The translations under genes were made by a program, and so were the position numbers. A stretch of DNA of 64,000 nt from Pseudoxanthomonas sp. GM95 (GTDB lineage Bacteria; Pseudomonadota; Gammaproteobacteria; Xanthomonadales; Xanthomonadaceae): the NCBI RefSeq assembly GCF_900109775.1, contig NZ_FOAX01000002.1, positions 1,364,001-1,428,000 of the forward strand. Direction: 5' to 3'. Each line of letters opens with the position of its first letter. Positions within the stretch are counted from its first letter, which is position 1. Below the pieces are notes generated by a model that saw only the letters and a program-made list of their open reading frames with translations, was not told the origin of the DNA and did no database searches. This document shows, in pieces, positions 1-64,000 of this stretch.

Positions 1-300
1 CGCCGGCGTGCCGGGGGTGACGATGAAGTCCGCGCCGGCGCCCACGCACTGGCCGATCTGGTCGATGGTCAGCACCGTGCCGGCGCCGATGGCGAAGCCC
101 GGCAGCTCCTTCTTCAGCGTGGCCAGCGCTTCCATCGCCACCGGCGTGCGCAGGGTCAGCTCGATCACCGGCAGGCCGCCTTCCAGCAGCGCGTTGGCCA
201 CGCCGCGGGCCTGGTCCAGGGTGTCCACGGCCACCACGGGCAGGATGCCGGCGGAGGACAGGAGGTCTTCGGTCTGCTGCTGGCGCTTGGAGATGATCAT
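1..300 (-). CDS. eda: KDPG aldolase (Eda), N-terminal part, cut by window edge
   Basis: Cleaves 2-keto-3-deoxy-6-phosphogluconate to pyruvate and glyceraldehyde 3-phosphate, the last step of the Entner-Doudoroff pathway. The leftward frame opens with ATG at 300 and stays open to the window edge, giving 100 of an expected 205-215 residues. The visible part has the aldolase beta/alpha-barrel start, with VIELTLRT containing the catalytic-site Glu (residue 47) and later an FIVTPG segment; the Schiff-base lysine lies beyond the window. An AGGA ribosome site precedes the ATG, and edd ends 43 bases upstream on the same strand, so glk-edd-eda looks like one transcription direction. Partial only because of the window boundary. 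Confidence 0.9.
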   Translation of the reverse strand, partial: MIISKRQQQTEDLLSSAGILPVVAVDTLDQARGVANALLEGGLPVIELTLRTPVAMEALATLKKELPGFAIGAGTVLTIDQIGQCVGAGADFIVTPGTPA

Positions 301-343
301 CGGTGTGTCCTGTGCGGAAAGAGGAGGCGGCGCGTGGCGCCGG

Positions 344-2254
344 TCAGGCGTCCTTGGCTTCGTGCGGCGCGCTTGCGGCGGCCGGGGTGTCGCCGAGTTC
401 GTATTCGGCATCCACTTCCCAGCCGTGCTCGGGCGAGGGCGGGCCGCAGGAAATCGACAGCGCGCCCTGGTCGGCCGGGCTCACGACCGCGCGGCTGAAG
501 GCGAACAGGTTGCGGCCCATGTCGTGCGAGGGCGTGGCGGTGTCGGCGGCAAGCGTGCGCAGCTTCCATTCCTCGGCATCGACCTGCGCCTCCAGGATGC
601 CGGCCTCGGCATCGAGCAGGATCATGTCGCCTTCGCGCAGGCGGGCGATCGGCCCACCGCTTGCGGCTTCGGGGGTCAGGTGGATGGCCGCGGGGAACTT
701 GCCCGATGCGCCGGACAGGCGGCCATCGGTGAGCAGCGCCACACGGCGGCCCTGGTTCTGCAGCAGGCCCAGCAGCGGTGCCAGCGAATGCAGTTCCGGC
801 ATGCCGTTGGCCTTCGGGCCCTGATAGCGCACCACGGCGACAAAGTCGTGCGGCAGCACGCCGGCAGCATGCAGCTTGTTGAGACTGCGCGGATCGTCCA
901 CCACCACGGCCGGGGCATGGATGCGGCGGTATTCGGGCTTCACGGCCGAGGTCTTGATCAGCGAGCGGCCCAGGTTGCCGCGCAGCAGGCGCAGCCCGCC
1001 CTGGGCTTCGAACGCGTTGGACACCGGACGCACCACGGCTTCGTCGGCGCTGGCGGCGATGCCGGGCGCGTAGGCCAGGCGGCCGTCGCTGATGCGCGGC
1101 TCGTCGCAGAATGCGCGCATGCCGCCGGCCACGATGGTGGGGATGTCATGCATCATTCCGGCGTCGAGCAGTTCGCGGAACACGAACTGGGTGCCGCCGG
1201 CCGCGGCAAAGCGGTTCACGTCGGCCTCGCCGTTGGGATAGACCCGCGCCAGCAGCGGCACGGTCTGCGAGATCTCGTCGATGTCGTCCCAGGTCAGGAG
1301 GATGCCCGCGGCGCGCGCCACGGCGACCCAGTGGATGGTGTGGTTGGTCGAACCGCCGGTGGCCATCAGCGCGACGATCGCGTTGACGATGGCGCGTTCG
1401 TCGATCAGGTGGCCGATCGGGCGGTAATCGTCGCCCAGTGCGGTGATGTGCAGGGCGCGCTCAGCCGCCGCGCGGGTCAGTGCATCGCGCAGTGGCGTAT
1501 CGGGATTGACGAAGGAGCTGCCCGGCAACTGCAGGCCCATCGCTTCGAGCAGGGTCTGGTTGGAGTTGGCGGTGCCGTAGAAGGTGCAGGTGCCGGCGGC
1601 GTGGTAGCTGGCCGATTCGGCTTCCAGCAGTTCCTCGCGCGTGGCTTCGCCTGCGGCGTAGCGCTCGCGCACGGCGGCCTTTTCCTTGTTCGGTATGCCC
1701 GGCGTCATCGGCCCGGCCGCGGCGAACACCGCCGGCAGGTGGCCGAAGGCCAGTGCACCGATCAGCAGGCCTGGCACGATCTTGTCGCACACGCCCAGAT
1801 AGAGCGCGGCGTCGAACATGTCGTGGCTGAGCGAGACCGCCGTGGACTGGGCGATCACGTCGCGCGAGAACAGCGACAGCTCCATGCCCGGACGGCCCTG
1901 GGTCACGCCGTCGCACATCGCCGGCACGCCGCCTGCGACCTGCGCGGTGGCGCCCATGTCGCGGGCGATCTGGCGGATCACCTCTGGATACGACTCGAAC
2001 GGCTGGTGCGCCGAGAGCATGTCGTTGTAGGCGGTGATGATGCCCAGGTTGGGCGTCACGTCCGCACGCAGCCGGCCCTTGTCGGTCGGGCCGCTGGCGG
2101 CGAAGGCATGGGCGAGGTTGCCGCAGCTCAGGCGGGTGCGCTGCGGGCCGGTCTTGAGGATGGCGTCGATGCCGTCCAGGTAGGCTTGGCGCGGTTGCGC
2201 GCTGCGGCGGCGGATACGGTCGGTGACGGCTTCGATACGCGGATGCAGGGTCAT
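344..2254 (-). CDS. edd: Phosphogluconate dehydratase (Edd)
   Basis: Dehydrates 6-phosphogluconate to KDPG in the Entner-Doudoroff pathway; an IlvD/Edd-family iron-sulfur enzyme. The 636-residue protein shows family motifs in order: MCDGVTQG at about 113, GVCDK (Cys156) and GTCTFYGTANSN (Cys223), the cysteines expected to hold the [4Fe-4S] cluster. The frame is open for 27 more codons upstream, but the ATG at 2254 starting MTLHPRIEAV matches the normal N-terminus of the family, so I chose it. It lies between glk and eda, all leftward. A hairpin between glk and edd suggests edd-eda may also have its own promoter. Confidence 0.95.
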   Translation of the reverse strand: MTLHPRIEAVTDRIRRRSAQPRQAYLDGIDAILKTGPQRTRLSCGNLAHAFAASGPTDKGRLRADVTPNLGIITAYNDMLSAHQPFESYPEVIRQIARDMGATAQVAGGVPAMCDGVTQGRPGMELSLFSRDVIAQSTAVSLSHDMFDAALYLGVCDKIVPGLLIGALAFGHLPAVFAAAGPMTPGIPNKEKAAVRERYAAGEATREELLEAESASYHAAGTCTFYGTANSNQTLLEAMGLQLPGSSFVNPDTPLRDALTRAAAERALHITALGDDYRPIGHLIDERAIVNAIVALMATGGSTNHTIHWVAVARAAGILLTWDDIDEISQTVPLLARVYPNGEADVNRFAAAGGTQFVFRELLDAGMMHDIPTIVAGGMRAFCDEPRISDGRLAYAPGIAASADEAVVRPVSNAFEAQGGLRLLRGNLGRSLIKTSAVKPEYRRIHAPAVVVDDPRSLNKLHAAGVLPHDFVAVVRYQGPKANGMPELHSLAPLLGLLQNQGRRVALLTDGRLSGASGKFPAAIHLTPEAASGGPIARLREGDMILLDAEAGILEAQVDAEEWKLRTLAADTATPSHDMGRNLFAFSRAVVSPADQGALSISCGPPSPEHGWEVDAEYELGDTPAAASAPHEAKDA

Positions 2255-2375
2255 GGCGGGCAGCTTGTGACGGACTCGGGAAGGAGGTCGCGCGCCTTGC
2301 TGTGGAGACCAGTGACAATACCAGTTGGTCCGCAACTTACCGCTGGCGCAGCGCTTGACCGGATTCTAGCGCGAT

Positions 2376-2400
2376 ATCGCCAGCCAAGTGGGCTGGCGAT
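2376..2400 (-). terminator. Perfect 10-bp hairpin after glk
   Basis: Arms ATCGCCAGCC and GGCTGGCGAT are perfect complements around a 5-base loop, 23 bases beyond the glk stop in the direction of transcription. There is no clear U-tract, so this is either a weak terminator or an mRNA-stabilising hairpin that could set glk and edd at different levels. Confidence 0.45.
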
Positions 2401-2422
2401 ACGCATACCAATGCGAGTCCAG

Positions 2423-3451
2423 TCAGGCTTTCGCGGGCGCGGCCGGGGTTTCGCGCGGAACCCCGAAGGTTTCCACCGCGGTCGCGGCCGCGCCGAGCAG
2501 GCCGGGCTGCGCATGCAGGTTGGCCAGCACCGGAATGCCGCCCATGGCCGGCGCAAACCGGCCTTTGTGCTCGAAGCGCTGGCGGAAGCCCGAGCGCTGC
2601 AGCTGCGGCAGCAGGCGCGGCACCAGGCCGCCGCACAGGAACACGCCGTCCCAGGCGCCCAAGGTCAGCACCAGGTCGCCGGCGATCGCCCCGAACACCG
2701 CAAAAAACACATCCAGCGCATGCAGGCACAGGGCATCGCCTTCGGCCGCGCGCTTGGTGACATCGGCCGGCTTGAGCGGACCGGGATCTTCGCCGGCCAT
2801 CTCGCTCAGGGCGCGATGGATGTTGACCAGGCCGGGGCCGCAGATCAGGCGCTCGTTGGAGACGCGTCCGAACTGACGCGACAGGCGCTGCAGGATCTCG
2901 ATTTCTTCCGGGTTGCCCGGCGGGAAGCTCACGTGGCCGCCCTCGGTTTCCAGCGCGATGCGCTTGCTGTCGCGGATCAGCAAGCCGCCAGCGCCCAGGC
3001 CGGTGCCCGGGCCGATCACCGCGTAGGTCTTGTTCTTGGACAACGGCGCTGGCTTCCAGCGCGCCGGGCCGACCTGGGCCACATCGCCCGGGCCCAGCAG
3101 CGACACGGCCATGGCCTGCGCGGCGAAGTCATTGATCAGCTTGACCCCTTCGAACCCCAGCGTGGTGCGCAGGCGCGAGACCTTGATCACCCACGGATGG
3201 TTGGTGACGCGGGCTTCGTCGCCATCGACACGGCCGGCCACGGCGAACACGCCGTTGCGCGCCTTGGACCCGGTTTCATCCAGATAGTGCTTGGCCGCAT
3301 CGGCCAGGGACGGGAACTCGGCGACCACGTATTCCCGGACGCTCTCGGCCAGGAACGGTTGGTCGGCGGAGGTGTCGGCCAGCGCGAAGCGCGCGTTGGT
3401 GCCGCCGATATCGGCCAGCAGGACGCACTGCGCGGGGTCGGGTGAGGTCAT
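2423..3451 (-). CDS. glk: Glucokinase
   Basis: Phosphorylates glucose with ATP to feed the Entner-Doudoroff genes downstream. The 342-residue product has the bacterial glucokinase motifs: phosphate-1 loop DIGGTNARF at residues 14-22, INDFAAQAMA, phosphate-2 loop GPGTGLGAGGL and ETEGGHVSFPP. The frame extends 51 codons further upstream, but the ATG at 3451 places the nucleotide loop at its usual distance from the N-terminus and is preceded by an AGGA site, so I start there. It is divergent from the sugar-type ABC ATPase gene, with a LacI-type operator in the shared intergenic region, which fits carbohydrate-responsive control. Confidence 0.93.
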   Translation of the reverse strand: MTSPDPAQCVLLADIGGTNARFALADTSADQPFLAESVREYVVAEFPSLADAAKHYLDETGSKARNGVFAVAGRVDGDEARVTNHPWVIKVSRLRTTLGFEGVKLINDFAAQAMAVSLLGPGDVAQVGPARWKPAPLSKNKTYAVIGPGTGLGAGGLLIRDSKRIALETEGGHVSFPPGNPEEIEILQRLSRQFGRVSNERLICGPGLVNIHRALSEMAGEDPGPLKPADVTKRAAEGDALCLHALDVFFAVFGAIAGDLVLTLGAWDGVFLCGGLVPRLLPQLQRSGFRQRFEHKGRFAPAMGGIPVLANLHAQPGLLGAAATAVETFGVPRETPAAPAKA

Positions 3452-3763
3452 GCGGGAGTCCTGTTGCAAAGGTGATGAAGATGCGTGGCCCTGCGCGACG
3501 GCAGTGGCTGACCGCTGTGCGCGGCGGATGTTAGCGCGCGGCCCGTTCAGGCCACGTCCCGCATACGAATGCGAGGCAGGTTTCGACATGGCCCCCTCCG
3601 GCAAGTCGACGATTGGATGAGTGCGTCTTGAAAACGCTTACATGGCAGAATAGCGCGGCTTGCCGGCTTCCGTCACGGGTGCTGGCGTAGCCTTCGACAC
3701 CGCATCGCATGCAGGGAGGATCTGCCGCGATGCAGCAATCCGTTTCATGTCCCGGGAGTCACG
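3452..3763. promoter_or_regulatory. Divergent control region between glk and the ABC ATPase gene
   Basis: A 312-base region without a supportable gene. It must hold the leftward glk promoter and the rightward promoter of the ABC ATPase gene. The only clear signal is the LacI-type operator at 3629-3642. A TTGAAA hexamer at 3628-3633, overlapping the operator, could serve as a rightward -35 box, but the matching -10 (TAGCGC at 3651) is poor. Confidence 0.5.
3629..3642. promoter_or_regulatory. LacI-family type operator
   Basis: The 14-mer TGAAAACGCTTACA fits the palindrome TGNAANCGNTTNCA, the general shape of operators bound by LacI/GalR-family sugar regulators, with the central CG that contacts the hinge helix. 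It lies in the divergent region of glk-edd-eda and the ABC ATPase gene. Which regulator binds is not visible in this window. Confidence 0.5.
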
Positions 3764-4858
3764 ATGGCGAGTGTGCAGCTGGATCAGGTCCGCAAGGTCT
3801 ACGACAACGGCCAGGTGGCCGTGCAGGGCGCCAGTTTCGAGGTCGCCGATGGCGAACTGATGGTGCTGGTGGGGCCGTCGGGCTGCGGCAAGTCCACGCT
3901 GCTGCGCATGATCGCCGGGCTGGAAGACATCAGCGGCGGCACCCTCAAGATCGGCGAGCGCGTGGTCAACGACGTGGCGCCGAAGGATCGCGACATCGCG
4001 ATGGTGTTCCAGTCCTACGCGCTGTATCCGCACATGACCGTGGCCGAAAACCTGGCTTTCGGCCTGAAGCTGCGCAAGCACGACAAGGCCACGATCGACG
4101 CACGCATCAAGGCCGCCGCTGAAACCCTGGGTCTGACCGCGATGCTGGACAAGCTGCCCAAGGCGATGTCCGGTGGCCAGCGCCAGCGCGTGGCGTTGGG
4201 CCGTGCGCTGGTGCGCGAGCCGGCGGTGTTCCTGCTCGATGAGCCGCTGTCCAACCTGGACGCCAAGCTGCGCAACTCGGTGCGGACCGAAATCGCGCGC
4301 CTGCATCGCCAGCTGGGCACCACCATGATCTACGTCACCCACGACCAGGTCGAAGCGATGACGCTTGGCCAGCGGATCGTGGTGCTCAAGGACGGGCAGA
4401 TCCAGCAGATCGATACGCCCAAGGTGCTCTACGACCGTCCGGCCAACCTGTTCGTGGCCGGCTTCCTCGGCAGCCCGGCGATGAACTTCCTGCGCGGCCA
4501 GCTCGAAGGCAGCGTCGAACATGCCACGCTCGTCCAGGCCGACGGCCAACGCGCGTTGCTGGGCGCACTGCCGGCAGCGCTGTCCGACTGGCTCGGTCGC
4601 GAAGTGGTGATCGGCGTGCGTCCGGAAGACCTGCAGCCGGCGACCACGGGGGAGGCTGCGTTCCAGGCCGATGTCGAAGGCGTGGAATTCGTCGGCAACG
4701 AAGCCTTCCTGCACCTGCGCTTCGGTCCGCACCTGTTGGTCTCGCGCGTCGCGCCACAGGCCTCGCCCGAGGTCGGCGACCGGCTCTCGATGGCCTTACC
4801 GGCCGGGCGCCTGCATGTCTTCGACCCGGCCACCGAGCTGAGCATCGCCACGCGCTGA
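3764..4858 (+). CDS. ugpC: MalK/UgpC-type sugar ABC transporter ATP-binding protein
   Basis: ATPase subunit for a carbohydrate or glycerol-3-phosphate type importer. The 364 residues contain Walker A GPSGCGKST (37-45), Q-loop VFQSYALYP (81-89), signature MSGGQRQR (135-142), Walker B VFLLDEP (155-161), D-loop SNLDAKLR and switch His193, followed by a C-terminal TOBE-type regulatory domain as in MalK and UgpC. No permease or binding-protein gene is adjacent, so it is probably a shared ATPase serving transporters encoded elsewhere, as known for MsmK/UgpC-like proteins. Its placement opposite glk and next to a LacI-type operator supports a role in sugar uptake. The precise substrate cannot be read from the sequence. 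Confidence 0.85.
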   Translation: MASVQLDQVRKVYDNGQVAVQGASFEVADGELMVLVGPSGCGKSTLLRMIAGLEDISGGTLKIGERVVNDVAPKDRDIAMVFQSYALYPHMTVAENLAFGLKLRKHDKATIDARIKAAAETLGLTAMLDKLPKAMSGGQRQRVALGRALVREPAVFLLDEPLSNLDAKLRNSVRTEIARLHRQLGTTMIYVTHDQVEAMTLGQRIVVLKDGQIQQIDTPKVLYDRPANLFVAGFLGSPAMNFLRGQLEGSVEHATLVQADGQRALLGALPAALSDWLGREVVIGVRPEDLQPATTGEAAFQADVEGVEFVGNEAFLHLRFGPHLLVSRVAPQASPEVGDRLSMALPAGRLHVFDPATELSIATR

Positions 4859-4936
4859 GTCACGCTGGCTGCGGCGTAGGCTTTAGCAACTCCGGACGAT
4901 CAGGAAGCGCCGCCGGCCTGGCTTGGCGCGGGCGGC

Positions 4937-4942
4937 TATACT
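4937..4942 (+). promoter_or_regulatory. Possible -10 box for smc
   Basis: TATACT lies 135 bases before the smc start codon in the only sizeable gap upstream. No convincing -35 hexamer stands 16-18 bases away, so this is a weak call. Confidence 0.3.
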
Positions 4943-5076
4943 GCAGGATCGACGGCTGGTTTGTGTGCAATATTCCTCAAGCTAATCAGTGTATTGCGCG
5001 CCAGACGTCATCCTGATCATCACCTAAGTCAGCGCGCGCGAAACCGTGGCGCCGCTGTCCTGGAACCCTACGTCGC

Positions 5077-8000
5077 ATGCGCCTGTCCACGATCAAGCTG
5101 TCTGGCTTCAAATCCTTCGTCGATCCCACCACGTTGCACCTGCCGACCAACATGACCGGCGTGGTCGGTCCGAACGGGTGCGGCAAGTCCAACATCATCG
5201 ACGCGGTGCGCTGGGTCATGGGCGAAAGCTCGGCCAGCCGCCTGCGCGGCGACTCGCTGACTGACGTGATCTTTTCAGGTTCCTCGGCGCGCAAGCCGGT
5301 GTCGCAGGCCACGGTCGAGCTGATCTTCGACAACTCCGATCACACCATCTCCGGCGAATTCGCTGCGTTCAACGAGATCTCGGTCAAGCGCACCGTCAGC
5401 CGCGACGGCCAGAGCAACTACTACCTCAACGGCACCAAATGCCGCCGCCGCGACATCACCGACCTGTTCCTGGGGACCGGCCTGGGCCCGCGCAGCTACT
5501 CGATCATCGAGCAGGGCATGATCAGCCAGATCATCGAGGCGCGCCCGGAAGACCTGCGCGTGTATCTGGAGGAAGCCGCCGGCATCTCCAAGTACAAGGA
5601 GCGCCGCAAGGAAACCGAGACCCGCATCCGCCACACCCGCGAGAACCTGGAGCGCCTCACCGACCTGCGCGAGGAAGTGGACAAGCAGCTCGAACACCTC
5701 AAGCGCCAGGCGCGCCAGGCCGAGCAGTACCAAGCCCTGCAGGAAGAACGCCGGATCAAGGATGCGCAATGGAAGGCGCTGGAATACCGCGGCCTGGACG
5801 GCGACCTGCGCGGCCTGCGCGAAGGCCTGTCGGTCGAGGAAACCCGCCTGCAGCAGCTGATCGCAGAACAGCGCGAGGCCGAGGCCCAGATCGAAGGCGA
5901 CCGCCTGCGCCGCGATGAAGCGGTGGAAACCCTCAACCGCGCCCAGGCCGACGTCTACCAGGTCGGCAGCAACCTGGCCCGCATCGAGCAGCAGATCCAG
6001 CACCAGAAGGATCTCTCCAATCGCCTGGTCAAGGCCCAACAGGAAGCCCAGGCGCAGTTGGCCGAACTTGGCACCCACATCGACAGCGACACCGCGCGCC
6101 TGACCGTCCTGCGCGAATCGCTGGACGAAGCCGAGCCGCAGCTGGAGCAGCTGCGCGAGGACGACGTCATGCGCCAAGACGCGCTGCGCGAGGCCGAGGC
6201 GAAGCTGTCCGATTGGCAGGCGCGCTGGGAAGCGCACAACCGCGCCACCGCCGAATCCTCGCGTGCCGGCGAAGTCGAACGCACCCGTGTCGATTACCTG
6301 GATCGCCAGTCGCTGGAATCCGATCGCCGCCGCGAAGCGCTCAAGGCCGAGCGCGCCGGCCTGGACCTGGAGGCGCTGGCGTCGGCGTACGAGGCGCTGT
6401 TCGAAGACCACGAAATCAAGAAGGCCTCGCTGGACGAGCTCAACGAAGCGGTCGAGCTGCGCAAGCAGGCCGTGGACGAGTTCAGCGAGCGCCAGCGCAC
6501 GCTGCAGACGCAGCTAGCCGACGTGCGCAAGCACGCCCAGGCGGCACGCGGTCGCCTGTCCTCCCTGGAGACCCTGCAGCAGGCCGCGCTCGGCCAGGAG
6601 CAGGGCGCGGCGGTGGCGTGGCTCAAGGCGCGAGGGCTGGATTCGGCCACGCGCGTGGGCGAGGCGCTCACCGTTGACGCCGGCTGGGAAAACGCGGTCG
6701 AAGGCGCGCTCGGTCGCCTGATCGAAGGCGTGCTGGTTGAAGCGCCCGAATCGCTGGTCGAAGCCCTGGCCGACCTCGGCGAAGGCCGCATCGCGCTGGT
6801 CTCGCCGCAGGAAGGCAGCGAAACCTTCGCCGCGACCTCGCTGGCCGCCAAGGTGCAGGGCCCGCTGGCCGTGCGCCGCCTGTTGGCGCGCCTGCACGCG
6901 GCCGAAGACCTCACCGCCGCACGCGCGCTGCAGCCACAGCTGCCGGAAGGCGATGCGGTCATCACCAAGGGCGGCGAGCGCCTGGGCGAGGGCTGGATTC
7001 ACGTCCAGCGCTCCGGCGCGGCCAAGCAGGGCGCGCTGCTGCGCGAGCGCGAGATCCAGTCGCTGCGCGAAGAGATCGACACCCTGCAGGCCCGCGAAAC
7101 GCAGGCTGAGCAGGAACTGGTCAACCTGCGCGATGCCGCGCTGGCCGGCGAACAGGCGCGCGAGGAAGCCCAGCGCAGCCTGTATCAGGCGCACCGTGCC
7201 GTGTCCGAACTGGCCGGTCAGCTGCAGGGCCAGCAGGGCAAGCTCGATGCGGCGCGCAACCGCATCGACCGCATCGATGGCGAACTCGGCCAGCTCGGCC
7301 AGACGCTCGACGAAGCCCGCGATCAGGCCGCCGAAGCGCGCCTGCGCCTGGAAGACGCCGTCACCCGCATGGCCGACCAGGAAGACGCGCGGCAGCAGCT
7401 CGATGCCGAGCGCCGTGACTTCACCGGTGCCCGCGATGCCGCGCGCGAAGCGGCCCGCACCGTGCGCGAGGCCACGCACGCCCTTGCACTGACCCTGGAA
7501 TCGCAGCGCACCCAGGTGGCCTCGCTGACCCAGGCGCTGGAGCGCATGGGCGGCCAGCGCGGCCAATTGGATTCCCGTCTGGGCGAGATCACCCTGCAGC
7601 TCAACGAAGGCGACGACCCGGTGTCGTCGCTGGAATCCGAGCGCGAGAACGCGCTGCATGAGCGCGTGCGCACTGAGCGCGTGTTGACCGAGGCGCGCAC
7701 CGCGCTGGACGGCATCGACATCGGTCTGCGCCAGTACGAGCAGACCCGCCAGCAGCGCGACGAACAGGCGCTGGCTCAACGCGAGGCCATCGCCCAGCGC
7801 CGCCTGGACCAGCAGGCCCTCGTCCTCAAGGCCGAGCAGCTCTCCACTGCCGTGGAGCAGGCCGGTTTCGTGCTGGATGCGGTGATCGAAACCCTTCCCG
7901 AAGTGGCCAAGCTCTCGGACTGGGAACAGGCCGTGCAGCAGATCGATGGCCGCATGCGTCGCCTGGAGCCGGTCAACCTGGCCGCCATCCACGAGTACGG

Positions 8001-8580
8001 CGAGGCCAGCACCCGCAGCGAGTACCTGGAGTCGCAGAACGCCGACCTCACCGCTGCGCTGGAAACGTTGGAAGAAGCGATCCGCAAGATCGACCGCGAG
8101 ACCCGCGGCCGCTTCAAGGACACTTTCGACCGGGTCAATTCCGGCGTGCAGTCGCTTTATCCGCGCCTGTTCGGCGGTGGCCATGCCTACCTGGAACTGA
8201 CCGGTGAGGACCTGCTCGACACCGGCGTGACCATCATGGCGCGTCCACCGGGCAAGCGCGTGTCGAGCATCTCGCTGCTCTCCGGTGGCGAGAAGGCGAT
8301 GACCGCCGTGGCGCTGGTGTTCGCGATCTTCCAGCTCAATCCCGCACCGTTCTGCCTGCTGGACGAGGTGGACGCGCCGCTGGACGAAGCCAACGTCGGT
8401 CGCCTGGCCGCGATGGTCAAGGAGATGAGCGAGAAGGTGCAGTTCCTGTTCGTCAGCCACAACAAGGCGACGATGGAAGCGGCCAACCAGCTCTCCGGCG
8501 TGACCATGCGCGAGCCCGGCGTGTCGCGCCTGGTGTCGGTCGACCTGGCCGAAGCCTCGCGCCTGGCGGGCGCGGCGTAA
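5077..8580 (+). CDS. smc: Chromosome segregation ATPase SMC
   Basis: Condensin-type ATPase that loads with ScpA/ScpB and organises replicated chromosomes. The 1167 residues show the full SMC plan: N-terminal Walker A GPNGCGKSN (31-39), a first long coiled coil, a globular hinge at roughly 510-630, a second coiled coil, then the C-terminal signature LLSGGEKAM (about 1067) and Walker B CLLDEVDAPLD. Its presence shows the organism uses SMC rather than MukBEF. The start ATG gives MRLSTIKLSGFKSF, the normal SMC N-terminus. zipA follows 90 bases later on the same strand. Confidence 0.97.
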   Translation: MRLSTIKLSGFKSFVDPTTLHLPTNMTGVVGPNGCGKSNIIDAVRWVMGESSASRLRGDSLTDVIFSGSSARKPVSQATVELIFDNSDHTISGEFAAFNEISVKRTVSRDGQSNYYLNGTKCRRRDITDLFLGTGLGPRSYSIIEQGMISQIIEARPEDLRVYLEEAAGISKYKERRKETETRIRHTRENLERLTDLREEVDKQLEHLKRQARQAEQYQALQEERRIKDAQWKALEYRGLDGDLRGLREGLSVEETRLQQLIAEQREAEAQIEGDRLRRDEAVETLNRAQADVYQVGSNLARIEQQIQHQKDLSNRLVKAQQEAQAQLAELGTHIDSDTARLTVLRESLDEAEPQLEQLREDDVMRQDALREAEAKLSDWQARWEAHNRATAESSRAGEVERTRVDYLDRQSLESDRRREALKAERAGLDLEALASAYEALFEDHEIKKASLDELNEAVELRKQAVDEFSERQRTLQTQLADVRKHAQAARGRLSSLETLQQAALGQEQGAAVAWLKARGLDSATRVGEALTVDAGWENAVEGALGRLIEGVLVEAPESLVEALADLGEGRIALVSPQEGSETFAATSLAAKVQGPLAVRRLLARLHAAEDLTAARALQPQLPEGDAVITKGGERLGEGWIHVQRSGAAKQGALLREREIQSLREEIDTLQARETQAEQELVNLRDAALAGEQAREEAQRSLYQAHRAVSELAGQLQGQQGKLDAARNRIDRIDGELGQLGQTLDEARDQAAEARLRLEDAVTRMADQEDARQQLDAERRDFTGARDAAREAARTVREATHALALTLESQRTQVASLTQALERMGGQRGQLDSRLGEITLQLNEGDDPVSSLESERENALHERVRTERVLTEARTALDGIDIGLRQYEQTRQQRDEQALAQREAIAQRRLDQQALVLKAEQLSTAVEQAGFVLDAVIETLPEVAKLSDWEQAVQQIDGRMRRLEPVNLAAIHEYGEASTRSEYLESQNADLTAALETLEEAIRKIDRETRGRFKDTFDRVNSGVQSLYPRLFGGGHAYLELTGEDLLDTGVTIMARPPGKRVSSISLLSGGEKAMTAVALVFAIFQLNPAPFCLLDEVDAPLDEANVGRLAAMVKEMSEKVQFLFVSHNKATMEAANQLSGVTMREPGVSRLVSVDLAEASRLAGAA

Positions 8581-8670
8581 CGCGTTGCAGCAATCGCTGC
8601 GTCATCCAAGGGATGGATGCCGTGCGCCAAGCGTGGCACCATCTCGCCTGTTTCGGAGAAGGAGCGCCTG

Positions 8671-9399
8671 ATGTCGGATGTGTTGATGCTGCGGATCGGC
8701 ATCGCCGTGGTCGGCGTCATCCTGATTGCCGCGATGATCCTGTTCGGCCGGCCGAAGAAGCCGCCGCAGGGACGTCGCCTGGAATCGGGTGAGCGTGATC
8801 CGTCCCGCGTCGAGCCCAGCCTCGGCGGCGAGAACACCGGCTACGACGCGCAGTCCGACTACAACGGCGACGGCGTGGTCCAGCCTGACCTGGGCCTGGC
8901 CGATACCAGCAAGGCGGACAACGACCTGGGCAAGCGCCCGGGCCAAGATTTCGACAAGATCATCTCGCTGTACGTGGCGGCCAAGTCCGGCCAGATGCTG
9001 CGCGGCGAGGACATCGTGGTGGCGGCCGAGAAGACCGGTCTGACTTTCGGCCACATGAATGTGTTTCACCGCCTGATCGAGCATCACCCCGAGCGCGGGC
9101 CGGTCTTCAGCATGGCCAACATCATGCAGCCCGGCAGCTTCGACATGGCCGCGATCCGCGAGCTGGAAACCCCGGCGATTGCATTCTTCCTGACCCTGCC
9201 GGCGCCGATGACCGCGCTCGATGCCTGGGAAATGATGCTGCCCAACGTGCAGCGCATGGCCGAACTGCTTGACGGCGTGCTGCTGGACGACAGTCGCAAC
9301 GCGCTGGGCCGCCAGCGCATCCAGCACATCCGCGAAGAGCTGCGTGGCTACGACCGCCAGCACGAGGCGCCGCCGCTGAGCAAGACGCCGCGCTGGTAA
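8671..9399 (+). CDS. zipA: Cell division protein ZipA
   Basis: Inner-membrane anchor that tethers FtsZ polymers at the division site. The 242-residue protein has one N-terminal transmembrane helix (about residues 4-27, ending LFGRPKK), a short charged and glycine-rich linker, and a C-terminal FtsZ-binding domain from about residue 90 (FDKIISLYV, GQMLRGEDIVVA, FGHMNVFHR). The frame is open upstream, but the ATG at 8671 sits behind a GGAG site and places the membrane helix at the N-terminus. smc-zipA-ligA is a common gammaproteobacterial order; here two opposing OpgC-family genes separate zipA from ligA. Confidence 0.92.
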   Translation: MSDVLMLRIGIAVVGVILIAAMILFGRPKKPPQGRRLESGERDPSRVEPSLGGENTGYDAQSDYNGDGVVQPDLGLADTSKADNDLGKRPGQDFDKIISLYVAAKSGQMLRGEDIVVAAEKTGLTFGHMNVFHRLIEHHPERGPVFSMANIMQPGSFDMAAIRELETPAIAFFLTLPAPMTALDAWEMMLPNVQRMAELLDGVLLDDSRNALGRQRIQHIREELRGYDRQHEAPPLSKTPRW

Positions 9400-9414
9400 G
9401 GCGTTCGAACCGGC

Positions 9415-10533
9415 TCAGGCCGGGTTTGCCGGCGCCATGACCAGCAGGTGGCGCAGCCGCAGGTAGCGCGCGAACAGCCACATCATCACCACCAGCAGTG
9501 CGGCGATCGCCAGGTAAGGCACCAGTGTCAGCGAGAGCGCCCGAAGCATCAGCGCGCCGGCGTAGGACAGCGCGATGCCGAAGGTGAACACCTCCAGCGA
9601 CTGGCGGCCCAGCGTGCAGAACACCTCGACCGCCAGCGCGCCGCCCCAGCGTTGCAGGCGCGCCCGTTGCAGGGTTTCGCACAGCCAGAACCACGCGAAC
9701 AGCACCAGCGCCGCATGGGCCAGCCGCAGCGGCGCCAGGTCGCGCTTGTCCCACCAACGCATGTCGGTGAGCGGCATCACCTTGCGGTCGATCAGGAAGA
9801 ACACCGTCATCGCCGCCAGCGCGGCCAGCCCCGCGAACGCGATACGCGGTTGACGCACCAGGTCCTGCAGCCGCTGCAGCACCTGCATGCGGCCACCGAC
9901 GATGCCGCCGATGAAGAGCAGCTGCCAGGCAAAGCGATTGAAGTAGCCGGATTCGATCGGCTGGCCCAGCGATTCGGCCACGGTGTGCCATTGGCTCACC
10001 GCATACAGCGCCACGGAGGCCGCCAGCACCGCCCACGGCCATCGGATCACCAGCGGCACCAGCGGAATGCTGGCTAGCAGGAACAGCACGTAGATCTGCA
10101 GCACGTCCAGCAGCGGCGGGCTGTCGCGCAGCATCAGGAAGGTCTGCACCGCGTGGTGCGGCGACCGGATCAGGTCGCCCATCCGCAGCTCGAAGGCGAG
10201 GTAGGGCGGCAAGGTGCCGCACAGCGCCAGCAGGCACAGGAAGGCCAGTGCGTTGTACAGGTACAGGTGCCCGGCGCGATGGCTCAGGCGCACGAACGAC
10301 AGGCCCGCCGACCTGCCCGGTTGCGCATAGACCACGCCGACCAGGTAGCCGGAGATGAAGAAGAACAGTTCGGCCGAGGACGAATACCCCAGTGTCGTCG
10401 GCGTCCAGATCGCCTTGCCCGGATAGCCCAGTAGCTGCGCCAGCAGCGAGTAATGGTTGAGCGTGATGACGATCAGGCAGATGCCGCGGATGAAGTCCAG
10501 CGGCACCAGGCGATCCGACGTCGAGACGGCCAT
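9415..10533 (-). CDS. OpgC-family membrane acyltransferase, copy A
   Basis: Polytopic membrane protein of the OpgC (acyltransferase-3 related) family; characterised OpgC adds succinyl groups to osmoregulated periplasmic glucans. The 372 residues contain about ten hydrophobic segments and the family landmarks LDFIRGICLIVI near the N-terminus, TPTTLGYSSSAELFFF, and LSHRAGHLYLYNALAF. It has a clear paralogue of identical length just upstream on the same strand, 93 bases away. The pair runs against smc-zipA and ligA-epmA. Copy A ends 15 bases from the zipA stop, a convergent arrangement. Substrate and acyl group are not known, so I give no gene symbol. Confidence 0.85.
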   Translation of the reverse strand: MAVSTSDRLVPLDFIRGICLIVITLNHYSLLAQLLGYPGKAIWTPTTLGYSSSAELFFFISGYLVGVVYAQPGRSAGLSFVRLSHRAGHLYLYNALAFLCLLALCGTLPPYLAFELRMGDLIRSPHHAVQTFLMLRDSPPLLDVLQIYVLFLLASIPLVPLVIRWPWAVLAASVALYAVSQWHTVAESLGQPIESGYFNRFAWQLLFIGGIVGGRMQVLQRLQDLVRQPRIAFAGLAALAAMTVFFLIDRKVMPLTDMRWWDKRDLAPLRLAHAALVLFAWFWLCETLQRARLQRWGGALAVEVFCTLGRQSLEVFTFGIALSYAGALMLRALSLTLVPYLAIAALLVVMMWLFARYLRLRHLLVMAPANPA

Positions 10534-10626
10534 GTCAACATCCAGGGATCAGGACGCAAGCACGCGCCTGATCACCTCTAACGGCAAGACGTCATCTGAC
10601 CGGCCTCACCGCGAATGGACACGTCG

Positions 10627-11745
10627 TCAGCGCGCCACGGCGCGGCGCCACTCCAGATAGCGCGCGAACAGCCACAGCACGATCGCCACCCCGGCCAGGA
10701 TCAGGTAAAAGACCGCCGTGTTCGGCCGCAGCTCGCCCACCAGCAGCGACACCGCATAGGTCAGCGCGATGCCCACGGTGAACACTTCCAGCGAATGCCG
10801 GCCCATGCTGGCCAGGGCTTCATGCAGCCAGCGTGCGACTGCCGGCATGCGCGGATCGCGCAGTAGGCAGGACAGCCAGATATAGGCGGCCAGCACCAGC
10901 GCCGCGTGTGGGATGCGGAACACGCCCAGCTCGTGCTTGTCCCACCACCACGCATCGGTCAGCCCCAGCTTGCGATCGGCGACGAAGGCCAGCGTCATGA
11001 TCGCCAGCGCCGAGATGGTCAGGATCACGGCGGGTTTCTGCCGCATCAGTGCTTCCAGCCGCGCCAGCAGGCCCAACTGCCCGCACACCACGCCGGCCAT
11101 GAAGCAAAGCTGCCAGGCATAGGGGTTGAGCCCCTGGCCTTCGGCCTGCAGGCCCAGCGCCTGGCGGGCCGGTGGCCACTGGCAAACCGCGTACAGCAGC
11201 AGCGACAGCGCGAAGGCCAGCGCTGGGCTGCGCAGCGACAGCGGCACAAACAGCACCGACACCAGTAGGAAGCACACATACAGCGACAGGATGTCCAGCA
11301 GTGGCGGGCTGCTCGACATCAGCAGGAAATCGATCGTGGATTCACCCGGGCGATGGGCGAAGCGGCTCAGCTCCAGCGCTTCCATCGCGTAGGTGGCCAG
11401 TCCGGTAGTCGCGGCCAGCAGCACGACGAAGGCCAGTGCGTTGTACAGATACAGGTGCCCCGCGCGGTGCGAGAGCTTGACGAAGCGCTTGGAGAACGAC
11501 ACGCCCGGCCTGGTGTGCAGGATGCCGATCAGCACGCCGGAGACGAACAGGAACAGTTCGGCCGCCGAGGAGTAGCCCAGCGTCGTCGGCGTGAAGAATT
11601 CGCGGCCGGTATAGCCCAGCTTCCGCGAGAAGCTGGAGATGTGGTCGAAGGCGATGACGATCAGGCAGGCGCCACGGATGAAATCCAGCGACTCGATGCG
11701 CGCGCTGGCAGGGCGGGCGGGGGATGCGACGGCGGCCACCGTCAC
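10627..11745 (-). CDS. OpgC-family membrane acyltransferase, copy B
   Basis: Second OpgC-family protein, also 372 residues, sharing SLDFIRGACLIVI, TPTTLGYSSAAELFLF and LSHRAGHLYLYNALAF with copy A but otherwise well diverged, so the duplication is not recent. About ten transmembrane segments and a basic C-terminus (EWRRAVAR). It would be transcribed first if the two form an operon. The chosen ATG gives a polar alanine-rich N-terminus of about 17 residues before the conserved block; a slightly shorter start is possible. Likely modifies a periplasmic or surface glycan, by family inference only. Confidence 0.83.
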   Translation of the reverse strand: MTVAAVASPARPASARIESLDFIRGACLIVIAFDHISSFSRKLGYTGREFFTPTTLGYSSAAELFLFVSGVLIGILHTRPGVSFSKRFVKLSHRAGHLYLYNALAFVVLLAATTGLATYAMEALELSRFAHRPGESTIDFLLMSSSPPLLDILSLYVCFLLVSVLFVPLSLRSPALAFALSLLLYAVCQWPPARQALGLQAEGQGLNPYAWQLCFMAGVVCGQLGLLARLEALMRQKPAVILTISALAIMTLAFVADRKLGLTDAWWWDKHELGVFRIPHAALVLAAYIWLSCLLRDPRMPAVARWLHEALASMGRHSLEVFTVGIALTYAVSLLVGELRPNTAVFYLILAGVAIVLWLFARYLEWRRAVAR

Positions 11746-11949
11746 CGATGGACCGCCTGGGCGTGGCGCTGGGGCAAGCAGATTTCACGAAGTTGGCGCG
11801 TGGCCGCGTCGAAAGGGGAAAGGGAAGGGCGCACGGGGGAATGCTCCTTGGAACGTGGCTGGTGACCCTATCGCCCCCCGTGTTCAGGTGCTGTCGCCAC
11901 GGTCCCAGAAAGCGACTTCCGGCAGTGCCGGGCCCGCAGCCGGACGACG

Positions 11950-15431
<3,482 letters not shown>

Positions 15432-15526
15432 CACACGCTGGGAATACACGGACCGTAAACACGTGAATGTGCTGGCATGTGGTGCCTGCAGGGAGTTCGA
15501 GTTTGCGTACCGTTCGGGGGAAGTCC

Positions 15527-16054
15527 GTGTTGAACAGCGGTTGGGTGCGTGGGTGCGTGCTGGCATGTGCGATGACCGCACTGGCCGGCTGCGGAACCGT
15601 GGGGCGCTGGTTCGGCGGTGGCGAACGCGCTCCCGAGGAAGTGGCTGTCGAGCATTTCAGCTGCGAATCCAAGGGCGCGGACCTCAAGTACTGCGACGTG
15701 GACGCCTCGGCCGGCGTGCGCCTGACCAAGCAGCTCTCCAATACGCCCTGCATCAAGGGCCGTACCTGGGACTACGGTCGCTTCGGCGTGTGGGTGGACC
15801 ACGGCTGCCGGGCGGAATTCGTCAGCGGCCTGGGCGATGACGACGGCGGCGAATTCGACCTCAAGCACCGCGTGGTCCGCTGCGAATCGCAGGACCAGGC
15901 GCGCAAGCGCTGCCCGGCACAGGTGACCGTCACCCCGGTCGAACTGATCCGGCAGATGTCCGATACCGCCTGCGTGCAGGGCCAGAGCTGGGGCTGGGAT
16001 GCCGACGGCGTCTGGGTCGACGGCGGCTGCCGCGCGCTGTTTCGGGTGCGCTGA
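15527..16054 (+). CDS. DUF3011 lipoprotein with two repeats
   Basis: Predicted outer-envelope lipoprotein of 175 residues. A GTG start at 15527 behind a GGGGGAAG site gives a short basic N-terminus, a hydrophobic stretch and a lipobox ALAGC with the lipidated Cys at residue 22. The mature part holds two copies of the DUF3011 pattern: Cys, then QLSNTPCIKGRTW ... VWVDHGCRAEF, and again QMSDTACVQGQSW ... VWVDGGCRALF. Paired cysteines suggest disulfides in the periplasm. Function of DUF3011 is unknown. ATG codons upstream in frame would bury the lipobox too deep, so I prefer the GTG. Neighbours (epmA, mtnA) give no functional hint. Confidence 0.75.
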   Translation: MLNSGWVRGCVLACAMTALAGCGTVGRWFGGGERAPEEVAVEHFSCESKGADLKYCDVDASAGVRLTKQLSNTPCIKGRTWDYGRFGVWVDHGCRAEFVSGLGDDDGGEFDLKHRVVRCESQDQARKRCPAQVTVTPVELIRQMSDTACVQGQSWGWDADGVWVDGGCRALFRVR

Positions 16055-16092
16055 TCGCGCGCCCTACATCGGGATCGCCACATCGTGCCGGT

Positions 16093-16098
16093 TAAAAT
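16093..16098 (+). promoter_or_regulatory. mtnA -10 box implying a leaderless mRNA
   Basis: TAAAAT followed by six bases and the mtnA ATG at 16105, the same layout as at ligA. The predicted transcription start coincides with the A of the start codon and no clear ribosome site is present. Confidence 0.45.
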
Positions 16099-16104
16099 GG
16101 GCCG

Positions 16105-17160
16105 ATGAACGACACCTTCGACTACGCCCGTTACGACCGCATCCGTCCCATCCTGTGGACGGGCGATGCCCTGCAACTGCTCGACCAGCGCAAGCTGCCC
16201 TTCGTGGTGGAGCATGTGGAATGCACCACCAGCGATGACGTCGCCGCAGCCATCCACGCCCTGGCCGTGCGCGGCGCGCCGGCGATCGGCATCGCCGCAG
16301 CCTGGGGCACGGTGCTGGCCGGGCGCGACATCGACGCCGCCGACGGCGCCGAGGCGTCGCTGAAGATCGAGCCGGCCCTGCAGCGCCTCAACGCCGCCCG
16401 TCCCACCGCCGTCAACCTGGCGTGGGCGCTGGCGCGCATGCGCCGCATGCTGCAGCCCGCAGGCGCCGACTGGCGCGCGGTGCTGGAACACGAAGCCGAA
16501 GCCATCGCTACCGAGGACCTGGCCGCCAATCGCCACATGGGCGAGCTGGGCGCAGCGCTGATCGGCGAGGGCAGTGGCGTGCTGACCCATTGCAACACCG
16601 GTTCGCTGGCCACCGCCGGCTTCGGTACCGCGCTGGGCGTGATCCGCGCCGGCGTGGCCCAGGGCAAGATCCTCAAGGTCTTCGCCGATGAAACCCGCCC
16701 GTGGCAACAGGGCGCGCGCCTGACGGTGTGGGAGCTGCAGCAGGACGGCATCGACGCGACCCTGATCGCGGACTCGGCGGCCTCGCACCTGATGAAGACC
16801 GGCGTGGTGCAGTGGGTCGTGGTCGGTGCCGACCGCATCTGCGCCAACGGCGATACCGCCAACAAGATCGGCACCTACCAGCTGGCCATCGCGGCGCGCC
16901 ACCACGGCCTGAAGTTCATGGTCGTGGCGCCGTCCTCGACCGTGGACATGGACACCGCCAGCGGCGAGCTGATCGAGATCGAGGAACGCGATCCGGGCGA
17001 ACTGCACGGCATCGGCGGCGTGCGCATCGTGGCCGAAGGCATCAAGGCCTGGAACCCGGTCTTCGACGTCACGCCGGGCGATCTGATCGACGCGATCGTG
17101 ACCGAGAAAGGCGTGGTCGAGGCACCGACCACCGAGAAGATGCGCGCCGCCTTCGGCTGA
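16105..17160 (+). CDS. mtnA: S-methyl-5-thioribose-1-phosphate isomerase
   Basis: Converts methylthioribose 1-phosphate to methylthioribulose 1-phosphate in methionine salvage. The 351 residues belong to the eIF-2B alpha/MtnA fold and show [13 protein letters not shown], the catalytic-cysteine segment [13 protein letters not shown] (Cys163) and the catalytic-aspartate segment [19 protein letters not shown]. Length is typical. No other methionine-salvage gene lies in the window. It stands alone between a DUF3011 lipoprotein and gyrA, with a possible leaderless promoter at its start codon. Confidence 0.95.
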
Positions 17161-17320
17161 GGCTTCAGCCGTGCCACGACAGGCTTGACAACAGGCCGCG
17201 CGGCAGGGCCGAAAACGCCGAGTGGAACATGCCGCAAAGCCTGCCGGCGTAAGCCTGGTTCCACGCGCAAGTGCTTGATTTACGCCGCATCCAGGGCCGC
17301 ATCCGGGGTGCCGCGCGTGG

Positions 17321-17326
17321 TACAAT
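17321..17326 (+). promoter_or_regulatory. Putative -10 box of gyrA
   Basis: TACAAT about 95 bases before the gyrA ATG, in the 261-base gap after mtnA. The -35 position is not convincing. The predicted leader contains a short hairpin (GGCTGC 17358-17363 with GCAGCC 17374-17379) followed by GGGGTTTT. Confidence 0.4.
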
Positions 17327-17421
17327 CGCGCGGTTGAAATTCCCTCCGGAATCCAGTGGCTGCAGTCTCTGTGGCAGCCGGGGTTTTGGCCTGAAGTACC
17401 GAATACAAGCACGGACATCGA

Positions 17422-20127
<2,706 letters not shown>

Positions 20128-20159
20128 TCCGCGCTGCGCCATCGTCGTCTGCTTCACCG

Positions 20160-20198
20160 CGCTGCCGTCTCTTGAAAAAGAGGCGGCAGCGTCGTTTT
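20160..20198 (+). terminator. Strong intrinsic terminator of gyrA
   Basis: A 14-bp stem (20160-20173 with 20178-20191, one G-U pair) closed by a GAAA tetraloop and followed by TCGTTTT, 33 bases after the gyrA stop. Confidence 0.85.
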
Positions 20199-20216
20199 AG
20201 CAGTCGGGCCGCGGTC

Positions 20217-20222
20217 TATACT
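20217..20222 (+). promoter_or_regulatory. Putative -10 box of the alpha-2-macroglobulin gene
   Basis: TATACT between the gyrA terminator and the next gene; transcription would start near 20229, leaving a short leader before the ATG at 20255. No good -35 is seen. Confidence 0.35.
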
Positions 20223-20254
20223 CCCGCCCAAACTTGGGCAGGAGAATGCGTTTC

Positions 20255-23200
20255 ATGGAGAGCACGCAGGGTCGTGGCGCACGCGCGTCGACGCAGGCCA
20301 ACGCGCAGGATGCGCAGCAGTCAATTCCCGGGTTATCCCTTTCAACACGACATCCGTGGCGCGCCATGCTGCTGGCCGCGGCGCTGTCGGTGCTGGCGCT
20401 GGCTGGCTGTGATCGCAACAAGACCGGCGACCTGCCCAAGGTCTCCGGCGAGGCGGTCAAGGTCGAGAAGGCCAAGACGGTGTCCGGCTTCGGCCTGGCC
20501 AATGCCTATCCGGACGAGGACGACGGCGAGGTCTCCATCGCCCTGGAATTCAGCCAGGCGCTGGTGGAGTCGCAGGACTTCGACAAGCTGCTGCACGTCA
20601 CCGACGACAAGGGCGCGCCGGTCAGTGGCAGCTGGGTGCTGGGCGACGAAGGCAAGGTGCTGCGCTTCCCGTCGGTGGAGGCCGCGCGCGATTACACGGT
20701 GAAGATCGACGCCGACCTGCTGGCCGCCGCGGGCGCACGCCTGGGCAAGGGCGTGGAGCAGGTGGTGCACACCGGTTCGCTCAAGCCCTCGGTGGGTTTC
20801 GCCTCGCAGGGCAGCGTGCTGCCGGCCAAGGACACCCGTGGCCTGCCGGTGGTGTCGATCAACGTGCCGGAAGTGGACGTGGAATTCCTGCGCGTGCGCG
20901 AGGCCGACCTGCCGCGCTTCTTCGACCAGTACCAGCGCGGCGGCAGTCGCGGTGCCTGGGACCTGGATCGCTCCTACGGCGACCACACGCCGCTGGGCGA
21001 CATGGCCGAGTCGGTCTACCTCAACCGCTTCGTGCTGGACGGCAAGCCCAACGAGCGCGCGCTCAGCTACCTGCCGATCCAGGACATCAAGCAGCTGCAG
21101 GAGCCGGGCCTGTACTTCGCGGTGATGAAGCGGGTCGGGCGGTTCTCCGAAGACCTGCAGACCGCGTTCTTCAGCGTCAGTGACCTGGGGCTGCACGCAC
21201 GAGCCTACAAGGACACGCTGTTCGTGCACACCGCCTCGCTGGCCAGCGGCGAGGCGACCAAGGGCGCGCAGCTGCGCGTGCTCGACGCCAAGGGCGACAC
21301 CGTGCTCAAGGGCGAGACCGACGGCAACGGCAACGCGCTGCTCAAGTACACGCTGGACGCCGGCCAGGTGCTGGTCGCCAGCCGCGGCAAGGACGTGACC
21401 CTGCTGCCGTTCAACCAGCCGGCGCTGGACCTGTCCGAGTTTGCCGTGGCCGGGCGCGAGCAGGCCTGGTTCGACGTGTTCGCCTGGTCCGGGCGCGACC
21501 TGTATCGCCCCGGCGAAACGGTGCGCGTGTCGGCGCTGCTGCGCGATTTCGACGGCAAGCCGGTCAAGGCCGACCAGCCGCTGTACCTGCGGCTCAAGCA
21601 GCCCGACGGCAAGGTGTTCCGCGAGACCCGGCTGAAGCCCGCCGAGCAGGGCTATTTCTCCTTCGAACAGGCGATCCCCGCCGAGGCGCCGACCGGGCGC
21701 TGGCAGGTGGAATTCCGCACCGATCCGGGCAGTGCCGAAGCGGTGCAGGGCATGACCCTGCGCATCGAGGAATTCCTGCCCGAGCGCATGAAGCTGGACC
21801 TGTCCGCGCCGGACACGCTCAAGCCGGGTTCGCCGCTGGCGCTGCAGGCCGACGCGGCCTACCTGTATGGCGCGCCGGCCGACGGCAACCGCTTCACCGC
21901 GCGGCTGGCGGTGGCGGTCGAGCAGCATCCGCTGGACAAACTGCCGGGCTGGTTCTTCGGCGATCCCACGGTGGATCTGCCCAAGGAAGCCAAGGACGTG
22001 GTCGATGCGACCTTCGACGCCAAGGGCCATTACGAAGAGGACATCGCGCTGCCCGACGAGGTCAAGCCGGTCACGCCGGTGGCGGCGATCGTCTCCGGCA
22101 GCGTGTATGAAACCGGCGGACGCACGATCAACCGCACGCTCAAGCGGGTGATGTGGCCGGCCGAGGCGCTGGTGGGCGTGCGGCCGCTGTTCGACGACAA
22201 GGAAGGCTCCAATGCCAACGGCACGGCAGGCTTCGAGATCGCGCGCATGGACGCGGCCGGCAAGCGGCTGTCCGGAAGCAATCTGAAAGTCACGCTGGTG
22301 CGCGAGCGCCGCGACTATCACTGGACCCATGACGACGACACCGGCTGGTCGTTCGACTACACCCAGCGCTTCGAGGAAGTGGACACGCGCAAGATCGATG
22401 TCGGCCCCGAGGCGGCGCGCGTGGAGTTCCCGGTGGAGTGGGGCGGCTATCGGCTGGAGGTGTTCGACCCGGCCACTGGCCTGACCACGCGTTATCCGTT
22501 CACCGCTGGCTGGAGCTGGAGCGACGACAACCGCGGCCTGGATGCGCGCCCGGACAAGGTCAAGCTCTCCCTGGACAAGACTGGCTACCGCGCGGGCGAC
22601 ACGCTCAAAGTGACGGTCACGCCGCCGCATGAAGGCAAGGGCGTGCTGATGGTCGAGTCCGACCACATGCTCTACGTCAAGAATATCGACGTGAAGCCGG
22701 GCAGCACCTTCGAGATCCCGGTAACGCAGGACTGGGAGCGACACGACGTGTACGTGACCGCGCTGGTGTTCCGCGGCGGCAGCGCGCCGTCCAAGATCAC
22801 CCCGGCCCGTGCGGTCGGCGTGGCGCACGTGCCGATGGACCGTGCCGCGCGTCGCGTCGCGGTGGGCCTGAAGGCACCGGAGAAGATGCAGCCGGACCAG
22901 GACCTGGCCGTCACCGTCAGCGTGCCGCAGCTGGCCGGCAAGAATGCGCACGTCACCGTCTCGGCGGTGGACGTGGGCATCCTCAACATCACCCGCTATC
23001 CGGTGCCGGATGCGACCAGCCAGTTCTTCGCCCAGCGCCGGTTCGGCGTGGACAGCTTCGACGTGTACGGCCGGGTGATCGAGAGCTTCGAGGGCGATAC
23101 GGCCAAGCTGCGTTTCGGCGGCGACATGGCGCTGGGACCGCTGCCGCAGGCCAAGCGACCGACGGCCAAGGTGCAGACGGTGGACCTGTTCGCCGGCCCG

Positions 23201-25255
23201 GTGAAGCTGGATGCCAAGGGCAATGCGCGCGTGATCCTGAAAGTGCCGGATTTCAACGGCACGCTGCGGGTTTCGGCGCTGGTGTATTCGGACGACCAGT
23301 ACGGCAACCGCGACGTGGAAACCCTGGTACGCGCACCGGTGGTGGCCGAAGCCAGTCTGCCGCGCGTGCTGGCGCCGGGCGACCGCAGCATGGTCACCCT
23401 GGACGTGCAGAACTTCACAGGTAAGCCCGGCGCCTTCAAGGTGCAGGTGGACGGCATCGGCCCGCTGGCGATCGGCGAAGGCAGCCGCACCGCGCAGCTG
23501 GCCGATGGCGCCAAGACCACGCTCAGCTTCCCGCTGACGGCCAGGGAGGGCTACACCACCGCGCAGGTGCGCATCCGCGTGGACGGCGCCGCCGGTGGCT
23601 TCAAGGTGGATCGCAAGTACGACGTGCCGGTGCGGGCCGGCTGGCCGAGCGTGGTGCGGACCGAGAGCCGGGTGATCGATCCGCTGGCGCCGATCACGAT
23701 GGGCGCCGGCTTCGGCGATGGATTGATGGCTGGTTCGATCAACGCACGCATGGTGGTCAGCGCGCTGCCGCCGATTCCCTTCGCCTCGTCACTGGAAAAC
23801 CTGCTGCTGTATCCCTACGGCTGCATCGAGCAGACCACCAGCAAGGGCTACGGCACGCTGCTGCTGGACCAGCCCACGGCTGACCTGCTGGGCACCAAGG
23901 GACTGGATGCGGAGAAGCGCCGTGCGCGCATGGAAGGCGCGTTCGGCCGCATCACCTCGATGCAGGTGGCCAACGGCAACTTCTCGATGTGGGGCGATGA
24001 CAGCGATGTGGTGCCGTACATCACGCCGTACGTCACCGAGTTCCTGCTCGATGCACGCGATGCCGGTTTCGCGGTGCCAGACGCGGTCCTGCAGAAGGCG
24101 CTCAACCGCCTGAGCGAGGACCTGCTGTCGGGCGGCAACCAGTTCTACGGCGCGGACTTCCGCGATCACCTGCGCTTCGCCAACCAGGCTTACGAGGGCT
24201 ACGTGCTGGCGCGCGTGGGCCGTGCGCCGCTGGGCACGCTGCGGGCGCTGTACGACAACGATCGGGTCAAGTCGATGACCGGGCTGCCGCTGGTGCATCT
24301 GGGCATCGCGCTGTCGCTGCAGGGCGATACCAAGCGCGGCGCGCGCGCGATCGCGCTGGGCTTCGACAAGACCGGCGACCGTCCGCGCTATCTCGGCGAC
24401 TACGGCACCCAGCTGCGCGATGACGCGTTGATGCTGGCCCTGGTGCGCGAGCGCAAGCTGTCCAAGCCCGAGTACGACGCGCGCGTGGTCTCGCTGGGCC
24501 GCGAGCTGGACGAGCGCCGCAAGGCCAGCTGGTTCTACCTGAGCACACAGGAGCAGGTGGCGTTGGCGCGGCTTGGCAAGTCGCTGCTCGGCGATGCGCA
24601 GGCGAAGGCCGTCAGCGGCACCTGGGCGGCCAACGGCAGTAGCGAAGCGGTGGACGGGCAGCGCCTGTTCGCGCGCAGCTTCGATGGCGACACGCTGGCC
24701 AAGGGCGTGAGCTTCACCCCGACCGGCACGCCACCGCTGTACGCCAGCCTGGAAATCGCCGGCGTGCCGCGCAGCGCCCCGGCCGAGGACAAGTCCAAGG
24801 TCGGCGTGGTGCGGCGCTACTACAACACCGACGGCACCGAGTGGAAGGGCGGCACGCTGAAGGAGGGCGACGCGCTGATCGTCGGCCTGCGCATCACCGC
24901 CGACACCGCCATGCCCGACGCACTGCTGACCGACCTGCTGCCGGCCGGCCTGGAGATCGAGAACTTCAACCTGTCCGACGCCAAGCAATGGGCTGACGTG
25001 GTGGTCGATGGCATCGACATCACCGACCGCGGCGACGCGGCCGACGTCAAGCACGAGGAGTTCCGCGACGACCGCTACGTGGCCGCGCTGCGCCTGCCCG
25101 AAGGCGGCAGCGGGGCGAAGGTGTTCTACCTGGTCCGCGCCGTCACGCCCGGCACCTACACCGTGCCGCCGCCGCTGGTGGAAGACATGTATCGGCCGGA
25201 TATCCGCGGCGTGGGCGCTTCGAGCCCGGCGACGATCACGGTGGTACAGCCGTGA
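20255..25255 (+). CDS. Bacterial alpha-2-macroglobulin lipoprotein (YfhM type)
   Basis: Large periplasmic protease trap anchored by a lipid. The 1666-residue protein has a lipobox LALAGC (Cys52 from the chosen start), a long array of MG-type beta domains and an intact thioester motif YPYGCIEQTTS with Cys1190 and Gln1193, which in this family links covalently to attacking proteases. The start is uncertain: ATG at 20255 stands 10 bases after an AGGAG site, whereas an ATG at 20246 is too close to it; either gives an unusually long pre-lipobox segment. The PBP1C gene downstream is the classic partner of YfhM, thought to guard cells when the wall is breached. A small unrelated gene is wedged between the two. 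Confidence 0.9.
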   Translation: MESTQGRGARASTQANAQDAQQSIPGLSLSTRHPWRAMLLAAALSVLALAGCDRNKTGDLPKVSGEAVKVEKAKTVSGFGLANAYPDEDDGEVSIALEFSQALVESQDFDKLLHVTDDKGAPVSGSWVLGDEGKVLRFPSVEAARDYTVKIDADLLAAAGARLGKGVEQVVHTGSLKPSVGFASQGSVLPAKDTRGLPVVSINVPEVDVEFLRVREADLPRFFDQYQRGGSRGAWDLDRSYGDHTPLGDMAESVYLNRFVLDGKPNERALSYLPIQDIKQLQEPGLYFAVMKRVGRFSEDLQTAFFSVSDLGLHARAYKDTLFVHTASLASGEATKGAQLRVLDAKGDTVLKGETDGNGNALLKYTLDAGQVLVASRGKDVTLLPFNQPALDLSEFAVAGREQAWFDVFAWSGRDLYRPGETVRVSALLRDFDGKPVKADQPLYLRLKQPDGKVFRETRLKPAEQGYFSFEQAIPAEAPTGRWQVEFRTDPGSAEAVQGMTLRIEEFLPERMKLDLSAPDTLKPGSPLALQADAAYLYGAPADGNRFTARLAVAVEQHPLDKLPGWFFGDPTVDLPKEAKDVVDATFDAKGHYEEDIALPDEVKPVTPVAAIVSGSVYETGGRTINRTLKRVMWPAEALVGVRPLFDDKEGSNANGTAGFEIARMDAAGKRLSGSNLKVTLVRERRDYHWTHDDDTGWSFDYTQRFEEVDTRKIDVGPEAARVEFPVEWGGYRLEVFDPATGLTTRYPFTAGWSWSDDNRGLDARPDKVKLSLDKTGYRAGDTLKVTVTPPHEGKGVLMVESDHMLYVKNIDVKPGSTFEIPVTQDWERHDVYVTALVFRGGSAPSKITPARAVGVAHVPMDRAARRVAVGLKAPEKMQPDQDLAVTVSVPQLAGKNAHVTVSAVDVGILNITRYPVPDATSQFFAQRRFGVDSFDVYGRVIESFEGDTAKLRFGGDMALGPLPQAKRPTAKVQTVDLFAGPVKLDAKGNARVILKVPDFNGTLRVSALVYSDDQYGNRDVETLVRAPVVAEASLPRVLAPGDRSMVTLDVQNFTGKPGAFKVQVDGIGPLAIGEGSRTAQLADGAKTTLSFPLTAREGYTTAQVRIRVDGAAGGFKVDRKYDVPVRAGWPSVVRTESRVIDPLAPITMGAGFGDGLMAGSINARMVVSALPPIPFASSLENLLLYPYGCIEQTTSKGYGTLLLDQPTADLLGTKGLDAEKRRARMEGAFGRITSMQVANGNFSMWGDDSDVVPYITPYVTEFLLDARDAGFAVPDAVLQKALNRLSEDLLSGGNQFYGADFRDHLRFANQAYEGYVLARVGRAPLGTLRALYDNDRVKSMTGLPLVHLGIALSLQGDTKRGARAIALGFDKTGDRPRYLGDYGTQLRDDALMLALVRERKLSKPEYDARVVSLGRELDERRKASWFYLSTQEQVALARLGKSLLGDAQAKAVSGTWAANGSSEAVDGQRLFARSFDGDTLAKGVSFTPTGTPPLYASLEIAGVPRSAPAEDKSKVGVVRRYYNTDGTEWKGGTLKEGDALIVGLRITADTAMPDALLTDLLPAGLEIENFNLSDAKQWADVVVDGIDITDRGDAADVKHEEFRDDRYVAALRLPEGGSGAKVFYLVRAVTPGTYTVPPPLVEDMYRPDIRGVGASSPATITVVQP

Positions 25256-25280
25256 TCGTCGTGGTGCCAAGCGCCAGGGG

Positions 25281-25673
25281 ATGACGCAACCAGACGACAT
25301 CGTTCCGGTGCAGCGCAACGAGGACCGAGAGCAGGTGGTTCCGTCCGCTTGGCGGCCGACGATTGCGGCGATCGTCGCTGCATTCAGGGATGGTGATTTT
25401 GCGCTCGAACGCGGGATTGCCGATGTCTCGCTGCGTGCTTCCATTGATGGAGCATGGTTGTCAGACAACGTGGCGGCCTACGGCGGCACGTTGGACACAC
25501 TGCCGCCCGAAACATGGTGGACTTCGGTGTACGTGTGGATGGGCGAATGGTGGGAAGTCCTCGTTGATCTCTTCACGGTCGAAGAGGGGCGAAGCGATCT
25601 GGTTCTATTCCTGCGTGTCCGCGAACGTGCATCCAAATACGAGTTCGAAGTGACCTCGCTGCACGTGCCGTGA
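25281..25673 (+). CDS. Small protein of unknown function between YfhM and PBP1C genes
   Basis: A 130-residue soluble protein with no signal peptide or membrane segment and no family I can name with confidence. It is rich in tryptophan, with AWRPTIAAIVAAF near residue 30 and the cluster WWTSVYVWMGEWWEVLVDLF in the second half, then a run of alternating hydrophobic and charged residues ending FEVTSLHVP. Its codons are clearly poorer in third-position G/C than its neighbours (many gat, ttt, gtt, cca). It starts 25 bases after the macroglobulin stop and its TGA overlaps the GTG start of pbpC, so it is translated within that operon. The size and composition resemble immunity-type or small regulatory proteins, but that is only an impression. 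Confidence 0.7.
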   Translation: MTQPDDIVPVQRNEDREQVVPSAWRPTIAAIVAAFRDGDFALERGIADVSLRASIDGAWLSDNVAAYGGTLDTLPPETWWTSVYVWMGEWWEVLVDLFTVEEGRSDLVLFLRVRERASKYEFEVTSLHVP

Positions 25674-28021
25674 TCAGACTGTTGCGGCAACGCGGATGGA
25701 GTTGGTTGCGCTGGACGACGGTTGTCTTCCTGATCACGTTGTTGGCCCTCGACTTCGCCTTCCCCCCACCGCTCCCCAAGGCGCGCGACACGAGCACGCT
25801 GGTCGTCGCGCGTGATGGCACGCCGCTGCGGGCGTTCGCCGATCGCGATGGCGTGTGGCGCTATCCGGTCTCGCCCGAAGGGGTGTCGCCGCTCTACCTA
25901 CAGGCGCTGCTGACCTACGAGGACCGCTGGTTCTGGAAGCATCCGGGCGTCAATCCGTGGGCGCTGCTACGGGCGGGCGGGCAGCTGCTGACGCGCGGGC
26001 ACATCGTCTCGGGCGGTTCGACCCTGACCATGCAGGTCGCGCGCATTCTCGACCCGCATACGCGCACGCCGTGGGGCAAGGCCAAGCAGCTGCTGCGTGC
26101 GGTGCAGCTGGAAGTGCACCTGAGCAAGCGCCAGATCCTGGACCTGTACCTGGAGCGCGCGCCGTTCGGCGGCACCATCGAAGGCGTGGAAGCGGCGAGC
26201 TGGGCGTACCTGGGCAAACCCGCCTCGCGCCTGTCGCATGCCGAGGCCGCATTGTTGGCGGTGTTGCCGCAATCGCCGAGCCGGCTGCGCCCGGACCGCA
26301 ATCCGCAGGCCGCGCGCGCCGCGCGCGACAAGGTGCTGGCGCGCATGGTGTCGCTGCACGTGTGGTCGCAGGAACAGGTCGATGATGCGCGCATCGAGCC
26401 GGTGGTTGCGCGCTCGCTGCAACCGCCGTTGAGCGCCGCGTTGCTGGCGCTGCGCCTGCACCAGGATCAGCCCAAGGCCACGCGCATTGCGTCGACCATC
26501 GATGCGGATCTGCAGCGCACGCTGGAGCAGCGCGTCACCGCGTATTTCTCCAACCTGCCCGAACGCACTTCGGCCGCGTTGCTGGTGGTGGACAACGCGA
26601 CGATGGAAGCGCGTGCCTATGTTGGCTCGGTCAAATTCGGCGATGTGAAGCGGCTCGGCCACGTCGACATGGTCCAGGCCTGGCGCTCGCCCGGCTCGAC
26701 GTTGAAGCCGTTCCTCTATGGCCTGGCGCTGGACGATGGCCTGATCCATTCGGAAAGCCTGCTGGTTGATGCGCCGCAGGGCTTCGGTGGCTATCGGCCG
26801 GGCAACTTCGATACGGCCTTCAACGGGCCGGTGGGCGTGGCCGAAGCGCTGCGCCTGTCGCTCAACGTGCCGGCGGTGGACGTGCTGGATCACGTCGGCC
26901 CGCCGCGCTTCGCCGCGCGCCTGGCCAATGCCGGCATCGACCTGCATTTTCCGCGCGGGGCGAAGCCGAACCTGGCGATGATCCTCGGCGGCACCGGCGC
27001 GCGGCTAGAGGATCTGGTCGGTGCGTTCGCCGCGTTCAATCGCGACGGGTTGTCCGGGCGCGTGCGTTACACGCAGGACGATCCGAAGAACGATCGCCGG
27101 TTGCTGTCGCCCGGCGCGGCTTGGATCGTGCGCCAGATGCTGCAGGACAACCCGCGCCCGGGCTACGCGCTGGACACCTTCGATACCGCGTCGCGGCCGC
27201 GCGTGGCCTGGAAGACAGGCACCAGCTACGGCTATCGCGATGCCTGGGCGATCGGCGGCACGCGGCGCTACACGGTGGGCGTCTGGGTCGGCCGCCCGGA
27301 TGGCACGCCGCTGCCTGGTCAGTACGGCGCAGTGACCGCGCTGCCGCTGATGTTCGAGGTGATCGACAGCCTGCCGCGCGGGCGCGGCGATGCCATGACC
27401 ACGCCGGCGCCGGCCAACGTGGCGCAGCTGGAGGTGTGCTGGCCGCTGGGCCTGCCACCCGATCCGGCCGCGCCGCAGCTGTGCCAGAAGCGGATGCAGG
27501 CCTGGACGCTGGATGGCAACGTGCCGCCGACGTTCGCCGAGCGCGACGCGCGCCTGTGGCGCAGCGGGCTGGAGACCTTCCAGCGCGACGCCCGTAGCGG
27601 GCAGCGCCTGTCCGCCGCGTGTACGGCACCGCACACGCCGCAGGAGGCACAGATCGCCCGCTGGCCCGCGTTGGCATCGCCTTGGCTGACGGCGGCCGAA
27701 CGCGGCGCCTCGCGCTTGCCGCCGCTGGCGCCCGATTGCGCGGCCGATGGACGTGATGCCGCCGCCTCACTACGGATCGAAGGCCTCAACGAGCGCGCCA
27801 CCATCGCGCGCGCACCGGGCAGCCTGAAGCCGGCGACGGTGCGGCTGCGGGCGTTAGGCACCGAGACCGACGTGCAATGGCTGGTCGATGGCCGCTGGAT
27901 CGCACAGACCTACGGCGCACGCAGCTTCGAGCACGGCTTCGAGCAGACCGGCGAGCACACGCTGACCGCGTTGGCTGACAGCGGTGCATGGGCGACGGTG
28001 CGGTTCAAGGTGCTGCATTAG
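25670..28021 (+). CDS. pbpC: Penicillin-binding protein 1C
   Basis: Bifunctional peptidoglycan synthase of class A. GTG start overlapping the previous stop (GTGA). The 783 residues show an N-terminal membrane anchor (about 13-30), the GT51 glycosyltransferase motifs EDRWFWKHPG and GGSTLTMQVAR, and the transpeptidase motifs STLK (Ser343, Lys346), a serine-asparagine box SLN and KTGT (Lys515). A C-terminal BiPBP_C domain completes the PBP1C architecture. Together with the upstream alpha-2-macroglobulin it forms the conserved wall repair/protease defence pair. After the stop, a T-run and then a REP-type inverted repeat follow. Confidence 0.94.
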   Translation: MIRLLRQRGWSWLRWTTVVFLITLLALDFAFPPPLPKARDTSTLVVARDGTPLRAFADRDGVWRYPVSPEGVSPLYLQALLTYEDRWFWKHPGVNPWALLRAGGQLLTRGHIVSGGSTLTMQVARILDPHTRTPWGKAKQLLRAVQLEVHLSKRQILDLYLERAPFGGTIEGVEAASWAYLGKPASRLSHAEAALLAVLPQSPSRLRPDRNPQAARAARDKVLARMVSLHVWSQEQVDDARIEPVVARSLQPPLSAALLALRLHQDQPKATRIASTIDADLQRTLEQRVTAYFSNLPERTSAALLVVDNATMEARAYVGSVKFGDVKRLGHVDMVQAWRSPGSTLKPFLYGLALDDGLIHSESLLVDAPQGFGGYRPGNFDTAFNGPVGVAEALRLSLNVPAVDVLDHVGPPRFAARLANAGIDLHFPRGAKPNLAMILGGTGARLEDLVGAFAAFNRDGLSGRVRYTQDDPKNDRRLLSPGAAWIVRQMLQDNPRPGYALDTFDTASRPRVAWKTGTSYGYRDAWAIGGTRRYTVGVWVGRPDGTPLPGQYGAVTALPLMFEVIDSLPRGRGDAMTTPAPANVAQLEVCWPLGLPPDPAAPQLCQKRMQAWTLDGNVPPTFAERDARLWRSGLETFQRDARSGQRLSAACTAPHTPQEAQIARWPALASPWLTAAERGASRLPPLAPDCAADGRDAAASLRIEGLNERATIARAPGSLKPATVRLRALGTETDVQWLVDGRWIAQTYGARSFEHGFEQTGEHTLTALADSGAWATVRFKVLH

Positions 28022-28081
28022 CGACTGATCTTTGCGAACGGCTTGCCGTTGTCGCGTTGCTACTTTTTTTTGCTTGTTGTT

Positions 28082-28145
28082 GGAGGCGCTTCAGCGGCGA
28101 TGAGGCTTTACAGAGAAGTTTCCATCGCCGCTGAAGCGGCTCCCA
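28082..28145. repeat. REP-type inverted pair (REPIN-like)
   Basis: Left arm 28082-28102 (GGAGGCGCTTCAGCGGCGATG) and right arm 28123-28145 are near-complementary around a 20-base spacer. The core CTTCAGCGGCGAT and flanking GCTCCCACA resemble the short extragenic palindromes spread by RAYT transposases in Pseudomonas and xanthomonads. Confidence 0.55.
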
Positions 28146-28221
28146 CAAAAGCGGCTGACGGCTGCGCGCATCTGTAACGTTGCGATGAAGTCGCGCAGCA
28201 AGCGCCCACCATACGTTTCCT

Positions 28222-28253
28222 CAAAAAGAAACGGGCGCACCAGGCGCCCGTTT
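28222..28253 (-). terminator. Intrinsic terminator of the ferritin-like gene
   Basis: On the minus strand, AAACGGGCGC pairs with GCGCCCGTTT across a 5-base loop and is followed by CTTTTTG. It lies 26 bases past the stop. Confidence 0.85.
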
Positions 28254-28278
28254 CCCACATTGCGTCTTGCAGATCCGC

Positions 28279-28851
28279 TTACTTGCCGATCCAGCCTTCC
28301 AGCATGTCGGCGAATTCGTCGGCGTGTTCTTCTTCCTGCTCCAGGATCGACTCCAGGATGCGCTTGGTCGTGGTGTCCTTGTCGCCGATGTAGTTGATCA
28401 TCTGGCGATAGCTGTCGATCGCGATGCGCTCGGCGATCAGGTTTTCCTTGACCATGTCGCGCAGGTCGGTGCCTTCCTTGTACTCGGCGTGCGAGCGCTT
28501 GGACAGCGTGTCCGGGTTGAGGTCCGGTTCGCCGCCCAGCTGGACGATGCGCTCGGCCAGCTTGCCGGCGTGCGCCTGTTCCTGCTGGGCGTGCTCCAGG
28601 AACTCGGCCTTGATCGAATCGGCCAGCATGCCCTTGGCCATGAAGTAATGGCGGTAATAGCGCAGCACGCACACGTATTCGGTGGCCAGCGCTTCATTGA
28701 GCAGCTTGATCACTTCCTTGCGGTCGGCGGTGTAGCTGTCGGTAATCGCGCCGTCCTCGATGCTCTTGCGCGCGTTGGCACGCAGCGTGGCCTTGTCGGC
28801 CAGTTCGCTGGCGGCGGTGTGGTTGAACTTGGTGGCTGATGTCTTGGACAT
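28279..28851 (-). CDS. Ferritin-like diiron protein (bacterioferritin family)
   Basis: Predicted four-helix-bundle iron-binding protein of 190 residues, probably storing iron or detoxifying Fe(II)/peroxide. Carboxylate-histidine motifs of a diiron centre are visible: ATEYVCVLRYYRHY, EFLEHAQQEQAHA and ILESILEQEEEHADEFAD. ATG at 28851 is chosen because the frame upstream is the antisense-free extension of the preceding gene end and lacks homology; the chosen start gives the expected short N-terminal tail. Classic Bfr heme ligand residues cannot be assigned, so I avoid a gene symbol. It follows a peroxiredoxin gene by 34 bases, forming an oxidative-stress pair with a shared terminator. Confidence 0.8.
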   Translation of the reverse strand: MSKTSATKFNHTAASELADKATLRANARKSIEDGAITDSYTADRKEVIKLLNEALATEYVCVLRYYRHYFMAKGMLADSIKAEFLEHAQQEQAHAGKLAERIVQLGGEPDLNPDTLSKRSHAEYKEGTDLRDMVKENLIAERIAIDSYRQMINYIGDKDTTTKRILESILEQEEEHADEFADMLEGWIGK

Positions 28852-28885
28852 TGGCTTGCCTCGTGGTTGAGTAGAAGGAGATGGA

Positions 28886-29368
28886 TCAGGCCGGAAGCTG
28901 TTCCAGCACGTGTTCGGCCGAAGACACGGCGAATTCGCCAGGCGCTTCCAGCCACAGGTGTTTGACCACGCCATCTTCGGCGTAGAGCGCGTAGCGGCGC
29001 GAACGCAGGCCCATGCCGTTGCCGCTCAGGTCGACGTCCAGGCCCAGCGCCTTGGTGAGATCGCCACTGCCGTCGGCCAGCAGCTGCAGGCCTTCGGGAA
29101 TGCCGACGGCTTCACCCCAGGCCTTCATCACGAACGCATCGTTGACCGAGATGCAGTACACCTCGATGCCGCGTTTGCGGAAGTCGTCGAAGTGGGCGAT
29201 GTAGCCGGGCAGGTGACGTTCGGAGCAGGTCGGCGTGAACGCCCCCGGCACCCCGAACATCACCACCTTGTGCGCGCCGAACAACGTCGGCGTATCGACC
29301 TTTTCCACGCCCTGGCGGATGCGGGTCAGGGTGGTCTCGGGAATGCGTTCGCCGCTCTGGATGGTCAT
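28886..29368 (-). CDS. Peroxiredoxin of the Prx5/AhpE-like thiol peroxidase group
   Basis: Thiol peroxidase of 160 residues that reduces hydroperoxides. The peroxidatic motif PGAFTPTC is complete, with Cys48, Thr45 and Pro41, typical of the Prx5 group; a second cysteine (Cys72, in VYCISVNDAF) is present. ATG at 29368 was chosen because it yields the standard MTIQSGERIPETTL start; the open frame extends 18 codons further. Divergent from hsp20, with which it shares a 188-base regulatory gap, and followed by the ferritin-like gene. Confidence 0.9.
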   Translation of the reverse strand: MTIQSGERIPETTLTRIRQGVEKVDTPTLFGAHKVVMFGVPGAFTPTCSERHLPGYIAHFDDFRKRGIEVYCISVNDAFVMKAWGEAVGIPEGLQLLADGSGDLTKALGLDVDLSGNGMGLRSRRYALYAEDGVVKHLWLEAPGEFAVSSAEHVLEQLPA

Positions 29369-29457
29369 CGTTTCGGTCTTGGTGGGAGGCCCGGGCCGCA
29401 CTGGCCCCTGCATGAACACCACCCTAGGAGCGCCGATGGCAAGGGCATGTCAAAACC

Positions 29458-29485
29458 CTTGAAAACGCCGGGCGGGCGCTCATCT
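29458..29485 (+). promoter_or_regulatory. Sigma-32 type heat-shock promoter of hsp20
   Basis: CTTGAAA (29458-29464), a 13-base spacer, then GCTCATCT (29478-29485), matching the RpoH pattern CTTGAAA ... CCCCATNT well. The predicted start leaves a leader of about 65 bases before the hsp20 ATG. Confidence 0.7.
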
Positions 29486-29556
29486 GTTGGTCATGGAGGC
29501 CACGGGCCCCTGCCGCACGGGCCTGATCCGCGACGGCAACCAGACAGGAGACTGCA

Positions 29557-30000
29557 ATGAGTTTTGTGCGCTATCACGGCTGGGCGGGTCGCCCGGCACA
29601 GGCCGATCTGGGCCGCGTCATCGAGCGTTTCGTCCAGGCCAACCAGGCCGCTGAACAGGGTGGCTGGTCGCCGCGCGTGGACGTGAAGGAAGAAGCCAGC
29701 CGCTTCGTGATCTTCGTCGACGTCCCGGGCGTGGACCTGGATGCGATCGAGGTGCAGATGGACAAGAACGTCCTGAGCATCAAGGGGGAGCGGACTGCAC
29801 CGCAGGCCGAAGAGGACCAGCGCTTCTCGCGCCAGGAACGTCGCCACGGCACGTTCGCGCGCAGCTTCACGCTGCCGGAAGCGGCCGATGCCGATGGCAT
29901 CGTCGCGACCGGTCGCAACGGCGTGCTGGAAGTGGTGATTCCCAAGCGGGCGCAGGTCGCGCCGCGTCGGATCCAGGTGGGACACGAGTCGATCCAGTAA
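29557..30000 (+). CDS. Small heat-shock protein, Hsp20/alpha-crystallin family
   Basis: ATP-independent holdase of 147 residues. A short N-terminal arm leads into the alpha-crystallin domain (about 38-130: SPRVDVKEEASRFVIFVDVPG, then LSIKGER) and the hallmark NGVLEVVIPK motif, with a short C-terminal extension. AGGAG precedes the ATG at the right distance. The sigma-32-like promoter upstream and the co-chaperone gene cbpA downstream both support a heat-shock role. Confidence 0.94.
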   Translation: MSFVRYHGWAGRPAQADLGRVIERFVQANQAAEQGGWSPRVDVKEEASRFVIFVDVPGVDLDAIEVQMDKNVLSIKGERTAPQAEEDQRFSRQERRHGTFARSFTLPEAADADGIVATGRNGVLEVVIPKRAQVAPRRIQVGHESIQ

Positions 30001-30077
30001 CCTGTGCAGGTCGGCCCGGCTCAGCCGGGCACATGTGCGGGTGTCGAGGCGCGGATATGCGCTTCGGGGCCAGGATC

Positions 30078-30108
30078 AAGCCCGCGACTGCAAGGTCGCG
30101 GGCTTTCT
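30078..30108 (+). terminator. Hairpin terminator between hsp20 and cbpA
   Basis: AAGCCCGCGAC pairs with GTCGCGGGCTT around TGCAAG and is followed by TCTT. It ends 12 bases before the cbpA start codon, directly before its ribosome site, so readthrough would set cbpA expression. Confidence 0.7.
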
Positions 30109-30120
30109 TGCGGAGGTGCG

Positions 30121-31002
30121 ATGGAATTCAAGGACTACTACCAGACGCTCGGCGTCGAGCCGTCGGCGGGCGAAGCGGAGATCAAGACCGCGTATCGCCG
30201 GCTGGCGCGCAAATATCATCCCGACGTCAGCAAGGAAGCCGACGCCGAAGACAAGTTCAAGGCCGTCAACGAGGCCTACGAAGCGCTGCGCGATCCTGAA
30301 AAGCGTGCCGCCTACGACCAGCTGCGCGCGCGCGGCTATCGGCCGGGCCAGGAATACCAGCCGCAGGATTTCGGCGGGCGCGGGCCGGGGCAGGGCTATG
30401 ACTTCGATGAAGTGTTCGGCGGCGCCGGTGGCGGCGGGGCCGGCTTCAGCGATTTCTTCGAGAACCTGTTCGGCCAGCGTCGTGGCGGCGGCCCGGGTTT
30501 TGGCGGCGGCCAGGCACCGCGCGGCGACACGCGCGCCAAGCTGTCGGTGCCGTTGAAGGCGGTCTACGAGGGTAGTAGCCTGCGCGTGACCGTCAACGGC
30601 AAGCAGCTGGACCTGCGCGTGCCCAAGGGCATCAAGCCGGGCCAGGCGATCCGCCTGACCGGGCAGGGCAACGGCGGTGGCAACCTGCTGCTGGAAGTGG
30701 AATACGCGGCCGACCCGCAGTTCGAGGTCGACGGCAGCAACGTGATCCACGTGCTGCAGGTGAACCCATGGGACGCAGCGCTGGGCGCCACGATCAGCGT
30801 GCCGACCCTGGGCGGCTCGGTGGAACTGAAGATCCCGGCCGGGTCGGAAGCCGGCCGCAAGCTGCGCCTGCGCGGCCGCGGCCTGCCGGGCACCACGCCG
30901 GGTGACCAGATCGTCGAACTGGAGATCACCGCGCCGCGCGCGGAGACCGACGCCCAGCGCAAGGCCTACGAGAAGCTGGCCAAGGCCTTCGCCGACAGCT
31001 GA
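30121..31002 (+). CDS. cbpA: CbpA-type DnaJ co-chaperone
   Basis: J-domain protein stimulating DnaK. The 293 residues show a J domain with HPD at 33-35, a glycine/phenylalanine-rich linker (about 79-150: GGAGGGGAGFSDFFENLFG) and two C-terminal substrate-binding domains, without the DnaJ zinc fingers, which defines the CbpA type. GGAGG precedes the ATG at 30121. The open frame reaches upstream through the terminator hairpin and is not coding there. It follows hsp20 and ends before a bidirectional hairpin. Confidence 0.92.
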   Translation: MEFKDYYQTLGVEPSAGEAEIKTAYRRLARKYHPDVSKEADAEDKFKAVNEAYEALRDPEKRAAYDQLRARGYRPGQEYQPQDFGGRGPGQGYDFDEVFGGAGGGGAGFSDFFENLFGQRRGGGPGFGGGQAPRGDTRAKLSVPLKAVYEGSSLRVTVNGKQLDLRVPKGIKPGQAIRLTGQGNGGGNLLLEVEYAADPQFEVDGSNVIHVLQVNPWDAALGATISVPTLGGSVELKIPAGSEAGRKLRLRGRGLPGTTPGDQIVELEITAPRAETDAQRKAYEKLAKAFADS

Positions 31003-31027
31003 GCCGGGCGGTCATCGCGGGAATGAA

Positions 31028-31051
31028 AACGGGCGCCCCGCGGCGCCCGTT
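31028..31051. terminator. Bidirectional terminator between cbpA and the response regulator
   Basis: AACGGGCGCC and GGCGCCCGTT are perfect arms with a 4-base loop, flanked by AA on the left and TCTCGTTT on the right, between two convergent genes. Confidence 0.75.
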
Positions 31052-31074
31052 CTCGTTTGCATCCTGATGCTGGA

Positions 31075-31464
31075 TCAGGCCGCCGGTGGCTGCTCGCTGC
31101 TGGCGCTGAGGATGCGCTCGATCACCTCGGACAGTTCGTCTTCGGAGAACGGCTTGGTCAGGTACGCCTTGGCGCCCTGGCGCATGCCCCACATGCGGTC
31201 GGTGTCCTGGTCCTTGGTGGTCACCAGAATCACCGGGATGTGCTTGGTGGTGGTCTCGCGGCTCAGCTGGCGCGTGGCCTGGAAGCCATTGAGGTTAGGC
31301 ATCACCACGTCCATCAGCACCATGTCGGGCAGCTCGCGCTTGGCCACTTCCACGCCCTGCGCGCCGTCCTCGGCGGTGATCCACTCATGTCCCAGCTTTT
31401 CCACGATCCGCTGGATGCCCAGCAGCTGCGACGGTGAATCGTCGACGATGAGAATACGTGCCAT
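31075..31464 (-). CDS. CheY-like response regulator, PilH type
   Basis: Stand-alone receiver domain of 129 residues. Acidic pocket Asp8/Asp9, phospho-acceptor Asp52 (VLMDVVMP), switch Thr82/83 and conserved Lys104 (LTKPF) are all present; there is no output domain. The sequence MARILIVDDSPSQ ... VTTKDQDTDRMWGMRQGAKAYLTKPF is close to PilH of the Pseudomonas twitching-motility chemosystem. No other pil or che gene is near, so it may be an orphan PilH-like regulator acting on a system encoded elsewhere. Confidence 0.87.
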   Translation of the reverse strand: MARILIVDDSPSQLLGIQRIVEKLGHEWITAEDGAQGVEVAKRELPDMVLMDVVMPNLNGFQATRQLSRETTTKHIPVILVTTKDQDTDRMWGMRQGAKAYLTKPFSEDELSEVIERILSASSEQPPAA

Positions 31465-31492
31465 GCAATTACCCCTGGTTGTCCCCAGCCGG

Positions 31493-31498
31493 ATTGTA
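31493..31498 (-). promoter_or_regulatory. Putative -10 box of the response regulator gene
   Basis: Minus-strand TACAAT, giving a predicted start about 20 bases upstream of the ATG at 31464. The -35 region is poor. The remaining 31499-31715 stretch holds no gene I can support. Confidence 0.35.
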
Positions 31499-31715
31499 GA
31501 GGCGTTTGATGACGCAGCGTAAGACAGCGTTGCCGTCTGTGCGGGTCGGGCTTCCTTCCGTCCGCCCAGGGCGCGCGCGACGTGATCAAGTTCACGCCGC
31601 GGGCGCGGGAACGGCCGGGGAAACAGGGCTTACGGTCGGCCGGGGACTGGCACTTCCTATTTTGAGAACTGCAGCGATGCGCGGCGCATGAACGATCGCG
31701 CCGCGCGGCGTTGGC

Positions 31716-32309
31716 TTACTTGATCACGCTTGCGCGCTTCTCATCGATCCACTTGCTCGCCTGCGCCGGCGTATAGGCCTGCATCCAGCCGAGCATCGCG
31801 TCGATGTCCTCGCCGTACCACAGGTCGGCGCGCTGGGCGGCGTGCAGGAAGCGCTCCTCGACCATGCGATCGATCATGCCGATCAGCGGCGCGTAGAAGC
31901 CGTCCATGTCCAGGAACGCGCACGGCTTGTTGCCGATGCCCAGCTGGCGCCAAGTGAGCATCTCGAAGATCTCTTCCATCGTGCCGAAGCCGCCGGGCAA
32001 GGTGACGAAGCCATCGGCCAGTTCGAACATGCGCATTTTGCGCTCGTGCATCGAACCGACGATCTCCAGCTCGGTCAGGCCGCGGTGCGCGACTTCCCAG
32101 TCGGCCAGCTGCTGCGGGATGACGCCGGTGACTTCGCCGCCGGCTTCGAGCACGGCGTTGGCCACGGTGCCCATCAGGCCGACGTTGCCGCCGCCGTAGA
32201 CCAGGCGCAGGCCATCGGCGGCCAGCCGCTTGCCCAGTTCGGCAGCGCGCTGGGCGTAGATCGGCTTGGAGCCGGCGTTGGAGCCGCAGTAGACGCAGAC
32301 GGTTTTCAT
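31716..32309 (-). CDS. LOG family protein (TIGR00730)
   Basis: Lysine-decarboxylase-like Rossmann protein of 197 residues; characterised LOG enzymes release free bases from nucleoside 5'-monophosphates, including cytokinin riboside monophosphates. Signature motifs are intact: YGGGNVGLMG (38-47) and PGGFGTMEE (105-113). AGAGGA precedes the ATG. A small membrane-protein gene lies 40 bases upstream on the same strand. In plant-associated relatives LOG proteins may make cytokinins, but a nucleotide-housekeeping role is equally possible. Confidence 0.9.
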   Translation of the reverse strand: MKTVCVYCGSNAGSKPIYAQRAAELGKRLAADGLRLVYGGGNVGLMGTVANAVLEAGGEVTGVIPQQLADWEVAHRGLTELEIVGSMHERKMRMFELADGFVTLPGGFGTMEEIFEMLTWRQLGIGNKPCAFLDMDGFYAPLIGMIDRMVEERFLHAAQRADLWYGEDIDAMLGWMQAYTPAQASKWIDEKRASVIK

Positions 32310-32349
32310 ACGGGTGATTCCTCTTGCTTGAACTTGGAAAGACAGGTGA

Positions 32350-32526
32350 TCAGCGCGGCAGCGTGCGCCGCAGGATGCGGGTCATCGCGGTGCGCCCGAC
32401 GCCGATCAGGACCGCACCGACCGGCAGCAACAGTGGCTGGCGCAGCAGCAGCGCCGCGACCAGCGTCGCCAGGCCGGCGATCCACAAGGCGCCGGCGCCG
32501 ATCTTGAGCTGCGTGGTCGATGCCAT
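32350..32526 (-). CDS. Small hydrophobic membrane protein
   Basis: A 58-residue protein with two closely spaced hydrophobic segments (about 10-28 and 32-45) and a strongly basic C-terminus (RTAMTRILRRTLPR). ATG at 32526; the frame extends upstream across the lpdA terminator and is not credible there. Unknown function. Same strand as the LOG gene and likely upstream partner in one transcript. Confidence 0.55.
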   Translation of the reverse strand: MASTTQLKIGAGALWIAGLATLVAALLLRQPLLLPVGAVLIGVGRTAMTRILRRTLPR

Positions 32527-32561
32527 GCGAGGCCTGTGCGAAAGGGAGGCGGCGGAAACGA

Positions 32562-32593
32562 AAGAAGGCTCCGTCGCGAGACGAAGCCTTCTT
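32562..32593 (-). terminator. Terminator of the sucAB-lpdA operon
   Basis: An imperfect 14-bp stem (AAGAAGGCT / AGCCTTCTT core plus CGTC/GACG) with a 4-base loop, 20 bases after the lpdA stop on the minus strand, followed by TTCGTTTCC. Confidence 0.65.
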
Positions 32594-32613
32594 CGACCAG
32601 CCACCTGGGTGGC

Positions 32614-34050
32614 TTAGTTTGCCTTGTGGATCGCGCGCTTGCTGACGGCCATGGCGGCGTCGTGGATGGCTTCGGACAGGGTCGGATGCGCATGGCAGAT
32701 GCGCGCCAGATCGTCGGCCGAACCGCTGAACTCCATGGTCAGCACGCCTTCGTGGACCAGCTCGGACACGCCCACGCCCACCAGGTGCATGCCCAGCACG
32801 CGGTCGGTTTCAGCATGCGCGATCACCTTGACGAAGCCGGCCGGCTCGCCCATCGCCACGGCGCGGCCGATGGCGGCGAACGGGAAGCTGCCCGCCTTGT
32901 ACGGCACGCCTTCGGCCTTGAGCTGCTGCTCGGTCTTGCCAACCCAGGCAATCTCCGGCTCGGTGTAGATGACCCACGGAATGGTGTCCATGTTCACGTG
33001 GCCCGGCAGGCCGGCGATCAGCTCGGCCACGGCGATACCTTCCTCGAAGCCCTTGTGCGCCAGCATCGGGCCGCGCACGCAGTCGCCCACGGCCCAGACG
33101 CCATCGACGCCGGTGTGGCAATGTTCGTCGACCTCGATGCGGCCACGGTCGTCGACCTTGACGCCGGTGCCTTCGGCCAGCAGGCCCTTGGTGGCGGCCT
33201 TGCGGCCCACAGCCACCAGCAGCTTGTCCACGGTCAGGGTCTTCTCGCCTTCGCCATCGGCGTAGGTGACGACCACTTCCTGCTTCTTGCCCTTGCCGGT
33301 GATTTCGGTCTTGCTGACCTTGGCGCCGAGCTTGATCTCCAGGCCCTGCTTCTTGAATTCCTTCAGCGCGGTCTTGGCCACTTCGGCATCGGCCAGCGCC
33401 AGGAAGTCTGGCAGCGCTTCGAGGATGGTGACCTCGGCGCCCAGGCGCTTCCACACGCTGCCCAGCTCCAGGCCGATCACGCCGGCGCCGATCACGGCCA
33501 GGCGCTTGGGCACTTCGGTGAAGTCCAGCGCGCCGACGTTGTCGACGATGGTCTCGCCATCGAACTTGGCGAACGGCAGCTCGATCGAATCCGAGCCGGC
33601 CGCGATGATGACGTTGGTGCCCTTCAGCTCGATCTCGCCACCTTCGTGCTGGGCGACCTTGACGATGTTGCCCGGCTGCAGCTCACCGAAGCCGTAGTAC
33701 GGGGTGATCTTGTTCGCCTTGAACAGCATCGCGATGCCGCCGGTGAACTGCTTCACGATCTTGTCCTTGCGGCCGACCATGGTCGCCACGTCGATCTTGG
33801 CGTCCTTGAAGGTGATGCCGTGGTCGCCGAACAGGTGGCCCATGTTCCAGAACTGGCGCGAGGAATCGAGCATCGCCTTGGACGGGATGCAGCCCACGCG
33901 CAGGCAGGTGCCGCCCAGGGCCGGCTTGCCATCCTTGCCCAGCGCCGCGTCGATGCACGCGACCTTCAGGCCCAGCTGTGCGGCACGGATGGCCGCGTGA
34001 TAGCCGGCAGGGCCGGCACCGATGACGACGACGTCGTAGTTCTCTGCCAT
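32614..34050 (-). CDS. lpdA: Dihydrolipoyl dehydrogenase, E3 of 2-oxoglutarate dehydrogenase
   Basis: FAD enzyme that reoxidises the lipoyl arms of the E2 subunit with NAD+. The 478 residues contain the FAD loop GAGPAG (11-16), redox-active disulfide GGTCLRVGC (Cys49, Cys54), NAD loop GAGVIGLELG and the C-terminal active-site His in HAHPTLSEA. Third gene after sucA and sucB, all leftward, so it serves the 2-oxoglutarate complex; the 241-base gap to sucB contains a dispersed bipartite repeat rather than a gene. Confidence 0.96.
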   Translation of the reverse strand: MAENYDVVVIGAGPAGYHAAIRAAQLGLKVACIDAALGKDGKPALGGTCLRVGCIPSKAMLDSSRQFWNMGHLFGDHGITFKDAKIDVATMVGRKDKIVKQFTGGIAMLFKANKITPYYGFGELQPGNIVKVAQHEGGEIELKGTNVIIAAGSDSIELPFAKFDGETIVDNVGALDFTEVPKRLAVIGAGVIGLELGSVWKRLGAEVTILEALPDFLALADAEVAKTALKEFKKQGLEIKLGAKVSKTEITGKGKKQEVVVTYADGEGEKTLTVDKLLVAVGRKAATKGLLAEGTGVKVDDRGRIEVDEHCHTGVDGVWAVGDCVRGPMLAHKGFEEGIAVAELIAGLPGHVNMDTIPWVIYTEPEIAWVGKTEQQLKAEGVPYKAGSFPFAAIGRAVAMGEPAGFVKVIAHAETDRVLGMHLVGVGVSELVHEGVLTMEFSGSADDLARICHAHPTLSEAIHDAAMAVSKRAIHKAN

Positions 34051-34069
34051 TTGGAGATTCCTTCTTTTC

Positions 34070-34113
34070 CCTTCCCCCCTCGGGAGAAGGTGGCGCGTAG
34101 CGCCGGATGAGGG
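34070..34113 (+). repeat. Dispersed repeat unit A, copy 1
   Basis: A hairpin-forming unit (CTCGGGAGAAGGTGGCGCG ... CGCCGGATGAGGG) between sucB and lpdA. Its close match lies in reverse complement at 53581-53624. Confidence 0.7.
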
Positions 34114-34252
34114 TGTGCCGCGATCGCCTATCAGTCGATGGCGATCTGGAGCGAGCCACTGCGAGAGGTTGAGGTGAACAGCCGGCCGCTCACTGTTGTG
34201 GCTCGCGGCGGCTCGTTCATCGTGGTCGAGCTGGGAAGGGTCGGCTTGGCGC

Positions 34253-34285
34253 CCCCAACCCCTGTCCCGGTGGGAGAGGGGCTCG
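34253..34285 (+). repeat. Dispersed repeat unit B, copy 1
   Basis: CCCCAACCCCTGTCCCGG then TGGGAGAGGGGCTCG. Its match lies in reverse complement at 53497-53531. Units A and B keep the same order and relative orientation at both places. Confidence 0.65.
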
Positions 34286-34291
34286 AAGCAC

Positions 34292-35521
34292 TTACAGGCC
34301 GAACAGCATCCGGCCCGGGTTTTCCAGCTGGTTCTTGATGTCCACCAGGAACTGCACCGAGTCCTTGCCGTCGATGATGCGGTGGTCGTAGGACAGCGCC
34401 AGATACATCATCGGCGCGACCACGACCTGGCCGTTTTCGGCGATCGGACGCTCCTTGATGGCGTGCATGCCCAGGATCGCGCTCTGCGGCGGGTTGATGA
34501 TCGGCGTGGACAGCAGCGAGCCGAAGGTGCCGCCGTTGGTGATGGTGAAGGTGCCGCCCTGCAGGTCATCCAGGCCCAGCTTGCCGGCGCGGGCCTTGGC
34601 CGCGTAGTCGGCGATGCCCTGTTCGACATCGGCGAAGGACTGGCGCTCGACGTTGCGCAGCACCGGCGTCACCAGGCCCTTGTCGGTCGACACGGCGATC
34701 GAGATGTCGCTGTAGCCGTGGTAGATGATGTCGTCGCCGTCGATCGAGGCGTTGACCAGCGGGAAGCGCTGCAGCGCGTTGGCGGCGGCCTTGACGAAGA
34801 AGCTCATGAAACCGAGCTTGATGCCGTGGGCCTTCTGGAACTCGTCCTGCAGTTCCTTGCGCGCGGCCGAGACCTTGGCGAGGTTGACCTCGTTGAAGGT
34901 GGTCAGCATCGCGGTGGAATTCTTGGACTCCATCAGGCGTTTGGCAATCGTCTTGCGCACGCGGGTCATCGCGACACGCTCTTCCGGACGCGCGCCGGCG
35001 GCCTTGCCCACGCCGCCGGACTTGGCGAAGTTGACGATGTCTTCTTTGGTCACCGCGCCACGACGGCCGGTGCCGTCGACCTGCGCCGGGTCCACGCCTT
35101 CGGTGATCGCGCTGAAACGCGCGCCCGGCGGCAGCGAGGCGGTGTCGCCGGCGGCCTTGGGCGCTTCGACCTTGGCGGCCTTCGGCGCTTCGGCCGCCTT
35201 GGGCGCTTCAGCCGCCTTGGGCGCTTCAGCCTTCTTTTCTTCGGCGGCGGGCTTGGCTTCGGCCGGGGCCGCAGCGGCGACGGCGCCTTCCTCGATGATG
35301 GCCAGCAGCTGCGAGGAGGTCACGGTGTCGCCTTCAGCGAACTTGATCTCCTTCAGCACGCCATCGACGGGCGAGGGCACTTCCAGGACGACCTTGTCGG
35401 TCTCCAGGTCCAACAGGTTCTCATCGCGCTTGACGGCGTCGCCGACCTTCTTGTGCCAGCTGGCGATGGTGGCGTCGGAAACGGATTCGGGAAGTACCGG
35501 AACTTTGACTTCGGTTGCCAT
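34292..35521 (-). CDS. sucB: 2-oxoglutarate dehydrogenase E2, succinyltransferase
   Basis: Core subunit that transfers succinyl groups from its lipoyl arm to CoA. The 409 residues show one lipoyl domain with modified Lys43 (ETDKVVLEV), an Ala/Pro/Lys linker made of repeated AEAPKA units (about 98-125), a peripheral-subunit-binding domain ([19 protein letters not shown]) and the catalytic domain ending with DHRIIDG. The linker is coded by near-identical 21-base repeats. Start 53 bases after sucA. Confidence 0.96.
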
Positions 35522-35574
35522 GCGGGGAGCGTCCTAGATTTCTCTTCGGGTAGGTATTGGGAAGTGCTTGGGGT

Positions 35575-38400
35575 TTATTCGGCGACGACGTCGACGAACG
35601 GATTGACCAGCGCGTCGGCAACCAGCTTCTGCTGCTCGATGACGTGCTCGGCCAGGTGACCGGCCGCCGGCGAGGGCGAACGGGCACGGCCGGCGTAGTG
35701 GAGCTCCTGCTTGCTGCCCAGGCAGGCCTGCAGGTGGTGCTTGATCTGGTACCAGGCACCCTGGTTCTGCGGTTCTTCCTGGCACCAGACCAGGTCGGTG
35801 GCCTTGCCGTACTTCTTCATCTCGGCGGTCAGGGCTTCGCGCGGGAACGGGTACAGCTGCTCGACGCGAATGATCGCCACGTCGTCCTGCTCGCGCTTGG
35901 TGGCGTCCTCGAGCAGGTCGTAATAGACCTTGCCCGAGCAGGCCACGACGCGCTTGACCTTCTTCGGGTCGGCCTTGGCGTCGCCGATCAGGTGCTGGAA
36001 CTCGCCATTGGCCAGCTCGTCCAGGGTCGACACGGCCAGCTTGTGGCGCAGCAGCGACTTGGGCGTCATCACGATCAGCGGCTTGCGCGTGGTCATGCGC
36101 ATCTGGCGACGGATCATGTGGAAGCACTGGGCCGGGGTGGTCGGCACGCAGACCAGCATGTTCTCCAGCGCGCACAGCTGCAGGAAGCGCTCCAGGCGGG
36201 CCGAGCTGTGCTCGGGGCCTTGGCCCTCGTAGCCGTGCGGCAGGAACAGCGCCAGGCCGGTGATACGGCCCCACTTGGCCTCGCCGGCGGCGATGAACTG
36301 GTCGATCACCACTTGCGCGCCGTTGGCGAAGTCGCCGAACTGCGCTTCCCAGATGCACAGGGCATTGGGATCGGTCGTGGAGTAGCCGTACTCGAAGCCC
36401 ATCACCGCTTCTTCGCTCAGCAGCGAGTCGATGACGGTGGCGTCCTGCGGGTCGTCGACCAGCTGGCGCAGCGGCAGGTAATAGCTGTCGGTCTTCTGGT
36501 CATGCAGGATCGCGTGACGGTGGAAGAACGTGCCGCGGCCGGCGTCCTGGCCGACCAGGCGCAGGGTGTGGCCTTCGGACAGGATCGTGGCGTAGGCCAG
36601 GTTCTCGGCGAAGCCCCAGTCGGCGCCCAGCTCGCCCTCGGTCATCTTGGCGCGGTCTTCGTAGATCTTGGCCACCCGCGGATGCAGGGTCACGCCTTCC
36701 GGGATCGTGGTGATGATCTTGGCCAGCTGCTTGAGCTTGGACGACTTGACCGTGGTGTCGACCGGATCGCTCAGCTTGCCCGACAGGTACTTGGACCAGT
36801 CGATGGCCAGCGGATCGCGCTCGGGCTTGGCCAGGTCGGTGGTGTATTCGCCCGAGTCCAGCTTGTCGCGATAGCTGTCGACCATCGCCTTGGCGTCGCC
36901 TTCGGCGATCACGCCGGCTTTTTCAAGCTGCTCGGCGTAAAGCTCGCGGGTGGTCTTGTGCTTGCGGATGACCTGGTACATCACCGGCTGGGTCGCGGCG
37001 GGCTCGTCGGCCTCGTTGTGACCCCAACGGCGGTAGCAGATCAGGTCGATGACCACGTCCTTCTTGAACTGCTGACGGAAGTCGTAGGCCAGGTTGGCGG
37101 CGAACACCACCGCTTCGGGGTCATCGCCATTCACGTGCAGGACCGGCGCGGAGACCATCTTGGCCACGTCGGTGCAGTACAGGGTCGAGCGCGCGTCGTC
37201 GCGGGCGCTGGTGGTGAAGCCGACCTGGTTGTTGATGACGATGTGCACGGTGCCGCCGATGGCGAAGCCACGGGCCTGCGACATCTGCAGCAGTTCCATC
37301 ACCACGCCCTGGCCGGCAAATGCGGCGTCGCCGTGGATCAGGACCGGCAGCACGTGCTTGCGCTCGGTGTCGCTGTAGCGCTCCTGGCGCGAACGCACGG
37401 AGCCGGCGACCACCGGGTCGACGATTTCCAGGTGCGAGGGGTTGAACGCCAGCGCCAGGTGGACCGGGCCGCCCGGGGTGGAGATGTCGGCCGAGAAACC
37501 CATGTGGTACTTCACGTCGCCGCTGCTGGCGCGGTCATCGTGGGCGTGCTCGAACTTGCCTTCAAACTCGTCGAACAGCTTGCGCGGGTTCTTGCCCAGG
37601 GTGTTGACCAGCACGTTGAGGCGGCCTCGGTGGGCCATGCCCACGGCGATGTCGCGCACCGCGTCGCCACCGGCGCGGCGCAGGATCACGTCCATCATCG
37701 GGATCAGCGAGTCGCCGCCTTCCAGCGAGAAGCGCTTCTGGCCGACGTACTTGGTGTGCAGATAACGCTCAAGGCCTTCAGCGGCAGTAATGCGCTCCAG
37801 GGTGCGCTTGCGCGTCTCGGCGTCCAGGCCGTAGTTCCCGCCGGCCTGTTCCAGGCGTTCGTACATCCAGCGACGCTGGTCGTGGTCGGGGATGTGCATG
37901 AACTCGGCGCCGATGGAGCCGGTGTAGGTCGACTTCAGCCGGCCCAGCAGGTCACGCAGGACCATGCGCGGCTGTCCGCCGACGCCGCCGGTGCTGAACT
38001 CGCTGTCCAGGTCGCGCTCGGTGAGGCTGTGCCATTCCAGGCTCAGGTCGGGCGGCGTGGTCGATTCGGTCAGGTTGAGCGGATCGAGCTTGGCGCCGAG
38101 GTGGCCGCGCGAACGGTAGGCCGTGATCAGGCGGCCGACGTGGCGCTCGCGCTCGTCCGAGGGTGCCTCGCCGTTGGCGGCATTGGCGGCCAGCTTGGAC
38201 GCCTGGGTGATATGGGCGATGGCCACCGAGTGCGGCACGTCGCCGGCTTCGCGGCCTTCGAAACCGTCGAAGAACGCCTTCCACTTGGGGTCGACGCTGT
38301 CGGGCGCGACCAGGTACTGCTCATACAGGTCTTCGACATAAGCGGCACTGCCGCCATTGAGCTGGGAGGACTGCGCAAACTGCTTGAGAAGATTGTCCAC
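35575..38400 (-). CDS. sucA: 2-oxoglutarate dehydrogenase E1
   Basis: Thiamine-diphosphate decarboxylase subunit of the 2-oxoglutarate dehydrogenase complex. The 941 residues have the typical N-terminal E2-binding segment (FAQSSQLNGGSAAYVEDLYEQ), thiamine-binding region around MAHRGRLNVLVN and HGDAAFAGQGVV, and the C-terminal transketolase-like half (LPHGYEGQGPEHSSAR). Length is normal for the family. First gene of sucA-sucB-lpdA; a TATAAT box stands about 100 bases upstream. Confidence 0.97.
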   Translation of the reverse strand: MDNLLKQFAQSSQLNGGSAAYVEDLYEQYLVAPDSVDPKWKAFFDGFEGREAGDVPHSVAIAHITQASKLAANAANGEAPSDERERHVGRLITAYRSRGHLGAKLDPLNLTESTTPPDLSLEWHSLTERDLDSEFSTGGVGGQPRMVLRDLLGRLKSTYTGSIGAEFMHIPDHDQRRWMYERLEQAGGNYGLDAETRKRTLERITAAEGLERYLHTKYVGQKRFSLEGGDSLIPMMDVILRRAGGDAVRDIAVGMAHRGRLNVLVNTLGKNPRKLFDEFEGKFEHAHDDRASSGDVKYHMGFSADISTPGGPVHLALAFNPSHLEIVDPVVAGSVRSRQERYSDTERKHVLPVLIHGDAAFAGQGVVMELLQMSQARGFAIGGTVHIVINNQVGFTTSARDDARSTLYCTDVAKMVSAPVLHVNGDDPEAVVFAANLAYDFRQQFKKDVVIDLICYRRWGHNEADEPAATQPVMYQVIRKHKTTRELYAEQLEKAGVIAEGDAKAMVDSYRDKLDSGEYTTDLAKPERDPLAIDWSKYLSGKLSDPVDTTVKSSKLKQLAKIITTIPEGVTLHPRVAKIYEDRAKMTEGELGADWGFAENLAYATILSEGHTLRLVGQDAGRGTFFHRHAILHDQKTDSYYLPLRQLVDDPQDATVIDSLLSEEAVMGFEYGYSTTDPNALCIWEAQFGDFANGAQVVIDQFIAAGEAKWGRITGLALFLPHGYEGQGPEHSSARLERFLQLCALENMLVCVPTTPAQCFHMIRRQMRMTTRKPLIVMTPKSLLRHKLAVSTLDELANGEFQHLIGDAKADPKKVKRVVACSGKVYYDLLEDATKREQDDVAIIRVEQLYPFPREALTAEMKKYGKATDLVWCQEEPQNQGAWYQIKHHLQACLGSKQELHYAGRARSPSPAAGHLAEHVIEQQKLVADALVNPFVDVVAE

Positions 38401-38498
38401 GATGATTGCCTACGGCGTCTTTTGTGGGTTGGAAAACTCGGGCGGGACAGCCTGGGTGCATCGCCGATCAAGGCGTGCTGTCGCCGCGAAACCATCAA

Positions 38499-38504
38499 AT
38501 TATA
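38499..38504 (-). promoter_or_regulatory. Consensus -10 box of the sucA operon
   Basis: Minus-strand TATAAT in an AT-rich patch of an otherwise GC-rich 208-base gap, predicting a leader of about 90 bases. No clear -35 hexamer, which may point to an activator or to relaxed -35 requirements. Confidence 0.5.
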
Positions 38505-38608
38505 GGCCTCGGCCTGAATCCGGGCGGGTCCGTGGACGGGATCGTCAGGAGCGTTTGGGGAAATGACCCACTATGCGGGACATTGCCAGTTGCGCCGGAA
38601 CAGGCGTC

Positions 38609-39079
38609 TTAAATCCCCAGCGCGCGCAGTTCGGTGCAGGCGCGGGCACGCTCCCAGAAGCGTGCGAATTCTTCGCGCAGCTGGCGGCTGCGGCCGGGTG
38701 CGTCCAGCTCGGCTTCGCCTTCGAAGCGGTGACCGAGGGCGCGGAAGTAATAGCCGCCGCCATCGCTGGCGACGAAGGCCGACGGGTACACGCGGTCGAC
38801 CGGTTCGGTGACCGCACGCAGCACGAAGCTGCTGGGCAGGCGCTGGGCCAGGGTGATCAGGGCCGAGCCGGCGCGCTGGGGCGTGTCCGGGTCCTGCATG
38901 AGGATGCGGATTTCGGCGCCGCGGTGGCGTACCGCCAAAGCGCGAAAGGCATCCAGCACCGCCGGCGCGTCGAGCAGGCCGGGGTCCAGGTCTCGCGTGT
39001 AGATGCAGAGCAGGCCGCGGGTCGCATCGGCCAGGGCCGACACGACCTCGATGGCGTGGGCCTGGTGCTCGACGCTCAC
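38609..39079 (-). CDS. Conserved protein coupled to a GNAT gene
   Basis: A 156-residue soluble protein. GTG start at 39079 overlaps the stop of the GNAT gene (GTGA), indicating translational coupling. Recognisable stretches are GLLCIYTRDLDPGLLD near the N-terminus, EIRILMQDP in the middle and DGGGYYFRALGHRFEGEAEL before a C-terminal helix REEFARFWERA. I recall this as a domain of unknown function (DUF7931-like) that also occurs fused or linked to acetyltransferases, but cannot confirm it. No catalytic motif is evident to me. Confidence 0.75.
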   Translation of the reverse strand: MSVEHQAHAIEVVSALADATRGLLCIYTRDLDPGLLDAPAVLDAFRALAVRHRGAEIRILMQDPDTPQRAGSALITLAQRLPSSFVLRAVTEPVDRVYPSAFVASDGGGYYFRALGHRFEGEAELDAPGRSRQLREEFARFWERARACTELRALGI

Positions 39080-39528
39080 TGCGGCTGGCGCAGGTCCAGG
39101 TGCATGGACTGGTGCGGGATGCCGACATCGTCGAAGGGCTCGCCATAACGGACGAAGCCGTGCCGGGTATAGAAGCCTTCGTTGGCGACCTGGGCGTACA
39201 GGGTCAGCTGTTCCCAGCCCTGCGCGCGGGCCTTTTCGATCATGGCGCGCAACAGCGCCTCGCCGACGCCCTTGCCGCGCCAGGCCTTGAGCACGGCCAG
39301 GCGGCTGAAACGGCCGTCCGGGGTGAGCCGGGCGGTGCCGATCGGCGCACCGGTGGCGTTGACCGCCAGCAGGTGGTCGCCGACCGGGTCCATCGAATCC
39401 CACTCGGTATCCGGCGGGGCGTGCTGCTCGGCGACGAAGACGGTCTCGCGGACCGCCCGCAAGGCCTCGCGGTCGGAAATGAAGGAGGCAGGGCGCAGGG
39501 TGAAATCAGTCGTCGTAGTCGTCGTCAT
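39076..39528 (-). CDS. GNAT family N-acetyltransferase
   Basis: Acetyl-CoA dependent acyltransferase of 150 residues with the GNAT core: LAVLKAWRGKGVGEALL (acetyl-CoA binding R/Q-x-x-G-x-G/A) and LYAQVANEGFYTRHGFV. Substrate unknown. It starts inside the 3' end of roxA: the ATG at 39528 overlaps roxA by 23 bases, and the same GAC repeat encodes its N-terminal threonine run and the acidic tail of RoxA. An ATG-independent later start is conceivable because the first eight residues are low-complexity. Confidence 0.85.
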   Translation of the reverse strand: MTTTTTTDFTLRPASFISDREALRAVRETVFVAEQHAPPDTEWDSMDPVGDHLLAVNATGAPIGTARLTPDGRFSRLAVLKAWRGKGVGEALLRAMIEKARAQGWEQLTLYAQVANEGFYTRHGFVRYGEPFDDVGIPHQSMHLDLRQPQ

Positions 39529-40741
39529 CTTCGTCGGTCCCAGGCAGCACGTAATGGCCCGACGTTACCAGAGCCAACACGGCCTGGCGGCCTTGTTCGC
39601 CCAAGGTCTGATATAGCGCGCCATCCAGCTCGCCGACGGCCGCCAGCAGGCGGGCATCGCGCAGGTTCATCGGCAGCGCCTGGCCACTGGCGAACAGCAC
39701 CGCGCCCTTGGCCGCGCGACGCCAGGCCATGCGCGTCATCGGGTGGCGCTGCAGCAGGCCGCCCTGGTCGAGCGCGACCTCGACCTCGATCAGCGAGGGC
39801 GCGACTTCCGGCACCGCGGCTTCGCCGGCGCTGCGATAGGTGGTGATGAAGCGGCCGAACCATTCGCCCAGGCGATCGGGGTCGTTCATGCGCAAGGTAT
39901 TGAGCGCCTCGACCACGCGCCCCATCGCCACCGCGTCGATCTCGTTCGGGTCGGCCGGCGGGGCCAGGTCGCGATCCTGGTAGCGCGTGGATTCGTCGGC
40001 GTCGGCGACCAGGGCGTCCAGGTAATCGGCGATCAGCTCGGCCGACGACGGTGCGCGCATGCCGACCGAGAAGGTCAGGCACGGGTCCTCGGCCACGCCG
40101 TGGTGCGGTACGCCCGGCGGCAGGTAGAGCATGTCGCCCGGGCCCAGCACCCACTCGTGGGTCGGGGTGAACTCACGCAGCAGCTTGAGTTCGACATCGT
40201 CGCGGAAGCCCAGTGGCGGCTTGGGGCCGGCATCGATCTGCCAGCGGCGATGGCCGTGGGCCTGCAGCAGGAACACGTCGTACTGGTCCACGTGCGCGCC
40301 GACCGAGCCGCCGGTCGCGGCGAAGCTGACCATGATGTCGTCGATGCGCCAGCGCGGCAGGAAGTCGAACGCCTCCAGCAGCGCGGCGATGTCCGGGTCC
40401 CACTTGTCCACGTCCTGCACCAGCAGGGTCCAGTCGTGGTCGGGCATGCCGGGGAATTCGTCTTCCTGGAAGGGGCCGCTGCGCACCGACCAGCCGTCGC
40501 GGGCGCGGTCGTAGGTGATCAGGCGCGAGAGCGCGGCTTCCTCGCAGGCCAGGCCGGCCAGGTCGCCAGGCTCGATCGGCGAAACGAAATCGGGGAAGGC
40601 GTTGCGGATCAGTAGCGGGCGCTTCTGCCAGTAGCGGCGCAGGAACAACTGCGGCGTCATTCCCAGCGGCGCGAGCTTGGAGGCGTCGACTTCGATGGGC
40701 GGCAGGGCGGCGGAGCTGGCGGGTTTCTTGGAAGGCTTCAT
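39506..40741 (-). CDS. roxA: Ribosomal oxygenase RoxA/YcfD, Fe(II)/2-oxoglutarate arginyl hydroxylase
   Basis: JmjC/cupin-fold hydroxylase; E. coli YcfD hydroxylates an arginine of ribosomal protein L16. The 411 residues show the iron ligands HVD (His150, Asp152) and His213 in LPPGVPHHG, plus the Arg/Lys region binding 2-oxoglutarate. The C-terminus is an acidic run (TDEDDDDYDD) produced by a GAC repeat. Start overlaps the stop of the glyoxalase-fold gene by four bases, and its end overlaps the GNAT gene. 2-oxoglutarate, its co-substrate, is also the substrate of the neighbouring sucAB complex, probably by chance. Confidence 0.9.
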   Translation of the reverse strand: MKPSKKPASSAALPPIEVDASKLAPLGMTPQLFLRRYWQKRPLLIRNAFPDFVSPIEPGDLAGLACEEAALSRLITYDRARDGWSVRSGPFQEDEFPGMPDHDWTLLVQDVDKWDPDIAALLEAFDFLPRWRIDDIMVSFAATGGSVGAHVDQYDVFLLQAHGHRRWQIDAGPKPPLGFRDDVELKLLREFTPTHEWVLGPGDMLYLPPGVPHHGVAEDPCLTFSVGMRAPSSAELIADYLDALVADADESTRYQDRDLAPPADPNEIDAVAMGRVVEALNTLRMNDPDRLGEWFGRFITTYRSAGEAAVPEVAPSLIEVEVALDQGGLLQRHPMTRMAWRRAAKGAVLFASGQALPMNLRDARLLAAVGELDGALYQTLGEQGRQAVLALVTSGHYVLPGTDEDDDDYDD

Positions 40742-41139
40742 GGGGTCGCGATGGTGTCATAGCCGCGCCCGGTGAACTGCAGCAGGCACCAGCCGTGGCC
40801 GAACGGATCGGCGAGCTGGACGATGCGGCCCCAGTCCTGGGTGCGGATGTCGGTTTCGGGATGCAGGCCTGCGGTTTGCGCGCGGGCCAGCGAGGATTCG
40901 AGGTCGTCGACCACCACGTCCAGGTGGATCGGCGTCCAGTGGCGATCGTAGGTTCTGCTTGCGCCTGCGGCGGCGGGCGTGCCGTCGGCCTGGGCCAGCA
41001 GGTAAATCGGCGCGGCGGCGCCGAGCAGTTCCACCGCGCCGTCGCCGAAGCGGCGGCCGAGGGTCAGGCCGAACGCCGCCGTGTACAGCGCTTCGGCGGC
41101 GGGCAGGTCGGGCACGTCGATGTTGATCAGCAGGTGCAT
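40738..41139 (-). CDS. VOC (glyoxalase/bleomycin-resistance fold) protein
   Basis: A 133-residue protein with two beta-alpha-beta-beta-beta modules: HLLINIDVPDLPAAEALYTAAFG at the N-terminus and PIHLDVVVDDLESSLARA ... LADPFGHGWCLLQF at the C-terminus. Family members are metal-dependent lyases, dioxygenases or drug binders; substrate not predictable. Overlaps roxA (ATGA) and follows purB by 31 bases, so all may be co-transcribed. Confidence 0.85.
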   Translation of the reverse strand: MHLLINIDVPDLPAAEALYTAAFGLTLGRRFGDGAVELLGAAAPIYLLAQADGTPAAAGASRTYDRHWTPIHLDVVVDDLESSLARAQTAGLHPETDIRTQDWGRIVQLADPFGHGWCLLQFTGRGYDTIATP

Positions 41140-41170
41140 GGCGCGCCTTCGGTCATCGACGTGGGCTGGC

Positions 41171-42622
<1,452 letters not shown>

Positions 42623-42737
42623 TTACCTGCCTCGCCCCGGTCACGCCCCGGGGCGTATCCTTCGGGGCTTCCAGCCAGCCGTTGCGGACTGACCACCGCG
42701 TGCCAGCCGTAGCCTTTCTCCATAAGGAAACACGCTG

Positions 42738-44141
<1,404 letters not shown>

Positions 44142-44271
44142 GCACGAGACGCTTGCGCGGCACTGCCGCGCGTGTCGTGCGAACGCCTCGCGTGCTTCGC
44201 GAGGCCGGCGCGCTGAGTAGATCAGGTGGCGAGGCAACGCGATCACGCTGCCAATCGTCTATCGCTCGCAC

Positions 44272-44301
44272 AAAAAAGCCGACGCATGCGTCGGCTTTTT
44301 T
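44272..44301. terminator. Bidirectional terminator between fumC and the YtrA operon
   Basis: A fully self-complementary element, AAAAAAGCCGACGCA followed directly by its complement ending in TTTTTT, with U-tracts on both strands. It stops fumC rightward and the seven-gene operon leftward (23 bases after its last stop). Confidence 0.9.
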
Positions 44302-44324
44302 CCTTCAGCGCATCAAGCCCAGCG

Positions 44325-44759
44325 TCAGCGGCTTTCCAACCGAATCAGCTCCAAGCTGCCCGCATAAGGCCGCAACTCCGGGAACTCGGCCAGCAGCTCG
44401 GTCTGCAGCTGCTTGATCTGCGCATCCGGCGCGATGCTGACCGGCTTGCCCGGATTGGCCTGCAGCTGGTCGAGCACCTGCTGCCGGCGCATCTGCAGCT
44501 GGCCGAAATAGTTCTGCAGCACCTGCTGCTTTTCCGGCGGCTGGGGCAGGGCGACGTCGTCCAGCTTGAGCGTGCCGTCGGGCCCGATGCTGACCGCCGC
44601 ACCCGGCGGCTGGCGCATGGACACTTCCATGCTGGTGACCGAGGTGGCCGGCTTCATGCGCTCGGCGCGGGCCGAGGCACGCTCACCGTTGTCGCCGCAG
44701 GCGGTCAGTGAGAGGCCCGCCAGCGTGGCGAGCAACAGGGATTTGATCGAAATACGCAT
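44325..44759 (-). CDS. Small lipoprotein, last gene of the YtrA operon
   Basis: A 144-residue predicted lipoprotein: basic start, hydrophobic core and lipobox SLTAC with Cys21. The mature part contains VSIGPDGTLKLDDVALP, then QQVLQNYFGQLQMRRQQVLDQL, the same layout (a short beta hairpin of the type IxPDGxLxxDxxxL followed by a long helix) as the middle of the next lipoprotein upstream, suggesting distant paralogy with the YggN group. Function unknown. 67 bases separate it from that gene. Confidence 0.7.
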   Translation of the reverse strand: MRISIKSLLLATLAGLSLTACGDNGERASARAERMKPATSVTSMEVSMRQPPGAAVSIGPDGTLKLDDVALPQPPEKQQVLQNYFGQLQMRRQQVLDQLQANPGKPVSIAPDAQIKQLQTELLAEFPELRPYAGSLELIRLESR

Positions 44760-44826
44760 GCATCAATTGTAAGCGATCACCCGGCGAGGCCCGAGATGCT
44801 GAGCCTGGCCGGGTGACGTCCGATCG

Positions 44827-45453
44827 TCAGAAATTCCAGTGCCCGTTCTTGTTGCAGTCCTCGACGTCGGACTGGTCCATCTTGGCGTAGGGCTTGAACT
44901 CGGGCTGGGCGGCGGCCCAGGCCTGCTGGGTCTTGAGCAGCTCGGGCAGGCGGGCGCAGAGTTTGTCGACCTGCGGCTTGATGCGCTGCTCGGCCAGGGC
45001 TTCGGCCTGCTTGCTGGCCGCTTCGCCGCCCTGGCCGCTCATCAGGCCTTTCAGCGCCGCCGCGGCGGCATCGATGCCGAGCTTGGCGCCTTCCATGCCG
45101 ATGGCGATGCCATCGCTGGCCACGCCCTGCAGCTGGGTGCGATACGCCTTGCCCAACACGGTCTGCTCGGGCGTCATCGCCACCGGCTTGCCGTCGATCA
45201 GCAGCGCGCCGGACGGGGTGAGTTCGGCCTTGGGCAGGGCGTGGTCGCTGTCGCTGAGTGACATGTTCTCGGTGGCCAGTTTCTCCTGGACCTTGGACAT
45301 TTCCTGCTTGGCGCCTTCCATGCCCTGTGAGGCTTTTTCGAGGCCTTTCTGGGCCTGGTCCATGCCCTGGGCCACCGGGCCACTGCCCGGTTGGCAGGCG
45401 GTCAAGGCCAGCAGGCTCGCGATGGCGGCGGCGTGCATCAGTGAAGTCTTCAT
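44827..45453 (-). CDS. YggN-like (DUF2884-type) lipoprotein
   Basis: A 208-residue lipoprotein with lipobox LTAC (Cys20), then a helical stretch rich in Met, Gln and Lys (GMDQAQKGLEKASQGMEGAK) and the YggN pattern LTPSGALLIDGKPVAMTPEQ leading into a glycine-containing helix (DGIAIGMEGAKLGIDAAAAAL). YggN of E. coli has no clear function. Two cysteines near the C-terminus may form a disulfide. Sits 31 bases after the GSGD-repeat gene in the same operon. Confidence 0.75.
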   Translation of the reverse strand: MKTSLMHAAAIASLLALTACQPGSGPVAQGMDQAQKGLEKASQGMEGAKQEMSKVQEKLATENMSLSDSDHALPKAELTPSGALLIDGKPVAMTPEQTVLGKAYRTQLQGVASDGIAIGMEGAKLGIDAAAAALKGLMSGQGGEAASKQAEALAEQRIKPQVDKLCARLPELLKTQQAWAAAQPEFKPYAKMDQSDVEDCNKNGHWNF

Positions 45454-45484
45454 GGCGTGGTGTTCCGTAAAAAGGGGCGGAAGG

Positions 45485-46339
45485 TCAGTGGTCTTTGGGC
45501 ACGTCGACGGTGCCGGTCACGCCATGCTGGTCGATGTCGCCGCTGCCGCGGCTGCGCACGGTCAGGTTGCCGCGCACGTCGTTGACGTTGAGGTCGCCCG
45601 AACCGATCGAGCCGACCGTCACGTCGCCGCCGACATCGCGCAGCTCCACGTCGCCCGAACCCACCGAGCCGACGCTCACACTGCCCACGCGCTGCAGCTT
45701 GAGATCGCCCGAACCGACGCTGCCGATGTCGGCCTTGCCGGCGACGCGGTTGACTTCGGCATCGCCCGAGCCGATCGAGAGCAGCTTCAACGATGCGGCG
45801 CCGTCGAGCTTGAGATCGCCCGAACCGATCTTGGCCGTAACCGGGCCGGCGATGTCGCGCAGGTCGATATCGCCCGAGCCGACATCGGCGCTGGCGGCCT
45901 TGGCGCCGGTGAGCGAGGCATCGCCCGAGCCCACGTCCAGCTGCACCAGCACGTCGTTGGGCACGGTGCCGTCCAGGTCCATGTACCAGTAGGTGCTGCC
46001 GCTGAAGCTGAAGGTCAGTTTCTTCTCCGGCATCAGGGTGACGACGAGCTTGTCGCCGTCGCGCTGCTGGCTGATCTGCATGTCCTTGAGCAGGTCGGCG
46101 CTGGAAGCACAGGCGCGGCCATTCAATGCACCGGCTGCGCCGTTGCCGGCCTTGAGCCGCAAGTCGCTGGAGCCGACCTTGAACAGCACCGATGTGGCGC
46201 CGGCCAGGTCCAGCTTGAGGCTGCGCGGCTCGGAGAACTTGCAGTGCGCAGGATCGGCGGCCTGGGCCAGCATCGGCAGGGCCAGCAGCACGGCCGCGGC
46301 CAGGGTGGGAAGACGCAGGAAGTGGCGTGACGGATTCAT
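45485..46339 (-). CDS. Periplasmic GSGD-repeat beta-solenoid protein (DUF2807/DUF4097-like)
   Basis: A 284-residue exported protein: signal peptide (PTLAAAVLLALPMLAQA, cleavage after residue ~27), a globular region, then eight copies of the motif [V/I/R]GSGD spaced 16-21 residues apart to the C-terminus (for example DVGSGDIDLRDI, KIGSGDLKLDG, SVGSGDVELRDV). Regular GSGD turns are typical of the right-handed beta-helix of the DUF2807/DUF4097 group of putative head domains. ATG at 46339 follows AGGAG; the frame continues upstream through the permease gene and is not real there. Unknown partner; 23 bases after the ABC permease gene, which suggests a joint function. Confidence 0.82.
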   Translation of the reverse strand: MNPSRHFLRLPTLAAAVLLALPMLAQAADPAHCKFSEPRSLKLDLAGATSVLFKVGSSDLRLKAGNGAAGALNGRACASSADLLKDMQISQQRDGDKLVVTLMPEKKLTFSFSGSTYWYMDLDGTVPNDVLVQLDVGSGDASLTGAKAASADVGSGDIDLRDIAGPVTAKIGSGDLKLDGAASLKLLSIGSGDAEVNRVAGKADIGSVGSGDLKLQRVGSVSVGSVGSGDVELRDVGGDVTVGSIGSGDLNVNDVRGNLTVRSRGSGDIDQHGVTGTVDVPKDH

Positions 46340-46362
46340 CGCAAAGCTCCTTGGAGGAACGA

Positions 46363-47358
46363 TCAGGCGTCGTCGCGGCGGCGACGGACGATGACGGCCA
46401 GGACGATCAGGGCCACGCCCACCGCCGCGCCGATCCACAGATCGGGGTTGGCGTAGATGGACGGGTTGCTGGTGTGGTGCAGGACCATATCCAGCGCCTG
46501 GGCGGGGTTCTGGACCGATTGGGTGGCGCTTTCCACGGTCTCGTGGCGCGCCATTTCTGGCGGGATCCAGGCGCCCGGCAGCACGCTCAGCAGGCCGCGG
46601 TACATCACCAGGTACCAGACATCGCCCAGCGGCAGGTGCAGGCCCGGCATCGCGCCCATGATGCTGATCACCACGCAGAACAGCAGCGGCACCAACACCG
46701 CCCAGAGGAAGGGCACGCGACGCGCCCAGGCCGAGCACAGCATCAGCCAGCCGATCGCCGGCAGCGACCACAGGACGAAGATTGGCAGGGTCGCCAGCAT
46801 CGTGCCGATCACGCGGAACGGATGCGAGGCGGTGAAGATCGCCCCGGCACCTGGTATGCCGGCAAAGGAGGAGGCCAGGGCGATGATCACCCACAGGCCC
46901 AGGCCGATCAGCAGGCCGACCACCAGCGAGATGATCTGGGTCAGCAGCAGCGCCCATGTCAGCTTGGAGGCCACGGTCATCGCGTCGGAGACCGGCAGTG
47001 ACTTCCAGAACAGCACGCTGCGGTCGCTGCGATCGTTGTAAAGGCTGCCCAGGCAGTAGAAAAACACCACGAAAGCCACCACGATCCCGGCGATGCTGAA
47101 GCCGGCCAGCATGGCGACATCGCCGGCAACGCCGTAGCCGGCGGCGATCGCGCCCCAGTCGTCACCAACCGTGTCGCCAGTGCCATGGCTGCGCATCTGG
47201 ATCGCGCCAATCACCGCGCCCAGCAGGGCGAACAGCAGCACGATGCCGGCGGTGATGGCCTGGGCCCAGAGGAAGCCGCCGCGGTGTTCCCAGTATTCGC
47301 GGCGCAGCAGCCAGCCGAATACGCCGGGCTTGGTCAAGGTGCGGGCAGGGGCGTTCAT
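46363..47358 (-). CDS. ABC-2 type transporter permease of the YtrA operon
   Basis: Integral membrane subunit of 331 residues with about six hydrophobic segments (for example ITAGIVLLFALLGAVIGAI and SIAGIVVAFVVFFYCLGSLY), an N-terminal amphipathic stretch LLRREYWEHRGG and a long periplasmic loop before the last helix. The NDRSDRSVLFWKSLPVSD segment is typical of ABC-2 permeases paired with YtrB-like ATPases. Start overlaps the ATPase stop by four bases. Confidence 0.88.
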   Translation of the reverse strand: MNAPARTLTKPGVFGWLLRREYWEHRGGFLWAQAITAGIVLLFALLGAVIGAIQMRSHGTGDTVGDDWGAIAAGYGVAGDVAMLAGFSIAGIVVAFVVFFYCLGSLYNDRSDRSVLFWKSLPVSDAMTVASKLTWALLLTQIISLVVGLLIGLGLWVIIALASSFAGIPGAGAIFTASHPFRVIGTMLATLPIFVLWSLPAIGWLMLCSAWARRVPFLWAVLVPLLFCVVISIMGAMPGLHLPLGDVWYLVMYRGLLSVLPGAWIPPEMARHETVESATQSVQNPAQALDMVLHHTSNPSIYANPDLWIGAAVGVALIVLAVIVRRRRDDA

Positions 47359-48227
47359 GCGTAGGTTCCTTTCATGATGGCCACGAACAGGTCGGCCAGG
47401 CCGGGATTGCGGGTTTCGCCGAGCGCGGCCAGTTGTTCACGCGGCACGCCGTCGAACAGCATCACGGTCTTGCCGAAGGGCAGGGCGCGCTGGTCGATGG
47501 GGCGCAGCGCACGGGCCTGTTCGGCCGTGGCTTCGGAGACCAGCAGTTCGGTGTAGCGGGTGCCGACGTCATCCATGGTCGCGGTCAGCGCGATCTTGCC
47601 GTCGCGGATGAACATCACGTCGGTGAGGATGTGCTCGATCTCCTCCACCTGGTGGGTAGTGACGATGATCGTCTTGTCCTCGTCGAAGTAATCCTCCAGC
47701 AGGCGCTGGTAGAACTGCTTGCGATACAGGATGTCCAGGCCCAGGGTCGGCTCGTCCAGCACCAGCAGCTTGGCGTCGATGGCCATCACCAGCGCCAGGT
47801 GCAGCTGGACGATCATGCCCTTGGACATCTCCCGCACACGCAGGTTGGGCTTGAGCTGGGTGCCTTCGAGGAAGCGCATGCACTTGGCGCGGTCAAACCG
47901 CGGATGCACGCCGCCGACGAAGTCGATCGCCTCGGACACCTTCATCCAGCGCGGCAGCACGGCCACGTCGGCGATGAAGCAGACCTCGCGCATCAGCTCG
48001 TCGCGGCTGTGGCGCGGGTCCATGCCCAGCACTTTCAGTTCGCCCTCGAACGGGGTCAGGCCCAGGATGGCCTTGAGCGCGGTGGTCTTGCCGGCGCCGT
48101 TGGGACCGATCAGGCCGACGATGCGGCCGGCGTCGATCAGGAAGCTGGCGCCGTCCAGCGCGGCCTTGTTGCGATAGGTCTTGCGCAGGTTGTTGGCCTG
48201 CACGACCGGTGCGGTCACGGCGTTCAT
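47355..48227 (-). CDS. ABC transporter ATP-binding protein of the YtrA operon
   Basis: ATPase of 290 residues, partner of the downstream permease. Walker A GPNGAGKTT, Walker B LLVLDEPTLGLD and switch His (TTHQVEE) are intact. The signature is EMSKGM in place of LSGGQ, a known variation in this ATPase group, and lacks the usual following Arg. A C-terminal domain of about 70 residues follows the core. Overlaps the regulator gene by four bases, indicating coupled translation. Confidence 0.9.
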   Translation of the reverse strand: MNAVTAPVVQANNLRKTYRNKAALDGASFLIDAGRIVGLIGPNGAGKTTALKAILGLTPFEGELKVLGMDPRHSRDELMREVCFIADVAVLPRWMKVSEAIDFVGGVHPRFDRAKCMRFLEGTQLKPNLRVREMSKGMIVQLHLALVMAIDAKLLVLDEPTLGLDILYRKQFYQRLLEDYFDEDKTIIVTTHQVEEIEHILTDVMFIRDGKIALTATMDDVGTRYTELLVSEATAEQARALRPIDQRALPFGKTVMLFDGVPREQLAALGETRNPGLADLFVAIMKGTYA

Positions 48228-48583
48228 TCATTGCCTCCCTTGGGCAGGTCGTCGAGCGTCAGTCCCAGGCGCGCGATGCGCGTGGCCACTGCCGGCCATT
48301 CTTCTGTGAGGAATCGTTCGCGCTCGGAGGCCAGCAGCTTCTTGGCAGCCTCCTCGGTCACGAACATGCCCAGGCCGCGGCGTTTCTCGACCAGGGCCTC
48401 GTCGGCCAGCTCCTGGTAGGCGCGCGAAACGGTGATGGGGTTGAGCTGGTAGTCGGCCGCCACCTGGCGGACCGAAGGCAGGGCGTCGCCGGGCTTGAGT
48501 TCGCCGTCGAGCATCATGGCGATGACCTTTTCCTTGAGTTGGCGGTAGATGGGAGCGCCGTCGCTCCACTGGATGGGTGTCAT
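48224..48583 (-). CDS. ytrA: GntR-family regulator, YtrA subfamily
   Basis: Repressor-type regulator of 119 residues: a winged-helix domain (APIYRQLKEKVIAMMLDGELKPGDALPSVR, in parts, with the recognition helix NPITVSRAYQELADEALV) and a short C-terminal helical part, the compact YtrA layout without an effector domain. ATG at 48583 was chosen because MTPIQWSDGAPIYRQ is the family start. A 22-bp palindrome overlapping the operon promoter is its likely operator, so it should repress its own operon. B. subtilis YtrA controls an ABC operon induced by wall-active antibiotics. Confidence 0.9.
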   Translation of the reverse strand: MTPIQWSDGAPIYRQLKEKVIAMMLDGELKPGDALPSVRQVAADYQLNPITVSRAYQELADEALVEKRRGLGMFVTEEAAKKLLASERERFLTEEWPAVATRIARLGLTLDDLPKGGNE

Positions 48584-48587
48584 GGGT

Positions 48588-48863
48588 TCAGCTCCCGGGT
48601 CGCAACAGACGGGCAAAAGAGAAGTAGGGCATCGACAGCGCGCGCCGCCGAGGGTGGATGCCGTCCTGGGCTGGGGAAGGAGTCGGGTCGGTGCTGGTTT
48701 CCAGCACCGGCTTGAGCACCACGTCCGCGGCGGCGGCTTCCATGGCCGCCGGCATCGCCGCGGCCTGCTGGGGATGGAGCTGGGCCATCAGGCCCACCAC
48801 GGCCAGGGCGACCAAGGTCAGCCCGAGCCATGTCGTTCCGGAACTCCTGAGCCTGCTGTCCAT
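48588..48863 (-). CDS. Small single-pass membrane protein, first gene of the YtrA operon
   Basis: A 91-residue protein with one hydrophobic segment near the N-terminus (TWLGLTLVALAVVGLMAQL), an alanine/methionine-rich stretch after it and a basic C-terminus (HPRRRALSM ... RLLRPGS). ATG at 48863 follows GCAGGGGG. It precedes ytrA by four bases and is nearest to the promoter. No family recognised. Confidence 0.6.
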   Translation of the reverse strand: MDSRLRSSGTTWLGLTLVALAVVGLMAQLHPQQAAAMPAAMEAAAADVVLKPVLETSTDPTPSPAQDGIHPRRRALSMPYFSFARLLRPGS

Positions 48864-48888
48864 CGCGTGCCCCCTGCTTTGGGTGAGT

Positions 48889-48912
48889 GGTGTTGTAGTC
48901 AACTATAACACC
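48889..48912. promoter_or_regulatory. Palindromic operator, probable YtrA site
   Basis: GGTG-N16-CACC enclosing a near-perfect 22-bp palindrome with consensus GTGTTRTAGTYRACTAYAACAC. It covers the -10 box of the operon promoter. From memory, a GGTG-N16-CACC motif has been reported for the YtrA-type regulator of Xanthomonas citri. Confidence 0.75.
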
Positions 48913-48929
48913 AAAGAAAGGGGCGTCAA
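48902..48929 (-). promoter_or_regulatory. Promoter of the seven-gene YtrA operon
   Basis: Minus-strand TTGACG (48924-48929), 16-base spacer, TATAGT (48902-48907), close to the sigma-70 consensus. Transcription would start about 30 bases before the first ATG. Confidence 0.75.
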
Positions 48930-49101
48930 TACCGCTGACATCATTCGTTCACCCAACTAAAGACAGGGGTGCCCGGATTGGGCCGAGAGCCGGTTTCGGG
49001 GCGGTCATCGGCTCTGTGACATGCGCGCTGGCCATGCGTGATCAAGTGCCTGCTGAGTGCGTGCCCGGCAGTACATGCGGACAACGCCTGCCTGCTGCGA
49101 G

Positions 49102-49151
49102 CGCACATGCCACAATGTGCGTCTGTCGCGCCGGCTGCACCGGCGCTTTTT
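49102..49151 (+). terminator. Tandem hairpins with intrinsic terminator before the FKBP gene
   Basis: A 7-bp hairpin (CGCACAT / ATGTGCG, 49102-49121) is followed by GCGCCGG-CTGCA-CCGGCGC and TTTTT (49128-49151). The U-tract ends 21 bases before the start codon, so transcripts from upstream would end here unless the hairpin is prevented. Confidence 0.65.
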
Positions 49152-49172
49152 GTCGCATGAGGGATGCACCGG

Positions 49173-50102
49173 ATGAAATCGTTTGGCACTTGGGTGGCGG
49201 GCGTGTGCCTGGCCTCGGCCCTGATCGGAGGAAACGCAGTGGCGCAGGAAAAGAAGACGCTGGACACCCAGCGTGACAAGGTCAGCTATGCCATCGGCAT
49301 GGACATTGGCCGTTCGTTCGTGCCGGTGTCCGATTACATCGATCCGGCCAGCCTGCAGGCCGCCCTGCAGGGCGCCATCAAGGGTGAAAAGCCCACGCTG
49401 AGCGAAACCGACGCCCAGGCCACCGACACCGCGCTGCGCGCCAACCTGGCCGCCAAGTCCGGCCAGACCCCGCCTGGCCAGCCGCCGGGCACCCAGCCGC
49501 CGGCCGTCAACAAGCAGAACGTGGGCACCCTGATCGGTGGCTACATGATCGGCCCCAAGCTGGCCCCGCTGAAGGATGAAGTGGAACTGCCGGTGCTGAT
49601 GCAGGCCGTGCGCGCGGTGTTCGCCAAGCAGCCCACGCTGCTGACCGAGACCGAAGCGCAGCAGGTCGTGCAGAGCTACGCCAGCGAGCGCCAGGCCGGC
49701 CTGGCCCAGCGCAACCGTGACGAAGGCGCGGCCTTCCTGTCCAAGAACAAGGCCGTCAAGGGCGTGGTCACCACCCCGTCGGGCCTGCAGTACATGGTCC
49801 TGCGCCAGGGCAGCGGCGAGCGTCCGACCGCCGCCAGCACCGTGCGTGTGAACTACGAAGGCAAGCTGCTGGACGGCACCAAGTTCGACAGCTCCTACGA
49901 TCGTGGCGAGCCGGCGACCTTCCCGCTGGCCAACGTGGTGCCGGGCTGGACCGAAGGCCTGCAGCTGATGCCGGTGGGCTCCAAGTACCGCTTCTGGGTG
50001 CCGGCCTCGCTGGGTTACGGCGCGCAGGGCACGCAGGGCGGCCCGATCGGCCCGGAAGCCACGCTGACCTTCGACGTTGAACTGATCGGCATCGCCAAGT
50101 AA
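49173..50102 (+). CDS. FKBP-type peptidyl-prolyl isomerase (Mip/FkpA group) with two N-domains
   Basis: Periplasmic proline isomerase of 309 residues. Signal peptide with cleavage near ANAVAQ (about residue 25), then two related helical FKBP_N modules (KVSYAIGMDIGRSF from 36, NVGTLIGGYMIGPKL from 116) joined by a Gly/Pro/Gln-rich linker, and a C-terminal FKBP domain (from about 205: TTPSGLQYMVLRQG, VRVNYEGKLLDGTKFDSSYDRG, VPGWTEGLQLMPVGSKYRFWVP). Mip and FkpA normally have a single dimerising N-module. ATG at 49173 has GAGGG at good distance; an ATG nine bases earlier is possible. Overlaps slyX by one base. Confidence 0.92.
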   Translation: MKSFGTWVAGVCLASALIGGNAVAQEKKTLDTQRDKVSYAIGMDIGRSFVPVSDYIDPASLQAALQGAIKGEKPTLSETDAQATDTALRANLAAKSGQTPPGQPPGTQPPAVNKQNVGTLIGGYMIGPKLAPLKDEVELPVLMQAVRAVFAKQPTLLTETEAQQVVQSYASERQAGLAQRNRDEGAAFLSKNKAVKGVVTTPSGLQYMVLRQGSGERPTAASTVRVNYEGKLLDGTKFDSSYDRGEPATFPLANVVPGWTEGLQLMPVGSKYRFWVPASLGYGAQGTQGGPIGPEATLTFDVELIGIAK

Positions 50103-50338
50103 TGACGGCAACCGACGCCTCGCTGCCTGACGCGTTGGAGCAACGCCTGGTCGAACTGGAGACCAGGCTTGCCTTCCAGGAACATGCCCTGGCCGAGTTG
50201 AGCGAAGCCCTGGCTGATGCGCGGGCCGAGGGCAATCGCAACGCCGGCATGATCGGCCACCTGTTGGCCGATCTGCGCAAGGTGCGCACCGAGCTGTACG
50301 CAGACCCGGGCGAAGAACCGCCGCCCCCGCACTATTGA
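50102..50338 (+). CDS. slyX: SlyX family protein
   Basis: Small coiled-coil protein of 78 residues: LEQRLVELETRLAFQEHALAEL followed by a second helix and the family C-terminus PPPPHY. Function unknown; commonly linked to FKBP genes (slyD, fkpA), as here. The start ATG shares its A with the FKBP stop codon (TAATG). Confidence 0.88.
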   Translation: MTATDASLPDALEQRLVELETRLAFQEHALAELSEALADARAEGNRNAGMIGHLLADLRKVRTELYADPGEEPPPPHY

Positions 50339-50347
50339 TCGAACACG

Positions 50348-51046
50348 ATGACTGATTCACTGCGAGACCAGCTGCTGGGGCTGGGTTTCAAGCCGGCCCC
50401 CAAGCCCGAACGCACCCCTGACCGCAAGCCCGGCGGCAAGCCGCAAGGGCGCCCGCAGCATGCTGGCCAGCGTCCGGCCGGCGGCAAGGGCGAAGGCCGT
50501 CCGCATGGCGGTGGCAAGCCGGGCGGGCAGGGGCGTGGTCCCCAGTCGCAACAGGCGCGTCCGAATGAGGGCGGCAAGCCAGGCGGCCAGTCGCGGCCGA
50601 ACAGGCCGGCGCGTTCGCGCGAGGACATTGACCTCGCCAAGGCCTACGCCATCCGCGCCCAGCGCGAGAAGGATGAGCGGATCGAAGCCGAGCGGCTGAA
50701 GCAGGAAGAAGCCCGCCTGCGCCGCGAAGCCCGTGCCAAGGTCGACGCCCTGATCGAAGGCAAGACGCTCAACGATCCGGCCGCCGAGGTGGTTCGCCAT
50801 TTCCCGTACGGCGGCAAGATCAAGCGCATCCACGTCACCGCCGAGCAGCTCACCGCGCTCAACGCCGGCGAACTGGGCATCGTCCAGCAGGCCGGTCGTT
50901 ATCTGCTGGTGACCGCGGCGCTGCTGGACGAAGTGGAGGCACTGTTCGCACCGGCCGTGGCGTTGCGCGTCGATCCCAATGCGACGGTCGAAGAGGATCC
51001 GTATGCGGATCCGCAGTACCAGGTGCCGGATGATTTGATCTGGTGA
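50348..51046 (+). CDS. DUF2058 (YaiL-like) protein
   Basis: A 232-residue protein beginning MTDSLRDQLLGLGF, then a long basic, Gly/Pro/Gln/Arg-rich low-complexity region (about 17-90, suggestive of nucleic-acid binding or disorder), a charged helix (AKAYAIRAQREKDERIEAERLKQEEARLRR in parts) and a globular DUF2058 C-terminus (FPYGGKIKRIHVTAEQ, GRYLLVTAALLDEV). Annotated in E. coli as a nucleoprotein/polynucleotide-associated protein without proven role. Nine bases after slyX, same operon; two terminators follow. Confidence 0.85.
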   Translation: MTDSLRDQLLGLGFKPAPKPERTPDRKPGGKPQGRPQHAGQRPAGGKGEGRPHGGGKPGGQGRGPQSQQARPNEGGKPGGQSRPNRPARSREDIDLAKAYAIRAQREKDERIEAERLKQEEARLRREARAKVDALIEGKTLNDPAAEVVRHFPYGGKIKRIHVTAEQLTALNAGELGIVQQAGRYLLVTAALLDEVEALFAPAVALRVDPNATVEEDPYADPQYQVPDDLIW

Positions 51047-51054
51047 TTTGGGGG

Positions 51055-51085
51055 CTCACGCTTTTGGCGTGAGTCGTGATTTTTT
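51055..51085 (+). terminator. First terminator after the DUF2058 gene
   Basis: CTCACGC-TTTTG-GCGTGAG, then TCGTGATTTTTT, nine bases past the stop codon. Confidence 0.75.
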
Positions 51086-51093
51086 CTTGATCG

Positions 51094-51121
51094 AGCCAGG
51101 CGCTTTGCGTCTGGCTTTTTC
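51094..51121 (+). terminator. Second terminator after the DUF2058 gene
   Basis: AGCCAGGCGC-TTT-GCGTCTGGCT with one G-U pair and a following U-tract, a tandem back-up terminator. Confidence 0.8.
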
Positions 51122-51576
51122 TTTGTGTCGAAGACTTTCATGTAAAGCAGAGCTTTCGCGCCGCTTCGCGGCGCGACTCCCTTTTGTCTTGGCAAAAGGA
51201 AGCAAAACCGCCAGCGCCTGACACTCGCCGATGCTGCGCATCGGTGCCCTGTGCTCCTCACCGGAAACGGCACGGCGCGGGAACTCGCTACGCTCAAACA
51301 CCCGCGCCTCTTCGGCCGTTTCCGCCTGCGGTGCTCGGCTCGCTTTGAAGGCGCTGAAGATCAAGAGCTGAGCACCAGCCACAGCCAAAAGCAAAGCTGC
51401 CGAACTTGGCGCTAGAGATACGGGCCTGCGTGTTCATTCAGCGAGATCGGCTCCATCGCCTTTCGCTTTTGCCGCTGTTCTGGCGTTGGCTTTAGCTTTG
51501 GCTCTTAAATCCTCCGTGAGGCACGGCGCAGGGACGAGGACAAGACCCGAAGGGCGCCGCACATGGATGTGTGGCG

Positions 51577-51609
51577 TTTTTCGAAGGGACAGGATGTCCC
51601 TTTGAAAAA
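51577..51609. repeat. Long hairpin in the intergenic mosaic
   Basis: TTTTTCGAAGGGACA pairs with TGTCCCTTTGAAAAA (one mismatch) around a three-base loop. Confidence 0.5.
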
Positions 51610-51676
51610 TCCCTCGTCACGTAGCGAATCTGCGCGCAGCGCAGGCGTGCCGCCCGGAGTGTGTTTCTTTGCCTAT

Positions 51677-51700
51677 CTTTCTTTGCACAAGCAAAGAAAG
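51677..51700. repeat. Perfect 10-bp hairpin CTTTCTTTGC
   Basis: CTTTCTTTGC-ACAA-GCAAAGAAAG, an element I recall as frequent between xanthomonad genes; here near the 3' end of the MFS gene. Confidence 0.5.
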
Positions 51701-51779
51701 TAGGTCGGGCGGCGAAGCCGCACGAAAGCCTCTAGCTTCAGTTCTTCGATCTTAAAAACGAGGCGCAGACGCTACGTGA

Positions 51780-53033
51780 TTACTGCAAATCCTTAATCGC
51801 CAAATTCCGCAACTTCGGCGCCCGCATCGCGGTAATTCCCACCACGCACAACGTCACGCAGCCGCCGACCAGTACCGCCGGTACCAGTCCCAGAAAGCGC
51901 GCCATCACACCGTCGTAGAACGCGCCCAGCTCATTGGACGAGCTGATGAAGATGCTGTTGATCGACGACACGCGTCCGCGCATCTCATCCGGCGTCGCCA
52001 GCTGCATGATGGTCGAGCGCAGCACCATCGACACGCCATCGCACAGGCCGTAGGCGACCAGGATCGCGGCCGACAGCCAGAAGTGGCGCGACAGGCTGAA
52101 GGCAATCGTGCACACGCCGAACGCCGCCACGGCGATCATCAGGATGCGGCCGGCGTTCTTGTCGATCGGGTGCCGGGCGATCCACAGGCCGGCGGCGACC
52201 GCGCCCAGCGAGGGGCAGGCGCGCAGGATGCCGAGGCCTTCGGGGCCGTAGTGCAGGATGTCGTGGATGAAGGCCGGCAGCATCGACACCGCGCCGCCCA
52301 GCAGCACCGAGAACATGTCCAGCGCCATCGCGCCCAGCATGATCTGGTTGGAGAACACGAAGCGCATGCCTTCGCCGATGCTCTTGAACACCGGTGCGCG
52401 CGGACCGGTGGCGATGGGTTCCTCGACCTTCAGCGGGAACAGCACGCCGATCGAGATCGCGGCCAGCACCACGGCCACCGAGTAGGCCAGCGTCGTGCCG
52501 CCCCAGGCGACCAGGCCGCCGCCCAGCGCGGGCCCAAGCACCAGGCCGGACTGGAAGAACACGTTGGCGATGCTGGTGCCGCGCGCGTATTGGCGGCGTT
52601 GCAGCACGCGCGCGAACAGCGCGTTGTACACCGGCGTCAGGAAGCAGCGGACCATGCCGGTCAGGCACACCGCCGCATACATCGGCCACACGCCCTGGAT
52701 CGGCAGCCAGCCTCGGCTCACCGCCAGTAGGATCAGCGCCGTCAGTAGCAGGCCGCTGCACGCGGCCATGCCCAGCTTGCGCCGCGGCAGGTGGTCGACC
52801 AGATAGCCGGCGAACGGCGCCACGCACACGAACGGCAGCACTTCGGCCAGGCCGATCAGGCCCAGCGCCAGCGGATTGCCGGTGATCTGGTAGATGTGCC
52901 AGCCGACCGCGACCGACACCACCTGGTAGGACACGATCGCACCGATGCGATAGGCCAGGGTGCGGATGAAGCCAGGTTGGCGCAGGACCTCGCGGGCGGT
53001 GACCTCGCCCTCGACCGGGGCCGGGACGCTCAT
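51780..53033 (-). CDS. MFS transporter, EntS-like
   Basis: Secondary exporter of 417 residues with about twelve transmembrane segments, an intracellular LVDHLPRRKLG loop (motif A-like, between helices 2 and 3) and the late segment STIMQLATPDEMRGRVSSINS typical of the EntS/MFS_3 subgroup. Members export siderophores or drugs; substrate here unknown. Its start overlaps the sufE stop by four bases. Confidence 0.88.
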   Translation of the reverse strand: MSVPAPVEGEVTAREVLRQPGFIRTLAYRIGAIVSYQVVSVAVGWHIYQITGNPLALGLIGLAEVLPFVCVAPFAGYLVDHLPRRKLGMAACSGLLLTALILLAVSRGWLPIQGVWPMYAAVCLTGMVRCFLTPVYNALFARVLQRRQYARGTSIANVFFQSGLVLGPALGGGLVAWGGTTLAYSVAVVLAAISIGVLFPLKVEEPIATGPRAPVFKSIGEGMRFVFSNQIMLGAMALDMFSVLLGGAVSMLPAFIHDILHYGPEGLGILRACPSLGAVAAGLWIARHPIDKNAGRILMIAVAAFGVCTIAFSLSRHFWLSAAILVAYGLCDGVSMVLRSTIMQLATPDEMRGRVSSINSIFISSSNELGAFYDGVMARFLGLVPAVLVGGCVTLCVVGITAMRAPKLRNLAIKDLQ

Positions 53034-53470
53034 GCGGCCTGCGCCTTGGCGGTCTCGCGGATGAAGGCCAGCAGCGACGCCAGGCCGTTGCTACGCGTAG
53101 GCGACAGATGCTTGGCCAAGCCGATGTCGGCGATGTAGTCCGGCTCGGTGGCCAGGATCTCGGCGGCCGAGCGGCCGGCGTACACGCGCAGCGCCAGGAA
53201 GATCAGGCCCGAGACGATGGCCGAATCGCTGATCGCCTGGAAGTCGAGCTTGGCAGCGTTGCCCTGCGGGACGATCCAGACCATCGACTGGCAGCCGAGC
53301 AGGCGGTGTTCCTCGGTCTTCCATTCCTCCGGGAAGGCGGGCAGCTTGCGGCCCAGGTCGATCAGGTACTGGTAACGCTCGGCCCAGTCGGAGAAGAAGG
53401 CGAACTCGTCCTTGATCGCCGCCTGTGCGTCGGCGGCGGTGGGTTCCATCGGGAAAACGGTGTCGGTCAT
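53030..53470 (-). CDS. sufE: SufE, sulfur acceptor for cysteine desulfurase
   Basis: Accepts persulfide sulfur from SufS for iron-sulfur cluster assembly. The 146 residues contain the acceptor cysteine in LLGCQSMVW (Cys60) and the family end segment LSPTRSNGL. It is separated from any sufBCDS cluster, as common in this group. Overlaps the MFS gene downstream. Confidence 0.92.
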   Translation of the reverse strand: MTDTVFPMEPTAADAQAAIKDEFAFFSDWAERYQYLIDLGRKLPAFPEEWKTEEHRLLGCQSMVWIVPQGNAAKLDFQAISDSAIVSGLIFLALRVYAGRSAAEILATEPDYIADIGLAKHLSPTRSNGLASLLAFIRETAKAQAA

Positions 53471-53496
53471 TGGTCTTCCAAAATGCGGGATTCAAG

Positions 53497-53531
53497 CCCA
53501 TCTCCCTCGGGGAGAGGGGTTGGGGTGAGGG
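53497..53531 (-). repeat. Dispersed repeat unit B, copy 2
   Basis: Reverse-complement counterpart of 34253-34285, next to the sufE start. Confidence 0.65.
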
Positions 53532-53580
53532 TCGAGCGAAGCCTTCAAACTGTTGGCGTCACGTAGGCGTTGCGACCGAA

Positions 53581-53624
53581 CCCTCATCCGGCCCTACGGG
53601 CCATCTTCTCCCGAAGGGAGAAGG
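53581..53624 (-). repeat. Dispersed repeat unit A, copy 2
   Basis: CCCTCATCCGGCCCTACGGG then CCATCTTCTCCCGAAGGGAG; matches 34070-34113 in reverse complement. Just beyond the cysS stop; its inner hairpins could act as a terminator. Confidence 0.7.
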
Positions 53625-53634
53625 AACAACCCAA

Positions 53635-54999
53635 TCAGCCGCGCTTCCAGCGGACCCCCTGCGGGGTGTCTTCCAGCAGCACGCCTTCGTCGGCCAGCTG
53701 CTTGCGGATTGCATCGGCCTGGGCGAAGTCGCGTGCTGCCTTGGCCGCGCTGCGGGCTTCCACCAGCGCCTGGATGCGGGTGTCGTCGTCGGCCGAGGTG
53801 CCACGGTTGAACCATTCGGCTGGCGCCTGCTGCAGCAGGCCAAGCGCGAGGCCCGCGCCGAGCAGCTGCGACTTCAAGGCGGCGCGCTCGTTGTCTTCGG
53901 CCTTGCGCGCTTCGGCGGCAATGCGCGCCACTTCGGCCAGGGCCTGCGGGGTGTTGAGGTCATCGTCCAGCGCCGCTTCGATGCTGGCGGGAATCGCAGC
54001 GATCGCTTCGACATCGGCCAGATCGCGCAACGTGCCGTACAGGCGATCCAGCGTGCGCACAGTCTGCTCGATCAGCGCGTCGGACCATTCCAGCGGCTGG
54101 CGGTAATGCGCCGACAGCAGCGCATAGCGCAGCGCTTCGGGCGGATGCTGCTGCAGCAGGTCATGCACGCGCTCGATGTTGCCGATCGACTTGCTCATCT
54201 TGGTGCCACCGAAGTTGAGCATGCCGTTGTGCAGCCAGAACCTGGCGAAGGTCTGGCCGCCGTGCGCGCATTCGCTCTGCGCTACTTCGTTCTCGTGATG
54301 CGGGAACTGCAGGTCCACGCCGCCGGCATGGATGTCGATGGTCGGTCCCAGGTGCGCGGCGGCCATCGCCGAGCATTCGATATGCCAGCCCGGGCGACCA
54401 CGGCCCCACGGCGACTCCCAACCGGGCAAGTCGTCGGTGGAGGGCTTCCACAGCACGAAATCGCCGGCATCGCGCTTGTACGGCGCCACGTCCACGCGCG
54501 CGCCGGCCAGCATCTCGTCCGGATCACGGCGCGAGAGCTGCCCGTATCTGTCGAACGAGCCCACGGCGAACAGCACGTGACCATCTGCCGCATAGGCATT
54601 GTTGGAAGCGATGAGCGATTCGATCATCGTGATGATCTGCGGAATGTGCGCGGTGGCTTCCGGCTCGACGTCCGGCGGCACCACGCCCAGCGCGGCCATG
54701 TCGGCGCGGTAGGCTGCGGCGAATTTGTCGGTGATCGTGGAAATCGGCACGCCCTGTTCGGCCGCGGCGGCGTTGATCTTGTCGTCCACGTCGGTGATGT
54801 TGCGCGCGTAGCGCAGGCTGCCGTAGCGACGACGCAGCAGCTGGGCCAGCACGCCGAACACCACCGGACCACGTGCGTTGCCGATATGCACGTAGTTGTA
54901 GACCGTCGGCCCGCACACATACATGGTCGGGCAGGCCGGATCGATCGGGGCGAACGGTTGGACGGTGCGCGACAGGGTGTTGAACAGCTGCAGGGGCAT
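53635..54999 (-). CDS. cysS: Cysteinyl-tRNA synthetase
   Basis: Charges tRNA-Cys. The 454 residues have the class I HIGH-type motif VHIGNARG (37-44), KMSKS ([11 protein letters not shown]) and zinc ligands including Cys29 and the HHENE segment. Length is usual. A minus-strand TAGAAT box (55032-55037) lies 33 bases before the start codon as a possible -10. The gene is followed by a dispersed repeat and sufE, giving a sulfur-related neighbourhood. Confidence 0.97.
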
Positions 55000-55136
55000 G
55001 GGGAACGGGTGCGGAGAAGCAGGTCCGCAATTCTAGCGACCGGCCGGGATCGCCGACAGCCCGGATTCAGCCCCGAGTGTTCTGCGCTGCCTACACTGTG
55101 CTGTCGTCGACCCCGTCGCTAGCTCTGCGTTGCTGC

Positions 55137-55667
55137 ATGCCCCCAGTTCCCCGCGCCCTCCTGCTTGTCTGCCTGTCGGGCCTGGCCCCGTCGGCGTTTG
55201 CACAGCAGGCGACCGTGGTGCCGATGGAGAACGTGCGCATCGATTACGCCCAGGTGCTGTCGGTCGACCCGGTCTACCAGGTGCTGCGCGCCACCCGCAC
55301 CGAGCAGCAATGCGACGAGCCCGCCGATGCGCCCAAGGGCGAGACCGGCGAGGACACGCCCAAGGAAGAAGGCCGCATTGCGCGCATGGTCGATTCGGTC
55401 AAGGGCATCTTCGGCGGTGACGACAAGTCCGCGCCGCCTGCTGAAACCAAACCTTCTGCCACGCCCGCGCCGCCTGCCACCGGTACCAATTGCCGCATGG
55501 TCACGGTCGAGCGCGAGTTCCGTCGGCCGATCGCCTATGACGTGGATTACGTCTACAAGGGCACCAAGTACCGCTCGCGCCTGGCCGAGGATCCGGGCAA
55601 TCGCCTGCGCATCCGCGTGTCGGTGATGCCGTATGCGCCCGGCCAGATCCGTGCAGGCAATCCGTAA
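55137..55667 (+). CDS. Exported protein of unknown function
   Basis: A 176-residue periplasmic protein with signal peptide (RALLLVCLSGLAPSAFA, cut about residue 22). The C-terminal strand pattern YDVDYVYKGTKYRSRLAEDPG ... LRIRVSVMP is like the C-terminal domain of glycine-zipper 2TM (17-kDa surface antigen-like) envelope proteins, but the glycine zipper itself is missing; instead there is a charged Pro/Ala/Lys-rich insert around Cys76 and Cys119-type positions. ATG at 55137 puts the signal peptide at the N-terminus; an in-frame ATG 20 codons upstream does not. Confidence 0.7.
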   Translation: MPPVPRALLLVCLSGLAPSAFAQQATVVPMENVRIDYAQVLSVDPVYQVLRATRTEQQCDEPADAPKGETGEDTPKEEGRIARMVDSVKGIFGGDDKSAPPAETKPSATPAPPATGTNCRMVTVEREFRRPIAYDVDYVYKGTKYRSRLAEDPGNRLRIRVSVMPYAPGQIRAGNP

Positions 55668-55709
55668 GCCTTGCGCCGCAGCAACGGCCCATGCGAGGAT
55701 GCGCGCCCT

Positions 55710-55799
55710 ATGAAGATCTCTTCGCACCAGTACGCAAGTGCCGCCCGGATGGCCTCGGGCATGACATCGCGTGCTCGTCGACCGGAATCCTGCAACTAG
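55710..55799 (+). CDS. Possible leader peptide of the arginine cluster
   Basis: A 29-codon frame with a GAGG site about 11 bases upstream. Four arginine codons are present, three of them clustered (CGT GCT CGT CGA, 55770-55781) near the end; it stops with TAG at 55797-55799, exactly where an antiterminator arm begins. The arrangement resembles ribosome-stalling attenuators, but the arginine content is not much above the chance level for GC-rich DNA and I cannot test conservation. Confidence 0.35.
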   Translation: MKISSHQYASAARMASGMTSRARRPESCN

Positions 55800-55861
55800 C
55801 TGGGTCACCGGAGGTCGTCGCTTGTTCACCGGAAAAACCCAGCCAACAGGCTGGGTTTTTT
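55799..55861 (+). promoter_or_regulatory. Candidate attenuator: alternative antiterminator and terminator hairpins
   Basis: Terminator: AAAAACCCAGCC-AACA-GGCTGGGTTTTT (55833-55860) plus a further T. The upstream segment GCTGGGT (55799-55805) is complementary to ACCCAGC (55837-55843) of the terminator's left arm, so the two structures exclude each other. The sequence TCACCGGA occurs twice between them (55805 and 55826 region). The terminator ends 77 bases before argF'. It may simply end the upstream gene. Confidence 0.5.
55833..55861 (+). terminator. Intrinsic terminator upstream of argF'
   Basis: Perfect 12-bp stem with loop AACA and a six-base U-tract. Confidence 0.9.
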
Positions 55862-55937
55862 CGTTTTCCTGTTACCGAAAAGTTTCAACCGCAACCGCGC
55901 ATCGCGCGCCGCCCACGACGCAGCAAAGGATGATTCG

Positions 55938-56948
55938 ATGGCCCTGAAGCACTTCCTGAACACCCAGGACTGGTCCCGTACGGACCTGGACGCCCTGTTG
56001 ACCCAGGCCGCGCTGTTCAAGCGCAGCAAACTGGGCAGTGAGCTGAAGGGCAAATCGGTGGCGCTGGTGTTCTTCAACCCGTCCATGCGCACGCGCACCA
56101 GCTTCGAGCTGGGCACCTTCCAGCTGGGCGGCCACGCGGTGGTGCTGCAGCCTGGCAAGGACGCGTGGCCCATCGAGTTCGACCTGGGCACGGTGATGGA
56201 CGGCGATACCGAGGAGCACATTGCCGAAGTGGCGCAGGTGCTGGGGCGCTATGCCGACATCGTCGCGGTGCGCGCGTTCCCGAAGTTCGTGGACTGGCAG
56301 CTGGATCGGCAGGACCGCGTGCTGCAGAGCTTCGCCAAGTACTGCCCGGTGCCGGTCATCAACATGGAGACCATCACCCATCCGTGCCAGGAGCTGGCTC
56401 ACATCATGGCGCTGCAGGAGCACTTCGGCACCCAGGACCTGCGCGGCAAGAAGTACGTGCTGACCTGGACCTACCATCCCAAGCCGCTCAACACCGCCGT
56501 GGCCAACTCGGCGCTGACCATCGCCACGCGCATGGGCATGGACGTGACCCTGCTGTGCCCGACGCCGGAGTACATCCTGGACGAGCGCTACATGGGCTGG
56601 GCCCAGGACAACGTGGATGAAAGCGGCGGCTCGATCCAGGTCAGCCACGACATCAACAGCGCCTACGCCAACGCCGATGTGGTCTATGCCAAGAGCTGGG
56701 GCGCGCTGCCGTACTTCGGCAACTGGGGCCCGGAAAAGCCGATCCGCGACCAGTACAAGCACTTCATCGTCGACGAATCCAAGATGGCCCTGACCAACAA
56801 CGGTGTCTTCAGCCACTGCCTGCCGCTGCGCCGGAATGTAAAAGCCACCGACGCGGTCATGGATTCGCCACAGTGCATCGCCATCAATGAGGCCGAGAAC
56901 CGTCTGCACGTGCAGAAGGCGATCATGGCCGCCCTGATTTCCCAGTAA
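55938..56948 (+). CDS. argF': N-acetylornithine carbamoyltransferase (ArgF')
   Basis: Transfers the carbamoyl group to N-acetyl-L-ornithine to give N-acetylcitrulline, the variant arginine route known from Xanthomonas campestris. The 336 residues show the carbamoyl-phosphate loop [17 protein letters not shown] and [13 protein letters not shown], with Lys302 at the position known to be carboxylated in the Xanthomonas enzyme; [22 protein letters not shown] (in parts) is the AOTCase-specific insert that replaces the ornithine-binding loop. AAAGGA precedes the ATG. First gene of the arginine cluster and possibly controlled by the attenuator upstream. Confidence 0.95.
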
Positions 56949-56974
56949 TTCCCCACTTTTCGGAACCACAGATC

Positions 56975-58174
56975 ATGAGCAAGAAAGACATCGTGCTGGC
57001 CTTTTCCGGCGGCCTGGACACCAGCTTCTGCATTCCCTACCTGCAGGAACAGGGCTACGCCGTGCATACCGTGTTCGCCGATACCGGCGGCGTGGATGCC
57101 GAAGAGCGCGATTTCATCGAGAAGCGTGCCGCTGAACTGGGCGCGGCCAGCCACGTCACCGTCGATGGCGGCCCGGCGATCTGGAGCGGCTTCGTCAAGC
57201 CGTTCGTGTGGGCCGGCGAGGGCTACCAGGGCCAGTACCCGCTGCTGGTGTCGGACCGTTACCTGATCGTCGATGCCGCGCTCAAGCGCGCCGCCGAACT
57301 GGGCACCAAGGCCATCGCGCATGGTTGCACCGGCATGGGCAACGACCAGGTGCGTTTCGACCTGGCAGTCAAGGCACTGGGCGATTACGAGATCGTCGCC
57401 CCGATCCGCGAAATCCAGAAAGAGCACACCCAGACCCGCGCCTACGAGCAGAAGTACCTGGAAGACCGCGGCTTCGGCGTGCGCGCCAAGCAGCAGGCCT
57501 ACACCATCAACGAGAACCTGCTGGGCCTGACCATGTCCGGCGGCGAGATCGACAAGTGGGAAGCCCCGGGCGAGGGCGCCCGCGGCTGGTGCGCCACCCG
57601 CGCGCAATGGCCCGAAGCGCCGCTGTCGGTCACGCTGACCTTCGTCGAAGGCGAAGCCGTGGCGCTGGACGGCGAGAAGCTCGCTGGCGAGAAGATCCTG
57701 GCCAAGCTCAACAAGTTGTTCGCCGCCTACGGCGTGGGCCGGGGCGTGTACACCGGCGACACCGTGATCGGCCTGAAGGGCCGCATCGTGTTCGAAGCAC
57801 CGGGCCTGGTGTCGCTGCTGGCCGCCCACCGTGCGCTGGAAGACGCGGTGCTGACCAAGCAGCAGAACCGCTTCAAGCCGGAAGTGGCCCGCAAGTGGGT
57901 CGAGCTGGTCTACGAGGGCTTCTACCACGACCCGCTCAAGACCGACATCGAAGCGTTCTTGAAGTCCTCGCAGGCCAAGGTCAACGGTGAAGTCGTGCTG
58001 CGCAGCGATGGTGGCCGCGTCGAGGCCGTGGCGGTCAAGTCGCCGCACCTGCTCAATGCCAAGGGCGCCACCTACGCGCAGTCGGCCGACTGGGGCGTGG
58101 AAGAGGCCGAGGGCTTCATCAAGCTGTTCGGCATGAGCTCCACGCTGTACGCGCAGGTCAACGGCGACCGTTGA
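56975..58174 (+). CDS. argG: Argininosuccinate synthase
   Basis: Joins citrulline and aspartate with ATP. The 399 residues start with the PP-loop SGGLDTS (11-17), and include [14 protein letters not shown], which binds citrulline/aspartate, and the C-terminal synthase domain. Follows argF' by 26 bases in one operon. In the acetylated pathway its citrulline comes from the ArgE' step two genes downstream. Confidence 0.97.
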
Positions 58175-58227
58175 TCCATCGCCCTCCGGAGGCGGCATCG
58201 CTGCTTCCGGAGGCTTGAGGACGTTCC

Positions 58228-58649
58228 ATGACACTCGACATCTCCACCGACAAGGCCCGCCTGGACCTGGATGTGATCCACGGTTTTCTGATGGACGCGT
58301 ACTGGTCGCGCGGAATTCCGCGCGAGACGGTGCAGCGCGCCATCGACGGATCGCTGTGCTTTGGCGGCTATGTCGACGGCGTGGGGCAGGTGGCGTTCGC
58401 ACGGGTCATCACCGACCTGGCGACGTTCGCCTACCTGGCCGATGTGTTCGTGCTGCCGGCGTATCGCGGCCGCGGCTACAGCAAGCAGCTGGTGGCCGCG
58501 ATCATGGCCCACCCGCAGTTGCAGGGTCTACGCCGTTTCATGCTGGCGACCTTCGATGCGCATGGTCTGTACGCACAGGATCGGTCGCGCGGCCCGAGCG
58601 GCTGATGGAAATCGTCGACATGGACATCTACGCGCGGGCTGCGGCCTGA
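58228..58649 (+). pseudogene. GNAT acetyltransferase gene with a C-terminal frameshift
   Basis: From the ATG at 58228 the frame encodes a GNAT domain (residues about 1-115, including VFVLPAYRGRGYSKQLV and FMLATFDAHGLYAQ) but ends abruptly at 58605. The expected C-terminal end (RPERLMEIVDMDIY) is found in another frame from about 58578 to the stop at 58649, directly after the expected GLYxxFGF site, whose FGF part is absent. A deletion of roughly ten bases, or a sequencing error, near 58578 explains this. Product of the truncated form might still fold. It sits between argG and argE', where xanthomonads often carry such a gene. Confidence 0.7.
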
Positions 58650-58675
58650 CCTTCGCACCACACAAGACTTCTGCA

Positions 58676-59770
58676 ATGACCACGCTTCTCGACAGTACCC
58701 TGACGCATCTGGAACAGCTGGTGTCCTTCGACACCCGCAATCCGCCGCGTGCGATCGGCACCGACGGCATCTTCGATTACCTGCGCGCCAACCTGCCTGG
58801 GTTCAACGTGGAAGTGATCGACCACGGTGCGGGCGCGGTGAGCCTGTACGCGGTGCGCGGCACGCCGAAATACCTGTTCAACGTGCACATGGATACGGTG
58901 CCCGACTCGCCGCACTGGAGCGCCGATCCGCACGTGATGCGCCGCGAGTCCGATCGCGTGATCGGGCTTGGCGTGTGCGACATCAAGGGCGCGGCCGCGG
59001 CGTTGCTCACTGCCGCCAATGCAGGCGATGGCGATGCGGCCTTCCTGTTTTCTTCCGACGAGGAAGCCAACGATCCGCGCTGCATCGCCGCGTTCCTGGC
59101 CCGCGGCCTGCCGTACGAGGCGATCCTGGTGGCCGAGCCGACCATGAGCGAAGCCGTGCTGGCCCATCGCGGCATCAGCTCGGTGCTGATGCATTTCGCC
59201 GGGCGCGCCGGGCATGCATCGGGCAAGCAGGATCCATCGGCCAGCGCGTTGCATCAGGCAATGCGCTGGGGCGGCAAGGCGCTGGACCATGTCGAGTCGC
59301 TGAGCCACGCTCGCTTCGGTGGGCTCACCGGTTTGCGTTTCAACATCGGCCGGGTCGAAGGCGGCATCAAGGCCAACATGATCGCGCCGGCGACCGAGCT
59401 GCGCTTCGGCTTCCGTCCACTGCCGTCGATGGACATCGACGACCTGCTGGCCACGTTCGCCGGCTTCGCCGAACCGGCCGCGGCCAGCTTTGCCGAAACC
59501 TTCCGCGGGCCGAGCCTGCCGTCCGGCGATATCGCCCGTGCCGAAGAACGCCGCCTGGCCGCACGCGACGTCGCCGACGAGCTTGGGTTGCCGATCGGCA
59601 ATGCGGTGGACTTCTGGACCGAGGCCTCGCTGTTCTCGGCTGGCGGTTACACCGCGCTGGTCTATGGCCCGGGCGACATCGCCCAGGCGCATACCGCCGA
59701 TGAGTTCGTGACGCTGGAGCAGCTGCAGCGCTACACCGAATCGGTCTACCACATCATCAACGGGCGCTGA
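58676..59770 (+). CDS. argE: N-acetylcitrulline/acetylornithine deacetylase (M20)
   Basis: Zinc peptidase-fold hydrolase removing the acetyl group. The 364 residues hold the M20 metal motifs: HMDTVPDSP (His71, Asp73), GVCDIKG (Asp102) and SSDEEAND (catalytic Glu129, metal Glu130). In the ArgF' pathway the physiological substrate is N-acetylcitrulline, giving citrulline for ArgG. ATG at 58676 is chosen for its MTTLLDSTLTHLEQLVSFDT start; the open frame further upstream belongs to the preceding gene region. Downstream argB starts 66 bases later. Confidence 0.93.
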   Translation: MTTLLDSTLTHLEQLVSFDTRNPPRAIGTDGIFDYLRANLPGFNVEVIDHGAGAVSLYAVRGTPKYLFNVHMDTVPDSPHWSADPHVMRRESDRVIGLGVCDIKGAAAALLTAANAGDGDAAFLFSSDEEANDPRCIAAFLARGLPYEAILVAEPTMSEAVLAHRGISSVLMHFAGRAGHASGKQDPSASALHQAMRWGGKALDHVESLSHARFGGLTGLRFNIGRVEGGIKANMIAPATELRFGFRPLPSMDIDDLLATFAGFAEPAAASFAETFRGPSLPSGDIARAEERRLAARDVADELGLPIGNAVDFWTEASLFSAGGYTALVYGPGDIAQAHTADEFVTLEQLQRYTESVYHIINGR

Positions 59771-59836
59771 GTCCTTAGCGCACCCAGCCGCCGGCCCAGT
59801 GCCGCCTGCCACTTTCCAAGAGTTAGCCCGCACACC

Positions 59837-61162
59837 GTGAATATTCCCGTCGCCAACGCCCAGACCCGCCAGACCATCGTGCGCCTGCTTTCCAGCATGG
59901 CCAGCGCGAAGGAGATCAGCCAGTATCTCAAGCGTTTCTCACAGCTCGACGCCAAGCGCTTTGCGGTGGTGAAGGTCGGCGGCGCGGTGCTGCGCGATGA
60001 GCTGGAAGACCTGACCTCGTCGCTGACGTTTCTTCAGGAAGTGGGCCTGACCCCGATCGTGCTGCACGGCGCGGGTCCGCAGCTGGATGCCGAGCTTTCG
60101 GCGGCCGGTATCGTCAAGCAGACCGTGGGCGGCCTGCGCGTGACTTCGCCGGAAGGCCTGGCGATCGTGCGCAAGGTGTTCCAGTCGTCCAACCTCAAGC
60201 TGGTCGAAGCGCTGCAAGCGGCCGGCGCGCGCGCCACTTCGATCACCGGCGGCGTGTTCGAAGCCGACTACCTGGACCAGGACACCTATGGCCTGGTCGG
60301 TGAGGTCAAGGGCGTCAACCTGGCGCCGATCGAAGCCAGCCTGCAGGCCGGCTCGATCCCGGTGATCACCAGCCTGGGCGAAACCCCGGCCGGGCAGATC
60401 CTCAACATCAACGCGGATTTCGCCGCCAACGAACTGGTGCGCGAGCTGCAGCCGTACAAGATCATCTTCCTGACCGGCACCGGCGGCCTGCTGGACGAGG
60501 CGGGCAAGGTGATCGATTCGATCAACCTGTCCACCGAGTACGACCACCTGATCGCGCAGCCGTGGATCCATGGCGGCATGAAGGTCAAGATCGAGCAGAT
60601 CAAGGACCTGCTGGACAAGCTGCCGATGGAATCGTCGGTGTCCATTACCCGGCCGGCCGACCTGGCCAAGGAACTGTTCACCCACAAGGGCTCGGGCACG
60701 CTGGTCCGTCGCGGCGAGCGCGTGCTGAAAGCCACTTCGTGGGACGAGCTGGACCTGCCGAAGCTGAAGGCGCTGATCGAATCCAGCTTCCGTCGCACCC
60801 TGGTGTCGAACTACTTCGAGACCACCCAGCTGTTGCGCGCCTATGTCAGCGAGAACTACCGCACCGCGATCATCCTCACCGAGGGTGATGGCATGGTGTA
60901 CCTGGACAAGTTCGCCGTGTCCGACGATGCGCAGGGCGAAGGCCTGGGCCGCGCGGTGTGGAACGTGATGCGCGAGGAAACCCCGCAGCTGTTCTGGCGC
61001 TCGCGCCACAACAACCAGATCAACATCTTCTACTACGCCGAGTCCGACGGCTGCTTCAAGCAGGAGAAGTGGAAGGTGTTCTGGTACGGCATGGACGATT
61101 TCGACCAGATCAAGCAGTGCGTGGCCCATTGCGGCACGCGCGTGCCGACGCTGGAAGGCTGA
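59837..61162 (+). CDS. argB: Bifunctional N-acetylglutamate synthase/kinase
   Basis: Makes and phosphorylates N-acetylglutamate, the first two steps of arginine synthesis, and is a usual target of arginine feedback. The 441 residues join an amino-acid kinase domain (about 35-280: [41 protein letters not shown]) with a GNAT-like acetyltransferase domain (about 290-441: [19 protein letters not shown] ... [19 protein letters not shown]). This fused NAGS-K form is typical of Xanthomonas and is akin to vertebrate NAGS. GTG start, with no strong ribosome site; N-terminus matches relatives. Confidence 0.93.
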
Positions 61163-61167
61163 GGACC

Positions 61168-61782
61168 ATGTCGGCCGTTCCTGCTTCGATCCGGGCGTGG
61201 CGCGAGGTGCCAACGCTGTCTGGCGCGCACGTGCGCCTGGTGCCGCTGGCCGCAGCACACGCCGACGGTCTGCGCGCCATCGTCGCCGATGGCGTGCTCC
61301 CGGCGCTGTGGTACACCGGCGTGCCCAAGGCCGAGGCGATCGACGACTACATCGCCACCACGCTGGCCTCGCAGGCGCGTGGCGAGTGCCTGCCGTTCAC
61401 CGTGCTGGACGGGCAGGGCAACGTGGCCGGTGCGACCCGCTTCTATGACCTGGATGCCAGCGTGCCGCGCCTGAGTATCGGCTACACCTGGTATGCCCCG
61501 CGCGTGCAGCGCACCGGCCTCAACACCGAGGCCAAGCGCCTGCTGCTGGGCCATGCCTTCGAGGCGATGGCCGCGGCCTCGGTGGTGTTGGAAACCAGCT
61601 GGTTCAACCACGCTTCGCGCACGGCCATCGCACGCCTCGGCGCGCGCCAGGATGGCGTGCTGCGCGCCCACAAGCGCCACGCCGACGGTTCGCTGCGCGA
61701 TACCGTCATCTTCTCGATCCTCGATCACGAATGGCCTGCCGTCAGGACGAACCTGCAGCATCGCCTGGACCAATACGCATGA
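61168..61782 (+). CDS. GNAT acetyltransferase in the arginine cluster
   Basis: RimJ/RimL-like acetyltransferase of 204 residues ([19 protein letters not shown] at the start; [29 protein letters not shown] contains the acetyl-CoA region in parts; [22 protein letters not shown] typical C-terminal). ATG at 61168 stands after GAGGA, only five bases after argB; stop overlaps argC (ATGA). Tight coupling on both sides suggests a role in arginine metabolism or a protein-acetylating regulator; the substrate is unknown. Confidence 0.88.
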
Positions 61783-62729
61783 CTTCAAAGACGTTCACTG
61801 TCGGCATCATCGGCGCACGCGGCCACACCGGCGCGGAGCTGATCAAGCTGATCGCCGCGCATCCGAACCTGGAACTGGCCTTCGTGTCCTCGCGCGAACT
61901 CGCAGGCCAGCCCGTTGCCGACCACAGCGCGGCCTACGCCGGCGCGTTGCACTATGAAAATCTCGACGCCGACGCGGCGGCCGCCAAAGGTGCCGATGCG
62001 GTGATCCTGGCGCTGCCCAACGGCAAGGCCGAGCCCTACGTCAAAGCCATCGATGCGGTCGCGCCGCAGACCATCGTGGTGGATCTGTCGGCAGACTACC
62101 GCTTTGAGCCGAGCTGGTACTACGGCCTGCCGGAGCTGACCCGCGACAAATACGCCGGGCAGAAGCGCATCAGCAATCCCGGCTGCTACGCCACCGCGAT
62201 GCAGCTGGCGATCGCGCCGTTGCTGGACCAGTTGGCCGGCCCGCCGCAGTGCTTCGGCGTGTCGGGCTATTCCGGCGCAGGCACCACGCCTTCGGACAAG
62301 AACAATCCTGAGCTGCTGCACGACAACCTGATGCCGTACGCGCTGACCAACCACATGCACGAACGCGAAGTCTCCGCGCAGCTGGGCGTGCCAGTGGAGT
62401 TCATGCCGCACGTGGCGCCGCATTTCCGCGGCATCACCATGACGGTCAACCTGTGGCTGCTGCAGCCGATGACCGCCGAGGCGATCAAGGCGCGCTTCAC
62501 CGCGCGCTATGCCAACGAGCCACTGGTCGAGGTAATCGACGAGGCGCCGTGGGTCAGCCACATCGCCGGGAAGCATGGCGTGCAGATCGGCGCCTTCACC
62601 ACCGCGCCGGGCAACAAGCGCGTGGTGATCGTGTCCACGCTGGACAACCTGCTGAAGGGCGCCGCCACCCAGGCGATGCAGAACCTCAACCTGGCCCTGG
62701 GCCTGGATGAACTGACCTCGATCATGTAG
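61779..62729 (+). CDS. argC: N-acetyl-gamma-glutamyl-phosphate reductase
   Basis: NADPH-dependent reductase, third step of arginine synthesis. The 316 residues start with the dinucleotide loop [14 protein letters not shown] and have the catalytic cysteine in NPGCYATA (Cys136) and the [12 protein letters not shown] segment. ATG at 61779 overlaps the preceding stop. A short GC hairpin (62749-62768, CCCGCAC/GTGCGGG, no U-tract) lies in the 93-base gap before argH. Confidence 0.96.
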
Positions 62730-62822
62730 TGCGAGTCCCTCGCAACAGCCCGCACCTCCATGTGCGGGGATTCAAACAAGCGCGTTCATGCCCGCCGCGG
62801 CCGGCATCGCAGGAGAACACCG

Positions 62823-64000
62823 ATGGCAAACCTGTTGTGGCAGAAACCCGGCGTCGAAGTCGATGCCAAGATCCAGACTTTCCTGGCCGGTGACGACGTC
62901 ATCCTGGACCGCGAGTTCTTCCTGTACGACGTCGCCGCGAGCACCGCGCACGCCGAAGGCCTGCAGCACATCGGCATCCTGTCGGCGCAGGAGCTGGATG
63001 ACCTCAAGCGCGAGCTGGCGATCCTGGCCGATGACTTTCGCAGTGGCGCCTTCGTGCTGGACGAGCAGTACGAGGATTGCCACTCGGCCATCGAGGCGCG
63101 CCTGACCGAGCGCCTGGGCGATGCCGGCCGCAAGATCCACACCGGCCGCAGCCGCAACGACCAGATCCTGGTCGCCACGCGCCTGTGGCTGAAGGACAAG
63201 CTGTTGCGCGTGGCCCAGCTGAGCCGTGAAGTCGCCAAGGTCGCGCTGGATCGCGCCCAGGCCGAAGAAGCGTTGCCGATCCCGGGTTACACGCATATCC
63301 AGCGCGCGGTCGTGTCCTCTGCAGGCATGTGGTGGGCCGGCTGGGCCGAGGCCTTCATCGACAACGCCACCCGCGCGATGGACACCTTCAGGCTGGTCGA
63401 TACCAACCCGCTTGGCACCGCGGCGGGCTACGGCGTCAACCTGCCGCTGGACCGAGCGCATACCACCGCCGCGCTCGGCTTTGCGCGCATGCAGGTCTCG
63501 CCGATCTACGCGCAGCTCTCGCGCGGCAAGTTCGAGCTGGCCGCGCTGGAAGCTCTCGGTGGCGCGACGCTGGACCTGCGCCGCATCGCGTGGGACCTGT
63601 CGCAGTTCACCAGCGCCGAATACGGTTTCGTCGCGCTGCCGGCGCAGTACACGACCGGCAGTTCGATCATGCCGAACAAGCGCAACCCGGACGTGATCGA
63701 GCTGATGCGCGCGACCCACGCCAGCGTGGCTGCGGCCAAGATCGAGATCGAGCAGCTGCTGTCGCTGCCGTCGGGTTACCACCGCGATTTGCAGGGGTCC
63801 AAGGGCGCAATCTTCCACGGCTTCGGCCGCGGCCTGGCCGCGTTGGAACTGCTGCCGGCGCTGCTGGCCAACCTGGAATGGCGCGAGGACAAGCTGCGCG
63901 CGGCGATCGATTCGGGCATGTACGCGACCGACGTGGCCGTCGAGGCCGCAGTGGCTGGCGTGCCGTTCCGCGAGGCCTACAAGGCCGCTGCGGCCGCGTC
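62823..64000 (+). CDS. argH: Argininosuccinate lyase, 3' end beyond window
   Basis: Splits argininosuccinate into arginine and fumarate. From ATG at 62823 the frame stays open to the window edge, 392 codons of an expected ~430. Superfamily signature [12 protein letters not shown] and substrate loops HTGRSRNDQ and GYTHIQRAV are visible. Third superfamily member in the window after purB and fumC. AGGAGA precedes the ATG. Confidence 0.95.

Follow-up and report, generated by a model that had tools for sequence, protein, structure and literature searches.

Seven co-directional open reading frames (ORFs) occupy positions 48863-44325 on the minus strand of the window, a 64,000-nt stretch of DNA from Pseudoxanthomonas sp. 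GM95, as given by the ORF list for that stretch. The host family is Xanthomonadaceae and the host order Xanthomonadales. The first ORF (48588-48863, minus strand), of conserved shape, encodes a small protein of 91 residues with a single transmembrane (TM) segment and a C-terminal LSMPYFSFA motif. After 4 nt it is followed by gntR (48224-48583, minus), which encodes a 119-residue GntR regulator of the YtrA type (PF00392, 54.4 bits). Overlaps of 4 nt join gntR to the gene for an ABC transporter ATPase of 290 residues (47355-48227, minus; PF00005 over its gathering score), and the latter to the gene for an ABC-2-like permease of 331 residues (46363-47358, minus), assigned by position and by a PF13346 match below the cut-off. 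A gap of 23 nt precedes the gene for an exported protein with GSGD repeats (45485-46339, minus; 284 residues), and gaps of 31 and 67 nt precede those for two lipoproteins of 208 and 144 residues (44827-45453 and 44325-44759, both minus). The promoter, TTGACG-16-TATAGT (48902-48929, minus; 10 of 12 matches), was the sole sigma-70 match between 43800 and 49400, where 0.4 is expected from shuffled sequence. A bidirectional intrinsic terminator (44272-44301, both strands) lies between the operon and fumC. It was absent from the output of a consensus scan and was detected by folding, the hairpins of the two strands having energies of -29.3 kcal/mol (z -2.6) and -20.5 kcal/mol (z -3.1). Because it folds on both strands, it probably also serves fumC.

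Over the -10 box lies a 24-bp palindrome, GGTGTTATAGTTGACTACAACACC (48889-48912, minus), an inverted repeat which is the putative operator and which an earlier, sequence-only reading of this DNA had missed. It fits the motif GGTG-N16-CACC described for X. citri YtrA in the available part of PMC6746942. Operators of the YtrA subfamily are characterised there and in the accessible text of PMC4494728 as long palindromes with GT and AC residues far from the centre. The present site, of about 24 bp with distal GT/AC arms, stands ahead of the regulator's own ABC operon, and the regulator combines a GntR winged-helix domain (PF00392, residues 13-75, over gathering score) with a short C-terminus of about 50 residues, as in that subfamily. 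A site of the operator consensus was present 5' of gntR in 100 of 101 host-order loci, a count that stands without a shuffle control of its own. TTGAC and TATAGT were strongly conserved across 53 host-family loci, and outside the family (n = 47 loci) the -35 element was weak. The sequence-only reading had proposed a seven-gene operon under YtrA-type control; its genes, tight gaps and overlaps, single promoter and terminator were all located as it described them, and the regulator and palindrome agree with the predicted control.

The closest relative of the regulator by sequence in the PDB was 3tqn, a 113-residue GntR protein (116.6 bits), with 6sbs and 2du9 also among its relatives. The regulator was about 85% identical in Xanthomonas loci, and one genome (G017) held a single close homologue at 85%, the runner-up reaching 33%. 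It is thus very probably the orthologue of the Xanthomonas protein for which the names YtrA and HpaR1 are equated in the literature, so far as the available excerpts go. The resemblance to X. citri YtrA and X. campestris HpaR1 covers the regulator, the motif and an operator-like site followed by an XAC0231-like gene and trmL. The host genus is different, and the likeness runs through Xanthomonas loci, not through the published protein sequences.

Used as a genome-wide search pattern, the bare GGTG-N16-CACC was useless (137 matches per strand, the reversed control giving 173) and was rejected. An arm-weighted operator pattern gave four places in the GM95 genome, and its reversed control gave 0. 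Among the best 30 of 58 RND matches, 29 loci have an operator-like site ahead of the adaptor gene of an RND efflux pump; among the best 30 of 56 trmL matches, 10 have such a site upstream of trmL. The corresponding counts in mononucleotide shuffles were 1 and 3 of 600, respectively. The gene between the site and trmL, as examined in the GM95 genome, matches the XAC0231 family at 77.7 bits, below the curated cut-off of 140. A recurrent, poorly palindromic match of the type GTGTTCTTGTTGATCAAAACGC (C8:833717 in GM95) was not counted as an operator. Zhou et al. 2017 are said to have named XAC0231 and trmL as YtrA targets and, reportedly, counted three directly regulated operons. These may include the RND operon, which would then already be known as a YtrA target in X. 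citri. The site that the RND adaptor appears to share with the operon would be an addition to the published picture.

Close orthologues of the ATPase were found in 114 of 119 host-family genomes, and matches at E<=1e-60 in 59 of 61 host-order genomes; no relative of solved structure was found at E 1e-30. The loci compared comprised 53 of the 113 orthologue loci other than that of GM95 (one per genus, plus four of its own genus) and 47 of 51 loci outside the family, leaving out G123, G133, G162 and G167, which include both f6 genomes. One set of loci in the analysis was chosen by hand from among those listed. GntR, ATPase and permease form the invariant core of these loci, a permease homologue following the ATPase in 101 of 101. 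Over the 53 host-family loci the regulator and ATPase (median identity 82.1% and 78.5%) were as conserved as fumC (77.6%), and the permease, GSGD protein and lipoprotein less so (39.5%, 48.0% and 39.3%). The ABC pair had exported genes in its vicinity in 50 of 54 host-family loci versus 3 of 47 outside, as scored by profile searches which were seeded with the window proteins and may miss distant relatives. No exported gene was seen in 4 of 54 and 44 of 47 loci, respectively, but several contigs stop soon after the permease (eg L124 and L139) and absence is not shown there. The exported genes therefore seem to be lineage-specific and to have joined an older core, whose job would not need them. 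The expectation that the ABC pair and exported genes are linked across xanthomonads accordingly holds within the host family and largely not outside it.

The GSGD-repeat protein matches PF13349 (DUF4097) and PF10988 (DUF2807) above cut-off, ie it is a toastrack protein. Its AF2 model is a beta-helix (pLDDT 90.2) which matched 4qrk (Foldseek E 9.7e-8) and also 4opw, both PDB entries named in the available part of PMC11237479. Its N-terminus, a hydrophobic core followed by AQA, reads as a Sec signal. Against the LiaG model NF049997 it scored 34 of 285 bits, under the curated cut-off. The 208-residue lipoprotein is marginally a member of DUF2884 (PF11101, 32.4 bits against a cut-off of 30.6), and the genome has a stronger PF11101 match, of 110.2 bits, at another place. 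The AF2 model of the 208-residue lipoprotein, made of long helices (pLDDT 89.6), had no confident structural match. The 144-residue lipoprotein has no Pfam match, but profiles seeded by each of the two converge on the same 69 ORFs, which supports the earlier description of both as YggN-like. An ERDFGVGYG peptide of other host-family genomes had no clear homologue in GM95 (best E 0.23).

Most of this operon is already in print, and it is widely conserved in the host order. In its available portion, PMC11237479 names operons with a Toastrack, an ABC ATPase, a permease, a GNTR-HTH protein and a DUF2884 lipoprotein, and all five occur together here, the permease being placed by position and the sub-threshold PF13346 match. 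Taken with the published YtrA/HpaR1, this makes the statement in the sequence-only reading, that no description of the full set was known, wrong. That portion describes Toastrack as intracellular and the protein of the operon as membrane-anchored, whereas here the N-terminus is Sec-like, and it does not mention the small first gene, the operator or an RND co-target. The B. subtilis operon ytrGABCDEF, induced by inhibitors of the lipid II cycle, also begins with a small TM protein followed by YtrA, ATPase, permease subunits and a lipoprotein. Unlike the present operon, it encodes two ATPases and a pair of channel proteins, and its extracytoplasmic subunit is YtrF; the excerpts at hand make no mention of toastrack or DUF2884. 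YtrG and the small protein match in position and TM character, by description alone in those excerpts. S. aureus pmtR-pmtABCD, autorepressed through an operator at the start site, likewise combines ABC genes with a YtrA-type regulator in a single operon, but it has four transporter genes, and exported accessories go unmentioned in the text available. Pmt membership was considered and rejected at 58.2 of 200 bits for PmtR (NF047563) and 122.9 of 350 bits for PmtA (NF047565). The accessible part of a copper-stress paper (PMC10924375) held nothing bearing on the ytrA operon. Neither the small first gene nor the RND co-target was found described in the one open-access collection searched, the search for the small protein being aimed at YtrG only.

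A small single-TM ORF stands ahead of gntR in 94 of 100 host-order loci, against 2 of 2000 shuffles, by shape criteria which were set after the small ORFs of the loci had been viewed. Such an order-wide protein at the head of the operon would extend the published picture. Its Pfam matches are all sub-threshold. Nonsynonymous/synonymous codon differences of 554/516, 264/138 and 4533/1512, with the nonsynonymous in excess, imply that the ORF evolves fast outside its tail. The N-terminal part of the protein includes a hydrophobic stretch, and its tail in Xanthomonas and Pseudoxanthomonas is cationic, aromatic and well conserved. These features would suit a Pmt-like peptide exporter, in which the small protein itself, or a C-terminal fragment processed from it, serves both as cargo and as inducer of the repressor; according to the available text, peptides of the type exported by its transporter displace PmtR, which is also of the YtrA type, and PmtA is the best NCBIfam model for the ATPase. 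However, both Pmt scores are far under cut-off, and the PmtA match is generic, since every one of the 14 control genomes yielded matches to that model, all below cut-off, and a different GM95 ATPase scores higher on it (139.6 bits). The tail, moreover, changes to a different type in many loci outside the host family, and we consider such an exporter improbable.

The likely function, so far as sequence can indicate it, is an autorepressed envelope-defence regulon, and we have moderate confidence in the following fuller account of the ytrA (hpaR1-orthologous) operon. A GntR dimer would bind the palindrome containing the -10 box and shut off its own operon in GM95, and would very probably also bind the look-alike operators ahead of the RND adaptor/pump operon and of the XAC0231-like gene with trmL. 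Membrane- or wall-active amphipathic compounds, the presumed inducers and substrates, would stress the envelope and lift repression. The cell would then make the ABC-2-type transporter together with the small single-TM protein as its partner, and the RND pump would clear the compounds across the outer membrane. In the host family the cell would also place a beta-helix protein of the periplasm and lipoproteins of helical structure beside the transporter, as scaffold- or chaperone-like accessories, such contacts being inferred. The envelope theme of the sequence-only reading is supported by the exported toastrack and lipoproteins, the ABC-2-like permease and the RND pump behind an operator-like site.

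It is very doubtful that the protein is chiefly a global regulator of virulence and exopolysaccharide in the manner of HpaR1, with the ABC genes incidental. In the available accounts hrp, gum and enzyme genes are under HpaR1 in Xanthomonas, and gumB is activated through a differently built site, so HpaR1 is not purely a repressor and the arm-weighted pattern would miss such sites. Against this role, the regulator stays linked to ATPase, permease and operator in sampled loci of 10 families, far beyond Xanthomonas, and that pattern, though blind to sites of the gumB type, gives so few places in GM95. Least probable is a solute importer in which the permease would be fed by the DUF2884 lipoprotein acting as its binding protein. 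In favour are the presence of a lipoprotein beside an ABC pair and a suggestion to this effect in the available part of PMC11237479; the helical model of the lipoprotein gave no confident fold match.

The envelope-defence account leaves room for a speculative, and in our judgement unlikely, role of the small protein as the missing sensor or gate of the YtrA system. The effector domain of YtrA-type regulators has been considered too small to hold a ligand pocket, a counter-observation also being reported in the available part of PMC6746942. In one other family (f12) the small protein has repeats resembling those in the XAC0231-like protein at the trmL target, which suggests that a single sensor module was duplicated and put to use in two operons under YtrA control. 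The protein would have its N-terminus in the cytoplasm, a single TM segment and a periplasmic aromatic tail (of the MPYFSFA type in the host family), and it would bind the transporter or the inducer, signal envelope damage to the ATPase and free the GntR protein, the RND pump being the common effector. An order-wide small membrane protein at the head of the operon would in this way be a concrete candidate for the input to YtrA-type regulation, and the RND pump behind the same type of operator would give a small predicted regulon to measure.

The operon is real, widely conserved and largely described already. Seven ORFs on the minus strand of the window (48863-44325) encode, in order, a small protein, a GntR regulator, an ABC ATPase, a permease, a GSGD protein and two lipoproteins, with successive spacings of 4 nt, two overlaps, 23, 31 and 67 nt. 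The promoter, TTGACG-16-TATAGT, was located at 48929-48902 (minus strand) by a consensus scan, and between the operon and fumC lies a terminator hairpin at 44272-44301, with T-runs on each strand, which that kind of scan had missed and which was recognised by folding. The order, overlaps, promoter and terminator of the sequence-only reading were all recovered. The operon and fumC converge on this single bidirectional terminator (window 44141-44325), and in many loci of the family the genes found downstream of the operon include fumC and purB. The same reading knew of no description of the full set, but passages of PMC11237479 already report operons coupling the same components, ie Toastrack, ABC ATPase, permease, GNTR-HTH and a DUF2884 lipoprotein, the last being proposed there as a solute-binding partner.

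A close ATPase orthologue is present in 114 of 119 genomes of the family Xanthomonadaceae; of the five without one, four are at 89% completeness or less. In the order Xanthomonadales, 59 of 61 genomes, in 11 of the 12 families sampled, have an ATPase match at E≤1e-60, and the GntR, ATPase and permease genes occur together in 101/101 loci from 10 families. The exported genes are accessory. Profile searches detected the toastrack in 29 of 54 family loci and in none of 47 outside; some contigs end early, so that a few absences of exported genes may reflect contig ends. DUF2884-like genes were found in 44 of the 54 (one copy in 27, two in 14, three in 3). The linkage of ABC and exported genes claimed from the window thus held within the family, where 50/54 loci have one or other exported gene (both in 23, neither in 4), but not outside it, where a DUF2884-like gene occurs in 3/47. 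Gene order also varies between loci. Within the family the median identity to the window is 82.1% for GntR, 78.5% for the ATPase and 77.6% for fumC, and 39.5% for the permease, 48.0% for the toastrack (28 loci) and 39.3% for the first lipoprotein (42 loci). The regulator and ATPase are therefore conserved about as strongly as housekeeping enzymes, whereas the membrane and exported components diverge or are replaced.

Pfam matches above cut-off were GntR for the regulator, ABC_tran for the ATPase, DUF4097 and DUF2807 for the GSGD protein and, marginally, DUF2884 for the first lipoprotein; the permease matched ABC2_membrane_5 below threshold only. The second lipoprotein had no match in the Pfam scan, though profile searches seeded with either lipoprotein converged on an identical 69 ORFs, in keeping with the two YggN-like lipoproteins first proposed. 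A stronger YggN/DUF2884 match (110.2 bits) lies outside the operon at G000:C6:100092-100727 (G000 is the window's own genome), and the operon copies therefore look like divergent paralogues. AlphaFold2 models, built from alignments of the window proteins and those of named loci, showed the GSGD protein as a beta-helix (pLDDT 90.2), which matched Toastrack structures 4qrk and 4opw, and the DUF2884 lipoprotein as long helices (pLDDT 89.6), for which structure search returned no confident relative. PMC11237479 argues, in the relevant passage, that Toastrack is intracellular, whereas the GSGD protein here is probably periplasmic because, read by eye, its N-terminus resembles a Sec signal.

Inside the promoter, at 48889-48912, a repeat finder identified GGTGTTATAGTTGACTACAACACC, two 12-nt arms 92% complementary and 2 nt apart. 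The survey covered the window and 100 other loci, drawn from both family and order, and counted a site when at least 14 of 18 arm positions matched the consensus. YtrA-type control, as originally suggested, was borne out by a site upstream of gntR in 100/101 loci (raw count) that fits the X. citri YtrA motif GGTG-N16-CACC, as quoted in PMC6746942. The sole miss, L085, lies on a contig ending approximately 150 nt upstream of gntR; a good site does occur in that genome near a different contig position (G024:C177). Conservation is conspicuous at both TTGAC and the operator in 53 family loci, and in 47 loci outside the family the operator is kept and the -35 is weak. The closest named regulator, from P. 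winnipegensis, is 93% identical to the operon's GntR. HpaR1 and YtrA are treated as the same protein in a passage of PMC7831014, and G017, taken as X. arboricola, has one close homologue (85% identity; next best match 33%). Because of the motif fit, this equivalence and the single close homologue, we infer that the GntR gene is the ytrA/hpaR1 orthologue. A second YtrA-like GntR, 39% identical, adjoins another ABC ATPase at G000:C6:597568-598667; that ATPase is a better match to the PmtA model than the one in the operon.

An arm-weighted pattern found four places in the own genome, and the reversed control none. One is the operon itself. Another (G000:C6:237883-239038; L163, L315) precedes trmL and a small exported protein resembling the XAC0231 family (77.7 bits vs a cut-off of 140). 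A third (G000:C8:1465411-1472414; L164, L314) lies approximately 40 nt upstream of an RND adaptor, behind which come an RND pump gene and the first part of another RND-like gene, within which the fetched stretch ends; this locus may resemble adaptor-plus-two-pump operons such as SmeIJK. The fourth (G000:C8:833717, with counterparts such as L311) is a weak, poorly palindromic 22-mer of GTGTTCTTGTTGATCAAAACGC type; such 22-mers are conserved, recur in several genera and are possibly coding. RND adaptor orthologues occur in 58 of 60 genomes, and among the best 30 of these 58 matches 29 have an operator-like site within 260 nt upstream (at least 14/20 arm positions; the thirtieth scores 13), compared with 1/600 mononucleotide shuffles. 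RND genes also adjoin such a site in 15 of 40 hand-picked loci, several from genomes ranked below the best 30. For trmL, 10 of the best 30 of 56 matches have a site within 900 nt upstream (shuffles 3/600). In the literature searched no description of an operator on the RND operon was found; Zhou et al. 2017 may already contain one.

In other family genomes an operator-like site often precedes a 60-70 aa protein with a ERDFGVGYGNSSGYA-like motif (10/19 loci examined); proteins of this kind, 60-80 aa long, begin right next to the site near position 3001 in L276, L278, L281, L282, L287, L289, L293, L296, L297 and L313; the one member scanned had no Pfam or NCBIfam match. Another protein, exported and approximately 300 aa long (DPAxQIxxLxxLFR type), has its start near such a site around position 3001 in L283, L288, L299 and L310.

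The best-supported scheme is one in which a YtrA dimer would bind over the -10 box and autorepress its own operon, and envelope stress would lift this repression, yielding the transporter with its small partner, the exported accessories and the RND pump. The repression logic draws on operator placement, published work on YtrA (in parts of PMC6746942 and PMC7831014) and PmtR, and HpaR1 autorepression, stated in a passage of PMC4730234. Envelope stress is proposed as the signal from the analogy of B. subtilis ytr, which responds to inhibitors of the lipid II cycle by induction; the accounts drawn upon establish no clear contribution of that operon to resistance. HpaR1 is also described in part of the literature as activating gumB via a differently built site, a type to which the arm-weighted pattern is blind.

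An ORF of 67-170 aa that encodes a hydrophobic segment close to the N-terminus lies between operator and gntR in 94/100 operator-bearing loci vs 2/2000 shuffled controls, by criteria fixed after the small ORFs of these loci had been inspected (misses: L074, L104, L107, L123, L126, L148). The family profile matches 47/54 family loci and 7/47 outside, so there the protein is known more by place and shape than by sequence. Members scanned had no Pfam or NCBIfam match above cut-off. In f12, one other family of the order, the small proteins (eg L116, L119, L120) have V-x-L-x-P-V-x-V-x-P-type repeats resembling, by eye and unscored, the XAC0231-like protein; that of L119 did not match the XAC0231 model. 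Differences at first, second and third codon positions numbered 359, 229 and 584 in Xanthomonas pairs, 182, 113 and 258 in Stenotrophomonas and 3407, 2848 and 3982 in Pseudoxanthomonas, the third being the most variable in all three genera. Nonsynonymous codon differences exceeded synonymous ones in each genus, and constraint is therefore weak outside the tail, which in family members mostly ends in an MPYFSFA-type motif. The protein shares its operon position with B. subtilis ytrG, given in parts of PMC12772383 and PMC8060467 as a small TM protein without an assigned role. No description of it in this order was found in the literature searched, and the small first protein is one good open lead.
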